A stretch of 64,000 nt of DNA, taken from assembly GCA_015709675.1 (NCBI GenBank), contig CP054182.1, forward strand, positions 62,001-126,000, read 5' to 3'. The DNA is from Ignavibacteriales bacterium (GTDB taxonomy: Bacteria; Bacteroidota; Ignavibacteria; Ignavibacteriales; Ignavibacteriaceae). A model generated the notes under the pieces. That model was not told where the DNA came from. It was given only the letters and a program-made list of their open reading frames with translations, and made no database searches. Position 1 is the stretch's first letter; the number at the start of each line of letters is the position of its first letter. The translations under genes and the position numbers were made by a program. Of the stretch, positions 1-64,000 are shown in pieces.

Positions 1-263
1 ATGCTCTCAACTACAATAAAAAGTATGAGGAGTATATCGAAGCATTGCGGCTGAGGAATCTCGTAAAACCGGGAATAACCGGATGGGCTCAGATCCACGG
101 CCTCAGAGGTGATGTTGAAGATGAAGAAGAAAACAAAGCAAGAATCCAGAAACGTTTTGACTATGATGTCTGGTATGTGGAAAACTGGTCATTCGGACTT
201 GACCTTCAGATAATTTTTCTCACCTTTTGGGAGATTCTTAAAGGAAAGGCCCAAGGGGTTTAG
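1..263 (+). CDS. Polyprenyl-phosphate sugar transferase, C-terminal part (partial)
   Basis: This is the last ~87 codons of a bacterial sugar transferase (PF02397 type). Such enzymes load the first sugar phosphate of an exopolysaccharide or O-antigen repeat onto undecaprenyl phosphate at the inner membrane. The reading frame is open from base 3 and starts outside the window. The visible sequence has the family's terminal signature, [16 protein letters not shown], followed by an acidic segment and [20 protein letters not shown], the usual end of the family. A second, interrupted member lies at 44340-45044. The family call is solid; the specific sugar cannot be told. Confidence 0.9.
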
Positions 264-509
264 TTTATTGTTGAAATTTTAATAAACACACTCATCTGCT
301 CAATTTTAAGATAAAGCAAAATATGGCTGAGTATAACAGGGCTTAAACTCTGCATTTTCGCCGCGGCAGAATGTGTTTATTCAATTATCAAGTATGGCTT
401 AGAACAAAAGCCCCGGAAATTACCAGGGCCTTCTTTAATGAAAGATTAAGAATGAATAATGAATAATGAAGAAAAGAATAATTATTCATTCCGCCGCCGT
501 GGATCACAA
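264..509. other. Intergenic region between convergent genes, with two inverted repeats
   Basis: No gene is seen here. A 10-bp perfect inverted repeat (AATAAACACA at 281-290, TGTGTTTATT at 372-381) encloses about 80 nt. A short GC-rich hairpin lies at 410-430 (GCCCCGG / CCAGGGC, one mismatch). It is followed by TTCTTT on the plus strand and CTTTTG on the minus strand, so it could end transcription from either side. Low-complexity GAATAATGAATAATGA-type sequence follows at about 448-480. Confidence 0.4.
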
Positions 510-3500
510 TTATTTTAGAAGGGTCATTTTCCTGGTAATGCTCTGCCCCTTGCCATAGCTGAGTTTGTAGATATATACTCCGCTTGCGTGGTTGGTGCCG
601 TCAAAGGGAACAGTATATCTGCCTGCTGAGTAGCTGCCCGAAGCAAGTGTTGCGATCTCTTTGCCGAGGATGTCATATACTTTTAGTGTAACATCACTCT
701 GCTCAGGGAGGGCAAACTCTATCATTGTAACAGGGTTAAACGGATTCGGATAATTCTGTGTAAGTGAATAGTCCTTTATCGGTTCTGCTCCGTTATAATG
801 TATTCTCTTCAGACTGCCTTTTGCCTGCTCTTCAGCAGAGCGCACTCTGGTTATCAGAGAAGGAGTAAGTTCGGCTGATGTGAACGGTATCAGACGTAGC
901 CGGACAAGCCGTGAACCAATGCCCGCCGTGTTTACTTCATAACTGATATTGTCATATTTTGTCAGGTCGTTCTGGGTAAAGGTGATATTATCATACTCAC
1001 CCAATACCTCACCGCTGTTGCTGTCCTCGAGAACAAGTCGGAAGTTTACTTCGCCTGCTGCTCCTAATACTGCCGAGCAGGAACCAGTATCTACTGCACG
1101 GTACTGTACTGAGTACATAAAGCCGGACTGATTCTCAAGCATAAAGGGGTCACTCACCAGATACTGCTTCAATTCTTCAAGTCCGGTTAGCCGCATAGTA
1201 TCAGGTATTACCGGAAAGAAAACCGGTGCATTGTTAACTGATATATCTCCGAACGAAAACATAAACTGTGCGTTTCCTGAGTAGAGCACACCGGAACGGG
1301 CTGCTGTCATATTATTTAATTGCTCTTTCTGAAGGGTATTAACAAACTGGCTCTTTCCGAAATAATATGGCGTTGAGCCGGTGTGAAGGGCATACCCGAA
1401 CATATTAGAAAACAGCCCTGCGTTGTTCAGTTCGATGGCTGAACCTGTTGTATTCAGGGTGTATTCCGAATAGAAGTTTGTGTTTCGCATCAGTTTGTTC
1501 TGGTAGCCGGAACCGTTTTCCTGCGCCCAGGCGATGGCATAACCGGGAGTACCTTCAAGACGGTTTATGTTTGCGTGCACAACATTTGAGCCGTAAGACC
1601 AGGATGAGGGATTGTCTAACGCACGGAAAACAGTTTCGCGGTAGATAGTTTGGGTCTGGGTTCCTGAGGTGCTTCCCATTTTCCCCATCTCACCTTGTGC
1701 ATCATATAGGTAACCAATCCAGGCAACTCTGGGGATATCATCGCTGGTGATTGAGGTAATGGAGGGTTTATAGTTTTTGGTATAGCCGCATCCGTTTGAA
1801 ACATTCACCTGAGCGGGGAAGGTAAATCCGCTGCCATTCCACTGAATTTTCTGATAAAGAATATGGCTGATAGATTCTGACTCAAGCCCCTGCTGCCAGA
1901 CAAGGTGGATATTAGTGGGATCTCCGGACGGTTTTGTTGAAACCGCTGGGTTTACAGATTTTATAGTTGTACCGCTTATTAAATCATCATTACCATAATC
2001 AATACCTTCAAGGTAATAGACTATTGGCTGAGAAGTAGAAGTTACTCTGCCGGCATCATAGTATAAACCAGAATACTCGCCGGGGTCGTGTTCCATATTA
2101 TTGCGGTAAATAACAACAAACCTGCCCTCGCTAAAATCGGCTATCACCGGCTGAGTATCGAATGAAAAATCAACATATTCATTTTCGATGACCACTGCTG
2201 AATCTATAACCGCATCAGTATTCATATCATACATTTTCAGTTTTACTCTAAGACTCCCTGTACTGGTTTTTTCCTGATAGACAATAAGCAGATGACCATT
2301 GCAGAAATCAAGGGAAGGAGATTTTGCAATACCTGCGGAAACAGGGGCAGTATTATTTGCAAGAGTCCAAGAGCTGCCATTGTCGGTAGATTTTTCTAAC
2401 CATATATAACCCATACTTTCGTACACATTATAGTTATTTCCTGTATTGTACTGCCGGGCGAGGTGTCTTTGACCGGAGTTGGAATAGGCGGAGGAGGAGT
2501 TGGTTAGTTCTGTGCCTTTAAGAATTGCACTTACTGCAGCATCTGATTCCTTAAAAACAACTCCGGTCTCAAGTGCAGATGGATATTGTAAAACAGCTTT
2601 CAGGGGGTTAAAATCCCAGTATTGAAAATGAAATTTATGAGTTTTACCTGAATTGCTTAAATAAATATCCTGTGTTCGCAGAGCTTTAATAGAGTAGTAA
2701 GGTTTACTTGGATTACTTGGGTCAGGTGATTGATTCAAGAATACACCTTGATAAACATCTCCATTGTAAATTGTTGAAAAATCCGGATAAAAGGGAGATA
2801 ATCGGGATTTGAAAGGAGCATCCATTCCCCTGTTTCTCACACTACCGCCATATACGGGATCATCATAATCAATCAGCCATGGATCCTTAAATTCAACAGA
2901 ACCACCATTTGCAGTAGTTTGCTCGATTTGGTTTTTAATCGCAATGTCCGAATAAATCGCATTAAAGTTTGCTGTTAATGCATTGGTGGATGAGGTGATG
3001 ACAAACGGTTTGTGATTCAAAATATTGGATTTATCATTATTCCAATTGTTATACTTTTCATTTGAATAGATTGTTTGATCGCTAAGTATGGTTTGAACTG
3101 AACTTACAGGAAAGCTAAACTGTGTGCCAGGATTAATAAAAGGATATGTAGTAAAATTTGTACCTTCCCATTTCCGGACTTTTCCAACTTGCAGATTGTT
3201 GCTCAGTCTTTGATCAAGCATTACCAATTGTTGTGGAGGAATATATTCTATGCTCAACTTGAGGGAAGGATTGCTGATTTCCCAAGTCCGGGAGCCAACA
3301 TTTGAAGATTCTGGCCACCTTATTCCAAGGATGAATTTATCCTCTGGAAGTGCATTATGAACTGCCAAATTAATAGGTGCGGCAGAATTATTTGAATTGA
3401 AGTCCAGAGTATTGTTTGCCCCAATGAGAGAACCAATCTCATTTGCAGTTGTGTTCATAAAATCCCACATAGTATTCAGTTGAGTTTGGTCTGGGTTAAG

Positions 3501-3848
3501 GATATCGTATGTGATATTATAAAAAGATGCAGGAAATTGGTAAGAGTGACCATTAGGTGAGTAAGAAAAAAATAGTCTTACTTTAGTTATTACAGAGTTA
3601 TCAGGTATTTCATTATCTGAAATATCCCATTGATAAACAGCCCTATATTTAACGTTATTATCTTTCCCTACTGTAAATAAAGTATTTGATGGAGAAAGTC
3701 CTTCATCCTTAACATTCCCATTATCACTTCTAACCAACCACCTTCTGAAATTAGGATGAACTGGACCATAAAAGTTTTGAGCTATTGTGCTACCATCTAT
3801 AAATAATATAAGCAACAAAAAAATGTATATTTTCACTGAGTGTATCAT
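510..3848 (-). CDS. Large secreted protein with T9SS type A sorting domain
   Basis: A 1112-residue exported protein. It starts with a Sec signal peptide (hydrophobic IYIFLLLILFIDGSTIAQ, cleavage near residue 23). The C-terminal ~85 residues are a T9SS sorting domain: NYPNPFNPVTMIEFALP, then LKVYDILGKEIATL, then the terminal KMTLLK. Such proteins cross the outer membrane through the type IX system and are anchored on the surface or released. The N-terminal ~200 residues resemble a beta-sandwich of the DNRLRE kind (weak). The middle (residues ~430-800) has repeated beta-rich segments with terms like IHLVWQQG and PRVAWIGYLYD, suggesting a sialidase/BNR-like propeller (inference). No catalytic motif was recognised. 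It lacks the palindromic insert and the downstream small gene seen with later cargo genes. Confidence 0.85.
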   Translation of the reverse strand: MIHSVKIYIFLLLILFIDGSTIAQNFYGPVHPNFRRWLVRSDNGNVKDEGLSPSNTLFTVGKDNNVKYRAVYQWDISDNEIPDNSVITKVRLFFSYSPNGHSYQFPASFYNITYDILNPDQTQLNTMWDFMNTTANEIGSLIGANNTLDFNSNNSAAPINLAVHNALPEDKFILGIRWPESSNVGSRTWEISNPSLKLSIEYIPPQQLVMLDQRLSNNLQVGKVRKWEGTNFTTYPFINPGTQFSFPVSSVQTILSDQTIYSNEKYNNWNNDKSNILNHKPFVITSSTNALTANFNAIYSDIAIKNQIEQTTANGGSVEFKDPWLIDYDDPVYGGSVRNRGMDAPFKSRLSPFYPDFSTIYNGDVYQGVFLNQSPDPSNPSKPYYSIKALRTQDIYLSNSGKTHKFHFQYWDFNPLKAVLQYPSALETGVVFKESDAAVSAILKGTELTNSSSAYSNSGQRHLARQYNTGNNYNVYESMGYIWLEKSTDNGSSWTLANNTAPVSAGIAKSPSLDFCNGHLLIVYQEKTSTGSLRVKLKMYDMNTDAVIDSAVVIENEYVDFSFDTQPVIADFSEGRFVVIYRNNMEHDPGEYSGLYYDAGRVTSTSQPIVYYLEGIDYGNDDLISGTTIKSVNPAVSTKPSGDPTNIHLVWQQGLESESISHILYQKIQWNGSGFTFPAQVNVSNGCGYTKNYKPSITSITSDDIPRVAWIGYLYDAQGEMGKMGSTSGTQTQTIYRETVFRALDNPSSWSYGSNVVHANINRLEGTPGYAIAWAQENGSGYQNKLMRNTNFYSEYTLNTTGSAIELNNAGLFSNMFGYALHTGSTPYYFGKSQFVNTLQKEQLNNMTAARSGVLYSGNAQFMFSFGDISVNNAPVFFPVIPDTMRLTGLEELKQYLVSDPFMLENQSGFMYSVQYRAVDTGSCSAVLGAAGEVNFRLVLEDSNSGEVLGEYDNITFTQNDLTKYDNISYEVNTAGIGSRLVRLRLIPFTSAELTPSLITRVRSAEEQAKGSLKRIHYNGAEPIKDYSLTQNYPNPFNPVTMIEFALPEQSDVTLKVYDILGKEIATLASGSYSAGRYTVPFDGTNHASGVYIYKLSYGKGQSITRKMTLLK

Positions 3849-4006
3849 AATTATTCTCCTATTTTTTGTATTTTGAAATTAATGCGGAGTAAAAAAAGTA
3901 GATTTTCAAAGCCATTCCTAATGCTTTTATTCATGAACTATCAATACTATATACAAGATTGTTAGACATTTACCTACTCGTAGAAGTATTTAATTATTTC
4001 TTAGTT

Positions 4007-5377
4007 TTATCTTTTTCCGACAGTTATAATTGCTTTCGACATATGAGTGCCCACTGTAACCACCAAATCATTTTTTATAGTCACCGAATAATAGGATCCA
4101 TTAAATAAACCGGTTTGGTTGATATAACTTTGCCATCTCATTCCATTGAAATGAAGAACCTCACCATAAGCGCCAACGATAATTACATCATTGAGATCAT
4201 TTCCTCTTATTTTGTTTGTATGGTAAGTAGTGATACTCGTCAGATTACTATTCCAAACAGAATCGTCAAGTTTTTGCTTGTAATAAATACCTGACCCAAT
4301 TACGTAGTGCTTGGGTATTGCTTTAAACCATACGCCACTTAGAGGCCAGTTTGCCCCATCACTATTTAATTGAATCGCTTGATTTCCATTTTTTATTTCC
4401 AAAATGGCTCTATCTTGTTGCCAACCATGTAATATGTTACCACCAACAGCCAAAATTTCCCACTCCTGGGTTGTCTTATTAAAATCCCCCCATATATCAT
4501 TTATGTTTAAAGTAGTCCCGCTCTCAATCTTCCTCCAGCCAGTCCCGTTGTAATTTGCTATGTTGCCTCCGTTGCCTACCACATATAAATCACTGCTTGA
4601 ACTGCCCCACATTTTATTGATTGATCCGGATAATAATGGTCTAATACCACAATCTGCTCTATTAATTTTCCCATTAAACCAACCAATACTACCTCCGCTT
4701 GTTATTGCTATGTTACTATCAGAAAATGCGAAGATTGCTTTCAATGGAGAATAGTCAACTGGATTACAACTACTTCCCGTATAAATTTTTTTCAATTCCC
4801 AATTTGTCCCATCCCAATGAACTGCATTATAAGCATTTGGGTCAGGATTCCCCAGCGAGTCTTTCATATAAATTTCACCCACTGCCCAAATATTATTTTC
4901 ATCTATTATAGCAACATCGTAAAGGGTACTGCTACTGTGTTCGCCGAAAGTAAAGGTCTGCCAAGTAAAACTATGACTGGTGGTATCCATAGTTCTCACC
5001 TGAACAGTATTGCTTATTTTATCATCCTTCCCCTCGTAGCGGATGATTGCACGGAATGAATAATTGGCGGAGGGTTCTAGGTCTTCAAATACCAAGAGGG
5101 TGTCACGGTTGAGTGAGAGAATCCGGTGGTAGTCTTTGCCATCTTTCTGGATTGCCACCTTTGCCGGTTGGGTAAGATTGTTGAATTTTAGCTCAAGCCA
5201 TACCTCGGTGCAGGAGGCATCAAGTGCTTCAAGGGTAATTTCAGTCTGCCCATACGGGCTGGCGGGTTCTGAGCAGGAGGTAGCGGTGAGGGCAATAAGT
5301 GAGAGTGCTGCCAATACGAGTATGTTGAAAAATATTCTCACAAATTTCAAATATTGTTCTTTAGTTAAACTGTTCAT
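4007..5377 (-). CDS. Propeller-like lipoprotein, paralogue 1
   Basis: A 456-residue putative lipoprotein. The N-terminus has a hydrophobic segment ending in a lipobox-like ALTATSC, so Cys35 would be lipidated. Next comes a short fn3-like domain with the family tag TEITLEALDASCTEVWLELKF, then repeats of the form NNIWAVGEI...NAVHWDGTNWELKKI and SSDLYVVGNGGNIANYNGTGWRKI, which look like beta-propeller blades. Function is unknown; surface sensing or adhesion is only a guess. It is 10 bp downstream of paralogue 2 in the same direction, so the two are probably co-transcribed. The first ~60 residues match paralogue 2 closely, which points to recent duplication or gene conversion. Confidence 0.75.
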   Translation of the reverse strand: MNSLTKEQYLKFVRIFFNILVLAALSLIALTATSCSEPASPYGQTEITLEALDASCTEVWLELKFNNLTQPAKVAIQKDGKDYHRILSLNRDTLLVFEDLEPSANYSFRAIIRYEGKDDKISNTVQVRTMDTTSHSFTWQTFTFGEHSSSTLYDVAIIDENNIWAVGEIYMKDSLGNPDPNAYNAVHWDGTNWELKKIYTGSSCNPVDYSPLKAIFAFSDSNIAITSGGSIGWFNGKINRADCGIRPLLSGSINKMWGSSSSDLYVVGNGGNIANYNGTGWRKIESGTTLNINDIWGDFNKTTQEWEILAVGGNILHGWQQDRAILEIKNGNQAIQLNSDGANWPLSGVWFKAIPKHYVIGSGIYYKQKLDDSVWNSNLTSITTYHTNKIRGNDLNDVIIVGAYGEVLHFNGMRWQSYINQTGLFNGSYYSVTIKNDLVVTVGTHMSKAIITVGKR

Positions 5378-5387
5378 ACTCTGCTCC

Positions 5388-6734
5388 TTACCTTCGCCCT
5401 ATTGCGATGTATGCTTTTCTGTTGTTATAGCCAACTGCCACTATTGTGTTTTTGTAAATTTTACACTTGTAAAAACTGCCATTTTGAAATCCCATTTCAT
5501 CAATGAAGTTTTTCCATTTTAAACCATTAAAGTGAACTATTTCTGTAAATGATCCGCTCACTACTACATCATTAAAGTCTTGAGCATCCACAGATTCGCT
5601 GTAATATCTTGCAATTGAGCCAGTTGGAAACTTTATCCAGGGCTCTTTTTGATTAAAAATATCCGATTTGGTAAATATTCCATCACCTACCACATAATAT
5701 TTTAATCCATTTATACTCGCAATATCATCTGCCCCGGATCTTAAGCCGCCAATACTAAGTTCGGCTACCTTATCCTGCTCACTTACATGATAAATTTTCG
5801 GGCTAACTGTCTGAAAAGCTAATGATGCAATCCCGAAGATATCTGTACGCTTATATCGTAAATTGTTGACAATTGTCATATCCTGAATCTTCAGATCGGT
5901 ATCTCTGGTAAGATCTCGCCATACTTTACCTTCCCTTTTAAGCAATGTACCTCTGCTTCCATGCACATATAAACTGCTATCATTTTTTATGGCTATCCCC
6001 ATTATTACTCCTACCAACATATTTGCGGCACCACAATCTACACTGATTCCATTATCACTAAATGTACCTATAAAATTACCGTTAGTAAAATATATTTTGT
6101 GTTCTGTATTGGCAGTACCTGCCACTAAAGGTGGTAAACGAACTGTTGAGCAATCCGTTGGAATCTCAAACTTTTTCAGTTCCCATTCTTGCCCATTCCA
6201 GTGAACGGCGTTAAAGAGATTGTACGAATAAACTGAAGAGTCCTCAAATTTAATTTCTCCAAATGCCCAAATGTTATCCTCGTCAATTATTTCAACATCA
6301 TGGAAAGTACTACTGCCTACCTCCCCGAAGGACCAGGTTTGCCAGGTAAAGTTCTGGCTGGTTTCTTTTAGTGTTGTTATCTGAGCTTGGTTGGATCCTT
6401 TGACTGATTCATCTTTTTCGTTGAGAATAAATGTCTGAAAGGATAATGACTGTTCTGGTTGGAAGCCACTTAGCAAAAGAAGAGTGTCGTTTTTTGCCTT
6501 TATGATTGTTTTGATTTTAACACCATTTTGCCGAATTTCAACATTTGCCGGTTCGGTAAGGTTGCTGAACTTAAGATCAAGCCATACCTCGGTGCAGGAG
6601 GCATCGAGTGCTTCAAGGGTGATTTCGGTCTGCCCAAACGGGCTGGCTGGTTCTGAACAGGAGTAAGAACTTAGGGTAATAAGCCCCAGTGCCGCCCACA
6701 TATACAAGGATTTCATAACATTATAAAACTTCAT
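5388..6734 (-). CDS. Propeller-like lipoprotein, paralogue 2
   Basis: A 448-residue paralogue of the neighbouring lipoproteins. The lipobox region reads LITLSSYSC, followed by SEPASPFGQTEITLEALD and DASCTEVWLDLKFSNLTEPANVEI, almost the same as paralogue 1. The body again has NNIWAFGEIKFEDS, FNAVHWNGQEWELKKF and EIVHFNGLKWKNFI, consistent with propeller blades. It differs from paralogue 1 mainly in the loops, while the N-terminus is nearly unchanged. The start chosen is the first ATG; a later Met at residue 7 is possible. No enzyme motif is visible. It probably forms a unit with the 36-residue peptide gene upstream and paralogue 1 downstream. Confidence 0.75.
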   Translation of the reverse strand: MKFYNVMKSLYMWAALGLITLSSYSCSEPASPFGQTEITLEALDASCTEVWLDLKFSNLTEPANVEIRQNGVKIKTIIKAKNDTLLLLSGFQPEQSLSFQTFILNEKDESVKGSNQAQITTLKETSQNFTWQTWSFGEVGSSTFHDVEIIDEDNIWAFGEIKFEDSSVYSYNLFNAVHWNGQEWELKKFEIPTDCSTVRLPPLVAGTANTEHKIYFTNGNFIGTFSDNGISVDCGAANMLVGVIMGIAIKNDSSLYVHGSRGTLLKREGKVWRDLTRDTDLKIQDMTIVNNLRYKRTDIFGIASLAFQTVSPKIYHVSEQDKVAELSIGGLRSGADDIASINGLKYYVVGDGIFTKSDIFNQKEPWIKFPTGSIARYYSESVDAQDFNDVVVSGSFTEIVHFNGLKWKNFIDEMGFQNGSFYKCKIYKNTIVAVGYNNRKAYIAIGRR

Positions 6735-6748
6735 ATTAAAACCAATAA

Positions 6749-6859
6749 TTAAATATCAGTATCTTCCAGATACCGGGTATCAATGGTACATACTGAATCC
6801 TGTGCAATAACAGCAAAGTTAAGCGCTGTTAATACAAAGAATAACTTAAACATTTTCAT
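6749..6859 (-). CDS. 36-residue putative exported peptide
   Basis: A short open frame between two lipoprotein genes. It encodes a typical signal sequence (MKMFKLFFVLTALNFAVIAQ) followed by only sixteen residues, DSVCTIDTRYLEDTDI, and a TAA stop. The start has a strong ribosome binding site: AGGAG sits 5 bases before the ATG on the coding strand. The mature peptide would be acidic with one Cys. It may be a genuine small secreted peptide or the leftover front end of a larger gene. Its stop lies 14 bp before the start of paralogue 2 and its start 44 bp after the end of paralogue 3. Sequence alone cannot settle whether it is used. Confidence 0.45.
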   Translation of the reverse strand: MKMFKLFFVLTALNFAVIAQDSVCTIDTRYLEDTDI

Positions 6860-6903
6860 GTTTTCTCCTGTTTTTTTGTTGGTAAATATCAGATAGCACC
6901 CTG

Positions 6904-8238
6904 CTACCTGATTTTCTTTCCAATTGTAATTCTTGCCTTTGATAACAACGGAGAAGATAAATCTTCCCCTCCGATAGCAACAACGTTACCGTTAACATTT
7001 ACGCATCTATAAAAAGTTGCGCTGTTTCTTATCGAAGATATCTCCTGATAATTTATTCCATTATAATGCCCAACTGTACCGCCCTCTCCGGCTACCCATA
7101 TATTATTATGACCAGTGCCTGACATATCATAAGTATATCTGGTAAATCTTGAATTAGTTTGTTTTAAATAGAATGAATCCCGCAATACTTCTAATCGGTA
7201 AATCCAGCCATCACTTCTTATGTATATGCCATATTTACTATATTGATTAATTTTTAATAATTCTCCCACATATTCTCCGTTATGTGGTGTAAACCATGAA
7301 CCCTCAAATATTTTTTTGGTAACATTATCTTTTAGTTCTAAGAGGCATGAATAGCCAGTTTCTTCCTTGTTACCTATTATATAATACTTCCCCTCATAAT
7401 AAGTTATACTTGTCAAATCCAAATTTGTTTGTGACTCCAGTTTTGTCCAGCTTGACCCGTTGTAGTGAGCGAGATTTCCGTTCTCACCAATTACCACAAT
7501 ATTTTTGGGGTCAGGCCCTGCTATATCCATGATTAATGATGGGAAACTTATATTTAGGGGTATTGAATAAAATGAATCTTGTTCCATATATAGTAAATTT
7601 CCGTACCATATATTTTCAGAGGAGAAAACTTTAATTGAGCTTATGAGGGTTACAAATGATGAAGATTGTGTATAGTATTTTGTTTGCAATAAATTCCAAC
7701 TCTGACCATCCCAATGTGCCATATTATAACATGTAAAATCGTTATTACCAAAATTGTCCTTCAGATATATATCTCCAACCGCCCAGATATTATTTTCATC
7801 AATCACGGCTATATCCCTGATTATACTGTGGCTATGCTCTCCAAAAACAAAAGTTTGCCATACGTAATCACTCGAAGTGGTGTCAAGAGTTCTCACTTCA
7901 CTCATAAAATCGTATTTTTTTCCTTTCTGGTCTGTTACCGCTGCATTATAGAGATACACCCTATTGGGTTCAAGCCCAGCGTCAAAAAATACTGTATCTG
8001 CTGGGAAAATGGTGTTTCTGTAAATAATACTGTCATTTCTGCTTAGGGTAACTGAGGTAACCGGTTCTTCAGTTGAAAACTGCAACCGGAGCCAGACTTC
8101 GGTACAGGAAGCATCTTCAGGGGTTATAACCACAGTTGGGGGAGAAAGTTTTTGCGGCTCGGTCGGCTTTTGGCACCCCAAAAAAGAAAGAAAAATCACG
8201 GCTGCTAAATAATACCAGAAACTATTAATTGGTAACAT
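6904..8238 (-). CDS. Propeller-like lipoprotein, paralogue 3 (divergent)
   Basis: A 444-residue member of the same family, more diverged than the other two. The lipobox is FLSFLGC (Cys22), followed by a different linker (QKPTEPQKLSPPTVVI) and then the shared DASCTEVWLRLQF. The body has the blade-like NNIWAVGDIYLKDNFGNNDF and YNMAHWDGQSWNLLQ, and ends in ARITIGKKIR, matching the ends of the paralogues (ITVGKR, IAIGRR). Its start codon overlaps the last 14 bases of the truncated gene upstream, so translation may be coupled. Function is unknown. Confidence 0.7.
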   Translation of the reverse strand: MLPINSFWYYLAAVIFLSFLGCQKPTEPQKLSPPTVVITPEDASCTEVWLRLQFSTEEPVTSVTLSRNDSIIYRNTIFPADTVFFDAGLEPNRVYLYNAAVTDQKGKKYDFMSEVRTLDTTSSDYVWQTFVFGEHSHSIIRDIAVIDENNIWAVGDIYLKDNFGNNDFTCYNMAHWDGQSWNLLQTKYYTQSSSFVTLISSIKVFSSENIWYGNLLYMEQDSFYSIPLNISFPSLIMDIAGPDPKNIVVIGENGNLAHYNGSSWTKLESQTNLDLTSITYYEGKYYIIGNKEETGYSCLLELKDNVTKKIFEGSWFTPHNGEYVGELLKINQYSKYGIYIRSDGWIYRLEVLRDSFYLKQTNSRFTRYTYDMSGTGHNNIWVAGEGGTVGHYNGINYQEISSIRNSATFYRCVNVNGNVVAIGGEDLSSPLLSKARITIGKKIR

Positions 8239-8422
8239 ATAGGGTAACTTTCTGTTGGGAACTAAAATTTGGCAGAGCTTTGATTGGAGTAACCTGTGCG
8301 GTCAAAGTAATATCGGTCTGCCCAAACGGGCTGGCGGGTTCTGAGCAGGAGTATGTGGAGAGGGCAAAAAGCGAGAGTGCTGCCAAAAGTTGCAGTTTGT
8401 GAAGTAGTATTTTGGCGGTCAT
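8225..8422 (-). pseudogene. Truncated lipoprotein paralogue (N-terminal remnant)
   Basis: A 65-residue frame with the same start as the lipoprotein family: hydrophobic leader, lipobox FALSTYSC, then SEPASPFGQTDITLTAQ. After that the similarity stops abruptly. The conserved DASCTEVWL block is missing and an unrelated tail (VTPIKALPNFSSQQKVTLYVTN) runs into a stop inside the start of paralogue 3. The simplest reading is a deletion or recombination that left the N-terminus of a fourth copy. It could still produce a short lipopeptide and couple translation into paralogue 3. Confidence 0.6.
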
Positions 8423-8895
8423 CTCCGCCTCCCTTATGTTATTGGTAATTTGTTTCCCGGACAGTAATTACCATTTTCTTCCCGCACCTGTTTCTCCTGG
8501 TACGGGCACAAAAACTGTTATTACATCAAACTTTCAGAAATTTTAAGATGGCAATGCATGAAAACCATGTTTTCCCATAAAACCCAAACCCTTTGCTTCC
8601 CAAATGTTCTCTCACCCGGGGAGTCGGTTAATTTCTTTAAGGTCTCACGTAAAAATAATAAAAAAAAGATATGCGACGCAAGAGAAAAATGATTTTTTTT
8701 CTAAAAACATTCATTTTCACCAAAATGTTTGTAATTTGACTCAGAAACAACGATTCCCTTAATAGAATTATGAACTGATTGATATATATTTTGCAGAGCT
8801 TTTGCAATAGCCGCTACTGATATATATAAGAATACAAACCACCGCTGCGATTGCAGCGTCTTAAACCAGCCACGATCAACAACGGGGTCAGGTAA

Positions 8896-8956
8896 AGACG
8901 ATGCAATGACTAAGCAGGATTAACATAAACTCGGATTTCATGTGATTGCATCGTCT
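8896..8956. repeat. Palindromic repeat family, long-loop copy
   Basis: A perfect 12-bp inverted repeat: AGACGATGCAAT at 8896-8907 and ATTGCATCGTCT at 8945-8956, separated by 37 bases. The arms match the GACGATGCA core of the copies within genes at 36.7, 45.9, 53.8 and 61.0 kb. Here it is intergenic, showing that the element is not just part of the T9SS coding sequence. Confidence 0.65.
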
Positions 8957-9007
8957 CAACGTATATCTGTGTTTTACACCTCAACAGATTTCACTTTACT
9001 TGCCGGA

Positions 9008-9025
9008 GACGATGCGTGCATCGTC
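9008..9025. repeat. Palindromic repeat family, compact copy
   Basis: GACGATGC and GCATCGTC (8-bp arms) with a two-base centre GT. Same core as the long-loop copy 50 bases away and as the copies within T9SS genes. Confidence 0.65.
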
Positions 9026-9066
9026 GCTGCTAATATATAAGCGTCTTTGCGCGGGATGCGGCCGGG

Positions 9067-11118
9067 TTACAGTTTACCAGCATCCTTAGTAAATGCCACT
9101 CTCTCCGCTGCTATTGCCAGTCCCGCAAAGAACCAGACCATGGTAATGATCTCATGGTCACCAAAATTCCACTCCGTCAGCCCCGAAACCAAAAATCCGG
9201 TAAATGCTCCGGTAACACCCAGTGCAAGAGGATACAAGAAGTCATGTCCCTTAAGGGCTGCTGCCGACCTGTGAAGCCGTAAAAAAACAAGCCCTAGCAT
9301 ATATATAAAAACCACGAAACCGGTTCCGCCAAGGATTGCAAGAACGTGTACGTAATTATTATGCAAATGCCCCTGAATCTCCTTCAGATACGGGCTTTTC
9401 TTTGCTTTGTAATACGGCTCAAGACTTATATCCCCCACCCCGAACCAGGGATGATCTTCAAATATGCGCCACCCGGTCTTCCACATTTCAAAGCGGGCAT
9501 AATTTGAAAGATGGTAGGGATCTGTAATTCTGAGCATACGGCTGCGCTTCATCTGTGTTACAAACACAGCATCTCCTTTTACTGCGGCACTGTTAGGAGA
9601 GTAAGGCAGTACTATGCTTTTTGGTGAGGAATTGCCGGAATCAGCATAGACCAGAATTTTTCCGTTCTGCTGTATGAATAATTCACTCTTCCCGTCCGAG
9701 GCGTAGTAGCCGGCCTGTCCGGCATCTTTGTATATCCGGATAGTTGAGAATGTCTTCGCTGAGTCATCGAACCGCAGTCTGGCTGTCTCGCCGTTTTCTG
9801 AGATTATCAGATCATCGCCGGCAGAGACGAGCAGACTTACGCTGACCATAGTGCTGTCATAGTATATCAGCTTTTCCGGAACACCCCCTTCAAGCCTGTG
9901 AATCCGCAGCCCTGATACCGATGCATGATGGTACAGCAGATTCCCCGAGACAGCAAGGCGCTGTGCAAACGGGAAATTTTTATTATAATATACTCTCTCA
10001 GCATGTTCACTGCCCAAATCAAAAACACTCAACCCGCTGTCCTTATCCATGATATAGAGCAGAGAGTCCGAAAGAGTAAAAGCATTGGTCTGTCCCGGAC
10101 TTAATACTTCATACAGAAGTTCGTAGCTTTCTTTTGTCCGGCCAATCACCCAGAAACGGCTGTCCATCATCCAGAGAAGCAATTTCACTGAGTCAATTTC
10201 CCGAGCGGTTACTACGGGCGAGGGAGTTCTGAAATTATTGGAGAAAGATGCTTTTTCTGAGACCGTAAAGAGCCCGCTCTGAAAATCGCTGAGCAAAACA
10301 GATCCGTCAGCATACAAAAGATCATACGGACGGCCGGAAGTTTCCGTCTCAGCCGTTTTTGTAAATTCGCCGTTCTGTATGGTATATACCTCTGCTCTTG
10401 AGATATTCTTGTCTGTTATGAAAAGAGCAGCAATAAGCAGCAGAGCCGGAACAATCAGCTTCCAGTCTTTCTTATAAAAGAGTATTATTCCCATGCCCGC
10501 GGCAGCCCCTATCCAGCCGGTCATTTTATACGTTGCAAAAAGTGAAGCTGCCGCAATCAGAAATAGAACTATTGCAGCTATCCTGATGCTCAGTTTCATT
10601 TTACCGTAGAGAACAAAAGCAAAAAGCAGTATTACCAGAAATGAATAAAGCTCACTGCTGGTAATCGGGTACTGAAAAATAGAGGGGCCTGACTCCGTTG
10701 TGCGGTAAAGATTCTCCAGAAAGTATTCAAGGGAGTGATATATATACAGCGCTGTTACTGCTGAGGCGGCAAGCACATAGATCACCACAATCCGCTTCAG
10801 ATCTTTTTCGCTTTCCGGTACCGACGCGAACACATAGATTACCGGAATAAGCAGTCCCCGTTTCAGAAAATTCTGGAATGCGTTCCCCTGATAATCTGAG
10901 AGCAGAAAGGAAATAAATTCAACCGCCAGAAACAGAATGAACGGGACTTCCAGCCCTGTCTTCTGAAACGGATTTTCTTTTTTTACGGCAAACTGTATCA
11001 GCAGCACAATCAGTGCGCCGAAGTATCCGATCTGATTAAGAAAAATGGAATTGGTAAGCGTAAGTAGAAAAAGAACAATAAGAAAGATGAGCGCTTTGCG
11101 GAATCCGTCCTGCTTCAT
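9067..11118 (-). CDS. O-antigen ligase/polymerase-family membrane protein with a large propeller-like insertion
   Basis: A 683-residue membrane protein. About ten hydrophobic segments occupy residues 7-240. The family's hallmark (FEMWKTGWRIFEDHPWFGVGD, then HNNYVHVLAILGGTG) is at residues 543-603 and two more membrane segments follow. These features fit the Wzy/WaaL O-antigen ligase superfamily, which joins or polymerises lipid-linked glycans on the periplasmic side. Between ~240 and ~540 there is an insertion of about 300 residues with repeated blade-like units (LLYADGSVLLSDFQSGLFTV, LLYIMDKDSGLSVFDL, DLIISENGETARLRF, ELFIQQNGKILVYA). That is far larger than the usual periplasmic loop. Its start overlaps the ABC exporter's stop by 4 bp, so the two are translationally coupled and probably act in the same glycolipid pathway. 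Confidence 0.8.
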   Translation of the reverse strand: MKQDGFRKALIFLIVLFLLTLTNSIFLNQIGYFGALIVLLIQFAVKKENPFQKTGLEVPFILFLAVEFISFLLSDYQGNAFQNFLKRGLLIPVIYVFASVPESEKDLKRIVVIYVLAASAVTALYIYHSLEYFLENLYRTTESGPSIFQYPITSSELYSFLVILLFAFVLYGKMKLSIRIAAIVLFLIAAASLFATYKMTGWIGAAAGMGIILFYKKDWKLIVPALLLIAALFITDKNISRAEVYTIQNGEFTKTAETETSGRPYDLLYADGSVLLSDFQSGLFTVSEKASFSNNFRTPSPVVTAREIDSVKLLLWMMDSRFWVIGRTKESYELLYEVLSPGQTNAFTLSDSLLYIMDKDSGLSVFDLGSEHAERVYYNKNFPFAQRLAVSGNLLYHHASVSGLRIHRLEGGVPEKLIYYDSTMVSVSLLVSAGDDLIISENGETARLRFDDSAKTFSTIRIYKDAGQAGYYASDGKSELFIQQNGKILVYADSGNSSPKSIVLPYSPNSAAVKGDAVFVTQMKRSRMLRITDPYHLSNYARFEMWKTGWRIFEDHPWFGVGDISLEPYYKAKKSPYLKEIQGHLHNNYVHVLAILGGTGFVVFIYMLGLVFLRLHRSAAALKGHDFLYPLALGVTGAFTGFLVSGLTEWNFGDHEIITMVWFFAGLAIAAERVAFTKDAGKL

Positions 11119-12965
11119 GTCTCCTCCTTAAACTGCATTTCATACAGACGGCGGTAAAGTCCTGACGGATTTTCCATCAGTTCATCATGTGTTCCGCTCT
11201 GTATGATTTTTCCCTTCTCAATAAGAAAGATTCTGGAAGCATTCCGTATCGTACTCAGCCGGTGCGCAATGACGAAAACGGTTCTGTTTTTCATCAGCCG
11301 TTCAATTGCTTCCTGCACAAGCAGTTCCGATTCATTATCTAACGCTGAGGTCGCTTCATCAAAAATCATAATCTCGGGATTTTTCAGCAGTGCCCGCGCG
11401 ATGGAAATTCTTTGCCTCTGACCTCCTGATAGTTTTACACCCCTCTCTCCGACTATGGTATTGTATCCTTCCGGAAGTTCGGTGATAAACGAATGTGCAT
11501 TAGCCATCCTTGCAGCATCTTCAATCTGTTCAAAGGGATAATCCTTAAGGCCGTAAGCAATATTATCCCGGATTGATTCATTAAAAAGAATCGTCTCCTG
11601 GGTAACAATGCCCATCCTGCCGCGCAGGCTTTTAAGGGAAAGTGTGCGTATATCCCTGCCGTCAATATATATCCCCCCCGAGGTCGGATCATAAAACCGG
11701 GGAATTAAATCAACCAGAGTTGACTTGCCCCCTCCGCTCGGGCCCACCAGCGCGATAATCTCTCCTTTTTTCACCGTGAAACTGATACCGCTCAGGATAT
11801 ACTCGCCGTCAGGATCATACTTAAAGCTGAGATCACGCACCTCAATTGACTCATTAAGCCCTGTAAGCTGTGCTGTTCCCTCTTTTTCAGCCGGTTCCGG
11901 CTCTGCGTCAATGATTTCAAACACCCTGTCACCGGCAGCTGAAGATTCCTGAATCCTGTTATTAACGCTGCTCAGTTCTTTAATCGGAGGCATTAACTGG
12001 AAGATTGCAAAAAGAAAACCGAGGAACTCACTCGCTTTCAGACTCTGATCAACCAGCACCAGACGGCCCCCATAGTATATAATCACCACGCCCACAATCA
12101 TGCTGAGCACTTCGGTAATCGGCGAAGAAAGATTCCTGGTTCTGGTTATCTTTAGCATCAGACGGAAAAACTTCTGGGCTTCACTCCCGAATTTTTCCTT
12201 CTCATATTTTTCCATCGTGAAGGCCTTAACAATCTTCACGCCTGTAATGGTCTCCTGAATCAGAGAAGTAAGGTCAGCTACTTTCTGCTGAATCTTGTTG
12301 CTCTGCTTTCTCAGCTTAAGCCCGATCGCGGCAATGATACCCATGGTGAACGGAAGTATGATGAATGCCAGAAGGGTTAACTGCCAGCTGATGCTGAATG
12401 CCATTCCAAGAAAAACAATGATGGTAATCGGCTCCCTGATTGCATTCAGAAACGCAGCCGAGACACTTGCCTGCACCACATTGGTATCGTTAATGATACG
12501 GGAAATGAGATTCCCTGTTTTTTCATTTTTAAAATAACTGAGCGGCAGGTTATGCAGTTTGTTATACGCATCATTCCTCAGGTCGCGCATAATCCCCTGC
12601 TCAACGTAATTAAGGAAAAACGCCTGCATATATCCGAAAATATTCTTAAGAAGGTAAGCGGACAGAACAAGAGAACATATACGCACCAGAGCATCAATCT
12701 TTGTTCCGGCAAAGACAAAATCATTAAACATCGCCACCACTGAATCCTTAAGGGCAATCACCCATTCAGGCAAAAACAGAAATGAATTTGATTTTGCCGG
12801 AGCGGCCTGCCGTGCAGACTCCTGAAACAAGGTATCAAGCAGCGGAATAGTCAGATAAATGGCAAGACCGTTCAGCAGTGCATAGAGCATAGTGAACATG
12901 ATGGAAAGAGCCAGAAACTTTTTATATGGCCTGGCGTAGGAAAGTATTCGGAGATATGTCTTCAA
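11115..12965 (-). CDS. ABC exporter, MsbA-like half-transporter (TMD-NBD fusion)
   Basis: A 616-residue exporter of the MsbA/lipid-flippase type. Six transmembrane helices lie in residues ~15-335. The ATPase domain follows with Walker A (GPSGGGKST), the Q-loop (IVTQETILFNESI), the signature LSGGQRQRISIARAL, Walker B (IMIFDEATSAL) and the H-loop (VFVIAHRLSTI). It likely works as a homodimer moving a lipid or lipid-linked saccharide across the inner membrane. The 4-bp overlap with the O-antigen ligase-like gene supports an envelope glycolipid role. Its length is normal and all ATPase motifs are intact. The substrate cannot be read from the sequence. Confidence 0.9.
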   Translation of the reverse strand: MKTYLRILSYARPYKKFLALSIMFTMLYALLNGLAIYLTIPLLDTLFQESARQAAPAKSNSFLFLPEWVIALKDSVVAMFNDFVFAGTKIDALVRICSLVLSAYLLKNIFGYMQAFFLNYVEQGIMRDLRNDAYNKLHNLPLSYFKNEKTGNLISRIINDTNVVQASVSAAFLNAIREPITIIVFLGMAFSISWQLTLLAFIILPFTMGIIAAIGLKLRKQSNKIQQKVADLTSLIQETITGVKIVKAFTMEKYEKEKFGSEAQKFFRLMLKITRTRNLSSPITEVLSMIVGVVIIYYGGRLVLVDQSLKASEFLGFLFAIFQLMPPIKELSSVNNRIQESSAAGDRVFEIIDAEPEPAEKEGTAQLTGLNESIEVRDLSFKYDPDGEYILSGISFTVKKGEIIALVGPSGGGKSTLVDLIPRFYDPTSGGIYIDGRDIRTLSLKSLRGRMGIVTQETILFNESIRDNIAYGLKDYPFEQIEDAARMANAHSFITELPEGYNTIVGERGVKLSGGQRQRISIARALLKNPEIMIFDEATSALDNESELLVQEAIERLMKNRTVFVIAHRLSTIRNASRIFLIEKGKIIQSGTHDELMENPSGLYRRLYEMQFKEET

Positions 12966-13043
12966 AATGCTAAGCGAGTTCCGTTAATTGAGAATTTCCT
13001 TCTCCCAAAATACACAGGGCGGAGGAAATTTCCTCTGAGTATC

Positions 13044-13955
13044 TCATCCGCGGGGATGATAACTGCGGTGTTCTTCCATGACAAACGTCCGGTCAACATG
13101 GGTGTAAATCTGCGTGGTGCCTATGCTTACGTGCCCAAGCATTTCCTGAACCGCTCTCAGATCTGCTCCCCCTTCAATCATGTGCGTGGCAAAAGAGTGC
13201 CGGAAGGTATGAGGATGAACAGGCGTGTTTATTCCCGCGATTATGGTGTATTGTTTTATCAGTTTCCAGATGCCCATCCGGCTGAGTTTTCCCCCGTCCC
13301 TCTTATTCAGAAAGATATAATTACCGCTCTTTTCCCCTTTCACAAGAGCCGGACGCCCGACCGTCAGGTATTTATCAACCCAGGTAATGGCGCTCCTCCC
13401 CACAGGCACAAACCGTTCTTTTGAACCCTTTCCGAATACCTTTATCATCTCTTCTTCAAAATAGAGATTGTTCAGCCTCAGTTCAATCAGCTCAGAAACC
13501 CTCAGCCCGCAGGAGTACAAAAGCTCAAGCATGGCTTTATCCCTTAGTCCGGCGGTAGTGTCAGGTACGGGAACATCCAGCAAGTGCATCATTTCATCCA
13601 CCGAGAGAACATCCGGCAGACCCCTCCCAAGCTTAGGCGCCGGTATCCGGTCAATAACGCTGTATGGTATATACTGTGAAGACTGAAGCCAGGTGAAAAA
13701 ACCGTTAAGCGATGAGTGATACCGTGCCTGGGTTCCCGCTGAAAGCCCGAGTTCTTTCATCCGGGAAAAAAAGCCGATAGCATCTTCGAGGGTAACTTTT
13801 TCGGGGGAATGAATCTGCTGCTCTTCACAATAGCGGAAAAAGTTGCGGATATCAGTGGAGTAGCCGGCAATGGTATTTTCAGACTGGTTCTTTACCATCC
13901 GGAGATGGTTTATATAATCATCAAGGAGCTGATGGAGGAACGATTCCTTTTCCAT
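13044..13955 (-). CDS. xerD: Tyrosine recombinase of the XerC/XerD type
   Basis: A 303-residue site-specific recombinase, the normal length for Xer proteins that resolve chromosome dimers at dif. The N-terminal SAM-like core-binding domain covers residues 5-95. The catalytic domain has Arg152 (CGLRVSELIELR), Lys176 (FGKGSKERFVPV), His249-x-x-Arg252 (HPHTFRHSFATH), His275 (LGHVSIGTTQIYTHV) and the nucleophile Tyr284. The first 35 bases of the gene overlap the end of the upstream HD-hydrolase gene. Nothing mobile surrounds it, so a housekeeping Xer role is more likely than an integron or phage integrase. XerC versus XerD cannot be decided here. Confidence 0.88.
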   Translation of the reverse strand: MEKESFLHQLLDDYINHLRMVKNQSENTIAGYSTDIRNFFRYCEEQQIHSPEKVTLEDAIGFFSRMKELGLSAGTQARYHSSLNGFFTWLQSSQYIPYSVIDRIPAPKLGRGLPDVLSVDEMMHLLDVPVPDTTAGLRDKAMLELLYSCGLRVSELIELRLNNLYFEEEMIKVFGKGSKERFVPVGRSAITWVDKYLTVGRPALVKGEKSGNYIFLNKRDGGKLSRMGIWKLIKQYTIIAGINTPVHPHTFRHSFATHMIEGGADLRAVQEMLGHVSIGTTQIYTHVDRTFVMEEHRSYHPRG

Positions 13956-16131
13956 CTTGCGCTTTCTCCCCCTGAATCGGGTCGGGATAAGCGACCCTGC
14001 GGTGGTATAAACTCTGAAGCCGCTCTATAAATACATCGCGGATAATCATTAAATCCCTGAAAGTAATCGGTGAGTCATCAAGCTGACCATCTTCTTTTTT
14101 CTGCTTAATCAGTTTATCAACCATCTTCTCAATGCTCTCCTGATCAGGATGGGTGAGGGAGCGGGCTGCCGACTCACAGGTATCCGCAAGCATAAGTATT
14201 GCAGTTTCCTTGGTTGAGGGCTTGGGACCGGGATAGCGGTAGTCGCTGATATTCACTTTCTCCTCTCCGTATATACCCTTTGCCTTTTCATAGAAAAAGG
14301 TGAGAACGCTGGTTCCGTGATGCGCGGGAATAAATTTTATAATCTCTTCCGGCAGTCCGTATTCCTCCGCAAGCTGTATCCCCTTTTTTACATGATTCAG
14401 CAGAAGCTGAACACTTTCCTCGGGAGAAATGGTATCATGATAATTTGCTCCCGTGCGCTGATTCTCAATAAAATATTCAGGAGTGAGGGACTTGCCTATA
14501 TCATGATAATATGCGCCGGTTTTGGCAAGCAGTCCGTTCGCTTTAATGGCAAGTGCTGCTTCTTCGGCAAGATTGGCTACATTAAGCGAGTGGTTAAATG
14601 TGCCCGGTGCGCTTGCCGATAGCTGACGCAGCAGAGGATGGTCAAAACTCTGCAGCTCAACCAGAGTGAGTTCGGTTGTAATTTTAAAGAGCCGCTCAAA
14701 GAATATAAGAAGTCCGTAGGTAAGCACCGGACTGATCAGCGCGCTTGTGCCCGCGAAAGCAAGTTCAAGGAGTATATAATCCCATGAGGAGTAACGCTCA
14801 AAACCGAAAGCAAGAATAGTAATCGCATAACCGCCGAGAATGCTCAGGAACGAACGGAATATCTGCGTCCTGTTTTTGATATCACGTACTGAATACGCGG
14901 CCATGGCACCGGCAGCTACATTCATCAGCACGAAGGAATAATCATTTCCCCGCAGCGCGCCCGAAATAAGCGCTGCAATGACTGTTGAATAAAATCCGAC
15001 ACGGGAGTCATAAATAATGGTCAGAAGCATTGACCCGGCCGGAATAAATATCAGCAGTTTCATCGCGTCGGTTACGCTTATCAGATTCACCAGATAGGTT
15101 ACAAACGAAAGCCACAGGAACATAATGCCGAAGAGCAGTATGTTTTTGTTATTCTGGTAGAGATCATTTCTGAACTTGTAGAGATACAGACCGAACAGAA
15201 AGAGCAGGGAGAAGATATGCAGCAGTTTTCCGGTAAACTGCAGAACCCTGCCGGTAAGGCCCGAAACCTCACCTTTATATATACTGTAGGAATCAATCTT
15301 CAGCTTGATTTCCGGTGTAATGCGGTCGTGTTTGGCAACAATCCTCTCGTTCAGGGTTACAATGCCTGAGTAACGGGAAACCTTTGACTGCGCGATTTCT
15401 ACTTCTTCCCTGGTGAGACCGGCGTCATAAATCAGATTCGGCTTAAGGAAGTGGCGCAGTATCTGCCTGATGCTTTCGCGGTGAAGAGAGTCACTGATCT
15501 CAGGATTAAGCCATTCATTAACCGCGGCGCTTATGCGCGAAGGAGGAATCAGCCGGTCCTTGCGTTCAATAATATCTATATTCCCCGCGCGGATGGCAAC
15601 GCTGTCCTTGCTGATCTGATCACGCTCGGTATTCAGAATCCCCCGCCGGTATATACTGGCAGCGGTCAGGCTTGCCGTGCTGAATATATCCTGAACAATG
15701 GAAGTTCTTTTTTTCCTCCGCAGTTCATTGGCGCGGTTTTGCAGCATCCAGTTAAAAACATCGGAAGAAAAAAATGTCTCATTCGTAATTTCTGATGCCG
15801 GCTTTCTGGCAAGTGAATCAAGCAGGCGTGTAAAATTCTGCAGATAGGTTCTGAGTGTGTCAGCGGTTTTTCTGGAAACAGCTTCTTCTTTTCTGAAGAC
15901 AGGAAAGATGCTCTGCTTTGCGGCCTCAAGCTCCCGCCGGTACTGCGCCGCATCCTTCAGAACGGGAAAATCCCCTTCCGAGATCAGATCATCCTGTATC
16001 CATACAGAACCGACGCTTACTTCGGTGTTGAGAGCTATTTCACGGGGAAAGAGGAGCGCGATAAGAATGGTTACAGCAACAACAAGAATGATTTTCAGAC
16101 GGAGGGAGGTCCTGACAATCATACTGCTCAT
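13921..16131 (-). CDS. pgpH: 7TM-HD phosphohydrolase, PgpH-type
   Basis: A 736-residue membrane protein matching the 7TMR-HD family, whose characterised members (PgpH) hydrolyse cyclic di-AMP. There is one N-terminal membrane segment (residues 13-28), a long extracytoplasmic region to ~300, then a cluster of about seven membrane helices (~300-480). The cytoplasmic HD domain follows. It contains FNHSLNVANLAEEA, the metal-binding YYHDIGK, AHHGTSVLTFFYEKA and MLADTCESAARSL. It overlaps xerD by 35 bp and starts 6 bp after the HAD gene, so the three form one transcription unit. The nucleotide specificity is inferred from the family. Confidence 0.85.
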   Translation of the reverse strand: MSSMIVRTSLRLKIILVVAVTILIALLFPREIALNTEVSVGSVWIQDDLISEGDFPVLKDAAQYRRELEAAKQSIFPVFRKEEAVSRKTADTLRTYLQNFTRLLDSLARKPASEITNETFFSSDVFNWMLQNRANELRRKKRTSIVQDIFSTASLTAASIYRRGILNTERDQISKDSVAIRAGNIDIIERKDRLIPPSRISAAVNEWLNPEISDSLHRESIRQILRHFLKPNLIYDAGLTREEVEIAQSKVSRYSGIVTLNERIVAKHDRITPEIKLKIDSYSIYKGEVSGLTGRVLQFTGKLLHIFSLLFLFGLYLYKFRNDLYQNNKNILLFGIMFLWLSFVTYLVNLISVTDAMKLLIFIPAGSMLLTIIYDSRVGFYSTVIAALISGALRGNDYSFVLMNVAAGAMAAYSVRDIKNRTQIFRSFLSILGGYAITILAFGFERYSSWDYILLELAFAGTSALISPVLTYGLLIFFERLFKITTELTLVELQSFDHPLLRQLSASAPGTFNHSLNVANLAEEAALAIKANGLLAKTGAYYHDIGKSLTPEYFIENQRTGANYHDTISPEESVQLLLNHVKKGIQLAEEYGLPEEIIKFIPAHHGTSVLTFFYEKAKGIYGEEKVNISDYRYPGPKPSTKETAILMLADTCESAARSLTHPDQESIEKMVDKLIKQKKEDGQLDDSPITFRDLMIIRDVFIERLQSLYHRRVAYPDPIQGEKAQDGKGIVPPSAP

Positions 16132-16137
16132 AGGCTG

Positions 16138-16989
16138 CTAAGAGGTTTTGGCTTTATATACCAGTTCGAGGAAATCCCCGACGCCGTCTTCGGTATTTGG
16201 TTTTTCGGTAACATAATCCGCGGCGTTTTTGATTTCAGGAACTGCATTCGCAACGGCAACTTTATAGGCCTCTGTCTGAAACAGTTCGCGGTCATTATAC
16301 CAGTCGCCTATCACCGCTGTTTCGGTCATCTTAATCTTCAGCCGCTTCAGAAGCAGATTCAGCCCGGTTGCCTTTGAGCTTCCCTTTTTCCGGATTTCGA
16401 GATAGTATATACCAGGCGTGTTGTAGGATTTGGTAAAAGCCGTGCTCAGTCCGAATGCATAGGGGAACTGCATCCGGTTCTGTACAAATTTGAGGTAATC
16501 TTTTGACTCGCTTGCAAGCACCACCTCGAGTGTTTCCTTTATATAAGGCTTGTAGGAAGCCACTTCATCAAAACGGGCGCCAAACTTATCAATAAGCTGC
16601 GGAATAAGGGTGTTATGTTCCGTGTAATAGATCGCGTCAGCATGGCAGAGCGCTATTCTGAACATAAACCGGTCAGCATACGCAACGCACTTTTCAACAT
16701 ATTTTTCCGGTACAAAGGATTCAAATATGATATCGCCGCCGGGATAACTTTTTATCAGTGAGCCGTCAAGAGAAATCAGGGGAGTGGAAATTTCCAGTTC
16801 TTTTGCGTAATCGGTCAGGGCTGAATGGAGCCGGCCGCTGGCAAAGGTAAATTGCACCCCCAGCTTTTCCAGCTTCTTTGTATATTCAACGCTTTTCGCT
16901 CCGATTTCCCCATTCTCATCAAGAAGAGTACCATCAAGATCAAAAAGAATGAGTTTTAAGTTTTTAACTTGCGCGCTTGTCAAAGGCAT
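16138..16989 (-). CDS. HAD-superfamily phosphatase, Cof type (subclass IIB)
   Basis: A 283-residue hydrolase. Motif I is LFDLDGTLL (Asp17 nucleophile, Asp19), motif II lies in TFASGRLHSAL, and motif III is GDWYNDRELF near residue 235. The ~120-residue cap between motifs II and III fits the Cof/YidA class, which dephosphorylates sugar phosphates and similar small molecules. It is 6 bp upstream of the pgpH-like gene. The substrate is unknown. Confidence 0.85.
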   Translation of the reverse strand: MPLTSAQVKNLKLILFDLDGTLLDENGEIGAKSVEYTKKLEKLGVQFTFASGRLHSALTDYAKELEISTPLISLDGSLIKSYPGGDIIFESFVPEKYVEKCVAYADRFMFRIALCHADAIYYTEHNTLIPQLIDKFGARFDEVASYKPYIKETLEVVLASESKDYLKFVQNRMQFPYAFGLSTAFTKSYNTPGIYYLEIRKKGSSKATGLNLLLKRLKIKMTETAVIGDWYNDRELFQTEAYKVAVANAVPEIKNAADYVTEKPNTEDGVGDFLELVYKAKTS

Positions 16990-17200
16990 AAACAGTTTCT
17001 TCCCCCGTTTTGTCTTTTAAAAGTTGTTCAATATTCATGCAGAACCCTTTACATGAAAAAATTATTAATAACAAAGTATACAGCTATAATGGGCATAGTT
17101 CATCTACCTAACAATATCCGGATATGCCTCTTTCTTGTCACATGCTCTGTTTCATGTTTTGTTGTTTTGACCTCTGCCTGTCCTCTGTCGGACAGACCAA

Positions 17201-18958
17201 TCAGGATCCTAATTGCTCCCAGCCGGTCCTGGTAAGATTGCGGTTAATCACCAAAAAAGCAAAAATTCCAACCGACAAATATAAGAATCCTCTGCCAAAA
17301 TCTGAGAACAAGAGATAACCTGTGCCAAATAACATTGAATATACGAAGACTACTCCGGCAATCCAGTTGACAAACATCACACCGAATACCCCCTTTTTCT
17401 CTTCCAGACCGCTCTTTTTGGCGTAGTCAGCCCAGAGACGCCCTCCGGGATAAACTCTTTTATAGAAACCAATCAGTTTCTCTTCCGGTTCCGGTTTAGT
17501 CAGGTAGGTAACCGCTACCCAGACCACGGTGTTGATCCCGACAATATAAAACAGGCTTTCAGGGAACTGTATCCCCATCATCTTTACCACAGGGTAAACA
17601 ATAAACGGAGTCACCAGTGCGGCAATTTCCGACCAGGCATTAACCCGCCACCAGAACCAGCGGAGGATAAGAACCCCTCCCACTCCGGCTCCGCACTCCA
17701 GAATGAACTCCCACGCGCCGGATATCCGGTCAATAAAAAGCGTTACAACTACCGAAACCACCATCAGCAGGAGCGTAAATACTCTTGAAACGGAAACATA
17801 GTGCTTTTCATCCGCTGCGGGTTTCATAAATCTGCGGTAAAGATCATTCATCACGTAGGATGAGCCCCAGTTAAGCTGTGTGGCTATGGTGCTCATATAT
17901 GCCGCGAAAAATGCCGCAACCATCAGTCCCTTCAGCCCGGCGGGAAGGAAATCATTCATGGCATATATATAACCCATCTTCTTGTCATCAGCGCCGAGCT
18001 CAGGATAAATGACCAGGGTGGCAAGAGCGGTGATAATCCACGGCCAGGGGCGTATTGCATAATGCGCGACCTGAAAAAAGAGGGTTGCGTAGAGTGAGTG
18101 CTTTTCGTTTTTTGCCGACATCATTCGCTGCGCTATATATCCGCCGCCGCCCGGCTCCGCTCCCGGATACCATGATGCCCACCACTGCAGCCCTATATAC
18201 GCCAGGAAGGATACAATGCTCAGACTGAAAATACCGGTAACGGTTGAAACATCAGTGCTGATCTGCGGAAAGAAATCCAGCAGGAAAGGGCGGTCACCCA
18301 GTTTTGCCTCAAGCCCGCTCATGCCGCCGATCTGCGATGAATTAACAACCAGAACAGCGAGCACAATACAGCCGAACATGGCTATAAAAAACTGAAACGC
18401 ATCGGTTACCACCACTCCCCATAATCCTGATAAAGCAGAATAGACCGCAACCAGAATCATGCAGCCGAATACATAAAAAATCACTTCGCTTTCCGGAATA
18501 CCAAACATGCCCGTGAGCACTGAGATCATTGCCTTATTAACCCACCCCATGATGATCACATTCATAAAAAGCCCGAGATATATGGCACGAAACCCGCGGA
18601 GAAACCGCGCCGGCTTGCCCGCATAACGGATTTCAGCAAATTCTGCTTCGGTCATTATCCCCGCCCGCCTCCATAACCGCGCAAAGAAAAATACGGTGAG
18701 CATGCCGCCAAAAAGAAAATTCCACCAGACCCAGTTGCCTGATATACCGTTACGTGCCACCAGTTCCGTTACCGCAAGAGGAGTGTCAGCCGCAAAAGTA
18801 GTGGCGACCATAGAAAGCCCCGCCAGATACCAGGGGAGATTGCGCCCGGAAAGGAAAAACTCATTGGTATCCTTGCCTGAACGTTTTGAGTAGTATATGG
18901 CAATGCCGATGCTGAAAACAAAATATCCGGCTATAATCAGGTAATCAAGTAATGTCAT
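17201..18958 (-). CDS. Sodium/solute symporter (SSS family)
   Basis: A 585-residue polytopic protein with about 13-14 hydrophobic segments. The start (LDYLIIAGYFVFSIGIAIYYSKR, then DTNEFFLSGRNLPWYLAGLSMVATTFAADTPLAV) is the standard opening of the solute:sodium symporter family. The conserved sodium-site region around GLKGLMVAAFFAAYMSTIATQLNWGSSYVMNDLYRR is intact. Members take up sugars, amino acids or carboxylates using the sodium gradient. It is separated by ~85 bp from the gene upstream and ~210 bp from the one downstream, so it may be transcribed alone. Substrate not predictable. Confidence 0.9.
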   Translation of the reverse strand: MTLLDYLIIAGYFVFSIGIAIYYSKRSGKDTNEFFLSGRNLPWYLAGLSMVATTFAADTPLAVTELVARNGISGNWVWWNFLFGGMLTVFFFARLWRRAGIMTEAEFAEIRYAGKPARFLRGFRAIYLGLFMNVIIMGWVNKAMISVLTGMFGIPESEVIFYVFGCMILVAVYSALSGLWGVVVTDAFQFFIAMFGCIVLAVLVVNSSQIGGMSGLEAKLGDRPFLLDFFPQISTDVSTVTGIFSLSIVSFLAYIGLQWWASWYPGAEPGGGGYIAQRMMSAKNEKHSLYATLFFQVAHYAIRPWPWIITALATLVIYPELGADDKKMGYIYAMNDFLPAGLKGLMVAAFFAAYMSTIATQLNWGSSYVMNDLYRRFMKPAADEKHYVSVSRVFTLLLMVVSVVVTLFIDRISGAWEFILECGAGVGGVLILRWFWWRVNAWSEIAALVTPFIVYPVVKMMGIQFPESLFYIVGINTVVWVAVTYLTKPEPEEKLIGFYKRVYPGGRLWADYAKKSGLEEKKGVFGVMFVNWIAGVVFVYSMLFGTGYLLFSDFGRGFLYLSVGIFAFLVINRNLTRTGWEQLGS

Positions 18959-19042
18959 GTGCGCTCCTGTCTGGCAGTATCAACATTTAAATAACTTCTG
19001 AAAAAATTTCTTTTCATTCTGAAACCTAACTGAATTTTTCTC

Positions 19043-19657
19043 TCAAAAAAAATCCCAGGGAAAAATCCGCGGTACCCTCTTCTGATATTCTGCATACCGC
19101 TCTCCGAACCGCTCCAGCAGTTTCCGCTCCTCATACCAGGAACCGGCGTAAAAATAGATGATGCAAAACAGGGTGAAGAGTGCATAAAACCAGTTAACAA
19201 ACGGCTGTGAAAGAAGAAAGATGATGGAAAACAGGTAGAGGGGATGGCGGCTGTAGCGGTAGGGGCCTTTGGCGGTGAAAACCGACGCGGCGTCAGGATC
19301 AGCGTCCGCCTTTCCGGTACGTATATAAACCACTGCCTGCCTGATGCCCAGAAACTCCGCACCGTCAAAATGCTGCATGGTATATATAAAACCCGCCCCT
19401 GCCAGTATCTTGGGAATCAGGATAATGAAATCCCACGGGTACGGAAGATCAAACAATATATAATGGGGTTTGGGGCTCAGTTCATAAAACAGCCAGAGCG
19501 TAAGGAGCGAAAGAGCGTTATAGGCAAGCCGGTAAAATGCCGAAAACCCCGGAAAGCGGCTGAGTATATACTGCTTCACTCCCCTGCCTGCCGTGATGGT
19601 ATGAATAACCGCGAACAGCGCAAACAGCAGGAGGGTAATAAGCAGGTCAGCCAGCAT
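19043..19657 (-). CDS. Isoprenylcysteine carboxyl methyltransferase/NnrU-like membrane protein
   Basis: A 204-residue integral membrane protein with five to six hydrophobic segments. The SAM-binding signature of the ICMT/PEMT group is clear: GPYRYSRHPLYLF at ~130-142 and the C-terminal EERKLLERFGERYAEYQKRVPRIFPW. Bacterial members methylate small or lipid substrates, but most have no known function. The start is 21 bp after the rpoN stop, so it is probably co-transcribed with rpoN. Confidence 0.8.
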   Translation of the reverse strand: MLADLLITLLLFALFAVIHTITAGRGVKQYILSRFPGFSAFYRLAYNALSLLTLWLFYELSPKPHYILFDLPYPWDFIILIPKILAGAGFIYTMQHFDGAEFLGIRQAVVYIRTGKADADPDAASVFTAKGPYRYSRHPLYLFSIIFLLSQPFVNWFYALFTLFCIIYFYAGSWYEERKLLERFGERYAEYQKRVPRIFPWDFF

Positions 19658-19678
19658 AATTACAGCAGTGCCGCCGGA

Positions 19679-21130
19679 TTACAATTCCCGCCGGAGCCGC
19701 GCGACCGGTATCCGCTCCTGCTCCCGGTATTTGGCTATGGTTCTCCGGGCTATGTTGATCCCTTCCTTATTCAGAATTTCGGCAAGTTTATCATCACTCA
19801 GCGGATTGGATTTTGACTCCCCTGCAATGATTTCCTTAATCCTCTCTTTAATAACCTTGTTGGAAATCTCCTCGCCTGATTCCGTGGTGAGTGATTCGCT
19901 GAAGAAATACTTCAGCTCGTGTATGCCCTGCGGACTCTGCACATATTTTCCGTTAACCACACGGCTGATGGTTGAGACGTCCAGATTTATCTCTTCGGCA
20001 AGATCCCTGTATATAAGAGGACGGAGATGCTTGGGGCCTTTGTCAAAAAAGTCAAACTGCTTGGTAACTATTGACTGCATCACGCGCATCAGAGTGTTCT
20101 TCCGCTGCTCTATGCAGGCAAGAAACCACTTTGCCGATTCAAACCGCTCTTTAAGAAAAGCGTAGGTATTCCGCTTTACCTCAGACTTACGGCTTGATTT
20201 TTTATTCTCCTGCAGCATCTGCACATAAGCGGGGCTGATGGTAACACTGGGAACACTCCGGTCATTCAGCGCAATCGTAAAACTTTTTCCCTCACGCTCA
20301 ACAATAAAATCAGGGGTAATCTGATTAAACTCTTTTGTCTCAACCTTACCTTCCCCCGGCCTGGGGTTCAGTTTGTGAATCAGATCAAGCACCGCGTGAA
20401 GCGTTTCGTCAGTCAGCTTCAGATTTTTCTTCAGCAGCTTATAACGCTTATGGGTGAAATCTTCGAAGTGTTCGGTAAGAACTTTCTCTGCCAGAAATGA
20501 GTAATAAGGATCAAGCGCCAGATTATGCAGCTGCACCAGCAGACACTCCTGCAGCGAACGGCAGGCAATGCCCAGCGGATCAAAAAGCTGAATCCTCTTT
20601 AGCAGCTGCTCAGCGGTTTCTTCCGGTATATCAATATGCTGAAACAGCCGGAGCTCTTTAACGATTACACTCAGTTCTTCTTTCAGATAACCGTCATCAT
20701 CAAGACTGCCTATGATCTCCTCCCCCAGCACCATCAGGTTTTCATCTATATCAAGCATGTGAAGCTGTTCAATAAGATGCTCGCTCATGGTCTCGCGCTG
20801 AGGAGTCTGAATATTCGACGGCTCATCATCGCTGCCGCGGCGGTTCAGGTATTCGGGATCATCCTGGTAATAGTCATCATCATCCAGCAGGTCTTTGCTG
20901 CTGAACTCATCATTATCCTCATCGTTAATGTCTTCCGCCGGATTTTCAGCTTCATCCGTTGCTGCTTCTTCAATGCTGATATCTTCTTCGAGAAAAGGAT
21001 TCAGCTCAATTTCATTCTTGATCTTCTGCTCCAGCGAAAGAACGTTCAGCTGCAGTATCTTCTGATACAGAATCTGCTGAGGCGTTAAGCGCTGGGTAAG
21101 ACTCAGTTTTTGAGAAAGATTAAGATTCAT
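19679..21130 (-). CDS. rpoN: RNA polymerase sigma-54 factor
   Basis: A 483-residue sigma-54. Region I is Gln/Leu-rich (LSQKLSLTQRLTPQQILYQKILQL) and would contact enhancer-binding activators. An acidic region II covers ~50-110. The core-binding region has LDDDGYLKEEL and FDPLGIACRSLQECLLVQL. The helix-turn-helix is LAEEINLDVSTISRVVNGKYV, and the RpoN box for the -24 element is near the end (ARRTIAKYREQERIPVARLRREL region, residues ~458-481). It overlaps the upstream DUF3109 gene by 11 bp. A perfect sigma-54 promoter lies just beyond that gene, pointing the other way, so the factor may act next to its own operon. Confidence 0.97.
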   Translation of the reverse strand: MNLNLSQKLSLTQRLTPQQILYQKILQLNVLSLEQKIKNEIELNPFLEEDISIEEAATDEAENPAEDINDEDNDEFSSKDLLDDDDYYQDDPEYLNRRGSDDEPSNIQTPQRETMSEHLIEQLHMLDIDENLMVLGEEIIGSLDDDGYLKEELSVIVKELRLFQHIDIPEETAEQLLKRIQLFDPLGIACRSLQECLLVQLHNLALDPYYSFLAEKVLTEHFEDFTHKRYKLLKKNLKLTDETLHAVLDLIHKLNPRPGEGKVETKEFNQITPDFIVEREGKSFTIALNDRSVPSVTISPAYVQMLQENKKSSRKSEVKRNTYAFLKERFESAKWFLACIEQRKNTLMRVMQSIVTKQFDFFDKGPKHLRPLIYRDLAEEINLDVSTISRVVNGKYVQSPQGIHELKYFFSESLTTESGEEISNKVIKERIKEIIAGESKSNPLSDDKLAEILNKEGINIARRTIAKYREQERIPVARLRREL

Positions 21131-21689
21131 TGTTTACTTCGTCCGATAATGTTTTATACCAGTCTTCCCCGTATTTACGTACAAGGGAATCCTTACAAAA
21201 TTCAAATATCCTTACCCCGTGTTTTTTTCCGTTTTCGATGGCTGGCTTGCACTCGCTGAACTTTTCGTACCTGAGCACATCGCCGCCGAAGTTGGATATC
21301 CGGATCGGGAAGAGATGACACGATACCGGCTTATTCACCGAAATTTCCCCTGCCTTATAAAGCTTTTCGATGGAGCACTTGGCAATTTCGTTTTCGTAAT
21401 AGACAAACACACAGGCACGGCGGTTAAAACTTTTGGTGACCAGTTCGCCGTCCACGGTTTCGTAAAATCCCTCTTCCTCAATAATCATTCTGTGCTGTTC
21501 GGGGAGCAGTTCTTTCACCTGCGGAAGCACCGAGCGGATCGGCTCTACCTCTTCCTTCAGTAAAGGCGCCCCATAATCACTGGGAATAGTGCAGCAGGCC
21601 CCCTTGCACGCGACCAGGTCGCACACAAATTGACTTTTTACGACATCTTTGCCGACAACTACACCATTTATGTTGTAAAAAGCTTTCAT
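21120..21689 (-). CDS. DUF3109 cysteine-cluster protein
   Basis: A 189-residue soluble protein of the DUF3109 family, common in Bacteroidota and of unknown biochemical role. The Cys-rich signature is CDLVACKGACC near the N-terminus, with later Cys in RRACVFVY, AKCSIEKLY, VSCHLFPIR, SECKPA and EFCKDS, suggesting a metal or Fe-S site. The frame stays open upstream to a GTG at 21797. I start it at the ATG of KAFYNINGVVVGKDVV because family members begin there, the extra 36 residues are low-complexity Lys-rich, and the longer start would overlap the sigma-54 promoter. It overlaps rpoN by 11 bp. Confidence 0.8.
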   Translation of the reverse strand: MKAFYNINGVVVGKDVVKSQFVCDLVACKGACCTIPSDYGAPLLKEEVEPIRSVLPQVKELLPEQHRMIIEEEGFYETVDGELVTKSFNRRACVFVYYENEIAKCSIEKLYKAGEISVNKPVSCHLFPIRISNFGGDVLRYEKFSECKPAIENGKKHGVRIFEFCKDSLVRKYGEDWYKTLSDEVNNES

Positions 21690-21790
21690 TTTTTGGAATA
21701 ATTTTTGTTGTAACATAAGTAAAAAGTTCCTTTTTTTCAAATTTTCGCATCTTTTTCCTGAGGCGAATTGCCATCCCCCTTTTTTCACTT

Positions 21791-21808
21791 TTGGCACGGC
21801 AGTTGCAT
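21791..21808 (+). promoter_or_regulatory. Sigma-54 (-24/-12) promoter
   Basis: TTGGCACGGCAGTTGCAT matches the sigma-54 consensus YTGGCACG-N4-TTGCW at every defined position. The GG (21793-21794) and GC (21805-21806) have the required ten-base spacing. It points rightward, away from the rpoN operon, with a predicted start near 21818. I did not identify an enhancer-binding-protein site. Confidence 0.85.
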
Positions 21809-21817
21809 AATATAAGA

Positions 21818-21929
21818 CGGAGGTTTGATAAACCTGAACGGCTCAGGAGAAGAGTAAACCCCCATGAACCCTCACTACCTCAACAGGTCTGTGACTGACA
21901 GACAGGCCTGTTGATGGTAGTTTTTTTTT
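21818..21929 (+). ncRNA. Predicted sigma-54-dependent small RNA or leader peptide transcript
   Basis: A transcript from the sigma-54 promoter would run about 112 nt to a strong terminator. It would contain a small hairpin (AGGTTT-GAT-AAACCT, 21821-21835), an AGGAGA at 21845-21850 and a 16-codon frame at 21864-21914 (MNPHYLNRSVTDRQAC) whose stop lies inside the terminator stem. No larger gene follows on this strand, so this is a stand-alone RNA, a leader peptide, or a peptide mRNA. I do not recognise it as a known RNA family. The promoter and terminator are directly visible; the RNA itself is inferred. Confidence 0.65.
21875..21929 (+). terminator. Rho-independent terminator of the sigma-54 transcript
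   Basis: Stem CTACC + TCAACAGG (21875-21887) pairs with CCTGTTGA + GGTAG (21907-21920) with one bulged T, and an inner TCTGT/ACAGA pairing. Nine T residues follow (21921-21929). Confidence 0.85.
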
Positions 21930-22100
21930 GCACTTTCCCGCTCCCCCTTGCTATTCCCCTTACCAATCAAGACACCGCACCCAACCCCTGAATTCTGCCA
22001 ATTTGTATGGCAAGCTAAGCCAGGAAGGCCGGTTTTTGATTTACTATATTGGCTGCTATCAGGAAGTAAATTGTGGTGGTTGGTAAAATCCGTGTTATTA

Positions 22101-22452
22101 ATTCGTACCATTCGTGTTACAAATTCGTGCCATTCGTGTTCCTAATTCGTGCCATTCGTGTTACAAATTCGTGCCATTCGTGTTACAAATTCGTGCCATT
22201 CGTGTTACAAATTCGTGTCATTCGTGTTACAAATTCGTGCCATTCGTGTTACAAATTCGTGCCATTCGTGTTACAAATTCGTGTCATTCGTGTTACAAAT
22301 TCGTGTCATTCGTGTTACAAATTCGTGCCATTCGTGTTACAAATTCGTGCCATTCGTGTTACAAATTCGTGCCATTCGTGTTCCAAATTCGTGCCATTCG
22401 TGTTACAAATTCGTGCCATTCGTGTTCCTAATTCGTGCCATTCGTGTTAACG
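22101..22452. repeat. 22-bp tandem repeat array, 16 copies
   Basis: Sixteen contiguous 22-bp units. Each has the heptamer ATTCGTG twice, separated by CC (sometimes TC or AC) and followed by TTACAA (variants TTCCTA, TTCCAA). The copies differ at only a few positions. Both flanks have the inverse heptamer CACGAAT (22483-22510), so the ends can pair with the array. Open frames that run through it in all three forward frames are artefacts of 22 not being a multiple of 3. This is not a CRISPR: there are no unique spacers. Confidence 0.9.
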
Positions 22453-22550
22453 ATTGGGGCGGAAGTTTACACTAATTCACACGAATTGCGGAGACTAATT
22501 TTCACGAATTAAATTCCCGGAACTATGAAGCCTCCCTGACCTCTGGCAAT

Positions 22551-22745
22551 TCATCTTTCAGGCCGTTCGCTGTCATTACCTTTTTTCTCTTTGCTCGCAA
22601 TTCCGCTGATCAAAAAAGTAGTGAATAAAATTATGAGAAAGGTTTTAAACCAACCGGAATCCCCATAAATATCAGTAAATTCAACAACAAGGAATACACA
22701 AAAGAAAAATCCTGACAGAAAGAGATAATTGTTTTTCTTGCTCAT
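22551..22745 (-). CDS. Small two-helix membrane protein (hypothetical)
   Basis: A 64-residue frame with two hydrophobic stretches: YLFLSGFFFCVFLVVEF and FLIILFTTFLISGIA. It has a basic start (MSKKNN) and a charged tail (KEKKGNDSERPER). The composition is that of a real small membrane protein rather than a random frame. No homologue is recognised and no strong ribosome site is visible. It lies between the 22-bp repeat array and a related degenerate repeat, in accessory DNA. Confidence 0.45.
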   Translation of the reverse strand: MSKKNNYLFLSGFFFCVFLVVEFTDIYGDSGWFKTFLIILFTTFLISGIASKEKKGNDSERPER

Positions 22746-23305
22746 GGTTGTTTCTCATTATTATTATGAATAGCTCGTTTATTCTCGGACCGGAAATATA
22801 TCACTTTTTCTGTGTCTATACCTCAGCCCCTCCTTAAAACCGGGCTGCAACTGACAGACAAACTACCATAGTTAGTGAAATTCGTGTTCTTAATTTGTGG
22901 CACCATTCCAATCGCATTTTTACTCGAATTAACACTAATTTTGGAAACTAATTTTCACGAATTGCATTCCTGGAGCTCTGAGTAATCCCCTTTACTTATC
23001 GAAATTAGTATGGCATTTTAGCTGTTAGGATGACAAGAAATTGGTTAGAAGCCCGTGGCAAGTTTGAATCTATGCTAAGAAGTAACCCCTGCGATACAAT
23101 CCACCGCAATATAACATTGGGTTAACAAACTATATGAACTGGAATTGAACCATAAATTGGGTGCATGTCTTTTTTGTAGTTAAACGAAGGTGACAATTTG
23201 ATTGCACATCACTGTCAACCAGCACAAATGTTAAATAGAAACACAAACCTTAAATATTGCGCGACGACCCACATTGCGTCAAGCGTATGTTATAAATCGT
23301 ATATT
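22746..23305. other. Intergenic accessory region with degenerate repeats
   Basis: No gene is seen in these 560 bases. At 22870-22975 there is a degenerate relative of the tandem array: AAATTCGTGTT on one side and TTTTCACGAATTGC on the other, able to pair. At 23045-23057 TTAGAAGCCCGTG nearly matches the right arm of the attC-like element at 28480-28493. An 8-bp inverted pair (TATAACAT at 23110-23117, ATGTTATA at 23287-23294) brackets the 3' side of the helicase gene. Confidence 0.4.
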
Positions 23306-26260
23306 TCATACCAGATCACTAAAACTTCTAACTCTTATCTCGGAAATTCCATTGGTTTTAGGGATATGTATAGGACTTGGGAGTTCTGTCGAATTAAACT
23401 CTTGTCCTTGTTTAGAGCATATTTTTCTGAAGTCACATTCTTCACACTTGCTATTACTTGGGCGCATAGGGAACTCCCCATCAAGAATTCTATTTACAGC
23501 CCATTCAATATTCTGAATAGCTGCTTGAATTGCTAAATCTGTAATTGGAACATTTACTCTATTTGGTGATTCTCCAGTATTGGGTGCTTTTAGCAAGTGA
23601 ACCGAGCCTGTTTTAGCGTTCTCCCCAAGAACAATATCAGCTGCATAGGCGTATAGCTGAACTTGCAATGATAGATTGATCCAAAAAAATGGATTTAACT
23701 GCCCTTCAGGGAAGTCCATTGACTTGAAATCAATTACTCGTGCTTCCAGAATATTACCTTCGTTGTCCTCTCTTAAAAGCAAATCAATTGAACCTGTTAT
23801 TAAGGCTCTGTCTGCTTTTATCTCAAACCGCTGCTCTAAAGACCGGCTTTGAACAAAATCATCTGGATATCCTTCAACATAATTCCCAACAAGTCTTCTT
23901 GATGCATTTTTTGCCCTCTCATATGGGCCTTCTCTTTCAGGGTCTCTTGATGGAAAAACATGCTTTAAATGAAAAACATCGTTGGCAATTTCTTCAGCTT
24001 GTTCCCTTGATGGTGTTGAGTTATTGAAGAGTTGATGTATTCGATTTATTGCTGTGTGGGTTGTTAAGCCATAACCGAAAAGCTCAGGTACAGCTGGGCT
24101 ATAACCATAAACTTTCCTAAATTTATATTTCATGGGACATTCCAAGTAGTCCTTTATTTCAGTAAAACTTGTAGGCATAGATTCTTCATCAATACGCATA
24201 CGTGGTTCGGCTCTTTCAATATTGTCAGGTAAATGTGTTGCATCACTAATGATTGACGGATAATTCAGCCCCTGTATCCTAAGTTTGAATGGGCTAGGGG
24301 TTTTAGGTCTTTGCAATCCTGGCTGAGTGCTGCTGCCTGTAATGTACAAAAACCGTTCTGCTCTAGTCAGTGCTGTATAAAAAAGTCTTGCTTCTCCAGC
24401 ATTATTTGTTTGGTAAAGTCCTCTTGATAAAGGATTTTGAATTAAGTTCAGTGGTAACCAACCAGTGTAATTGCTTCTTCTCAATGGAAACCGTTGCTGA
24501 ACAACGTCTACGATGAAGACCACTGGAAATTCAAGCCCCTTCATTTTATGAACAGTCGAAATTGTAACGGCATCGGGTCTTGATGTTAACTCTACTTGGG
24601 TGGTGTCATAACCGGACTCAGCAACATTTTTAAGAAAATTTAGAACGCTTTGATACCTCAGACCAGTATCTATACTCACAAAAACCTTTTCAATGTCCAA
24701 TATTATTCCACTAAAAACTCCTAAATCACGCATTACCTGTTCAGGATTATGAAACTCTGTTGTTGACAAATTAAATGCTTCAATTAATTCATGAACCAAT
24801 AATTGCGGATAAACTTTTCTTCTTGCCCCGCCAATCGGTCTGTGTATTTGGTTATTCCAATCAGCTAATATTTCTAAAAATCTATTTAAATCAGCATTTG
24901 GGAAGACAGGTAAAACATTTGAGTTGAAAAAATTAGTTGCTTCCCTTCTTGGATAACCGGGTTCTCTTAATAGTCCCATTGAATCTCTGAGTGTTCTTGC
25001 ATGGAGTCTTTCAAAAATAGAACCCTCCGCTTCAATAATATAATTTATCTCAGCATCAGAAAGAGCATTTGTATATTCTCTGTGGTATGGTGCCCCTCCA
25101 TTTCGTGTGCCGCCTTGTACCGAACGCATCAGTATTGCGAAATCAGATTTTGTTAGTCCTCTTTCAAAGCCGTCACCTTCAACGTATTTAGTGCCAATCA
25201 ATTCGTTTATTCTCATAGCAATCCATTCAGCTTCATCATTCTTACTGTCAAACCATAAATTCCCAAAGTGCTGAATATTTCCTTCCGAATTGGATATTGG
25301 TGATTTATCAATTCTGGCAGTACTAAGCTCAAGTTGAATAAACCTGTCTGAAGCAGAAACTATTGTGCTTGTGCTCCTGAAATTAGTTGATAAAGTGTGT
25401 GTGGAGCAATTTGGATATCTTTGGTCGAATTCAATAATATTCCTAACATCTGCTCCTCTCCAACCATAAATTGATTGGTCATCGTCACCAACAACAAACA
25501 ATGACCGTAGACGACTATATAAACCTCTGATTAGCCTTTCCTGAGAAATATTGACATCTTGATACTCATCAACCATAAGATGGCTAGCACAATCAAGTGC
25601 GATACTCATCTCAGGATTATTATTTTCGAGTGCTTCTACAACCAATCGTACCATTAAGGAAAAATCAATATATTGGTCAGCATTCAATCGTGAATTAATA
25701 TTTTGCAAGCTTACACCTAATGCTGGATATTCCCTTCCGATATCATCTAAAGATAACATTTCATCATTTGCCATCTTCCATGCATTTGAAACTTCGGCTA
25801 TAGTTTGAAACATTCTTGCGTTTTTAGTTTCCTGAAGTACGTTTAGCCCTAATTCATAATATCGCGATAGCAAAAATAGTTTTAATCTATTTTCGTCAAG
25901 AACTTCATACTGCCGATATTTTGCATTCATTGAGCCAAGGAGATTTTTACAAAAAGCGTGTATTGTCCCAATATACATTGCCCCCACAAGTGCCACAGGC
26001 AGACCAGTTTCTTCAAACGCATTTGCAACACGTCTTTTTAAAGACTCGGCGGCTTTTTCTGTAAATGTGAATGCAATTATACTTTCTGGTCTTGCTCCTT
26101 CATGTATAAGCCTTGCTATCCTAAATGAGAGAGTTCTAGACTTTCCTGAACCAGCACAAGCCAAACACAAAATTTCATTTGTGTCATCTATTACCACATT
26201 GTATTGGTCATTTGTAAGTGAAATATCAGAAGCTGTAAAGGTGTCTCGGAATAACGGCAT
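23306..26260 (-). CDS. UvrD/Rep-type helicase fused to a Cas4/AddB-like nuclease domain
   Basis: A 984-residue superfamily 1A helicase-nuclease. Helicase motifs in order: I ACAGSGKSRTL (Lys40), Ia FTFTEKAAESL, II DEYQD (231-235), III VGDDDQSIYGWRGAD (257-271), IV LSTNFRST, V ISTVHKMKGLEFPVV (567-581) and VI YTALTRAERFLYITG (628-642). The C-terminal domain is a PD-(D/E)XK nuclease with GSIDLL (Asp826), DFK (844-846) and the Q-x3-Y motif (Gln866, Tyr870). Four Cys (708, 939, 942, 948) fit the Fe-S clasp known from AddB and Cas4. It would unwind and cut DNA. It starts 5 bp after the methyltransferase stop and is surely co-transcribed with it. The gene is AT-rich compared with the flanks. A repair role cannot be excluded, but the context favours defence. 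Confidence 0.9.
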   Translation of the reverse strand: MPLFRDTFTASDISLTNDQYNVVIDDTNEILCLACAGSGKSRTLSFRIARLIHEGARPESIIAFTFTEKAAESLKRRVANAFEETGLPVALVGAMYIGTIHAFCKNLLGSMNAKYRQYEVLDENRLKLFLLSRYYELGLNVLQETKNARMFQTIAEVSNAWKMANDEMLSLDDIGREYPALGVSLQNINSRLNADQYIDFSLMVRLVVEALENNNPEMSIALDCASHLMVDEYQDVNISQERLIRGLYSRLRSLFVVGDDDQSIYGWRGADVRNIIEFDQRYPNCSTHTLSTNFRSTSTIVSASDRFIQLELSTARIDKSPISNSEGNIQHFGNLWFDSKNDEAEWIAMRINELIGTKYVEGDGFERGLTKSDFAILMRSVQGGTRNGGAPYHREYTNALSDAEINYIIEAEGSIFERLHARTLRDSMGLLREPGYPRREATNFFNSNVLPVFPNADLNRFLEILADWNNQIHRPIGGARRKVYPQLLVHELIEAFNLSTTEFHNPEQVMRDLGVFSGIILDIEKVFVSIDTGLRYQSVLNFLKNVAESGYDTTQVELTSRPDAVTISTVHKMKGLEFPVVFIVDVVQQRFPLRRSNYTGWLPLNLIQNPLSRGLYQTNNAGEARLFYTALTRAERFLYITGSSTQPGLQRPKTPSPFKLRIQGLNYPSIISDATHLPDNIERAEPRMRIDEESMPTSFTEIKDYLECPMKYKFRKVYGYSPAVPELFGYGLTTHTAINRIHQLFNNSTPSREQAEEIANDVFHLKHVFPSRDPEREGPYERAKNASRRLVGNYVEGYPDDFVQSRSLEQRFEIKADRALITGSIDLLLREDNEGNILEARVIDFKSMDFPEGQLNPFFWINLSLQVQLYAYAADIVLGENAKTGSVHLLKAPNTGESPNRVNVPITDLAIQAAIQNIEWAVNRILDGEFPMRPSNSKCEECDFRKICSKQGQEFNSTELPSPIHIPKTNGISEIRVRSFSDLV

Positions 26261-26265
26261 ATTAA

Positions 26266-27297
26266 TTATTTTTGATTAATGTAAGTTTGAATGTGCTGTT
26301 TAATGTTCTCAGCTTGAATCCTACTAAATTCCGGGGGTAAAGCGTTCCCAATCATCAGTGCAATTTTCGTTCTTGGTGCACCAATCGGAAACTTATATGT
26401 CTTTGGAAAAGTCTGTAGCATAGATGCTTCCCTTGCTGAAATACATCGATCTTGTTCAGGATGTAGAAAGCGTCCTTTAGAAGGGTTTAAACATCCACCA
26501 GTTATTGTAGTAGAAAAATCATCCCATCTTAATCTTCCATATACATCATTAAATCCGACATTTTCTTTCTTGTGACATTTAAGCTGTCTGTGTTTCCCTA
26601 AATCTTTTCTACTACCACCATTCTTTGGAATATCCTTAATAAAATTTAATATTTTTTCTGAATGAATAGGAAAGATTTGATGCAAAGGGTCTTTTGAATT
26701 CTCGGGTTTCGGTAGTTTGCCAATCACCTGTCGTACTGTTTTTCTCTTTTTAGTCGATTCTGCAATTTTAAGTGGTGCCAATCTGGACCCAACTAAAACT
26801 AATCTTTTTCTATTCTGAGGAACGCCATAATCACTGATGTTAACCACTTTCCAGTCCGGCTTGTAATAACCAGCTTTTTCAAGATCCTTAAGTGCTTTTT
26901 TAAATGATTTGTCAAGAGCTAAACCCGGTACATTCTCCATCATAAATGTGTATGGCTTTAACTCTTTAACAAATCTCACAAATTCTGTGATAAGCTCATT
27001 TCTGTCATCTTTCACAGGTTCGGGCTTATTAAGTCTCCTTATGGAACTAAATCCTTGGCATGGAGGACATCCAGCCAATAAGTGAATTGTTTTTTTACCA
27101 AGTTCTTTCTTTACTTCTTTTGTAGAGACGTGTCTGATATCGCTAGTTATAACTTTTGTATTCTTATGATTCAGTTTGTACGCCTTTGCTGCAATTTCAT
27201 CAATCTCAAAAGCCAATTTTGTCTGGAAACCAGCTTTTTGGAGTCCCTCTGTCAATCCCCCAACTCCACAAAATAAATCTATTGATATCAATTTCAT
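26266..27297 (-). CDS. DNA (cytosine-5) methyltransferase
   Basis: A 343-residue C5 methyltransferase with a complete motif set: I DLFCGVGGLTEG (residues 7-18), IV GCPPCQGFSS with catalytic Cys80, VI ENVPG (121-125), VIII QNRKRLVLVGSR, IX ISAREASMLQTFP and X GNALPP. The variable region between VIII and IX (~185-275) would recognise the target sequence, which cannot be read off. It is 5 bp upstream of the helicase-nuclease and 154 bp downstream of a PD-(D/E)XK-like protein. That suggests a restriction-modification or related defence module in which it marks self DNA. Confidence 0.93.
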   Translation of the reverse strand: MKLISIDLFCGVGGLTEGLQKAGFQTKLAFEIDEIAAKAYKLNHKNTKVITSDIRHVSTKEVKKELGKKTIHLLAGCPPCQGFSSIRRLNKPEPVKDDRNELITEFVRFVKELKPYTFMMENVPGLALDKSFKKALKDLEKAGYYKPDWKVVNISDYGVPQNRKRLVLVGSRLAPLKIAESTKKRKTVRQVIGKLPKPENSKDPLHQIFPIHSEKILNFIKDIPKNGGSRKDLGKHRQLKCHKKENVGFNDVYGRLRWDDFSTTITGGCLNPSKGRFLHPEQDRCISAREASMLQTFPKTYKFPIGAPRTKIALMIGNALPPEFSRIQAENIKQHIQTYINQK

Positions 27298-27451
27298 ATG
27301 TAGAATATCGTTTTTCTAATTTGGATTTCAAAGTTTTTCAAATACACAACGCTGGCTGTTTAGAAGCACTACACTGTCAGCCACACACAATCTTTGGTAG
27401 ATGATCAAAGCTAAATTTAACCAGTGAACCGACAATTTTTTGAAGGTGCTG

Positions 27452-28354
27452 TTAGCTATCGTTTTTCTTTTCATACTCGGTGTCTCTTACTATAATGAAA
27501 AATGTCGGCATACCTTGTTCGTCTTCAATTTCTATAGAATATTTATCATATTCATTAAAGTCGTTGAATAGATTAACTATGTCAGCCAAAGCATTACCTC
27601 TTTGAATTCTACTTGGGATTACACCTCTTCCAAGATTGAGAAGGTCGTATAAAATGCAATCCCAGTCAGGGTTTGGTGGAGTAAGTGGATTTTCAAAAGG
27701 AAGCCCTAAGTCGCCAACAAGAATTCTATTTAAAAAAAATCCCCAACTATATGCTAAATTTGAGTTCCAAGGAATCAGTCTCAAGTATGGAAATTTGTTA
27801 AGAATTAAATAATGTAATGCTTTAGTTCTGCCTTGGCTGTAGTCAGGTAAATTTCTTTCTGGTGTATTGATTATTGAATTATTATAAACTGTTACAGGCA
27901 TTAAAAAAGTTATGTCGCTGTCGTATAAGCATTGTTGCGATTTGGAAGTCAATTTTTCGTCTTTTTTTGCCTGCAATATTACAGCACTCCTAAATACTGG
28001 TGTCTTGTTTTTGTCTAACAAGCAAAATACTACAAGAAGGTCACCAAGTTCGCAACTTGGAGTGTCACCTGTGCATAAATTTATCGATGAAATGTGTCTC
28101 GTTATTCTTGGTTTTTGATGAATAAAAACAGAAGCAAATTTTACTTCGTATGACGCATGGCTTAATATAGGTGCTAGATTTCTATTTAGATAATCAATAC
28201 CTACATTTCCGTCCAGCAAAAAACTTTTTATTATATGAGGCTCTGTCTGATTAAAGTCAATTCCATTCCAAGAAGTTCTTGAATGATTTATTATGTCTTG
28301 TGAAAAGGTTGATACACTTTTAACAAACTTGTCGTATTCTGGTGATGGTGTCAT
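27452..28354 (-). CDS. Candidate PD-(D/E)XK nuclease (possible restriction endonuclease)
   Basis: A 300-residue protein with no family I can name. Residues 70-130 carry a pattern fitting the PD-(D/E)XK fold: Glu70 in SYEVKF, Asp105 in CELGDLLVVF, and Gln128-Ala-Lys130 at the end of the next strand (SAVILQAKK). Q-x-K variants of the last motif exist in restriction enzymes. The position immediately before a C5 methyltransferase gene in the same direction supports an endonuclease role, but this is inference. The gene is AT-rich like its two neighbours, and an attC-like hairpin ends 24 bp upstream of its start. It could alternatively be a DNA-binding specificity or antiviral effector protein. Confidence 0.6.
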   Translation of the reverse strand: MTPSPEYDKFVKSVSTFSQDIINHSRTSWNGIDFNQTEPHIIKSFLLDGNVGIDYLNRNLAPILSHASYEVKFASVFIHQKPRITRHISSINLCTGDTPSCELGDLLVVFCLLDKNKTPVFRSAVILQAKKDEKLTSKSQQCLYDSDITFLMPVTVYNNSIINTPERNLPDYSQGRTKALHYLILNKFPYLRLIPWNSNLAYSWGFFLNRILVGDLGLPFENPLTPPNPDWDCILYDLLNLGRGVIPSRIQRGNALADIVNLFNDFNEYDKYSIEIEDEQGMPTFFIIVRDTEYEKKNDS

Positions 28355-28375
28355 TTTCGTGTCGTTTTAAAATAT

Positions 28376-28500
28376 CCGTTAACGTTCCCGGGCTTTCTAA
28401 TGTACGGGTTTCGTTAGCTTTCCCGGAGAAATACTGTTTCAAATTTACAACTTTCTTGTCCACGAAGTACACTCGCATTTTAGAAAGCCCGTGTTATAAG
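28376..28500 (-). other. attC-like imperfect hairpin (possible integron cassette site)
   Basis: Read on the minus strand, TTATAAC is followed by a 12-bp arm. Its perfect partner lies 79 bases on (28480-28491 with 28389-28400, CGGGCTTTCTAA/TTAGAAAGCCCG), followed by GTTAACG. Inner stems continue the fold: 28401-28405 with 28467-28471 and 28410-28414 with 28462-28466, with unpaired bases between. Outer AAC/GTT ends, interrupted stems and ~125-nt length match the general layout of integron attC sites. The outer boxes fit the RYYYAAC/GTTRRRY consensus only in part, and no integrase is present in the window. Confidence 0.4.
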
Positions 28501-28872
28501 CTGTTGAGAGTGAAGGTTTTGAACTAATGACCTCTTTTCCCAGCATCTAAAAATATAAAGACTTCGAAAGGTTGACAGTCTTTTTTAATGAAATATAGTT
28601 TATAAAACTTAAGTATCGGGTCCAATAACTTATAGGTAATTTTTGATCACTCACAACGCTAGTATTCATTGTTCTACCTTCTATAACTATTGAGTATCCG
28701 CAATATTGCGAGCCTTTCTGACCTGTCCTCAACCCATCTACCCGGTATCAACAACCCAGATTTTGGCTTTAAAAATAAGAATATTTTAATTTATAGAAAC
28801 TGATTTGCTGGTTATGAATGAATCCCATTCCTCTGCAATAATCTAATGACAGTTCCAACCCGCGCAACTTTT

Positions 28873-28896
28873 AATTATGGCGAATTCGCCATAATT
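28873..28896. repeat. 24-bp perfect palindrome
   Basis: A perfect palindrome with centre GGCGAATTCGCC and arms extending through AATTAT/ATAATT. There is no T-tract, so it is not a typical terminator. It lies ~170 bp upstream of the outer-membrane protein gene and could be an operator for a dimeric regulator. Confidence 0.6.
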
Positions 28897-29064
28897 TCAA
28901 CCCGGATTTTAGCTTCAAATATAATAAGAAACTCAATATCTCTACCCGCCTCCTGAAAACCTGGCGCTACCTGACAGCCCGTCCCCTTGCCGGTACTTTT
29001 TTTTACCTTTCCCCTGCTCTCCGGTTTTGGTTATTTTTACCCAACACATTTTCCGGATTTTATT

Positions 29065-29979
29065 ATGAAAAGATTATTCCTGGCATTTTGGCTCGCAGCC
29101 GCTTCTTCCGGCTTATGGGCGCAGACTGACACAATAAATTATACCACCCCGCAGGCCGGCTTCACTTTTAATCATACACTCCCGAAACTTTACACCATTC
29201 AGACCGCCCGCGTGCTTAACCCTCTGGATCTTTCCATAATCCTCGGCGGCGCATTCGGCTTTGAACGGGATAACGGCTTCCTCGGCTCGGTGGCTTTTGG
29301 CCTGGGGGGCTACGGCGATATTGAAATGGCTACTTCCTCCCTGATGGCTTCCCTTTTCTCCAGAGATGAAAACTACGGCAACATCGCGCTCAAAGGAAAG
29401 CTCTATACCGCGGATGACCGCTCCTGGCAGCTTAGCGCCGGCATGAGGTCAAACTCCTCCTGGGAGGGCTCCTCATCCGATGAAGAAGCTATCAGAACTT
29501 CCGCTGAAGACCTCTACCTCCTCGGGCTCAGGTATGTGGATTATAAGTGGCGGATGACCAGCTTATATCTTTCATTCACATACGCAAAATACGGGGATGT
29601 TGAACTGCACGGCGGACTGACCATTACCGATATCCGCTATAAAGATGCCCAGCTTTATTTTACCAATGCTGTATGGAATTATAACCCGGTTACGGTGAAG
29701 CAGAATATGGTCAACTTTTTCTTCGGGTTTGACCGGCGGCTTAACGAACGCACCACCATGATTGCCGAAGTGCTGAGCACTCCGGTGATTGCAGTGGACG
29801 CAAAGAATACCAAATTTGTGGTTGAACGCAGATACAGCGGAAGTGTTGGGCTCCGCCTTTTTGTGAACCGCTATTTTGTACTCGATACCGCGCTCCGCTA
29901 TCAGGATGATTTCAGTGGTATTGCCGATACTCAGGTGCGCGTGGGTGTGATGGCTATGTGGAATGCTGCGGGACACTGA
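29065..29979 (+). CDS. Putative outer-membrane beta-barrel protein
   Basis: A 304-residue exported protein. I start it at the ATG at 29065, which opens a clean signal peptide (MKRLFLAFWLAAASSGLWAQ); the frame runs 26 codons further upstream without a plausible leader. The mature part has alternating polar/hydrophobic segments ending in aromatic residues (YVDYKWRMTSLYLSFTY, RRYSGSVGLRLFVNRYFVL, VRVGVMAMWN), as in transmembrane beta-strands. No specific family is recognised. It lies alone, upstream of a TonB-dependent receptor but separated from it by ~315 bp. Confidence 0.65.
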   Translation: MKRLFLAFWLAAASSGLWAQTDTINYTTPQAGFTFNHTLPKLYTIQTARVLNPLDLSIILGGAFGFERDNGFLGSVAFGLGGYGDIEMATSSLMASLFSRDENYGNIALKGKLYTADDRSWQLSAGMRSNSSWEGSSSDEEAIRTSAEDLYLLGLRYVDYKWRMTSLYLSFTYAKYGDVELHGGLTITDIRYKDAQLYFTNAVWNYNPVTVKQNMVNFFFGFDRRLNERTTMIAEVLSTPVIAVDAKNTKFVVERRYSGSVGLRLFVNRYFVLDTALRYQDDFSGIADTQVRVGVMAMWNAAGH

Positions 29980-30294
29980 AAAATAATTGTGAATTGTGAA
30001 TGGTGAATTGTGAATTGCTCTTTGTGAGAGGTTTTACCGGATTTTAGAATTGAACTCAGCGGGACTTTGCGGTTAACTTTGCGCCCTTTGCGGTAAAAAA
30101 AATTTCGTACCCTTAGAAAGGTTGTAAATTGAATTAAACTATTCTGGCGCTTCTGTTGTCAAAAAATACCGTGCCGGTTACGGCTTATATCATAATTCTA
30201 ATTTGACAGATTGTCATCTGACTTTACGAAACAGGAAGAATTCAGTGGCATTGTTCATTTTTCATTATTCATTTTTCATTTTTTATAATTCTTT
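29980..30294. other. Intergenic region with low-complexity repeats
   Basis: No gene seen. 29985-30020 has repeated GTGAATTG units, 30062-30095 has three CTTTGCG-type heptamers, and 30248-30285 has repeated TTCATT units. The CTTTGCG family recurs at 57570-57612 and 59610-59650. Confidence 0.5.
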
Positions 30295-33096
30295 ATGCGT
30301 CTCTTACTGATACATTTTTTTCTGCTGACCGTCCTAACCTTCTCCCAGGGACTTGAAGTCTCCGGCACGGTTAAAGACAGCTCAGACGGCAAAGCCCTCA
30401 TCGGCGCCAATATAAAACTGGAACATCTGCGCAACCCGGATTATTCAAAATACGGCACCACCGATGCTTCAGGCAAGTTCCGTTTCACCGGTCTGAATCA
30501 GGGGCGGTATATACTGGAAATCTCCTTTATCGGCTACGAAAAATATACCGACACACTCCGCCTCCGCAGTGAAAGCAGTAATCTGAAAACCATATTCCTG
30601 AAACGCTCACCCATTGAACTGGAAGACGTAACCGTTACCGGGCAATCCATCCCCGCGATACAAAAAGAAGACACCATAGAGTTCAGTTCAAAATCATACA
30701 AGACCAATCCCGATGCAAACGCTGAAGATCTTGTGCAAAAGATTCCCGGTATCACCAAAGAAGACGGCGTAATAAAAGCACAGGGGGAAGAAGTAAAGCG
30801 GGTACTGGTTGACGGCAGGCCCTTCTTTGGTGATGATCCGAACGCAGTGCTGCGTAATCTGCCGGCCGAGGTGGTTGACCGGATTCAGATATTTGATCAG
30901 ATGAGCGAGCAGTCGCAGTTTACCGGCTTTGATGACGGCAACGCAAGCAAAACCATCAACATAGTAACCAGACCCGAACGCCGCAACGGACAGTTCGGTA
31001 AACTCTACGGAGGTTACGGCACCGAGGACCGCTACTCAGGAGGAGCAGTATATAATATATTCAATAATCAGCAGCGCATCTCGCTTCTCGGACTGACCAA
31101 CAATGTCAATGTACAGAACTTCTCATCGCAGGATCTTGTTGGTGTTTCATCAGGCGGGGGAGGCGGGGGGCGCGGCGGCAGAGGAGGGGGCGGAGGTGGT
31201 TTCACTCCCGGCAACTGGGGCGGCGGCACTGCCTCAAACTTCCTTGTGGGTAATCAGGACGGCAATACCAGAACAAACTCCTTCGGCGTTAATTATACTG
31301 ATGCCTTTGGTGATGATTTCCGCGTTACCGCGAGCTACTTTTTTAACAATACCGATAACAGCACCAGCCAGCGGAGCGAGCGGGTCTATTTCTCCGATTC
31401 GGCGGTTTATAATATATATAACGAGGATTACGCCTCAACGGCTGACAACTTTAACCACCGCTTTAACGGCAGATTTGAATATACCATTGACACTTCAAGC
31501 TCCCTGCTCCTTACGCCCCGCTTCAGCGTGCAGGATAACTCTTCATCCAATGCCACCATTGCTTTCTCCGGCTATTCAGACGGAACAGCGCTGAGCGCGA
31601 CTGATAACATAAACAACACTGATGCTTTTGCCTGGAATTTTTCAAACGAGCTTCTCTACCGGTATAAGTTTGACACCCCGGGGCGCACTCTTTCAGTGTC
31701 GCTTAACACTTCGGCTAATGACAGACAGACCGATCAGCTTCAGGATGCGGTAACCGTGCGCAATCTTGCCGGAGGACTTCTGAGCCTTACGGAAAACCGT
31801 GAGATTGACAATCCCGTAAGCGGATATACCCTGGGCGGAAACATCGTATATACTGAATCAGTAGGCGAAAAAGGTATGCTGCAATTTAATTTTAACAGCT
31901 CGCTGACCAACAGCATCAGCAATAAGAAGGCACATCTGCTAAACCCGGCGGACAACACCTATTCCCTGTTCGACACACTCCGCTCCAATGAATACAATAA
32001 CGATTATATAACCTACCGCCCGGGAGTGTCATACCGCTGGCGTGATGATTTTCTGAATCTGATGGCAGGTGTCTCCTATCACTCATCATCACTGAATGGC
32101 GAGCAGGTTTTCCCCTATACAGAAACGGTTGATAAAACCTTTGAACGGGTGCTTCCTTCATTCAGAATGCAGATGCAGTTTTCTCGCACGGAAAATCTCC
32201 GTCTGCAGTATTCAACCAACATCAGCCAGCCCTCGGTAAGCCAGCTGCAGAGAACGGTTGACAACAGCAATCCCCTTGCACTCCGCTCAGGTAATCCTGA
32301 TCTGGCAGAAGAGTTCAGCCACCGCCTCAGCACCAGATATATGAGCACTGACCCGGCAAGCGGTACAACCTTTTTCGCGATGATGTTCATGAATTATACT
32401 CAGCAGTATATAGGAAACTCCGTAACGCAGGGACGGGGCAACATGACGCTTCCGGACGGCACCCCCCTCCCCGCCGGTGCTCAGCTGACGGCTCCTGAGA
32501 ATTTTGACTACGCCCTTTCGCTCCGTTCCTTCATCAGCGGCGGACTCCCCGTTTCATGGCTGAAAAGCAATCTGAATCTGAGCACCGGTTTTAATTACGG
32601 CAAGACGCCGGGGCGCATTAATCAGAGCATCAACTTCTCCCACACCTATTCAGTGAACACCGGTATATCACTGACAAGCAATTTCAGTGAGAAACTTGAT
32701 TTCCGGATTGGCTACTCCCCGGTCTGGTATAAAACCCGCAACGAGCTTGAAACGGCGCAGAGTGATGAGTATTTCGTTCACAGCGGAAGCGCTAATATTA
32801 ACTGGTTTCTGCTTGATCAGCTTTTCGTGAAAACCGATTTCAGCGCTTATTATAATGCCGGGCTCCCTACTGATGCCAGACGGGACTATTATATCTGGAG
32901 CATGGGGATGGGCTATAAATTCCTTGAAAATAACAGGGGGGAAGTGCGCCTGGATATCTTTGACATCCTGAAACAGAATGAATCCCTGAGCCGCTCAGTG
33001 AACGAACTCTACGCTGAAAACCGTTCAACCGCGGTGCTGCAGCAGTATTTCCTCCTCACGTTTACCTATAATATCAGGGCTTTTACGGGAAATTAA
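30295..33096 (+). CDS. TonB-dependent receptor-like outer-membrane protein (SusC/OmpA-type N-domain)
   Basis: A 933-residue outer-membrane barrel. The signal peptide covers residues 1-19. A carboxypeptidase-regulatory-like domain (VSGTVKDSSDGKALIGANIK...) follows at ~20-105. The plug domain is recognisable at ~110-225 (LEDVTVTG, DLVQKIPGI, VKRVLVDGRPFFG). A very Gly-rich loop lies near residues 285-310 (GGGGGGRGGRGGGGGG). The rest is barrel, ending in FLLTFTYNIRAFTGN with a typical aromatic near the end. Homologues import large substrates or take part in surface assembly using TonB energy. No partner SusD is nearby, so the substrate is unknown. A strong terminator follows the gene. Confidence 0.88.
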   Translation: MRLLLIHFFLLTVLTFSQGLEVSGTVKDSSDGKALIGANIKLEHLRNPDYSKYGTTDASGKFRFTGLNQGRYILEISFIGYEKYTDTLRLRSESSNLKTIFLKRSPIELEDVTVTGQSIPAIQKEDTIEFSSKSYKTNPDANAEDLVQKIPGITKEDGVIKAQGEEVKRVLVDGRPFFGDDPNAVLRNLPAEVVDRIQIFDQMSEQSQFTGFDDGNASKTINIVTRPERRNGQFGKLYGGYGTEDRYSGGAVYNIFNNQQRISLLGLTNNVNVQNFSSQDLVGVSSGGGGGGRGGRGGGGGGFTPGNWGGGTASNFLVGNQDGNTRTNSFGVNYTDAFGDDFRVTASYFFNNTDNSTSQRSERVYFSDSAVYNIYNEDYASTADNFNHRFNGRFEYTIDTSSSLLLTPRFSVQDNSSSNATIAFSGYSDGTALSATDNINNTDAFAWNFSNELLYRYKFDTPGRTLSVSLNTSANDRQTDQLQDAVTVRNLAGGLLSLTENREIDNPVSGYTLGGNIVYTESVGEKGMLQFNFNSSLTNSISNKKAHLLNPADNTYSLFDTLRSNEYNNDYITYRPGVSYRWRDDFLNLMAGVSYHSSSLNGEQVFPYTETVDKTFERVLPSFRMQMQFSRTENLRLQYSTNISQPSVSQLQRTVDNSNPLALRSGNPDLAEEFSHRLSTRYMSTDPASGTTFFAMMFMNYTQQYIGNSVTQGRGNMTLPDGTPLPAGAQLTAPENFDYALSLRSFISGGLPVSWLKSNLNLSTGFNYGKTPGRINQSINFSHTYSVNTGISLTSNFSEKLDFRIGYSPVWYKTRNELETAQSDEYFVHSGSANINWFLLDQLFVKTDFSAYYNAGLPTDARRDYYIWSMGMGYKFLENNRGEVRLDIFDILKQNESLSRSVNELYAENRSTAVLQQYFLLTFTYNIRAFTGN

Positions 33097-33133
33097 GGCA
33101 AACGCCCCATCCCGTATAGTTTACCGTGTTCTT

Positions 33134-33162
33134 ATGCCGGAAGTCCCGCTTCCGGCATTTTT
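33134..33162 (+). terminator. Rho-independent terminator after the TonB-dependent receptor
   Basis: Ten-bp perfect stem ATGCCGGAAG / CTTCCGGCAT around a five-base loop, followed by five T residues. Confidence 0.85.
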
Positions 33163-33261
33163 GTTTCTGATTACGGGCAACTATTTAATTTTTCATGTAG
33201 TTCGCATTCCTTATTTTTCAGCAATTGAAATATTCCTCTTACACATCATCGGAGTTTGTTA

Positions 33262-34296
33262 ATGCCCAAAATGAGGTTCATGACCATTGAGCGTCACATC
33301 ATCGAAGGAGAAAAAAAGCATCCCGGAGCTACCGGAGAGCTCAGCCGCCTGCTCAGCGATCTGGTGCTCGCCTTCAAAGTAATTTCTCTGGAAGTAAATA
33401 AAGCCGGACTGGTTGACATACTCGGTTTTGCCGGCTCTGAAAACGTTCACGGCGAGCAGGTTAAAAAGCTTGATATGTATGCCCATGAAATGATGTTCAA
33501 GGCAATGGACCACGGAGGGCATCTCTGCATTATGGCATCAGAAGAGGAAGAAGAAATTATCCATATTCCCTCCAATTACGAAATCGGCAAATATGTGCTC
33601 CTTTTTGACCCGCTTGACGGCTCTTCCAATATTGACGCCAATGTGAGCATCGGAACCATCTTTTCAATATATAAACGCGTTTCGGAAGACGGACATCCCG
33701 GCACTCTGGAGGACTGCCTGCAGCAGGGGCTTCATCAGGTGGTTGCCGGTTATGTGGTTTACGGCTCAAGCACCATCCTGGTATATACCACCGGTGACGG
33801 TGTGCACGGCTTTACACTTGACCCCTCTATCGGGGAGTTTATCCTTTCACATGAGGATATACGCATTCCGCAGAAGGGTAAAATCTACAGCATCAATGAA
33901 GGCAATTACAAATACTGGCACCCCGGACTGAAGAAATATATAAAACATCTTCAGGAAGAAGATCTTGAGTCACAGCGCCCCTATTCATCCCGCTATACCG
34001 GCTCGATGGTGGCGGATGTTCACCGCACCCTCCTTTATGGCGGCATCTTTATGTATCCGGCCGACTCCCGCAGTCCCAAAGGCAAACTCCGCCTGATGTA
34101 TGAATGCAATCCGATGGCAATGATTATGGAAGCAGCAGGAGGAAAAGCATCAGACGGAAAACAGCGGATTCTGGAAATTCAGCCGACCGGACTTCACGAA
34201 CGCACCCCCATCTTTATCGGAAGCGAGTACGATGTTAAGCAGGTGGAAGAATTTATGGCGAACGAGGAAAGTCTCTCATGGATAGATAAACTATAA
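33262..34296 (+). CDS. fbp: Fructose-1,6-bisphosphatase class 1
   Basis: A 344-residue gluconeogenic enzyme that converts fructose 1,6-bisphosphate to fructose 6-phosphate in the cytoplasm. The metal- and phosphate-binding signature LLFDPLDGSSNIDANVSIGT is intact near residue 113. The family ending is present (GSMVADVHRTLLYGGIFMYPAD, KGKLRLMYECNPMAMIMEAAGG). I chose the ATG at 33262, which has GGAG eight bases upstream, rather than the TTG two codons earlier. It stands alone; an AT-rich repeat tract separates it from the convergent gene. Confidence 0.96.
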   Translation: MPKMRFMTIERHIIEGEKKHPGATGELSRLLSDLVLAFKVISLEVNKAGLVDILGFAGSENVHGEQVKKLDMYAHEMMFKAMDHGGHLCIMASEEEEEIIHIPSNYEIGKYVLLFDPLDGSSNIDANVSIGTIFSIYKRVSEDGHPGTLEDCLQQGLHQVVAGYVVYGSSTILVYTTGDGVHGFTLDPSIGEFILSHEDIRIPQKGKIYSINEGNYKYWHPGLKKYIKHLQEEDLESQRPYSSRYTGSMVADVHRTLLYGGIFMYPADSRSPKGKLRLMYECNPMAMIMEAAGGKASDGKQRILEIQPTGLHERTPIFIGSEYDVKQVEEFMANEESLSWIDKL

Positions 34297-34339
34297 ACAA
34301 TTAGGAATTAGTAATTAGTAATTAGTAGTTAGTAATTAG

Positions 34340-34380
34340 TAATCAATGTACAGCGTACAATTAACAACGTACATTGATTA
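34340..34380. repeat. Inverted repeat between convergent genes
   Basis: Twelve-bp perfect arms TAATCAATGTAC (34340-34351) and GTACATTGATTA (34369-34380) with a 17-base loop. It is preceded by tandem ATTAGTA units (34300-34340) and followed by repeated CACAATTCA / CATACTTCA units to 34450. It may act as a weak bidirectional terminator. Confidence 0.6.
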
Positions 34381-34445
34381 CAATTTATTTCACAATTCAC
34401 AAATCATACTTCACAATTCACAATTCATACTTCATAATTCATACT

Positions 34446-35870
34446 TCATAATTGTATAATGAATTTTCCGGCAATGCCGCCCGGAGCAGTAATAATATAT
34501 ACACCCGGAGCAAATATCTTGTTTACCATAACCGGGACAGATGAAGCAGCCACTTCCGCCATCAATTCTCCTGTTATCGAATAAATCTTTACCCGCATCC
34601 CCTCTTTCCCTTTTATATAAATCTTCCCCTTTGAAGGATTAGGATACACGCTTACTGATACATCAGAACTGCTGCTACTGCTTTCATTCTTTACTCCTGA
34701 GACAGCAGGAACTGTTATCATCATTCCATTTTCTGATTCAGTAAAAGTTGTATCAGAAGTATAAGCAGTAACACGCCAGAGCCATTCCCCTGACGGAGCA
34801 TCGTTCAGAGTAAACAGAGTATCCGCTGTGTGATATATAAACCCGGGCTGTGCGGCACCCGGTGCTGAGAGGGCAATTTCATAACGCACTGAATCCCCGG
34901 GCAGCAGAGGAAGGGATGCATTCCACACGAATAAAATATCATCAGCCGGCTGTGGTCCTTCAGGCCCAATCTGTCTGAAGCGCCAGGGTTTCTGCGGCGC
35001 ATGCGTGTCAGCATAAACGATCTGTGTGTCAGTGAGTGCCGGATTCCCGAAAAGCCACTTATGCATGGTGGTATCCCCCTTCAGAAAAAGATTACTGGCA
35101 GCAGTCAGATATCTTCTGGTAATGCGCAGCTGCTCACCGCGGCTGAGGTAACCGCGCAGATCTGACCAGTCAAACGTTGATACATCCATAAACTTTGTGT
35201 GGTTGCCCCCTTTTAAGATATTCAGCGCCTTAAAGGGAGGAGCATTATTATACATCGGTAGCTGATTGGTGCTGACAGGAGTCACTCCGTCATTCTGTCC
35301 GGCGATGATATATACCGGCGCTTTTGCCTGCCCCATGACCTGAATCGCCGAAGGATTGGTTTCAGCCGGAGCAAGAGGTACAGCAAGTCTGATCAGATCG
35401 CTTCTGGTGACAGCAAGGAGCGAGGCTCCTCCCCCCATTGAGTGGCCTGAGACTCCGGTAAAAAGAGTATCCGCGAGATGGTAAAAGATTGAGCCGGGAG
35501 TCCGGTTCTGCGCGTGAAGCCACTGGATAATTGCAATCATATCATTGGCAAGTTCCCCATGCTGCGTATCACTGAACTGCGGAGCAGCAACAATATATCC
35601 GTGCGAGGCAAGATGCTTAAGCATGGTGGTATAATAGCTCACCTGCATGAAAAAACCATGACCGAATACAAACACCGGATAAGGACCGTTTGCGGTATCC
35701 GGCTGTGCGGCTGATCCTCCTGAGAGAGCGGGGTAATAAAACGTTGTGTTGAATTGCCTGTTTCCCCGCTGAATCTGATAACTCACCGTCCCCTGCTGAT
35801 AGGGTCCCGGCTGTTCAGGCTGCGCCAATAAAAGAAACGAAAAAGAAAGAAGAAAAAGTGCTGTTTTCAT
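34446..35870 (-). CDS. Secreted alpha/beta hydrolase with T9SS tail
   Basis: A 474-residue exported hydrolase. A signal peptide (residues 1-16, ending LLAQ) precedes a chlorophyllase/PAF-acetylhydrolase-like alpha/beta domain. The oxyanion region is FVFGHGFFMQ, the nucleophile elbow GHSMGGGASLL (Ser ~145), the acid GQNDGVTP, and the His GGNHTKF. An fn3-like segment (~285-385) and a short T9SS sorting domain follow (VYPNPSKGKIYIKG ... AGKFIIQL), of a slightly different type from the QNYPNPFNP domains nearby. The substrate is probably an ester but cannot be specified. Confidence 0.85.
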   Translation of the reverse strand: MKTALFLLSFSFLLLAQPEQPGPYQQGTVSYQIQRGNRQFNTTFYYPALSGGSAAQPDTANGPYPVFVFGHGFFMQVSYYTTMLKHLASHGYIVAAPQFSDTQHGELANDMIAIIQWLHAQNRTPGSIFYHLADTLFTGVSGHSMGGGASLLAVTRSDLIRLAVPLAPAETNPSAIQVMGQAKAPVYIIAGQNDGVTPVSTNQLPMYNNAPPFKALNILKGGNHTKFMDVSTFDWSDLRGYLSRGEQLRITRRYLTAASNLFLKGDTTMHKWLFGNPALTDTQIVYADTHAPQKPWRFRQIGPEGPQPADDILFVWNASLPLLPGDSVRYEIALSAPGAAQPGFIYHTADTLFTLNDAPSGEWLWRVTAYTSDTTFTESENGMMITVPAVSGVKNESSSSSSDVSVSVYPNPSKGKIYIKGKEGMRVKIYSITGELMAEVAASSVPVMVNKIFAPGVYIITAPGGIAGKFIIQL

Positions 35871-35973
35871 GATGTTAAGATAATTCTAAACCATATAACA
35901 TGCATAGTTTGCTGTTAGTGCCCGGTTGGATAATCCGCTTCTTTGAAATGTCTTTGCGGGAGATTCTCCCAAT

Positions 35974-36011
35974 AAAAAAGCCGCGGAAAAGGAGTGTACC
36001 CTTTCCGCGGC
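35974..36011 (-). terminator. Terminator after small membrane protein copy 1
   Basis: Read leftwards: ten-bp stem GCCGCGGAAA / TTTCCGCGGC (35980-36011) followed by six T residues. It lies 23 bp after the stop of the small protein gene. Confidence 0.85.
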
Positions 36012-36034
36012 CTTGAATTCTGTCTGAAATTATG

Positions 36035-36238
36035 CTACAGTTTTATTGCAGCAGTATAATTCAGAACTTTCATCAGCATGATTGCCACCACAAATCCTGC
36101 AGAAATAAAGACGCCTGCCAGCTTCTTCTTTTTGTCTTTCTGCATCATTTTTGTTCCCTCGGTATAGTCCAGCTCGTTCGATATATAATCTCCCTGGCGG
36201 ATATCCCAGTTTGCAGGTGAAAAAATCCTGTTGTTCAT
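36035..36238 (-). CDS. 67-residue single-helix protein, copy 1 (T9SS-cargo-linked family)
   Basis: A small protein with a polar N-terminal half (MNNRIFSPANWDIRQGDYIS, then DYTEGTKMMQ), a basic patch KDKKKK, and one hydrophobic helix (residues ~41-60, AGVFISAGFVVAIMLMKVLN). The positive-inside rule would place the N-terminus in the cytoplasm. It is almost identical to copy 2 (38772-38975) and clearly related to copy 3 (45194-45391). Each copy begins exactly 17 bp after a large T9SS cargo gene that shares the same C-terminal region. The gap here contains AAAGGG before the ATG. Conservation of three copies at the same place argues that the gene is real. I do not recognise the family; assisting export of the linked cargo is a guess. 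Confidence 0.8.
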   Translation of the reverse strand: MNNRIFSPANWDIRQGDYISNELDYTEGTKMMQKDKKKKLAGVFISAGFVVAIMLMKVLNYTAAIKL

Positions 36239-36255
36239 TTTGATTACCCTTTCTT

Positions 36256-38583
36256 TTATTTAAGTAATAACATTTTGTTAATAGCCGAATACATAATATT
36301 GCCTGACATATCAGTCGCGCTCAGGCGGTAGATATATGTGCCTGATGCCAGATTAAGGTCAGTAAGATTAAAAAGTGCCGAATAAGAACCCGGTTCGTGC
36401 AGAGCGTTAACCGGCTGCGCGACCCGTGTACCGGTGATATCATAGATTTCCAAAACCACAACCGACTGCACCGGCACAGCATACTGCACCAGAGTTGAGG
36501 GGTTGAACGGGTTCGGATAGTTCTGTGAAAGCGAGAACTGAGCCGGAGTGCCGAGATCAACTGCCACTTCATCAGAATAGTCGAATGCACCATCGGTATC
36601 AACCTGCTTCAGGCGGTATATATATTTGCCTGCGGAGGCGTTTCTGTCCGTGAATGAATAAGATTTCGGAGAGTTGGAGTTTCCGTTACCTTCAACAAAG
36701 CCGATCTTCTGCCAGGTGCGTCCCTGTGTAGACGATGCATGCATCGTTTCTGCGGCATTTGACCGTTCAACCTCAAATCCGTAATTGTTTACTTCGGTAG
36801 CAGTCTCCCACTGCAGATGCACCGCACTGCTCTTTACCTTCGCGGTAAAAGAAACCAGTTCGACGGGCAGGGGAGTGGTAGAGTTAAAACTGACATCATC
36901 AATAAGTGATGTCCAGTCGGGTGAATTATTTAATGCATAAAACATTATTGCATCGAGCGTAATCGTTGGACCGTTAACAACTCCGTTCCCTGCTGCAAAG
37001 CTTACCCAGCCTGCTTCCTGCAGACTCCATTCATAAAGATTCCACTGCCCATTATTAATGACAGTTTTCTTCGAAGAAAGCTCCGTTCCCCCAGCGCCGT
37101 CATCAATGGTGACCGCAATCTGTGCCCCAGCCGGAGCGGAAGATGTTTTGAGGTAGAAACCAATATATCCGGTTGATGACAGAGTGGTATTATTCGCCGG
37201 GGTTCCGCCTCCAGAAAGAAGCCGCACAGTCCAATTGCTTGATGATGAAGCATTGTCCATCAAAACCACTTCAAGAGATGCCCATCCATTATATGCCTGT
37301 CCCAAACTCCTGGCTGAAGTTGATGAGGTTGAAATGCCTACTGTAGAACCGCTGAATGTAGGAATATTGTTAAACGTACCTGAAGAAGATTCAAAATTTG
37401 CCAGAATAGTATTTGCGTTATTAGATTCTGAGGCAAAAGCTTTTTTTAATGCTCCCCATAAATCAGTATTGGCGCCGTCATAGCTAAGCGCCCACATGCC
37501 GGTTCCCGCGCATCCTCTGGATTTTATAGAATCATATTTCATCGAAAGACTGAGCGAATCATCATACCAGGTCTGATACCATTGCGAGCCGCTCTGATAC
37601 CTATACCAGGGCGATTTATAGGTGTCATCAAAAAATTTATCTCCGGAAGGAATAGTGCTTATTGCAGTTTTAACCTGGCTGAAGGTCTTGGTTACCCCCT
37701 CCGCTGTTGCGGAAGCCATTCTTGTGCTTGCTGAAACAGGCCATTCGTATCCGTAATAATTAAAACCGGTAATCAGTTTATTGAGAGGAACCCCCACACT
37801 ATTATAAGTTGTAATGCTTCGCATCACATGACGGATTGAAGTACCGGTTGTAAGAGGCGAAATAGGTCCTGCAGTTGAACTTCCCTTATAATAATAATCA
37901 TATGCCATCAGGAAATAGAAGTCAATATTGCTGTTAACGGTGGTAAAAAATGTATTATCAAAAATGTTGCTCCAGTCAACAGCCGGAAGCTCAATTACCA
38001 GTTCAAGATTGTTCGCCTTAAGTGCAGAGCCCAATTCTGCTATGAACAATCTGAAATTATCTTTCTGGCCGGAGGATATAGTCTCAAAATCAATATTTGC
38101 GCCGTCTGCCCCGCGCAGATTTACTTGTGTGATAATATTGTTAACAAGGTTTGTGCGATACGCGGCATTCGCAAGCACTCTGTCATGGTTAGAAAACATA
38201 GTGATAGTAAGATGAATTTTAACGCCGTTTTTCTTGCAATAATCCACTACCTGAGTAGTAGCCCAGTTGCGTGTTGTGCTGAATCCTCCAGTAGTGGAAG
38301 TTGAGTTATCAACTTCCGCGCTAAAATAAGCGACATGAGTGAGCAGACTATAATAATAGCCTGAAGCAGTTGCATCACTTACCCAGTAAGGATGAAAGCC
38401 ATATATTTGGTGCGAAACCGATTCAATACCTTCGAGCTCAGGATTAGCTGATGCCTTGAAGAACTCCCGGCCAACCAATCCAGGATTCCTGGAGTAATAC
38501 TCAGATTCGGATTGATGTACTGATTTCTCCTGCTGTGCAAAGAGACAAATCGAAAGAATAAGAAGCAAAAGTACTGTTTTCAT
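36256..38583 (-). CDS. Secreted GH18-like glycoside hydrolase with T9SS tail
   Basis: A 775-residue exported protein. After the signal peptide (1-16) comes a glycoside hydrolase family 18 barrel (~60-380). It has YGFHPYWVSD, the catalytic-site strand GADGANIDFE (ending in the proposed acid Glu) and the late barrel motif LMAYDYYYKG. This would cleave chitin- or peptidoglycan-type beta-1,4 linkages. The middle acid of the consensus DxxDxDxE is Asn here. A carbohydrate-binding-like beta domain (~390-570) follows, then the shared linker and sorting domain PVELVSFTAKVKSS ... QNYPNPFNPSTL ... NKMLLLK. The palindromic insert encodes AETMHASSTQGRTW at residues ~610-625. The 67-residue helix protein follows after 17 bp. 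Confidence 0.88.
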   Translation of the reverse strand: MKTVLLLLILSICLFAQQEKSVHQSESEYYSRNPGLVGREFFKASANPELEGIESVSHQIYGFHPYWVSDATASGYYYSLLTHVAYFSAEVDNSTSTTGGFSTTRNWATTQVVDYCKKNGVKIHLTITMFSNHDRVLANAAYRTNLVNNIITQVNLRGADGANIDFETISSGQKDNFRLFIAELGSALKANNLELVIELPAVDWSNIFDNTFFTTVNSNIDFYFLMAYDYYYKGSSTAGPISPLTTGTSIRHVMRSITTYNSVGVPLNKLITGFNYYGYEWPVSASTRMASATAEGVTKTFSQVKTAISTIPSGDKFFDDTYKSPWYRYQSGSQWYQTWYDDSLSLSMKYDSIKSRGCAGTGMWALSYDGANTDLWGALKKAFASESNNANTILANFESSSGTFNNIPTFSGSTVGISTSSTSARSLGQAYNGWASLEVVLMDNASSSSNWTVRLLSGGGTPANNTTLSSTGYIGFYLKTSSAPAGAQIAVTIDDGAGGTELSSKKTVINNGQWNLYEWSLQEAGWVSFAAGNGVVNGPTITLDAIMFYALNNSPDWTSLIDDVSFNSTTPLPVELVSFTAKVKSSAVHLQWETATEVNNYGFEVERSNAAETMHASSTQGRTWQKIGFVEGNGNSNSPKSYSFTDRNASAGKYIYRLKQVDTDGAFDYSDEVAVDLGTPAQFSLSQNYPNPFNPSTLVQYAVPVQSVVVLEIYDITGTRVAQPVNALHEPGSYSALFNLTDLNLASGTYIYRLSATDMSGNIMYSAINKMLLLK
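36732..36747. repeat. In-frame palindromic repeat in the GH18-like gene
   Basis: Perfect 16-bp palindrome ACGATGCATGCATCGT, flanked by partly pairing TGTAG and CTGC. It sits in the linker between the fn3-like and sorting parts and is translated as ETMHASS on the minus strand. Confidence 0.8.
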
Positions 38584-38710
38584 GAAGTTTAACTTTTAAA
38601 GGGATAGAATGAAAATTATATGCAATGCAGAGGCAAATCGTCCTTTTTTTCAAAATGTCTTTCCACGTTTTTTGGAACCCATGGTTTCCTTCAAAACCTA
38701 TTCACTTTTT

Positions 38711-38747
38711 AAAGGCCGCGCGATGGGAGAGTTTCCGATCGCGCGGC
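38711..38747 (-). terminator. Terminator after small membrane protein copy 2
   Basis: Ten-bp perfect stem GCCGCGCGAT / ATCGCGCGGC (38715-38724 with 38738-38747) followed on the minus strand by CTTTAAAAAG, a weak T-tract. It lies at the same distance after the stop as the terminator of copy 1. Confidence 0.65.
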
Positions 38748-38771
38748 TTTGAATTATATCTTACACTATTT

Positions 38772-38975
38772 TTACAGCTTTATAGCAGCAGTAAAATTTA
38801 GAACTTTCATCAGCATGACGGCCACCACAAATCCTGCGGAAATAAAGACGCCTGCCATCTTCTTCTTTTTGTCCTTCTGCATCATTTTAGCGCCCTCGGT
38901 ATAGTCCAGCTCGTTTGATATATAATCGCCCTGGCTGATATCCCAGTTGTCCGGTGAAAAAATTCTGTTGTTCAT
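38772..38975 (-). CDS. 67-residue single-helix protein, copy 2 (T9SS-cargo-linked family)
   Basis: Differs from copy 1 at about eight of 67 residues (for example SPDNWDISQGD instead of SPANWDIRQGD) and keeps the same KDKKKK patch and helix AGVFISAGFVVAVMLMKVLN. The 17-base gap to the upstream cargo gene is nearly the same sequence as at copy 1. The changes are mostly conservative, so the protein appears to be under selection rather than decaying. Function unknown. Confidence 0.8.
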   Translation of the reverse strand: MNNRIFSPDNWDISQGDYISNELDYTEGAKMMQKDKKKKMAGVFISAGFVVAVMLMKVLNFTAAIKL

Positions 38976-38992
38976 TTTGTTTACCCTTTCTT

Positions 38993-41900
38993 TTATTTAA
39001 GTAATAACATTTTGTTGATAGCCGAATACATTAAATTTCCAGATATATCCTTTGCACTCAGGCGATAGATATACGTGCCTGAAGCCAGATTCAGTTCCGT
39101 CAGATTAAACATTACCGAATAAGCGCCCGGTTCATGCAGAGCGTTAACCGGCTGCGCGACTCTTGTGCCTGTGATATCATAGATTTCCAGAACCACAACC
39201 GACTGCACCGGCACAGCATACTGCACCAGAGTTGACGGATTAAACGGATTCGGATAGTTCTGTGAAAGAGAGAACTGAGACGGTGTGCCGAGATCCACAA
39301 ACACTTCATCTGAATAATCAAAAGCACCGTCAGCGTCAACCTGTTTCAGGCGGTATATATATTTGCCGGCCGTTGCATTTCTATCCATGAAGGAATAGGA
39401 TTTCGGAGAGTTTGAGTTGCCGTTACCTTCAACAAAACCTATCTTCTGCCAGTTTCCCTCAGCAGACGTCAGATTGTTGTGCTTCCGTTCTACCTCAAAG
39501 CCGTAGTTGTTAACCTCGGTTGCGGTTTTCCACTGAAGCTGAACCGCGCCGTTTTTTGGTTTGGCTGTAAATGAAACCAGCTCAACGGGGAGGGGATTAT
39601 CCATCCCGCCGCCCAAAGTAAAATCAGAGAAACTAGTCAGGTTATTTGCCTGGATATAGTCGTCACCCCGCGTGATATCTGTATATTCGACCCATGAAGC
39701 TCCATCATGATCTCGTTTGAGCAGTTTAAGCGTACTTGGTGTAGTTATTCCATTTCCAGATATTTTATCAAAATAAAATCTTGCTGATCCGCTAAAGGAT
39801 CCAGCATTCGTTGATACTGACCAGAAGTAATTTGCAATATTTACCACACCCGCAGGTGCAGATCCGGATCTTCCGATGGCAAAGAAGTACCCACGCACAT
39901 CGCCCGTCAGGGTTGACGTTGGGTTAAATGTCATACCTCCGGATGATTCTAATGCAATCACCGTGTTTTCAGTTGATGCCTGCGGATTAGCAGCGATACC
40001 AGACGATGACTGATTTACAGGCGTGACTTCATCAGCACCCAGACTCGGATTTGTTCCGCTTCTTACCTGTCCATCAAAGTCAACTGTATAACTTTCAATA
40101 GGAGTCCCTGCCGATGCAACTGGTGAAACTGGCAGAACATGCAGATTGGATGGGTTATGAAACAAAGGATCAGCAGAGATGCTGTTTGCATCCTGTGAAC
40201 TTACTGTTCTCCAGTCAGACAAACTCTGGTAATCGGATGCATCAAAATAACCCATGTATCCAGACGGATTTGCTGAGTTGAAGAATAAATCGTTATAGTC
40301 TGATGTAAACGTACCACTGCTACCAACTCTACGGATGTTCCAAACCTTCATAGATGTTTCATTTGAAACAATTATGTTGTTTTTGAGATTTACTGTTCCC
40401 GTAGGACTGGCTTCTGTAGTGGCTGCTGTTGCAAAAACTATTCCCGCTATAAACGAAGTTCCGAAACTGCTAAAATTAGTCATTTCGGGAATGTAAATCG
40501 TATTATAATAAACATTAGAGGTTGATGAATTAGCAACTCGTATTCCATAAAACTTTGTATTTGTTGTGGAAGATGCAGACTCAAAACCTGAAATAAAGTT
40601 ATTATAAATATTAACAATTTTCGGTGAGACATTTTGATTGTCTATACCTATAATGCCACTACTTGCCCCAGAAGTTATATTTAGCGAACGCAGTCTTTTA
40701 ATATTATTATTGTAAATATTAAATGTTCCAGCCGCAGCAAAATTTGTTGTGAGTATTATACCCGCCGCAGATTGATCTGCCTGACTATTCATTTCTATCG
40801 TATTACCATAAATATCACTATTAATGGTGTAGGAAACATAAATGGCTCTTACTCTGGCAAAAATCACATTTTCCCGGACAACCAAGTTTGAAAGACCCGT
40901 GGTTGCTGATCCAGAATTATTGATAAATACACCATTAGCTCCATTACCAGAAGTTGCATTGAGTGTATTATTCTGAATTGTCAGATTATCTGGCTGATAA
41001 TTCGTCGAACTGGAGAATCTGAGCGTGGCTTGTACCGGTGCATTAGAACTTCCGCTTGTACTAGCTGTATTTATAATACAGTTTTTAATATGATTATTAT
41101 CATTATCGCCGAAGATTCTGATTACCGACTTTTGCAAGGAAGTAGCCGCACCATTTATCGTCAGGTTTTTTGTTGTTCCATTATTTTCATTGGATCCGTC
41201 AATTACTATCCTGTCTGTTTTTATCATGTTATCATTCGTACCAGTCGGCGAACCGATAACCAGATGTCCATCAATACCCGTAGTAGCGGTTAGTGCGTGT
41301 AATGTTGTTTGGGTAAAATTAATCACCGGGTTTAATCCGGTATATGGTTTAAATGTAACCGTAAAAGAATTTGTATTTGCTCCGATAAATACATCGTTTG
41401 CTTCGGTCAGGTCACTTGTTATAAGATAGGTAACATTTCCATCCACAATATTTGCATTAAGATTATCACACGCGGCTTTAAGCGTTGTAAAATCGGGATT
41501 ACCGCCGCCTGGTTTTGTTCCAGCAGTACCTATATAGTAAGTTCCGGTTAGCCCGCTTACATTAAGGGTACCGGAAATGTTCGTTGAGCCGTTCCAAGTT
41601 CCTCCGCCGTCTGTGCTGTAGCCACCGTAGTAATAGTCACCTCCGTTGCGCTGAAAGCGGCTTGCGTAGTAATATGTGCCCTTGCCAATACTGAGAACAG
41701 CTTTGTATTCATCATTATTATTGCCTATTCCTGCGCTGCCAAAATAGCTCGCGGAAATCCAGGTCCATCCTTCTGAATTCGGATTACTGTTTTCCGTGCT
41801 ATAGCCAATCCAGCAGGTGATACCGGCCGCCTGTCCTGCGGGAGGTGTAACACCGGCAATATATATTTGAGCGTATACATCGTAAGTGCTTGCCGCGGTA

Positions 41901-44164
41901 ATTGACCCCGTGCCAGGATACTGAAGATTTACAAAATCAACATTTGTCGGAGGAGTTGACACGGTTAATGTTCCCGAAACATTAGCCGTACCATCCCAGA
42001 AACCGCCGCCGCTACCACTATAACCGCCATAGTAATAGTCACCGCTGTTTCGCTGCCATCTTGTGGCGTAGTAGTATGTGCCTGCCGTAAGACTGCTCAA
42101 AGTCCCTTTATAATTGTCATTATTGCCAACATCCCCAGTGTAAGTTGCTGCCACCCAGTCAGTCCAGGTGTTTGGATTAGTATTTTCAGTACTGTAACCA
42201 ATCCAACAAGATATACCGGATGCCTGACCGGAGCCGTTGGTAATTCCTTCAACATAGATTTGTCCAAAAATGTCAATGGATTCAAGTGTATTAATACTCC
42301 CGCTTGCAGGGCTTGCCAAATTTGCCCAGTTAACGGATGTTGGTGGTATAGTTACAGTCAAAGTACCTGAAACATTGGTCGTTCCATCCCATGTTCCGCC
42401 CCCATCTGTACTGTAACCACCATAGTAATAGTCGCCGTTATTTCGCTGGAACCGGCTTGCATAGTAGTAATTACCTGCAGCAAGTCCGGAAAGAGTGCCT
42501 TTGTATTCATCATTATTCCCTTGCTGGCTGCTAAAAGAAGCAGCAACCCAGTTTGTCCAGGTACTTGGGTCTGAATCCTCTGAACTGTATCCTATCCAGC
42601 AGGATACTCCTGATGCAGCACCGGCAGGATTAGTCACACCAGCAATATAATCCTGCGCGTAAATATCAATAGATTGCAATGTTGTTATTGATCCACTGCC
42701 GGGATACTGAAGATTGATAAAATCAAATGTAGTAGGGGGTTCAGTAACAGTTAAAACACCCGAACTGTTATCCCAGGCTCCTCCGGTGCCGCCGTAATAG
42801 TACTGGCCAAGCTGATTCTGATACCTGTATGCATAATAATAAGTTCCCGCTGAAAGCCCTGACAATGATGCCTGATATTCATCGTTATTACCGGACTGAG
42901 TATTAAATGTTGCCGGTATCCAGTTAGTCCATGTATTAGGGTTTGTGTTGGATGTACTGTAGCCAAGCCAGGCACCAATGCCAGCACCCTGGCCAGCCGG
43001 CTCTGTAACACCTGAAACATACACTTGTCCGTAAATGGTAACTGATTCCGCTGTGGTAATTGAAGCTGTTGCAGGAGATTGTATGTTGCCCCAGCCAATA
43101 GTGCCGGTTGTAGTTTTATATGCTCCGATACCTTGATCTGTTGCCAGCACATATATAGTAAATGTGCCATCCGTGTTAAGACTATAGGTAATATCTCCAT
43201 TAATTGAATTGGTCGCTGCCGCCGAACCCTGAAGCGGTGTCGCCCCAAATGTGGTTGGAGACCCGGGATTAGTAACATCATAAATAATTCCCCTTCCTAT
43301 TTGAATTTCGCTTGTTGAAGGATCTGTTCGATATCCATATACTACGATATAATCTTTACCAACATTTGAAAGATATTTAATCCCGGCTTTTGATGAAGAC
43401 ACGGTCACTGAGTTCATCAAGCTATTGGCAACATAGGCTCCTGCGGAGGTATGTTTCCTGGGGAGTGCGCCATTTCCTGTTATATAAAATGATTTATCTC
43501 CGCCAGTACCAAAAGGTGCAACAGCCGAATTTCCTACTGTTGAAGTATATGTACCAGATAGAGTTATAGAACTCTTTGTCCAGGTAGTTCCTTGGTTTGT
43601 TGTTTTAAATATATATATCTTTCCATTTGATGCCATACTTGCGACCGGTGCCCAGACTTCAACCGTTCCTGCTGTCCATGATCCAACAACGGTAATTTTG
43701 TCCCCGACTCTCTCTGTTGTTACATCTAAAGTCATTGTATAACGAGTAAAGGCTCCTCCTTCAGAAGTGGCAACATGTAGATACAGTTCTGTTCCCACAG
43801 TATTACTACTAACACTTGAAGAAATTAATACATTGTCTGTCGTCATTTCCAGATCGTTGACAGTGATAAGTTGGTTTACTTGACCGGAAACATTAAATGT
43901 AAAACCTGGTTGAGGGCTAATATCAGCACCGGTTTCAGCATTCACTGTCCTAACTATATTGCCTCCATTTCTACTAAGTACATAAATCCTCCCCCCATTA
44001 CCCATGTTTCCATAGGCAATACCTCTCTCCGTTCCTGAGCCAAACCAACTTGGCTTAACATCAGCAGCACCTGTGCGGCTGTTTCTTTCCCAAAGAGTTG
44101 TAAACTGTCCGAATGATGTTGTGAATATTCCTGAGATAAAAAGTATTAGAAGCAGCTTTTTCAT
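38993..44164 (-). CDS. Giant secreted repeat/beta-helix protein with T9SS tail
   Basis: A 1723-residue surface protein. The signal peptide covers residues 1-19. Residues ~20-350 look like an irregular propeller. Four ~120-residue tandem repeats start near residues 356, 478, 611 and 740. Each has SPA.GSI or YPG.GSI with a Tyr/Ile strand, a GYSTENTNPNTWT-like segment, NNDEYKGTLS and YYYA.R.QRN.GDYYYGGY. Residues ~870-1330 look like a right-handed beta-helix (VIRIFGDNDNNHIKNCIIN, VYYNTIYIP). The sorting domain ends QNYPNPFNPSTL ... NKMLLLK. The linker here reads ERKHNNLTSAEGNWQKIGF, without the palindromic insert found in the other cargo genes. An adhesin or polysaccharide-binding role is likely but inferred. 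Confidence 0.85.
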   Translation of the reverse strand: MKKLLLILFISGIFTTSFGQFTTLWERNSRTGAADVKPSWFGSGTERGIAYGNMGNGGRIYVLSRNGGNIVRTVNAETGADISPQPGFTFNVSGQVNQLITVNDLEMTTDNVLISSSVSSNTVGTELYLHVATSEGGAFTRYTMTLDVTTERVGDKITVVGSWTAGTVEVWAPVASMASNGKIYIFKTTNQGTTWTKSSITLSGTYTSTVGNSAVAPFGTGGDKSFYITGNGALPRKHTSAGAYVANSLMNSVTVSSSKAGIKYLSNVGKDYIVVYGYRTDPSTSEIQIGRGIIYDVTNPGSPTTFGATPLQGSAAATNSINGDITYSLNTDGTFTIYVLATDQGIGAYKTTTGTIGWGNIQSPATASITTAESVTIYGQVYVSGVTEPAGQGAGIGAWLGYSTSNTNPNTWTNWIPATFNTQSGNNDEYQASLSGLSAGTYYYAYRYQNQLGQYYYGGTGGAWDNSSGVLTVTEPPTTFDFINLQYPGSGSITTLQSIDIYAQDYIAGVTNPAGAASGVSCWIGYSSEDSDPSTWTNWVAASFSSQQGNNDEYKGTLSGLAAGNYYYASRFQRNNGDYYYGGYSTDGGGTWDGTTNVSGTLTVTIPPTSVNWANLASPASGSINTLESIDIFGQIYVEGITNGSGQASGISCWIGYSTENTNPNTWTDWVAATYTGDVGNNDNYKGTLSSLTAGTYYYATRWQRNSGDYYYGGYSGSGGGFWDGTANVSGTLTVSTPPTNVDFVNLQYPGTGSITAASTYDVYAQIYIAGVTPPAGQAAGITCWIGYSTENSNPNSEGWTWISASYFGSAGIGNNNDEYKAVLSIGKGTYYYASRFQRNGGDYYYGGYSTDGGGTWNGSTNISGTLNVSGLTGTYYIGTAGTKPGGGNPDFTTLKAACDNLNANIVDGNVTYLITSDLTEANDVFIGANTNSFTVTFKPYTGLNPVINFTQTTLHALTATTGIDGHLVIGSPTGTNDNMIKTDRIVIDGSNENNGTTKNLTINGAATSLQKSVIRIFGDNDNNHIKNCIINTASTSGSSNAPVQATLRFSSSTNYQPDNLTIQNNTLNATSGNGANGVFINNSGSATTGLSNLVVRENVIFARVRAIYVSYTINSDIYGNTIEMNSQADQSAAGIILTTNFAAAGTFNIYNNNIKRLRSLNITSGASSGIIGIDNQNVSPKIVNIYNNFISGFESASSTTNTKFYGIRVANSSTSNVYYNTIYIPEMTNFSSFGTSFIAGIVFATAATTEASPTGTVNLKNNIIVSNETSMKVWNIRRVGSSGTFTSDYNDLFFNSANPSGYMGYFDASDYQSLSDWRTVSSQDANSISADPLFHNPSNLHVLPVSPVASAGTPIESYTVDFDGQVRSGTNPSLGADEVTPVNQSSSGIAANPQASTENTVIALESSGGMTFNPTSTLTGDVRGYFFAIGRSGSAPAGVVNIANYFWSVSTNAGSFSGSARFYFDKISGNGITTPSTLKLLKRDHDGASWVEYTDITRGDDYIQANNLTSFSDFTLGGGMDNPLPVELVSFTAKPKNGAVQLQWKTATEVNNYGFEVERKHNNLTSAEGNWQKIGFVEGNGNSNSPKSYSFMDRNATAGKYIYRLKQVDADGAFDYSDEVFVDLGTPSQFSLSQNYPNPFNPSTLVQYAVPVQSVVVLEIYDITGTRVAQPVNALHEPGAYSVMFNLTELNLASGTYIYRLSAKDISGNLMYSAINKMLLLK

Positions 44165-44339
44165 ATTGCCTCCGTATAAAATATTGATAATATATTACTT
44201 GAATTAAAGAACTGCCGAAAAAACGAACTAAGGTAACCATGTTTCATATGAACACCTTTCTGTTAACGTATAATTAATGTGATGGAGATTATTGGACAAA
44301 TATCATTTTTATAACAAATCTCTATCCCGCATTTAGCTT

Positions 44340-45044
44340 TCATTCCCCTTCCTCCTTCGATATTGCATCGGAGTGCCTCGCAAAAACCACGACCGGTACG
44401 GTTACTGCAGCAAGAAATAAATCCACTATAGGGGATTTTTCATTTTCATATTTCATTTCAAGCTCTATTAGATTTTTGACTCCCATCTACCGGTCACCAA
44501 ATATCTGCCAATAACCGGATATCCCCGGCTTTGAAGTGAGCAATCCCCGCATCCGGTATTCTGCCGGATGCTCCATAAGCATCAGCTTCAGATCTTCAAC
44601 TGAAAGAGGTCTTGGCCCGATAAATGACATTTCACCTTTAAGGATATTTACCAACTGTGGCAGCTCGTCAAGCCCGGTTCTCCTCAAAAATCTTCCCGCA
44701 ACAGTAACCTGTCGCGCAAGACCGCTTTTGATAAATATACCGTTATTATCAGCTGCTTCCGTTGTTTCTTTCATGGTCCTTATTTTATAAATGCGGAAGC
44801 GGTATTTATCCAGAGTCAGACCCCGTTCTTGTATATACCATGGCAGCGATCTCGTTTCAATAGCCGCGATGATCAGCATAGCCGCAATCAAGGGGGATGC
44901 TGAAATAAGAATCAAAAGCGCCAGAGTTCTCTCTGCATAGCTGTTAAATAAACTGATTAACTCCCTGCCCCGGCTTCTGAGAGTCCGGATTACAAGTTTG
45001 GTTTCAAGTATTGCGGGGGTATTCTCATTGAGCAATTCAGTCAA
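44340..45044 (-). pseudogene. Sugar transferase interrupted by an in-frame TAG
   Basis: A bacterial sugar transferase (PF02397) with one membrane helix at ~38-60, the core KIRTMKE..., RRTGLDELPQLVNILKGEMSFIGPRPL and KPGISGYWQIFGDR. The frame stops at a TAG (44487-44489) right there, after 185 residues. If that codon is passed, the same frame continues for 48 residues (MGVKNLIELEMKYENEKSPI then VDLFLAAVTV), which is just what family members have at their end, to a TGA at 44340. So a single nonsense change, or a sequencing error, splits an otherwise complete ~234-residue gene. It sits between two T9SS cargo modules and may once have served surface glycan synthesis. Confidence 0.75.
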
Positions 45045-45140
45045 TTATTTCCTGATATTATATTTTTTGATTTTTTTATCATTCTTTGGTGCAGATGTAT
45101 TTGTTTTCCGCATTACTTCTCCTTATGAGGAACTGAGGCC

Positions 45141-45179
45141 GGCAGGAGATACTCCTTTTGAAAGAAGTAACCTCCTGCC
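45141..45179 (-). other. Hairpin after small membrane protein copy 3
   Basis: Eight-bp stem GGCAGGAG / CTCCTGCC at the place where copies 1 and 2 have terminators. No T-tract follows on the minus strand, so it may protect the mRNA end rather than terminate. Confidence 0.5.
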
Positions 45180-45193
45180 TGAAATGAATTATA

Positions 45194-45391
45194 TCAAACC
45201 CCGGCAGCATAGTACAGAACCTTCAGCGATATGATCAGTGCTGCTATACCGGCAGAAATATAAACAAACTGCATTTTCCTCTCATTGTATTTCTGCAACA
45301 TTTTCGTAGCCTCTGTATCGTCCAGCCCGTCAAACATAATATCTCCCTGGAGGATATTGCAGTTTGTCTTCGAAAAAATACAGTTAATCAT
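45194..45391 (-). CDS. 65-residue single-helix protein, copy 3 (T9SS-cargo-linked family)
   Basis: The most diverged copy: MINCIFSKTNCNILQGDIMF, then DGLDDTEATKMLQKYNERKM and a hydrophobic helix VYISAGIAALIISLKVLYYA. The spacing, the QGD and DDTEATKMLQK signatures and the helix position match copies 1 and 2. It follows its cargo gene after exactly 17 bp, although that gap has a different sequence (TTGTCAGGAACAACAAG, with AGGA). Conservation of layout despite sequence change supports a functional link with the cargo gene. Confidence 0.75.
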   Translation of the reverse strand: MINCIFSKTNCNILQGDIMFDGLDDTEATKMLQKYNERKMQFVYISAGIAALIISLKVLYYAAGV

Positions 45392-45408
45392 CTTGTTGTT
45401 CCTGACAA

Positions 45409-48400
45409 TTATTTCAGCAGCAACATCTTGTTGCTTGCGGAATAAAGCATATTACCTGTCATATCTGAAGCTTTCAGGCGAAGAATATATGTGCCTGATG
45501 CCAGATTAAGGTCAGTAAGATTAAAAAGTGCCGAATAAGAACCCGGTTCGTGCAGAGCGTTAACCGGCTGCGCGACCCGTGTACCGGTGATATCATAGAT
45601 TTCCAGAACCACAACCGACTGCACCGGCACAGCATACTGCACCAGAGTTGACGGATTGAACGGGTTCGGATAGTTCTGTGAAAGAGAGAACTGAGCCGGA
45701 GTGCCGAGATCAACTGCCACTTCATCAGAATAGTCGAATGCACCGTCGGTATCAACCTGCTTCAGGCGGTATATATATTTGCCTGCGGAGGCGTTTCTGT
45801 CCGTGAATGAATAAGATTTCGGAGAGTTTGAGTTGCCGTTACCTTCAACAAAACCGATCTTCTGCCAGGTGCGTCCCTGTGTTGACGATGCATGTATCGT
45901 TTCAACAGCATTTGACCGTTCAACCTCAAATCCGTAATTGTTTACTTCGGTAGCAGTCTCCCACTGCAGATGCACCTCACTGCTCTTCACCTTCGCGGTA
46001 AAGGAAACCAGTTCGACGGGGAGGGGCTGATCCGGGCTGCTGAAAATGAATTCACTGAACCCGTTTGTGATAAGATCTGATTCAAGATAATCCAATGCCG
46101 GATCCTCATTGCGGTAATACGTCATAGTAATTGCCGCGGAGAAATCTCCTGAGCCGGGAGTGCTTCTCTTATGCAGACGAACAGATGTAGTATTAAGGTT
46201 TTCCGGTCTGGTCGTAATACCCGGAAGATCTGATGCCTTAAATCTGAGTTTATAACCAGCCTGCTCATCAAATACGAGAACATTATCAGGTTCAATGATC
46301 AGTCTGTACTGGCTGATATTACCGGTTATACCGGATGTTCCCCCTGTTGGTGGTTCGTTAAATCTTGCAACATTGATGTTGCCGCCGGTTGCGACACTCG
46401 TGAAGAGAACTTCTTCAACACCGGTTGCTCCGGTTACCGGAGCCGATACATTATTTCCTGTGGTAACAGAAGCACTCTGAGAATTATCAGCCGTTCTGAC
46501 AGTGATTACTCCTGAGTTACCGCTTGTGCTGTTTGCACTGAATCCGCGGACGCGGTAGTAGTATGTGGTCCCGGGGTTAAGACCCGTAACGCTTTGTGAT
46601 GTTCCCGCAACAGTAAGATTTTTATAACCTGTAACATAGAACTCTGTACCATAGGAATGATTGCCAAGACCTGATACAACATCAATGTTATACACTTCCC
46701 ACTCAGTCTCCAAAGTAGTAAATGCACCTGAACCTGTCCCGGTTGGACTAGTTGTTATTCCTGCAGTAACAGTTGATTTTCTTCTTAGAGTTTTATCGAG
46801 TGTTGAATGTGAACCACTGCTCCAGGCAGTACCAGGATCATTTCCAATTCGCCCGAATATGTCAACATATGAGCTTGTTGAGATTTTATAAATTGCAACA
46901 GCATCGTCACCGTTAAAATTAACAGCGCTATTGTTTGTTGCTGATACACCGGATGGCAGAGTTAATGCAGCTAATGAGTTCTTTAGCACAATTACAGCTC
47001 CGCTTTCCAATGTTCCTGTTAATGCCTCGGATGCTGGTGAAGTTGATCCATTTGCAAACGACCGCAATTCATAATTTGCCAGGTTAACAGAAGCCCCCGT
47101 ACCATTGAAGATTTCAATATATTTATTATTGCTCGAACCCTCAACATACTCAGAGATAAGCAGGTCAGTTGCATTAATCACTCCAGTAAAATTCTCATCC
47201 GTTGCAACATCAAGGCGATAGCTTGATGCACCTAGTACACTGCCCCAGTTTGCGGTGAAGCCGGTTGAAGTAATATTGCTTGCTGCATTAGCTGTGGGAG
47301 GAGTACCAAGACCGTCTGTCGTAAATGAACGTTCCGTGCCATAAGCTGTTCCTACATTGTTTGTTGCATATGCTCTCACATAGTAGGTAGTATTAGGTGA
47401 AAGGCCGGTCATATTTCCGGTGATCGCACCAAGACCTGCTCCTTCAGTGGTCTTTGTTTCAAGTGCCACTGTAGGTGAAGCTGAAGTGCTCCAGACTATT
47501 CCTTTCACAGTAACGCTTTCTCCGCCCGTCGCAGTTGCTTCACCACCCCAGACTGCGGTTGTTGAGGTTTTGCTTGTTATCGCTTCGTTGGTTGTAACTG
47601 TCGGGACAACTTCAACCGTTGCGGTAATTGTCAGATTATCACTGGTAAGATCACCTGGACTGCCAGAAAACTCCCCATCAAGTATGGTTATGCTGAAAGT
47701 TGTTATATTGGCATCAAAGTCAGTACCATCATAAGATAGAGTACATCTTGCAGAACTGGTACTCACATATTCCAATGAGCCTATTGTTATACTTTCAGGT
47801 ACATTATTCAGTGTAAAGTTTTCTGCGTCAAACTGATCATCAGTAAACTCAACATTGGTCAGAGTTATTGTTACAACTGCTCCGTTAAGATTTTCCTCAG
47901 TAAGGGCTGGATCGGCAGTAATTGTTATCACCGGCTCTGGATTTGCTATGATGGTCTGGGTTCCTCCCTGAGTTGTTGTCCCGGATTTATTGCCTGAAGA
48001 TACGGTAAAGTTACCTGCTGACATTGCTCCTGCATAAATAGTTTTGTCATCCCCTGCTTCATTTGCTATGCTTGCTGTAACAAAGAAATAACCCGTTGCA
48101 TCAGCAGATATATTCTGGCTCAGTGATGAAAAAGAAACCGTTTCACCTGTGCCTTCACTTACAGAACTCTGTGAGGTACCGAGTTGAGTTGCTCCGCTGA
48201 AAGAGTTTGTAGAATTATACCACAGCTTAAGACCTGATGCTTTAATATCTACAGCAAGATACGTTCCTGCCAGGGGCACAGAAATTAAAGTAACTGTTGC
48301 CTGTGCTGTTGTTACTGCAAGCTGGAATTTTGAAATAACGTTATCATCCGAGCCCTTAAATATATTTCCTGTCACCACCTGCGATGGAGAAGAAAGAGCA

Positions 48401-51147
48401 ATTGCCGGAGCTAAAGTTGTTTGATTTCCGGTAGCCGGCGATGTAGTCAGGTAGTTTGTTACAGCTGAAAGTCCGTCATATTCATAAACTGCAGCATAAT
48501 ATGTTACACCTGATGTCAGCCCGGTTACTGCAACGCTTGTGCCGCTGCCGTTATATACAACATAGTTTCCGGTACCAATCTGTGTTCCGCTGCCAAATGC
48601 TGCATTTGCTGAATATGTTGTTCCGTCGATAGGGTCTGAGTCAACCGCGGATCCCGATTTAAGAATAACTACACGGTTACTGCCTGAACCGTTCGTCCAG
48701 TTAATAGTAAACCCTGTTGTTGTTACACCGGTAAAATTAACGGAAGTTGCCTGAGTTGCCGGCTGTACTACAATCTGAAAATCATCGACGGCAAGGCCGT
48801 CATCTGATCCTGATGCATTGAAATCTGTCCAGCGAATCCACAAAACAGAACCGTTTGCAAGATTTAAGCCGGTAATTTCTGCACCAATGGCAACTCGGTT
48901 TGCTGTAATGTTGCCATCTAATGCACCCAATGCACCGCTTGTAACAGGTGCTACAAAATCCAGAGCGTTAAATTCTGTCCAAGTTCCTGTTGTTAGTGAT
49001 GTTGCGTTTGTACTGTATGCAAAATCCAATTGATCAACTCGGCTTGTTGCGCCTAAACGCCACTGCTCACCAATATATGAAATTGGAAGATTTGTTATTG
49101 TGCCACCGGTATTATTTACATAAGCCAGACCAACAGTTGGTATTACGCTTGATGATAGAAGCCCTCCAAATGCACGATCTGAATTATCTGCCGCCCCAAA
49201 ACTGTAAGTATCTCCACCAGTACCCGTTCCTGTTCCGGCTGTATAAGTTGTATTAGCACTTGAACCCGACTCAGATAAGTACCACCCTGTTGGCAAGGTT
49301 GAAGATGTACCAGAAGAAGCGAGTGTATTAAAATTCTGTGTATAAGTTGCAGAACCATCAAAATAAACGGCATTCAAAGTCGTCATCTGTGACCCTGTTG
49401 CCTCATCCGAAGTTCTATAATTCTCTGAACCTGACCCGCCATTATATTCATACACAGCCACATGGTATGTTATGCCGGAAGTTAATCCCGTTACTGCCAC
49501 ACTGCTGCCATTGTCATTGTATACAACATAGTTGCCTGTACCAATCTGTGTACCGCTGCCAAAAGCTGGATTTGCAGTATAGGTAACACCATCGGTAGGG
49601 TCAGTATCAACAGCACTGCCGGATTTTACCACAACAAGCCGCTTCGTACCATTTCCGGATGTCCAATTAATGGTAAATCCGGTTGCGCTTATAGTAGAAA
49701 ATGTAACATTGCTTGCCTGTGCTGATGGTTCAGCATAAGATACAGATCCGCTTGCTGTAAGATTTATCGTTGTTGCTCCGCCGCCTGAATTAGCAATAAT
49801 CTCAGAATTGTATTCTCCCGCAGGAAGAGCAGATTTGAGGCGTACATAAATAGTGGTTGAAGTCAGAGTTCCGCCGGAATAAGATACGGTTCTTGAAGAA
49901 CCAAAACTGCTGTTATCTGTTGACACCTCATAGTTGGCTGACCCTGTAACAGTCAAATCATCTGAGTCAGGAGTAAGGTTTGTCCCTGAGAGTGAATATG
50001 TTTGAGAAGAAGATGGTCCGCTTCCTTCAATATAATTGAAGCCAGTTAGAGTCGATGGAGTAATTTGAATAAGGGGAGATCCACCTCCGGTTGTTGCCTG
50101 ATTGCCAGTAGCAGGGTTTACACTAAGATAGTTTACTCCTGTGCCGCTGCCATTATACTCATATATTGCGACATGATAGGTTGTTCCCGAATTCAGATTT
50201 GTAACATCAACCGAATTGCCGCTACCATTGTAAATGAAGTAATTACCGTTTCCGTCGTCACTTGTTTCTAATATATCCCCAGAAACAAATGCCGGAGGTG
50301 CTGTGCCATCACTCGGCACAAAAGTTACCGCACTACTTTCCCTTAAAAGGACAACTCTGTTCGCACCGTTTCCACTCGTCCAGCTTATAGTGAAACTATT
50401 ATCTCCAATTGAAGAAAAACCAATCCCACTAGATTGTGTAGTTGGTTCAATAATTTTCGCAGTAACTGAAAAGTCGTCTATTCCCAATCCTTGGGCATTT
50501 GTACTACCTCCTGAGCCAGTATAAGTCCATCGTAAATAGTATGTTGAACCATCTGCTATTGATAAATTGCTAATAGTAAACGATTTTGAGATTGAAGAGG
50601 GTGGATTTGGAATAGTTGTATTATTTGCATCAGCTGCATATGACTGATTACCATTGGTATTTGCGGTACCAGCAGTAGATGTTGATCCATGAAAGAATGT
50701 CCAATCGAATGCTCTTGTGCCAGAGCGGAATTTTTCATAATTCCATGACACATCTAAACTTCCGATTGTATTTCCAGTATTATTAGTAAAAGCAAATATT
50801 ATACTTCTCGGTGAAGTATATGATCCGGTTGCTAGAAAACCCAGAGCTCTATCCGTAGAGCTTGCAGTCACACCATTCGCCCAGTTGATTGCTCCTCCGC
50901 CTGAAGTACCCGTCACAATTCCCGTTCCACTTGTTCCGTATGCCAAAGTTGTTGCTGTGCTACCTGAAGACCAGTCCGTCCCAATCTTAAAGCCACTTGG
51001 TAACGTTGCTGTTCCTGAAGAACCTAAACCAGAAAAGTTTTGTGTACTAGCCACATCAAATTGTGTTATACTCACCTGCCCATACCCCACCCCGCTTATC
51101 CCATAAAACAGTAAGAACACCCAAAGAAAAAAGTAACTTTTTCTCAT
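45409..51147 (-). CDS. Giant secreted fn3/lamin-tail protein with T9SS tail
   Basis: A 1912-residue exported protein, the largest in the window. After the signal peptide (1-23) it has several beta-sandwich domains. Three fn3-like units carry the signature TWSSGNG/NRVVVLKSGSAV ... TGLTSGVTYHVAVYEYNG. Calx-beta-like and choice-of-anchor segments lie between them. Near residue 1324 there is a lamin-tail domain (LLISEYVEGSSNNKYIEIFN). The end is the shared PVELVSFTAKVKSSEV ... QNYPNPFNPSTL sorting region with the palindromic insert (VETIHASSTQGRTW). No catalytic motif was recognised, so a structural or adhesive role is likely. Its last ~200 residues are nearly the same as those of the GH18-like protein, while the N-terminal parts are unrelated. 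Confidence 0.87.
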   Translation of the reverse strand: MRKSYFFLWVFLLFYGISGVGYGQVSITQFDVASTQNFSGLGSSGTATLPSGFKIGTDWSSGSTATTLAYGTSGTGIVTGTSGGGAINWANGVTASSTDRALGFLATGSYTSPRSIIFAFTNNTGNTIGSLDVSWNYEKFRSGTRAFDWTFFHGSTSTAGTANTNGNQSYAADANNTTIPNPPSSISKSFTISNLSIADGSTYYLRWTYTGSGGSTNAQGLGIDDFSVTAKIIEPTTQSSGIGFSSIGDNSFTISWTSGNGANRVVLLRESSAVTFVPSDGTAPPAFVSGDILETSDDGNGNYFIYNGSGNSVDVTNLNSGTTYHVAIYEYNGSGTGVNYLSVNPATGNQATTGGGSPLIQITPSTLTGFNYIEGSGPSSSQTYSLSGTNLTPDSDDLTVTGSANYEVSTDNSSFGSSRTVSYSGGTLTSTTIYVRLKSALPAGEYNSEIIANSGGGATTINLTASGSVSYAEPSAQASNVTFSTISATGFTINWTSGNGTKRLVVVKSGSAVDTDPTDGVTYTANPAFGSGTQIGTGNYVVYNDNGSSVAVTGLTSGITYHVAVYEYNGGSGSENYRTSDEATGSQMTTLNAVYFDGSATYTQNFNTLASSGTSSTLPTGWYLSESGSSANTTYTAGTGTGTGGDTYSFGAADNSDRAFGGLLSSSVIPTVGLAYVNNTGGTITNLPISYIGEQWRLGATSRVDQLDFAYSTNATSLTTGTWTEFNALDFVAPVTSGALGALDGNITANRVAIGAEITGLNLANGSVLWIRWTDFNASGSDDGLAVDDFQIVVQPATQATSVNFTGVTTTGFTINWTNGSGSNRVVILKSGSAVDSDPIDGTTYSANAAFGSGTQIGTGNYVVYNGSGTSVAVTGLTSGVTYYAAVYEYDGLSAVTNYLTTSPATGNQTTLAPAIALSSPSQVVTGNIFKGSDDNVISKFQLAVTTAQATVTLISVPLAGTYLAVDIKASGLKLWYNSTNSFSGATQLGTSQSSVSEGTGETVSFSSLSQNISADATGYFFVTASIANEAGDDKTIYAGAMSAGNFTVSSGNKSGTTTQGGTQTIIANPEPVITITADPALTEENLNGAVVTITLTNVEFTDDQFDAENFTLNNVPESITIGSLEYVSTSSARCTLSYDGTDFDANITTFSITILDGEFSGSPGDLTSDNLTITATVEVVPTVTTNEAITSKTSTTAVWGGEATATGGESVTVKGIVWSTSASPTVALETKTTEGAGLGAITGNMTGLSPNTTYYVRAYATNNVGTAYGTERSFTTDGLGTPPTANAASNITSTGFTANWGSVLGASSYRLDVATDENFTGVINATDLLISEYVEGSSNNKYIEIFNGTGASVNLANYELRSFANGSTSPASEALTGTLESGAVIVLKNSLAALTLPSGVSATNNSAVNFNGDDAVAIYKISTSSYVDIFGRIGNDPGTAWSSGSHSTLDKTLRRKSTVTAGITTSPTGTGSGAFTTLETEWEVYNIDVVSGLGNHSYGTEFYVTGYKNLTVAGTSQSVTGLNPGTTYYYRVRGFSANSTSGNSGVITVRTADNSQSASVTTGNNVSAPVTGATGVEEVLFTSVATGGNINVARFNEPPTGGTSGITGNISQYRLIIEPDNVLVFDEQAGYKLRFKASDLPGITTRPENLNTTSVRLHKRSTPGSGDFSAAITMTYYRNEDPALDYLESDLITNGFSEFIFSSPDQPLPVELVSFTAKVKSSEVHLQWETATEVNNYGFEVERSNAVETIHASSTQGRTWQKIGFVEGNGNSNSPKSYSFTDRNASAGKYIYRLKQVDTDGAFDYSDEVAVDLGTPAQFSLSQNYPNPFNPSTLVQYAVPVQSVVVLEIYDITGTRVAQPVNALHEPGSYSALFNLTDLNLASGTYILRLKASDMTGNMLYSASNKMLLLK
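45880..45907. repeat. In-frame palindromic repeat with compensatory arm changes
   Basis: Core CGATGCATGTATCG with outer arms TGTTGA (45880-45885) and TCAACA (45902-45907). Other copies have TGTAGA and TCTACA, so both arms changed together and pairing is kept. Confidence 0.75.
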
Positions 51148-51250
51148 AACGAAACCGGACCTTTCATTTGTTTTGTATTTAAATTTTTGTTCACGAACTT
51201 CAACAGCGTATCCCGGGGCTAAAGATCAGTTGTATAAAGTTTAATAATCA

Positions 51251-52783
51251 TCAGACTTTTATTGCTTTCTTTCTGCGGAGAGTTTTTACCGCGCCGGATT
51301 TTTTATTCTGCTCCGGCTTAGGCGCTTCATCCGAGGCAAGCCGCTCCAGCAGCCCGCGCAGTTCAGCAGTAGTATATACCATGGTACCTGAAGGGAGCTG
51401 TTCTATCAGCTCACGCGCGGGTTTTTTCTCCGTATGAATCAGCAGTTCATGTTTCATCTGCGGGGACTGCTTAACCGCTTCTTCAAAATCGTGACGAAGT
51501 TGTTTGATTGCCTCAGCATCAGGCATCTCCCCGTAATAACAGCGGCAGAGCTTCATTGTGGCGGAGTTTCTCTCCAGGATACCCAGATCAAACTGCACCT
51601 TTCGCGTCCAGTATTCCCCCGCCAGAGCCACGGCCGAACCGGTCAGAGCAGTAACAACTTTATGCTCCCGGTAATCCCTCAGAGCGCGTTTAATAATCAG
51701 GAAAAACTGTTCGCGTATATATTGGTCAAGCCCGGCCATAACGCGCGCGAGCATCTTTTCATACTGCCCCATCTGATAACTGATGATATCCGGCTGTATG
51801 AAGCGGAAGACAAACTGGTCAAAATAACTGCGGAAGAAATATCTGCCGGTTTTTGAGCGGAGAGGATCTGCGGTTCCCAGCGGCACTTTTCTCTTTATAT
51901 ATCCGCGCTTGTGTTCAAGTTCATTCAGATATTTGGTGGTGCTGGTATCGGGAATTCCCGCGTGCTCCCCGATTTCGGTCACGGCATTTTTCCCTGCTGC
52001 AATCGCCTGAAGAACGGACAGATATATTTTGTTCCGGCTGGTGAACTCCTCCCCAGTGCCGGAAAGTATCTGATGGCCAAGCGGGGCATAGTCACTGAAG
52101 ATGAGAGCACGGAGAATTTCCTCTGTTGATTTACCCCACAGGCCGAAGCGGTTAATCATGGCGTAATACTTTGGCATTCCCCCGAATATCAGATAGATTT
52201 TTACCAGCTCATTAAACGCGACATGTTTGCCTGAATCAGAAACAATCTTCAGAATTTCGGTAAAGCTGACTGGACGGAGCCGGACGGAGTAGTCAACCAG
52301 TCCTTTCAGGAGACCTTCTTCTCCGAAGTATTTGCGAAGGAATGACTGATTGCCGGTAATCAGAATAAGTTGAAGCCTGGATTCCCGTGCGTACTGCTTC
52401 CAGAGCGACGCAAACTCGGCGAGAAACTCCGGATCGGTTTTTTCAAAATTATGAAAGTCATCAATAACCAGATTCACCTTCTCATCCCGGCTGATGTGAA
52501 AGAGAAAAAGAAAGAACTCCCTCCAGCTTCTGAAGGCCGGAATAAAGTCTCTGGTAAAGGGGAAGCTCTTCAGGTATTCTGAGATATCCGCAAGCTGTGT
52601 GGGGGCCGATTTAATGGCCATGGAGATATATGCACCACGGTTCTTTTTCAGGTGCTGCCCCGCAAGATAGGTCTTGCCGGTATCACGCTTTCCCGTCAGC
52701 AATACCAGCCGTCCTCCGCTAAGGGATTCACGGCTTACCCCATCAAGGAAGGATAGCTCACGGTTTCTGAATTGAAGCTGCAT
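51251..52783 (-). CDS. Archaeal-type AAA ATPase (DUF234-like)
   Basis: A 510-residue ATPase of the group often found in many copies in Bacteroidota and archaea. Walker A is LLTGKRDTGKTYLAG (~28-42), Walker B is NLVIDDFHNF (~104-113), and a sensor-like LILITGNQSFL follows. A winged-helix segment lies near 265-300 (EIGEHAGIPDTSTTKYLNELEHKRGYIKRKVPLG). The C-terminal region with YWTRKVQFDLGIL is where relatives have a degenerate nuclease fold. The tail is Lys-rich. The biological role of this group is not known; links with mobile or defence DNA have been suggested. A 9-bp inverted repeat overlaps its start codon. Confidence 0.8.
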   Translation of the reverse strand: MQLQFRNRELSFLDGVSRESLSGGRLVLLTGKRDTGKTYLAGQHLKKNRGAYISMAIKSAPTQLADISEYLKSFPFTRDFIPAFRSWREFFLFLFHISRDEKVNLVIDDFHNFEKTDPEFLAEFASLWKQYARESRLQLILITGNQSFLRKYFGEEGLLKGLVDYSVRLRPVSFTEILKIVSDSGKHVAFNELVKIYLIFGGMPKYYAMINRFGLWGKSTEEILRALIFSDYAPLGHQILSGTGEEFTSRNKIYLSVLQAIAAGKNAVTEIGEHAGIPDTSTTKYLNELEHKRGYIKRKVPLGTADPLRSKTGRYFFRSYFDQFVFRFIQPDIISYQMGQYEKMLARVMAGLDQYIREQFFLIIKRALRDYREHKVVTALTGSAVALAGEYWTRKVQFDLGILERNSATMKLCRCYYGEMPDAEAIKQLRHDFEEAVKQSPQMKHELLIHTEKKPARELIEQLPSGTMVYTTAELRGLLERLASDEAPKPEQNKKSGAVKTLRRKKAIKV

Positions 52784-52819
52784 ATTATACTTTAAGTTAT
52801 AATAAAATATAGTATAATA
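52783..52819 (-). promoter_or_regulatory. Operator-like inverted repeat at the start of the AAA ATPase gene
   Basis: Perfect 9-bp arms TATTATACT (52783-52791) and AGTATAATA (52811-52819), 19 bases apart, with the left arm touching the start codon. It may be a regulator site or simply part of the AT-rich promoter. Confidence 0.4.
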
Positions 52820-53378
52820 TATTGGCTAAAATTCTTTCCTGCAAGTTAAATTCCTGTTAACAGTATTTTTATTCTGAAATAATGAAGTAAACGATAATAA
52901 CAGGGGGTAAGCTGAAATAAAATCCCCGGCCTGAAAGAACACACTCTTCCCCTTCCCGCCGCCAAACCCCAGGGAATGTGCACAGTGGTGCCTCATAAAA
53001 AAGATCGAAAATGTGGCTAATGAACCCCCGTTGAGGGGATGATGAATTATTTACCTGGTATAATTCATCCGGTACGGCACTATGATGGAAGCTAATGATG
53101 TCCGTTTTACGGATGGGAGATACTGCCTCAGGGAAGATATTTTACAGATCGAAGCAGCAACCTGGTGTTGGATTAAAGCAGATGAGCCTATTCGCCCGTT
53201 TTCCGGCAGACTGACAGATCCGGCAGGAAACTACTTAAACAACACTGTAAAATTAGATAAAGTTTAACAACTTATTATACCAGCAGGTATAAAAAAATTG
53301 TAAATTTTTTAGCAGCCGGGCAAAAGCGCAGGGATTTCAGTCCGGCTGACATATTTCTGCTCAGAGAGGTACTCTGCC
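52820..53378. other. Intergenic region with two small palindromes
   Basis: No convincing gene; a 61-codon plus-strand frame at 53082-53267 lacks a ribosome site and known features. A 10-bp inverted repeat GATGAATTAT / ATAATTCATC lies at 53041-53069 and TTATACC-AGCA-GGTATAA at 53275-53292. Confidence 0.45.
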
Positions 53379-56300
53379 TTATTTAAGCAGAAGCATCCTG
53401 CCCCGGTGTATGTTTCCGGCTGAACGGATTTCGTAAAAATAGCTGCCTGAGGCAAGTGCCCCCGCTTCAAAGATTGTTTCATGCCATCCGGCCTGCAGCT
53501 GAGGCGCAGTTTCACGGTACACGGCAGCCCCGGTGATGTTATATACCGTAAAGGTATAATCGGCCGGTTCAGGGAAATAGAACCTGATGACCGTTGAGGG
53601 ATTAAACGGATTCGGGTAATTCTGTTTTACCGTGAACAGACCTGGTGAATACCCCCTCACCTCAATCACGGGAGAATAGGAGTAACTCCCGTCAGTGTCA
53701 ATTTGCTTCAGCCGGTAAAGGAAATCGCCCCCCGTTGCCGCGCGGTCGGTATATATATATGATTTCGGCGAGTTTGAATTGCCGTAGCCGGGGATGAATC
53801 CGATATTTTTCCAGGATTGTCCCTGTAGAGACGATGCATGCATCGTTTCTACAAGATTCGACCGTTCAATTTCAAATCCGTAATTATTCACCTCGGTTGC
53901 AGTATTCCACTTCAGAACCACTGCTTCACCGCTGTACGCTCCCGTAAAAGAGGTCAGCTCAACAGGAAGGGGATTGTCCGGCATTTTGTTAGAGTAAAAA
54001 ATATTATCAAGATATATATTAGCAACATTGCCGGTGCTGTTTTCGCCATAAAACATCCAGGAATCAATATTTGCATCTGAAGCAAGGGCACCTTTAGCCA
54101 GATCATTTCCGATCAGTACACCATTTACCCACAAATCAAACTTGTCGGCAGCAATGCTGTTCGAAGATCCGTAAGTATATGTAACTAGTGATGGTGAATT
54201 ATTTCCAAAAATTTCGACTGTATAATTAATGTTCTGGGCAAAGGGTGTTCCTGTAATCCCTGTTGAATTCCAGGATGCACCTGCTCTATTGTTAAACGTT
54301 ATCACATCAGAAGCGCCGAACACCCATCGCAAACCCGAGAACACCTGCGCCCCTGAAAAACCACTATTATCCGAGTAAATTGCTCCATCTCCTGCAAAAA
54401 AGTACCATGTACCGCTTGATCCGCCGCCAAAACGAATATCAAATTTTATGTTTATATATTTGCTTGGCGAATAATCATATATACTAAACTTGTTAACACT
54501 CGTGCTCGATGAGGCAACTACCCTGAGTTCAGTTTCACCGCCCAGAGTGCTTCCGGGGTTCTCTAAATAAAATCCTCCGCCTGCACCATTACTCACCCTT
54601 ATGCGTGAAGTGCCCCCATTTTCAGGAGGTGCGGGAAGGAATGAGGTGCTTACAGTATTGCTGGTTGTGTAAGAACCAGTACCCGTTCCAAAATCATAAC
54701 TCCATATCTGACCATTAGGATCATCTTCCTGAATTGTCAGGGTAAACAAGGACGTACTGCCTGTTATTGCATTATTGCCCCCGGTTACTGATTCGATAGA
54801 AAATTCAAGCAGTTCGTTAGAGGAAAACTGTTCATCATCAACTATGGTAAGAAGAATAGTTTGATTACTACTGCTACCAGCAGGAAAAGTTACCTGCTGC
54901 GAGGTAAAATTATTCACAGCGGCTGAAGAACCTGAAACAAGCTCGACTGTTGCGACTGTGGCCTCGGTTGCTGATGGAGCCGCTATGGTTAAAGCCAGAT
55001 TATACGTACCTGATCCCTCACTTACAGAGGCCGAAGAAGCAGCAAACTGCACGGTTGTTATATCATTAGCCGTTAGTGTCAGGACAAACTGCCCCGCAGA
55101 GCCCACTGTGGCGGAACTTCCTCCTGATATATTCTGCAGTTCGAACACAAAAGTTTCATCCCCTTCAAACATATCATCATCGGTGATGGTTACGATTACC
55201 GTCTGATTAGCCGATGAGTTTGCCGGAAATGTTACTGCCTGCGTAGTATAATTCCCGAGATCAGAAGCTGAACCGCTGATTAGTAACACATCCGCGGTAG
55301 TTGCAAGCACCGGGGAAGGATTAGTAATGGATACCGTAAGCGTGCAGGCAGCGCTTCCCTCACCGGTTGTAAGACTTGCTGCAGCAAACTGCACGGTGGT
55401 ATTGGAATTAGTGACCTCAGCATTTGCCTGAACAAGCGTTCCGTTAATCTTATAATTCCGCTGTGAGCCGTCACCGTTATAGGAGTATATTGTGAAATAG
55501 TAGGTTTTGCCCGGGGTCAGCCCGGTAAAGGAATATTCATTCGATGCAGAGTAGGCGATATTCTTCACAGCCCTGCCGTCGGAGAAATCCTCTTCATCAG
55601 TATATACCTCTCCGTCAATTGGCAGGAAGTAATCATTTTTATTATATGCCACAATCAGATACCCGGAAGGGAGCTGAGAACCGGATGCATCAGTCCAGTT
55701 CAGGTTGACCGTTGAGCCTGCAGGAGTCGCACTGAATCCTGAAGCGTAAGCAGAGGGTTCGGCAGCATAAGAGGGACTCAGCTTTGCAAGGGAGTTAAAG
55801 TTGATATAGTTAACATACTCGGGGCGGTCAATAAACGGGTTGCGGTTCTGCTGTATTGACTGTATATAATTGTTCCGGTCTATTTCATATTTATCCGGCG
55901 GGTCAAGCCGGTGCCATGCAAGCAGGGTATCCAGATTCTGCGGAGCTTCGCTGAGTGCCGGCAGCCGGGTGCCGTTCAGCCAGTTAAAGTTCCAGGTATA
56001 ACCGTTAAGTCCGTCATATCGCACCATCATATAAAGAAGCGCCCGTGCCGCATCTCCCTTCTGCTGATGGCGGGGTTCATAGACAACTTTGGCGGCATTG
56101 TTGGTTCCAAGTTTTCCGTCCAGAAACTGATAGGTTATATTCACCACTTTTTCCAGCGGATGATTGCTTCTTCTGCCGTTGGCATTATTCTGATGCGTAG
56201 GATAGAGATGATGCTGGTCTGCGTATTCATTCGTACTGGTAGAGGGGTGTGAAGGCATCCAGCTATGGCAAAACGTATGTTCGCGGCTCATGGTTGTCCA

Positions 56301-56585
56301 GGCGAACGTACCAGTATAGATGAATTCGTAGCTTGAGTAAACACAGAAGACAGACTTGCTGCCGTCGCCGTTATCCACCGCGGCAAAGTTCGCGATGTTG
56401 GTTTCGTCAAAATTATCGTAACTGACCCTGGTATAGGGGCTGCGGATGCGCGACTTAAGACTGTCAACAAAGGAAGCAGACCCAGTGTTAAGGGCATCGT
56501 AATAGGTGCCCGCCTGAGGGAAAATTGCAAACTGCAGCAGGGGCAGAAGCGTAATAAGCAGTGTAAATGAAATTTTTGTGTTCAT
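53379..56585 (-). CDS. Secreted endonuclease I-family nuclease with Calx-beta and T9SS domains
   Basis: A 1068-residue exported nuclease. The signal peptide covers residues 1-24. The endonuclease I/EndA domain spans ~25-260 with REHTFCHSWMP, DQHHLYPTHQNNANGRRSNH, PRHQQKGDAARALLYM and LDTLLAWHRLDPPDKYEIDR, all intact. Then come an fn3-like domain (~275-385), two Calx-beta-type domains (~395-505, 510-620; EGSAACTLTVSI, DDDMFEGDETFVFEL) and a lectin-like beta-sandwich (~640-870). The sorting domain is QNYPNPFNPSTVIRFYFPEP ... GRMLLLK. The enzyme would degrade DNA or RNA outside the cell for nutrients or biofilm turnover. The linker carries the palindromic insert (VETMHASSLQGQSW). Confidence 0.9.
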   Translation of the reverse strand: MNTKISFTLLITLLPLLQFAIFPQAGTYYDALNTGSASFVDSLKSRIRSPYTRVSYDNFDETNIANFAAVDNGDGSKSVFCVYSSYEFIYTGTFAWTTMSREHTFCHSWMPSHPSTSTNEYADQHHLYPTHQNNANGRRSNHPLEKVVNITYQFLDGKLGTNNAAKVVYEPRHQQKGDAARALLYMMVRYDGLNGYTWNFNWLNGTRLPALSEAPQNLDTLLAWHRLDPPDKYEIDRNNYIQSIQQNRNPFIDRPEYVNYINFNSLAKLSPSYAAEPSAYASGFSATPAGSTVNLNWTDASGSQLPSGYLIVAYNKNDYFLPIDGEVYTDEEDFSDGRAVKNIAYSASNEYSFTGLTPGKTYYFTIYSYNGDGSQRNYKINGTLVQANAEVTNSNTTVQFAAASLTTGEGSAACTLTVSITNPSPVLATTADVLLISGSASDLGNYTTQAVTFPANSSANQTVIVTITDDDMFEGDETFVFELQNISGGSSATVGSAGQFVLTLTANDITTVQFAASSASVSEGSGTYNLALTIAAPSATEATVATVELVSGSSAAVNNFTSQQVTFPAGSSSNQTILLTIVDDEQFSSNELLEFSIESVTGGNNAITGSTSLFTLTIQEDDPNGQIWSYDFGTGTGSYTTSNTVSTSFLPAPPENGGTSRIRVSNGAGGGFYLENPGSTLGGETELRVVASSSTSVNKFSIYDYSPSKYINIKFDIRFGGGSSGTWYFFAGDGAIYSDNSGFSGAQVFSGLRWVFGASDVITFNNRAGASWNSTGITGTPFAQNINYTVEIFGNNSPSLVTYTYGSSNSIAADKFDLWVNGVLIGNDLAKGALASDANIDSWMFYGENSTGNVANIYLDNIFYSNKMPDNPLPVELTSFTGAYSGEAVVLKWNTATEVNNYGFEIERSNLVETMHASSLQGQSWKNIGFIPGYGNSNSPKSYIYTDRAATGGDFLYRLKQIDTDGSYSYSPVIEVRGYSPGLFTVKQNYPNPFNPSTVIRFYFPEPADYTFTVYNITGAAVYRETAPQLQAGWHETIFEAGALASGSYFYEIRSAGNIHRGRMLLLK
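53824..53853. repeat. In-frame palindromic repeat in the endonuclease gene
   Basis: A 30-bp palindrome with a single mismatch: left arm TGTAGAGACGATGCA, right arm TGCATCGTTTCTACA. On the minus strand it reads VETMHASSLQG. Confidence 0.85.
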
Positions 56586-57020
56586 TCAGAGTAAAATGAA
56601 AGTAATACAATAGATGAGCTCAGATAGCCGGTGAGCTCCGGGTTCAGGAATTTCCGCCCCCGGAAACTGCCGGAAAAATCAGCGCAAAAATACCGAATTT
56701 CCGGAAATAGAAGATATTTTATTATACCCTATAGTATATTATTTCCCTATATCCCCCCAACTTCTGTTATTGGGCGAGTGGTTCCATTCCAGAAATCATC
56801 GGTTTAACCTGCCGCTGCGCTTTTTTTTCGTGGATTTTAACCGGGTGATTATCCCATCCGTTATTTCCGGGTAAATTAGAAATTGGAAAATCATTACCGG
56901 AATCCGCTATTTCCCTTTGGTTGAACTGGAGATTTAACTTGGTTTCTAAAAATGTTCAGAATAACTTGCCGGAGTTCTTTCGTAACTATCATTATCTATC
57001 AAAATCCCAAAGGGCAAAAC
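56586..57020. other. Divergent intergenic region
   Basis: No gene seen. It should hold promoters for the endonuclease gene (leftwards) and the small exported protein (rightwards). At 56720-56745 TTATTATACC and GTATATTATT resemble the TATTATAC motif at the AAA ATPase start. CAAAGGGCAAAAC just before 57021 is a plausible ribosome site. Confidence 0.4.
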
Positions 57021-57515
57021 ATGAAAAATTCAATTTCTTTGCTCATTCTCGCTTTTTTATTTCTTACCGGCGCCTCTTATTCCCAGGAGTGGGAGACTTT
57101 TGAGGCAACAGAATACAATGTTAAAATCAGCCTTCCGCCGAACTGGAAAACCAGCACCGGATCACAGGACGGCATTCCTTATCTTGAGGGAATCAGCGCT
57201 GATGAGACTATGTCCCTTTTTATCTTTGTTTACAAAGATGCAAGCATCAGCACTCAGGAACTGCTTAACAATGCGGTTAACGATCTTGGGATAGCGCTTG
57301 AGGGAGAATCAGCCCAGGAAAATCTGAACGGTATGGATGCCTGGGTGGCCAGTGCAACCGGTGTCATTGAAGGTGCTGAAATTGATATGTTTATTGCCGC
57401 GGCAACCTATGATGAAAACAATTATGTAGCGTATGTTTTCACCGCTGCTGCAAATGCACAGAAAAATGTAGCCACAATGAATAAAATCATTGACAGCCTG
57501 GCTCCCTTAAAATAA
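57021..57515 (+). CDS. Small exported protein of unknown function
   Basis: A 164-residue secreted or periplasmic protein. The ATG at 57021 opens a good signal peptide (MKNSISLLILAFLFLTGASY) and has AAGGG upstream; the open frame extends 23 codons further but without a leader. The mature part starts EWETFEATEYNVKISLPPNW and alternates strands and helices, like the DcrB/PsbP-like fold seen in several small bacterial exported proteins (weak). It has no T9SS tail, so it probably stays in the periplasm. A strong terminator follows. Confidence 0.7.
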   Translation: MKNSISLLILAFLFLTGASYSQEWETFEATEYNVKISLPPNWKTSTGSQDGIPYLEGISADETMSLFIFVYKDASISTQELLNNAVNDLGIALEGESAQENLNGMDAWVASATGVIEGAEIDMFIAAATYDENNYVAYVFTAAANAQKNVATMNKIIDSLAPLK

Positions 57516-57532
57516 ATCTTTTCATAAAAAGT

Positions 57533-57570
57533 AAAGGTTCCTCTGCAGCAATGCTGAGGAACCTTTTTTT
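57533..57570 (+). terminator. Rho-independent terminator
   Basis: Stem AAAGGTTCCTC / GAGGAACCTTT around a 12-base loop, followed by a run of T residues. Confidence 0.9.
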
Positions 57571-57681
57571 CTTTGCGCCTTTGCGCGAACTCTTCTCTCC
57601 TTTGCGTTTAATGTTCCGCCCGGCAAAAAAAATCCGTCAATGATCACTTACGCAAATGAGCAGCAGCCAATCCTGACAAAA

Positions 57682-59415
57682 TTACTTTATATATTCCATC
57701 TTCCCGCTTTTCATAAAAAGCGTTCTTCCTTCAGCCGTTGCTTTCATCCTGTATATATACATACCTGAGGAAAGCCCCTGCCCGCTGAAATCCACCCTGA
57801 CTGAGTAACTGCCCGGCTCCTGCACACGGCTTACCGGACGGGCTATCATTGAACCCTGTATATCATACAGTTCCAGTTCAACCAGAGCGCGCCGGCCGAC
57901 TGCATATCCGATCACCGTTGAGGGATTAAAAGGATTAGGATAGTTTTGCTCCAGTGCAAATCCGCTTGGTTTTCCCTCATCATCGGTTCCGGTCGTTGGC
58001 TCTCCCTCGATGCGGAAGTTCATCATCATACCCATATCCTCATGTTCAAGGATGTGACAGTGCATCAGAAATATACCCGCGTGATCCGTAAACTTTGCAA
58101 GAACACCTACCGTTTCATTGGGGAAAACCAGTACGGTATCCTTCCATCCTTTGTCATTGGGCCCGAGGGTTGTACTGCCTCCGCGGGAATATACCTGAAA
58201 CATGACCCCGTGTATATGCATCGGGTGATAGAGATTGGTTGTATTGATAAATTTCCATTCTTCGAGCTCATTAATCTGCACCACCTCATCAATCCGGTTC
58301 ATGTCATAAACCTTGTCATTAATGCGGTGCATGCCTGTTGCCATGGTTCCCTGGCTCAGGATAAATTCGCGCGTTCTCAGTTTATCAGCATAATTATAAT
58401 AGCTAATTGCGGGAAGCGACTGCGGAATAACTCCGCCTGAAGATTGCGTACCGGTAATATCAAAACGCATCAGTGTTATAGCATCCCCCTGCAAACCCGG
58501 AGCGGTAAATGCAAGCGAAATCAGATTCACAGAAGTGCCCTGCTGATGATTCGAAAAGTCCGCCAGAATCTCAAGCCGCTCCCCTGGAGCCAGATATACG
58601 GAATTAACCTGCACCGCTTCATCTTTCAGCCCGCTGTCCGTACCGATAATGGTGAAGGGTGTATTATCTGAAAAAGCAATATGGTATATACGGGCATTTG
58701 ACCCGTTAAGAAGCCGGAAGCGGTAAAGCGTTTTATGCACCTCAAGATAGGCATCCGGGGTACCGTTCACCAGAGCGGTATTCCCTATATATCCGAGCAT
58801 ATTGTCCACCATGGCAGGCTGATAGGTAAACTGCGGGATATTTGCTGAGCGCCTGTCCTGAATCACCAGCGGCACATCAAATTCTCCGGCAGGAAGTCCG
58901 AGCTGCAGCTCGTCATCATCCTCAATTATGAAAAATCCGGCAAAGCCTTTATATACATGCTTTCCGGTAATGTGATGAGCGTGAGAATGATAAAAGTAGG
59001 TGCCAGCCCTCTGTGTGACAGCAAAGGTGTAGGTATAACTTGCCCCGGGAAGTACTGCATCTTTCGGCTGGCCGTCCATCAGCTCGGGAACCAGAAGTCC
59101 GTGCCAGTGAATGGTTGCCTCTTCGCTGTGCTGATTATTAAACACAACGGAAAACTCTTCTCCCCGCTTTACTTTGATCGTTGGTCCGGGGTAACTCCCG
59201 TTCAGAGCAATTACTTCTGTCAGCTGACCAGGCCAAACCTCGGCATTGGTGGTGCTTAGCGTAAGCTGCTGTCCTTGCTGAAGCACAGGGGGAAACCGCA
59301 GAGGGTTACCGGTAAGTGATGCCTGGCCTGGCGTCTCACCCTTCAGTGTTGAGGGAATGAGTGCGGCCGCTGCAGCAGATACAACTGATTTTAAAACAAA
59401 GTCTCTTCTTTTCAC
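57682..59415 (-). CDS. Multicopper oxidase with Tat signal and T9SS tail
   Basis: A 577-residue copper oxidase. The N-terminus is a twin-arginine signal (KRRDFVLKSVVSAAAAALIP), the usual route for a cofactor-loaded enzyme. All copper-binding blocks are present: HWHGLL, YFYHSHAHH, HPMHIHGVMF and HCHILEHEDMGMM with the type 1 Cys. The C-terminal ~85 residues form a QNYPNPFNPSTVIGYAVG ... SGKMEYIK sorting domain, so the folded enzyme would be passed to the T9SS and displayed outside. Known relatives oxidise phenols or metal ions such as Cu(I) or Mn(II). The substrate cannot be told here. Confidence 0.92.
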   Translation of the reverse strand: MKRRDFVLKSVVSAAAAALIPSTLKGETPGQASLTGNPLRFPPVLQQGQQLTLSTTNAEVWPGQLTEVIALNGSYPGPTIKVKRGEEFSVVFNNQHSEEATIHWHGLLVPELMDGQPKDAVLPGASYTYTFAVTQRAGTYFYHSHAHHITGKHVYKGFAGFFIIEDDDELQLGLPAGEFDVPLVIQDRRSANIPQFTYQPAMVDNMLGYIGNTALVNGTPDAYLEVHKTLYRFRLLNGSNARIYHIAFSDNTPFTIIGTDSGLKDEAVQVNSVYLAPGERLEILADFSNHQQGTSVNLISLAFTAPGLQGDAITLMRFDITGTQSSGGVIPQSLPAISYYNYADKLRTREFILSQGTMATGMHRINDKVYDMNRIDEVVQINELEEWKFINTTNLYHPMHIHGVMFQVYSRGGSTTLGPNDKGWKDTVLVFPNETVGVLAKFTDHAGIFLMHCHILEHEDMGMMMNFRIEGEPTTGTDDEGKPSGFALEQNYPNPFNPSTVIGYAVGRRALVELELYDIQGSMIARPVSRVQEPGSYSVRVDFSGQGLSSGMYIYRMKATAEGRTLFMKSGKMEYIK

Positions 59416-59732
59416 ACGTTACTCCATAAATTTGTTCTGGTGCCCTCTCCGGCAGGAATTAAGTCATGCAAGATAATAAAACCGGGGATGAACCTGCAAG
59501 ACGATATGAGAATAAGTTTGTTGGATGCAAATCGTTAATCTGAGGATTCGTATCTTTCAGACCACGTTTAACTAATCAATCGTTTGCCTCGAGAATGTGA
59601 GATTTAAACTCTGCGATACTTTGCAGTATACTTTGCTAACTTTGTGTTATAAAAATGCTCCGCTTTTATCATTCTTTACTCATACTTTCGTAAATTAGTC
59701 CAAAGATTTACCAACTATTTTCAGCCATTGCC
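59416..59732. other. Intergenic region with CTTTGC-type heptamers
   Basis: Divergent promoter region without a gene. 59608-59660 has four imperfect copies of a CTTTGCG-like heptamer (CTCTGCG, CTTTGCA, CTTTGCT, CTTTGTG), as also seen near 30.07 and 57.58 kb. Confidence 0.4.
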
Positions 59733-61493
59733 ATGAAAATTTCCCTTCTGTTCATTTTTCTGATACTGATTGCTCCCCGTCATTTTTCCGACTCCGTCTG
59801 GACCCGCACCTACGGCGGAACTAATATTGACGTCGGTCACGCTGTTCAGCAGACTTCCGACCATGGCTTTATTATGACCGGCTACACCCGCTCATTCGGC
59901 ACAGCATCAGGACGCAACGTCTGGCTGCTGAAAACCGATGCACAGGGGAACGAGCAGTGGAGCAAAACTTTCGGCGGCAATAATGATGATGAAGGAACTT
60001 CGGTCCGGCAGACTCAGGACGGCGGATATATCATCACCGGTTATACTTCCTCATTCGGCTCCGGCCTGAAGGATGTATATATCATCAAAACCGATTCCCT
60101 CGGCAATGAGCAGTGGTTCCGGTTTTTTGGCGGAGCAAATGATGAGGAGGGTTATTCGGTACGTGAGATTCCGGGAGGCGGATATATTATAGCAGCCGCA
60201 ACATCCTCTTCCACCATGGGCAGCCGGGATGGCTGGCTTATCAAACTCAGCGCAAACGGCACACCACTCTGGACGAAATGGTACGGCGGGCTCAGCACGG
60301 ACGGATTCCGCTCAGTTGAGGTCACACAAAGCGGCGGATATATACTCACCGGATGGACTGCCTCAGACGGCGCAGGAGCGCTGGGGAAAGCATGGCTGGT
60401 GCTCACGGATTCCTCAGGGGCCATCATTTTTAATAAGAACTTTGGCGGCACCAGCGCTGACCGGGGCTATCATGCAATCGAAACAAGAGACGGCGGATAT
60501 ATCATGGCCGGTTACACTGCTTCGATGGGTGCCGGTAATGATGATATGTATCTGGTTAAAACAGATGCATCGGGTAATTTGGCCTGGCAAAAAACATTTG
60601 GCGGTACCGGGCGGGACTACGGCCATTCACTCCGCCAGACTCAGGATGACGGCTTTCTGATAACAGGTTATACCCTCTCCACAGGCGCAGGCGGTGATGA
60701 TGTGTGGCTGGTTAAAACTACCCCCGACGGTACACTTGAAACTTCGCGCACCTTTGGCGGTACTGCTTCAGATGTTGGTTACTGGCTTGATCTTACTTCT
60801 GACGGGGGATTCGTTATCACCGGACACACACTTTCATCCGGTGCGGGAGTGCACGACCTTTGGCTCATCAAAAGCACGCCTGATATTGTTCCGGTTGAAC
60901 TTACATCCTTTTCCGCACATGTATATAACAACCTGGTTACCCTCACCTGGTCAACTGCATCGGAAACCAATAACCATGGATTTGAAATCCAGCGTGCGTC
61001 CCCAGTAGAGAGGATGCATGCAGTAGAGACGATGCATGCATCGTCTCTACACGAACAATGGGAATCAATCGGGTTTATTACCGGCAATGGAACAACAACG
61101 GGCGTATCATCATACACATTCACGGACATATCACCGTTTCCTGGAGCAAATTATTACCGTCTGAAACAAATTGATTTTGACGGCACAATCTGGTATTCTA
61201 AGATTGTATCCGCTGAGGCAGGATTACCTGCGGAGTTCAACGTCCGGCAGAATTATCCTAATCCTTTTAATCCTGTTACCACGGTTTCATTCTCCCTTCC
61301 GGAGGATACAGAACTTTCAGCAGGGCTTTATTCAGTTACAGGTGAACTGGTTAAAACGCTGCATAGCGGCTTACTGCAGAGAGGTTCTCATCAGATTCAG
61401 ATAAGCGGCGAGGGTCTTGCTTCCGGTGCATATATACTCCGGCTCAGCACAGGAACTCAGACGAAATCAATAAAACTGATGCTTGCTAAATAA
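59733..61493 (+). CDS. Secreted seven-repeat propeller protein with T9SS tail
   Basis: A 586-residue exported protein. After the signal peptide (~1-19) there are seven consecutive ~52-residue repeats (residues ~22-385). Each follows the pattern FGG..DD.G.SV.QT.DGGYIITGYT.S.G.G..DVWL.KTD..GN..W. Seven blades fit a closed beta-propeller. An fn3-like region (VELTSFSAHVYNNLVTLTW) and the sorting domain (RQNYPNPFNPVTTVSFSLPE ... KLMLAK) follow. The palindromic repeat is inserted in the linker and partly duplicated, giving VERMHAVETMHASSLHEQW. A binding or scaffolding role is likely; no catalytic residues were recognised. Confidence 0.88.
   Translation: MKISLLFIFLILIAPRHFSDSVWTRTYGGTNIDVGHAVQQTSDHGFIMTGYTRSFGTASGRNVWLLKTDAQGNEQWSKTFGGNNDDEGTSVRQTQDGGYIITGYTSSFGSGLKDVYIIKTDSLGNEQWFRFFGGANDEEGYSVREIPGGGYIIAAATSSSTMGSRDGWLIKLSANGTPLWTKWYGGLSTDGFRSVEVTQSGGYILTGWTASDGAGALGKAWLVLTDSSGAIIFNKNFGGTSADRGYHAIETRDGGYIMAGYTASMGAGNDDMYLVKTDASGNLAWQKTFGGTGRDYGHSLRQTQDDGFLITGYTLSTGAGGDDVWLVKTTPDGTLETSRTFGGTASDVGYWLDLTSDGGFVITGHTLSSGAGVHDLWLIKSTPDIVPVELTSFSAHVYNNLVTLTWSTASETNNHGFEIQRASPVERMHAVETMHASSLHEQWESIGFITGNGTTTGVSSYTFTDISPFPGANYYRLKQIDFDGTIWYSKIVSAEAGLPAEFNVRQNYPNPFNPVTTVSFSLPEDTELSAGLYSVTGELVKTLHSGLLQRGSHQIQISGEGLASGAYILRLSTGTQTKSIKLMLAK
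61005..61050. repeat. Perfect palindromic repeat with a duplicated half, in frame
   Basis: 61023-61050 is a perfect 28-bp palindrome (arms GTAGAGACGATGCA and TGCATCGTCTCTAC). Directly before it, 61005-61022 is a near copy of its left half (GTAGAGAGGATGCATGCA). The whole insert keeps the reading frame of the propeller gene. Confidence 0.85.
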
Positions 61494-61505
61494 TGTGCAC
61501 AGGAA

Positions 61506-61531
61506 AGCAGTCCCAAATTTTGCGGGCTGCT
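61506..61531. other. Hairpin between convergent genes
   Basis: AGCAG-T-CCC pairs with GGG-CTGCT around AAATTTTGC. It overlaps the stop of the deaminase gene and follows the propeller gene by 12 bp; a possible bidirectional terminator without a T-tract. Confidence 0.4.
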
Positions 61532-61973
61532 ACTCCCCTATATCCTCGTTCCAGAGCTGCGGTTTTGATGCAATAAACTGCTCCATCATGGTAATACATT
61601 CCGGATTCTGCAGCACCTCAACCTTTACTCCGCGCGAGCGGAGCAGCTCTTCTTCACCCATGAATGTTGTATTTTCTCCCACGATCACCTTTTTAATTCC
61701 ATAGAGCAATATTGCACCGCTGCACATTGAGCAGGGGGATAGAGTTGTGTACAAAGTGCAGTCACGGTAAACTGACGCAGGCTGCCTTCCTGCGTTCTCA
61801 AATGCATCCATCTCACCGTGCAGAATAGCGCTCCCCTTCTGCACACGTCGGTTATGTCCGCGGCCGATGATTTTACCGTTATATACTATCACTGATCCGA
61901 TGGGTATTCCCCCTTCATTTGCGCCTTTGCGGGCTTCTTCAATTGCTGCATTCATAAATTCATCCATGAACAA
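61530..61973 (-). CDS. Cytidine/cytosine deaminase-family zinc enzyme
   Basis: A 147-residue deaminase. The zinc site has the His-x-Glu motif HGEMDAFENAG (~residue 53) and PCSMCSGAI (~residue 80). The HGE..AFENAGR sequence and size resemble fungal/bacterial cytosine deaminases of the CDA fold, so free cytosine or a related base is the likely substrate. Guanine deaminase or tRNA adenosine deaminase (TadA) are less likely but possible. A Met two codons into the frame is an alternative start. It appears to be a single-gene unit. Confidence 0.85.
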   Translation of the reverse strand: MFMDEFMNAAIEEARKGANEGGIPIGSVIVYNGKIIGRGHNRRVQKGSAILHGEMDAFENAGRQPASVYRDCTLYTTLSPCSMCSGAILLYGIKKVIVGENTTFMGEEELLRSRGVKVEVLQNPECITMMEQFIASKPQLWNEDIGE

Positions 61974-62041
61974 TCTCCTTATATAGCGTTAAACCGGAAA
62001 AAATGACTGCGTCGAAAATAAGCACTTTCCGGGTATTCTGT

Positions 62042-62067
62042 TCCGGGGACTTATTGCAGTCCCCGGA
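62042..62067 (-). terminator. Hairpin after the WG-repeat gene
   Basis: Perfect 9-bp stem TCCGGGGAC / GTCCCCGGA with an 8-base loop, 13 bp after the stop codon on the minus strand. No T-tract, so termination is only probable. Confidence 0.5.
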
Positions 62068-62079
62068 GCAGAGATCACA

Positions 62080-63183
62080 TCAGAACTGGGGCGGAGCAAG
62101 GGTAAAGGCAACAACTCCTTTGGATGTCAGGTATCCTTTTGTCACCTTTTTTGTCTTTTCATCAAAGCGTTCAAAATAGGCCATACCATTCTCTAGAGAC
62201 TTGAGTTCGCGATAGAGAAAATCAATCACAACCTTTCCTTTAGGGTCAATCATTCCTTTTTTAAAGTCCTTCATTGCAACAGCAAGCCCCTCATGAAATC
62301 CTGACCAGAAAGTAATCGTCTCTTTTGCATTTTTCTCTTTCATATATTCTTTTTGAGTTTTACCGTCTGCATTAATAATATAAAAAGTTTCCTGCCACTT
62401 TGCATCCATGGTGCTCACCACGGCAAATCCCTCATTTATGGCAAAGGCCTGTTTGTATTTTGGTTCAACAAGAATTTTTCCGGTTGTATCCATAATTCCC
62501 CAGAGATTATCCTTGCTCTGAACAAATGTTCTGCCGCTGTTAAATGACATTGGCTCATTGCTGAACTGAAAAGGAATCCGTACAGCACCGGTCTTATCAA
62601 TAAAGCCCCATTTGCCGTCTTTTTTGACTGCGGCAAATCCCTGCGAGAAGTCACGGATTTCATCATAAGCCGGTTCAATTACAAAATTACCTTTTTTATC
62701 AATAAAGCCGTAGGCAAATTCTTTCTGCGCTCCGGCTAGTCCCTCAGTAAACTTTGAGTGCCATGCATTAAGTGCAAGGATATCCCGTGCCAGGATACCT
62801 CCTTTTGAATCAATAAGCGAAACATGATCGTCAATCCTTACAAATGCAATCTCCTCTGAAAAATTATAGGCATTCTTAAACATATAGGGCATTTCAACTT
62901 CACCCCGGGTATTCAGATAGCCGATCAGTTCTGTTTCCGGATCCTGAACCATAGTGAAGCCTTCCGTAAAGTAAGGCAGCTCCCCCCACTCCTGTATATA
63001 ATAGCGGTAGGTATCGGGGATAACAATGTTTCCCTTTGCGTTTACGAATCCGACTTTGTCATTAAGGAGATAAGAAAGCATGCCGTTGCTGAATTTTCCT
63101 GTCTGTGTGCAGGTAACAACCGGCTGAGCATATATGTGAGAAGTGAAAATTATAAGAAGGGCAAAACATACAATTGATTTCAT
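62080..63183 (-). CDS. Exported WG-repeat protein
   Basis: A 367-residue exported protein. After a signal peptide (residues 1-19, ending HIYAQ) there are about seven to eight WG-type repeats. Each has a core such as KWGFIDKTGAVRIPFQF, AYGFIDKKGNFVIEPAYDEI, LWGIMDTTGKILVEPKYKQA or KKGMIDPKGKVVIDFLYREL. These repeats form a propeller- or solenoid-like beta structure and are common in secreted Bacteroidota proteins; their role is unknown. There is no T9SS tail. Confidence 0.88.
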   Translation of the reverse strand: MKSIVCFALLIIFTSHIYAQPVVTCTQTGKFSNGMLSYLLNDKVGFVNAKGNIVIPDTYRYYIQEWGELPYFTEGFTMVQDPETELIGYLNTRGEVEMPYMFKNAYNFSEEIAFVRIDDHVSLIDSKGGILARDILALNAWHSKFTEGLAGAQKEFAYGFIDKKGNFVIEPAYDEIRDFSQGFAAVKKDGKWGFIDKTGAVRIPFQFSNEPMSFNSGRTFVQSKDNLWGIMDTTGKILVEPKYKQAFAINEGFAVVSTMDAKWQETFYIINADGKTQKEYMKEKNAKETITFWSGFHEGLAVAMKDFKKGMIDPKGKVVIDFLYRELKSLENGMAYFERFDEKTKKVTKGYLTSKGVVAFTLAPPQF

Positions 63184-63831
63184 AACAGGTACTCCTGGTT
63201 AATACAAATATGGTGTCTCGTTGTGCGGTTCAAAAGCGGCAAAACAACATCAGGGAGAACCAGAGAGGCACGGAGAATGGAAAGAAGCCGGGAAAAAATC
63301 AATCAGCAATATCAAGGTACACTTGGGTGTTGAACCGGAGCCGGCTGATGCTCCGTCTCTGTGGCCAAAGACGGAATTTCGGCATTATTCCGGGGTCAGA
63401 TTTTACCCGGCCGCAAATCATACCCGGAAACTCTGTCCGTGTAACTGCATTTTGTACCCGCTAAAGAGCGCCTCTAAAAATACGGAAACCCGGACGACGG
63501 GACAAGAAAAAACGGTTATTTAGCAAATCAGTGGGGAGATGACCTCACCCATAGTTTATTGGTTGAAATATGCAGCGGCAGACTGTGTAATTCGCCGCTG
63601 CTTATTTCGGACTAATATAATACTCTGCCCTGGCACTACAGAGATACTTGGAACACATGCTAAAACTTTGCGCCGCACTCCGTTTACTTTACGTTTCATT
63701 CATTGCGTACTTGTCTTATTGATAAACCAATTGAGAACTTCTACAAGTAAAACTCAGACGAATTGTTCAAAATACTTTTGCAAAGCAACGTCTGAACTTG
63801 ACATTACTAATTACTAATTGCTAACTACTAA
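63184..63831. other. Intergenic region without a convincing gene
   Basis: Two overlapping plus-strand frames (63210-63464 and 63221-63523) have no recognised features and are probably chance. An 8-bp hairpin GCAGCGGC / GCCGCTGC lies at 63572-63601, followed by TTATTTC. From 63800 there are tandem TACTAAT-like units up to the next gene's stop. Confidence 0.45.
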
Positions 63832-64000
63832 TTAATGATGATGGTGCTCATCAGTTTTAGGAGCTTCCCCTTTATATAAGCTTTCGATGTAATGAATAAA
63901 CGTTACATATTTAGCAACGTACTCTCTTCCTGCTTTAAGGTCATCTGCGGGGAAACTGCTTTTGGAAACCATCTCAGTGAACAGTTCCTTCACATGCGCA
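63832..64000 (-). CDS. Small protein with His-rich end (partial, C-terminus)
   Basis: The last 55 codons of a leftward gene whose start is outside the window. The visible part reads AHVKELFTEMVSKSSFPADD, then LKAGREYVAKYVTFIHYIES and a His-rich tail TDEHHHH. The helical look and terminal His cluster suggest a metal-binding or metal-tolerance protein, but no family is recognised. It is not a cloning tag: it is followed by normal intergenic repeats. Confidence 0.6.
   Translation of the reverse strand, partial: AHVKELFTEMVSKSSFPADDLKAGREYVAKYVTFIHYIESLYKGEAPKTDEHHHH

Follow-up and report, generated by a model that had tools for sequence, protein, structure and literature searches.

RNA1, an intergenic element oriented away from rpoN in an uncultured Ignavibacteriales bacterium, is very probably a true gene for a sigma-54 small RNA. 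The reading that we prefer, to which we give a probability of roughly six in ten, is that RNA1 is a self-terminated non-coding RNA that would be transcribed by RpoN and would act by base pairing in trans at ribosome-binding sites, as a relative or counterpart of a wide family of such RNAs in this order. The promoter, the fold and the terminator of the element, their conservation in a second species of the genus and the existence of a second RNA of the same plan in the same genome are considered below.

Putative promoter, transcript and terminator of RNA1

The features of the locus are given here by their positions in the window, that is, the whole 64-kb stretch of DNA that was analysed.

19679..21130, minus strand: RpoN (sigma-54), with PF04552, PF04963 and PF00309
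21120..21716, minus strand: DUF3109 protein, divergent neighbour of RNA1 (PF11307, E 5.4e-60)
21792..21807, plus strand: putative sigma-54 promoter, -24 element TGGCAC at 21792-21797 and -12 element TTGCA at 21803-21807 (exact motif and identity in the congener)
21817..21929, plus strand: RNA1, predicted intergenic small RNA, its start placed from the position of the promoter (also conservation and fold)
21833..21847, plus strand: 5′ hairpin CCUGA-ACGGC-UCAGG, in the minimum free energy (MFE) fold of both species and identical in both
21855..21873, plus strand: C-rich stretch UAAACCCCCAUGAACCCUC, candidate pairing segment (18/18 identical in the congener over 21856-21873)
21864..21914, plus strand: 16-codon frame with its stop in the 3′ arm of the terminator, probably not coding
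21874..21929, plus strand: predicted intrinsic terminator, hairpin 21874-21921 followed by nine T at 21921-21929 (fold and identity in the congener)

A reading of the sequence alone had held that the -24/-12 element agrees with the sigma-54 consensus at all positions, and this was borne out by the exact motif TGGCAC-N5-TTGCA, in which the GG and the GC are present and the spacing between the two elements is exact. The match, TGGCACGGCAGTTGCA (21792-21807, plus strand), is the sole exact occurrence of TGGCACN5TTGCW within the 64-kb window, and the 100 bases 5′ of it are the leader and start of DUF3109. When up to two mismatches were allowed, 28 matches were found in the window vs. 32 expected, so that the looser matches there are noise. 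Only four exact motifs occur in the 4.2-Mb genome, which is close to a naive estimate from base composition, and a perfect promoter match alone is therefore weak evidence. Genome-wide, one mismatch gave 125 matches vs. 76 for a reversed-pattern control, and the stricter YTGGYAYN5TTGCW gave 20 vs. 1 in this genome and 16 vs. 6 in the congener. Seven of the 15 sites of this stricter type whose loci were read (from the 20 in the genome) fall within long frames, where they may be intragenic sites or chance matches. The sigma-54 site is overlapped by two sigma-70-like hexamer pairs, in a region where the scan gave 8 vs. 5.8 expected. The genome encodes RpoN together with enhancer-binding activators (Pfam), the Sigma54_activat profile having 18 matches, of which 13 are strong (E 1.3e-65 or better).

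Downstream of the promoter, the stretch 21815-21930 has an MFE of -43.8 kcal/mol (z -5.07), and none of 200 shuffles was equally stable, in keeping with the earlier proposal of a strong intrinsic terminator with nine T residues after about 110 nt. The terminator loop, UGACUGACA, is 9 nt long, and the hairpin was unlisted in a simple terminator scan of the window that had a loop limit of 8. The C-rich stretch UAAACCCCCAUGAACCCUC is partly paired at its 5′ end in the MFE fold. That no larger gene lies between promoter and terminator also held, the plus-strand frames downstream being those of a 22-bp tandem repeat (22091-22449), and Rfam 15 at gathering score has no match in the window. RNA1 has its own putative promoter, a stable hairpin with a T run and no notable open frame, as an intrinsically terminated small-RNA gene would.

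The 16-codon frame that had been noted to end within the terminator stem is present at 21864-21914, with its stop in the 3′ arm, and a small protein or leader peptide has been considered as its product. The frame has a plausible ribosome site and is intact and of equal length in both species, but the four substitutions between them, all in the terminator stem, affect three codons, one silently and two with a change of residue, and the proposed ribosome site is kept only in part in the congener. A leader peptide would have no following gene to control, and a closed ATG frame of at least 10 codons occurs in 33 of the 108 members of the wide family described below, the other 75 being without one. 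A micropeptide is accordingly unsupported, and translation of the frame is, in our estimation, very improbable.

Several features stand beyond RNA1. The tandem array at 22091-22449 holds 16.3 copies of its 22-bp unit, and in the congener its position is occupied by related ATTCGTG-type repeats. The stretch 21991-22095, which lies between RNA1 and the array, is 84/107 identical in the two species, above the 62 bases before it (33/62). Farther on, 23306-28354 (minus strand) encodes a UvrD-like helicase that carries a PD-(D/E)XK domain, together with a C5 cytosine methyltransferase and a protein of 300 aa with neither a Pfam nor a PADLOC match, a cassette that looks like restriction or defence.

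Conservation of RNA1 and its link to rpoN

In the congener, the sole same-genus genome compared (G001), RNA1 has the same arrangement beside rpoN. Identity is high in the 5′ coding part of DUF3109 (93/99) and in its leader (39/43), falls to 10/29 in the spacer upstream of the promoter, and is complete in the -24 (6/6) and -12 (5/5) elements, with 2/5 for the bases between them. RNA1 itself is identical at 98 of 114 columns over 21816-21928 vs. 33/62 directly downstream, the C-rich stretch at 18/18 (21856-21873) and the terminator hairpin at 42/47 (21874-21920). The congener RNA1 folds with a z of -3.72, and both the CCUGA/UCAGG hairpin and the terminator are found in the two species; in the terminator stem, one pair has changed on both sides, one has changed on one side and one is broken. 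Judged from two genomes only, this pattern of identity is the one that selection on a promoter and its RNA would leave.

It is conceivable that the sigma-54 motif is coincidental, and that what persists at this short divergence is a terminator or some other DNA or RNA element from which no RpoN-dependent RNA is made. The four exact motifs per genome, near naive expectation, would agree with this, as would conservation in just two genomes, the sigma-70-like hexamers that overlap the site and the likewise conserved stretch 21991-22095 (84/107). Against it, the -24/-12 elements are kept exactly amid poorly conserved bases between (2/5) and upstream (10/29), the relaxed motif is found 20 times vs. 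once in the control, and RNA2, a second RNA built in the same way, is found conserved throughout the order. We therefore consider coincidence unlikely, although it is an alternative to be taken seriously, and favor an RpoN-dependent RNA.

Outside the genus, RNA1 is not found in credible form. BLAST against 97 relatives returned one strong match beyond the source genome, that of the congener, and many weak ones up to E 1 that resemble chance. The covariance search for homologues that had been suggested was carried out with a model (R1) on the 164 genomes available for the order; it recovered the two congeners and one weak match (G007, E 0.07), with no credible match among the remaining 162. A promoter-plus-hairpin pattern run over genome contigs gave seven stretches. 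One is that of the congener; the other six come from Pseudomonadota and Chloroflexota and were rejected as homologues, being without likeness beyond the pattern itself. The weak G007 match is a sigma-54-like motif, TGGCACACCAGTTGCA, that stands some tens of bases upstream of a tRNA-Tyr, -Gly, -Thr and -Trp cluster (L064:1498-2093) and may be there by chance.

DUF3109 was found in 95 of the 97 genomes, and in the best 30 of these 95 rpoN lies alongside it at 30 of 30 loci. An exact sigma-54 motif upstream of DUF3109 is confined to the two same-genus loci of the 30; the other 28 have no motif, or scattered sites with one or two mismatches. Since rpoN adjoins DUF3109 at all 30 loci and the exact motif occurs only in the two congeners, the linkage of RNA1 to rpoN is, on these sequences, evidently not ancestral. 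The sequence-only reading had named, as one ground for refutation, loss of the motif from relatives that share the rpoN locus; the motif is kept within the genus and, in exact form, absent from the 28 loci outside it.

These observations bear on the proposal that RNA1 is a feedback RNA tied to rpoN. An RNA that acts in cis or by feedback on the divergently oriented DUF3109-rpoN operon, sensing for example the level of sigma-54, would agree with the position of RNA1 beside rpoN in both congeners. Yet the RNA1 transcript would head away from the operon, the motif is restricted to the genus while rpoN is adjacent at 30 of 30 loci, and pairing with the operon is poor. In a crude pairing of the conserved segment of RNA1 with the 31 gene starts of the window, the DUF3109 and rpoN starts rank 24 and 27, and the duplexes of whole RNA1 with the DUF3109 leader (-37.4) and the rpoN start (-36.8) are weaker than the median for shuffled rpoN stretches (-45.2). 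The feedback proposal thus found little to sustain it, and we think it very unlikely. The companion proposal of a sigma-54-responsive small RNA fits well with a promoter, an RNA and a terminator that are all kept in the congener, and with the 13 strong activators of the genome.

RNA2 and the wide Ignavibacteriales family

Reading downstream of strong sigma-54 sites in the source genome revealed a second orphan RNA, RNA2, at position 3320729 of C1 in that genome (G000), flanked by nadA, which is divergent, and by a GHL10/Por-secretion gene, which is convergent.

G000:C1:3320729-3320855 (L069:1501-1627), outside the window: RNA2, canonical member of the wide family

In the congener, RNA2 has an identical body as far as its tail, and its promoter is retained. 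BLAST with RNA2 matched 20 of 97 genomes at E 0.01; the matches in G035, G048 and G089 were discarded as chance on reading and that in G016 is doubtful. From 15 RNA2-type sequences, one per genome and with a sixteenth genome (G070) excluded, we built alignment A5 and covariance model R2, which at E 0.05 has a match in 123 of the order's 164 genomes (116 of these at E 0.001 or better), or 108 of 149 without the 15 model-building genomes. A further model, R3, drew on 108 matches at 90 loci in 86 genomes; within the class it has matches in 86 of 391 genomes, of which 80 belong to the same order and 6 to a single family beyond that order, family and order being the ranks that the search tool assigns. 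The G016 element (L181:1392-1526), in which a terminator with long arms and an extended loop comes after a sigma-54 motif, is a weak R2 match (E 0.015) and possibly another divergent cousin of the family.

In the terminator stem of the wide family, 98.9% of cells are paired, and double-sided changes occur in 10 of 10 pairs in a structure-fitted alignment, compared with compensatory changes in 5 of 10 pairs in the MAFFT alignment A5. None of 500 shuffles reached the covariation score and one reached the pair number, slid controls being far lower. Nearly all matches (97/108) start with [TC]GG[CT]A[CT] and TTG in register, with C after TTG in 18/108, a result to be read in light of the models, which include the promoter and so lean toward promoter-bearing sequences. 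Two same-strand copies, with starts 132-296 bases apart, are present at 17 of the 90 loci; such tandem siblings occur in L212, L213, L251, L252, L253, L257, L258 and others, several having diverged C-rich parts.

The neighbourhood of the family recurs among the 90 loci, with NadA divergent at 39, AroB convergent at 34, a same-strand histidine kinase gene just upstream at 66 (e.g. L190:193-1404) and none of the five tested neighbours at 7. The family promoter could be under the control of this kinase as its sensor; a sequence-motif search of nine larger regions found no sigma-54 activator gene beside the family RNAs. In single genomes, an [FeFe] hydrogenase lies two genes downstream (G008) or SufB is divergent (G182). 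None of 12 wide-family loci has an Rfam match, and no published name for the family was found. RNA2 and its relatives apparently constitute a widespread, undescribed family of sigma-54-driven small RNAs.

Whether RNA1 is kin to this family is less clear. RNA1 scores 13.8 bits with R2 and 14.7 bits with R3 (E 1.5 each), which is not significant, vs. 110.7 bits with R2 for RNA2, itself part of that model; the congener RNA1 scores 12.0 bits with R2 (E 3.1) and is not reported in register by R3. In the window, RNA1 is the top R3 match and in register, mostly through its promoter and T run. A weak R3 match upstream of DUF3109 in L039 (E 0.1) was rejected, as it overlaps the DUF3109 start and is without a sigma-54 motif. 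The central stretch of RNA1 aligns with the G003 family member, its best match, at the equivalent place. A match of that level against all 108 members was equalled by 5 of 300 shuffles of RNA1 and 4 of 300 of the congener RNA1, and against G003 alone, chosen after the fact, by none of 1000. True family members used as controls score 45-61 vs. 27-30 for the two RNA1s.

RNA1 resembles the wide family in type of promoter, in length, in having a 5′ hairpin or variable part, a C-rich stretch and a terminator, and in sharing its genome with RNA2. In contrast, it fails the models, has another loop and another locus and is limited to one genus: its terminator is without the family loop GCCCUC, as are some tandem family copies, and the DUF3109-rpoN locus is without the NadA, histidine kinase and AroB neighbours. 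Because RNA1 fails the covariance models (E 1.5), we have not filed it as a member and regard it as at most a possible divergent sibling. A bolder view would make RNA1 a rapidly diverging sibling within an undescribed sigma-54-driven RNA family that mimics the anti-Shine-Dalgarno (anti-SD) sequence and spans the order and beyond; this view is tentative, and we would sooner bet against it than for it.

Proposed action and significance

In the mechanism that we propose, one of the enhancer-binding activators of the genome would switch RNA1 on, RpoN-holoenzyme would transcribe it as a free-standing RNA from the promoter at 21792-21807, and transcription would end at its own terminator. The conserved C-rich stretch would then pair in trans with purine-rich ribosome-binding sites and block translation, which would give the sigma-54 response a negative, post-transcriptional arm. 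RNA1 would in this way be a relative or functional counterpart of the family whose canonical member, RNA2, adjoins nadA. Many members of that family carry CAUAGCACCCUCCUU or GCAUAGCAUCCCUCC, the complements of which read as an SD sequence, a short gap and AUG; in RNA2, CAUUAGUACCUUCCUUC has the complement GAAGGAAGGUACUAAUG, and the complement of RNA1, which carries CCCCC and CCCUC, contains GAGGGUUCAUGGGGG. Since these C-rich segments are complementary to SD sites, the sequences suggest that the wide-family RNAs and RNA1 may block ribosome-binding sites, the complementarity being to a generic start site.

Sites complementary to the SD-like segment of RNA2 number 15 in the source genome and 10 in the congener, self matches included, vs. 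16 and 15 for the reversed control, and those complementary to the wide-family segment in eight other genomes number 18 (6 being the RNA genes themselves) vs. 13. Given no excess over the controls, no target is claimed. Some of the matches are real start sites, presumably those of acetyl-CoA synthetase-like, acyl-CoA dehydrogenase-like and other proteins. The same lack of excess for RNA2 and the wide family would agree with an RNA1 that bound or titrated a protein and did not base pair, but the wide family repeatedly shows unpaired, C-rich segments with complementarity to SD sites and, by eye, no repeated protein-binding motif was noticed, so that we hold protein binding to be improbable and retain base pairing as the preferred mode.

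Sigma-54 sites that precede the same gene in both species are found before pyruvate:ferredoxin oxidoreductase (cut short by the end of the locus, its best model scoring below the cut-off), a NuoA-like protein (likewise below it) and a sulfide/dihydroorotate dehydrogenase-like subunit, which scores above its cut-off. These shared sites point to electron-transfer metabolism. Two other sites are recorded here: an exact motif at G000:C1:3431070 (L158:1501-2842) precedes genes for a small PqqD-domain protein and for an ATP-grasp protein, a peptide-modification-like operon, and a near-perfect motif in G025 (L004:1511-2053) precedes a 155-aa protein, which we take to be Dps-like.

Small RNAs driven by sigma-54 are known mainly from proteobacteria. 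The Qrr small RNAs of Vibrio are sigma-54-dependent and activated by enhancer-binding proteins (PMC10162802), with several siblings per genome that share a conserved 32-nt core (PMC4211561). To that extent, RNA1 and the wide family resemble Qrr as putatively sigma-54-dependent small RNAs with siblings within one genome, but they belong to another phylum, have no quorum-sensing link and gave no Rfam match here. GlmY of enterobacteria is a sigma-54-linked small RNA beside a two-component system (PMC8745638), much as a histidine kinase lies upstream at 66 of 90 family loci; unlike GlmY, the RNAs described here have no Rfam match, the nine wide-family regions have no activator gene, and RNA1 is without a kinase neighbour. 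Alpha-r14/NfeR1 of rhizobia has an unpaired anti-SD motif, CCUCCUCCC, for which blocking of ribosome-binding sites has been proposed, and is made from a sigma-70 promoter with three hairpins (PMC10746234). The motif is comparable with ACCCUCCUU in many wide-family members and CCCCC/CCCUC in RNA1, whereas the sigma-70 promoter and three hairpins of NfeR1, and the lack of an Rfam match here, set them apart. The accessible text of a Flavobacterium sRNA study makes no mention of RpoN (PMC9723704). In a literature search with most subscription journals outside its coverage, nothing was found on sigma-54 RNAs of Ignavibacteriales, on sRNA of Melioribacter or on Ignavibacterium with RpoN.

A group with few cultured members appears to own a deeply conserved sigma-54 RNA family that is absent from Rfam 15 and has very strong covariation and fixed neighbours, alongside the genus-specific RNA1. 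Together, RNA1 and the family make the RpoN response of the group directly testable. Given the shared sigma-54 sites before electron-transfer genes, it may be through these RNAs that electron flow is coupled to translation. Were RNA1 indeed a sibling, RpoN would activate redox operons directly and shut off other mRNAs through these RNAs, and sibling RNA copies would evolve new seeds.
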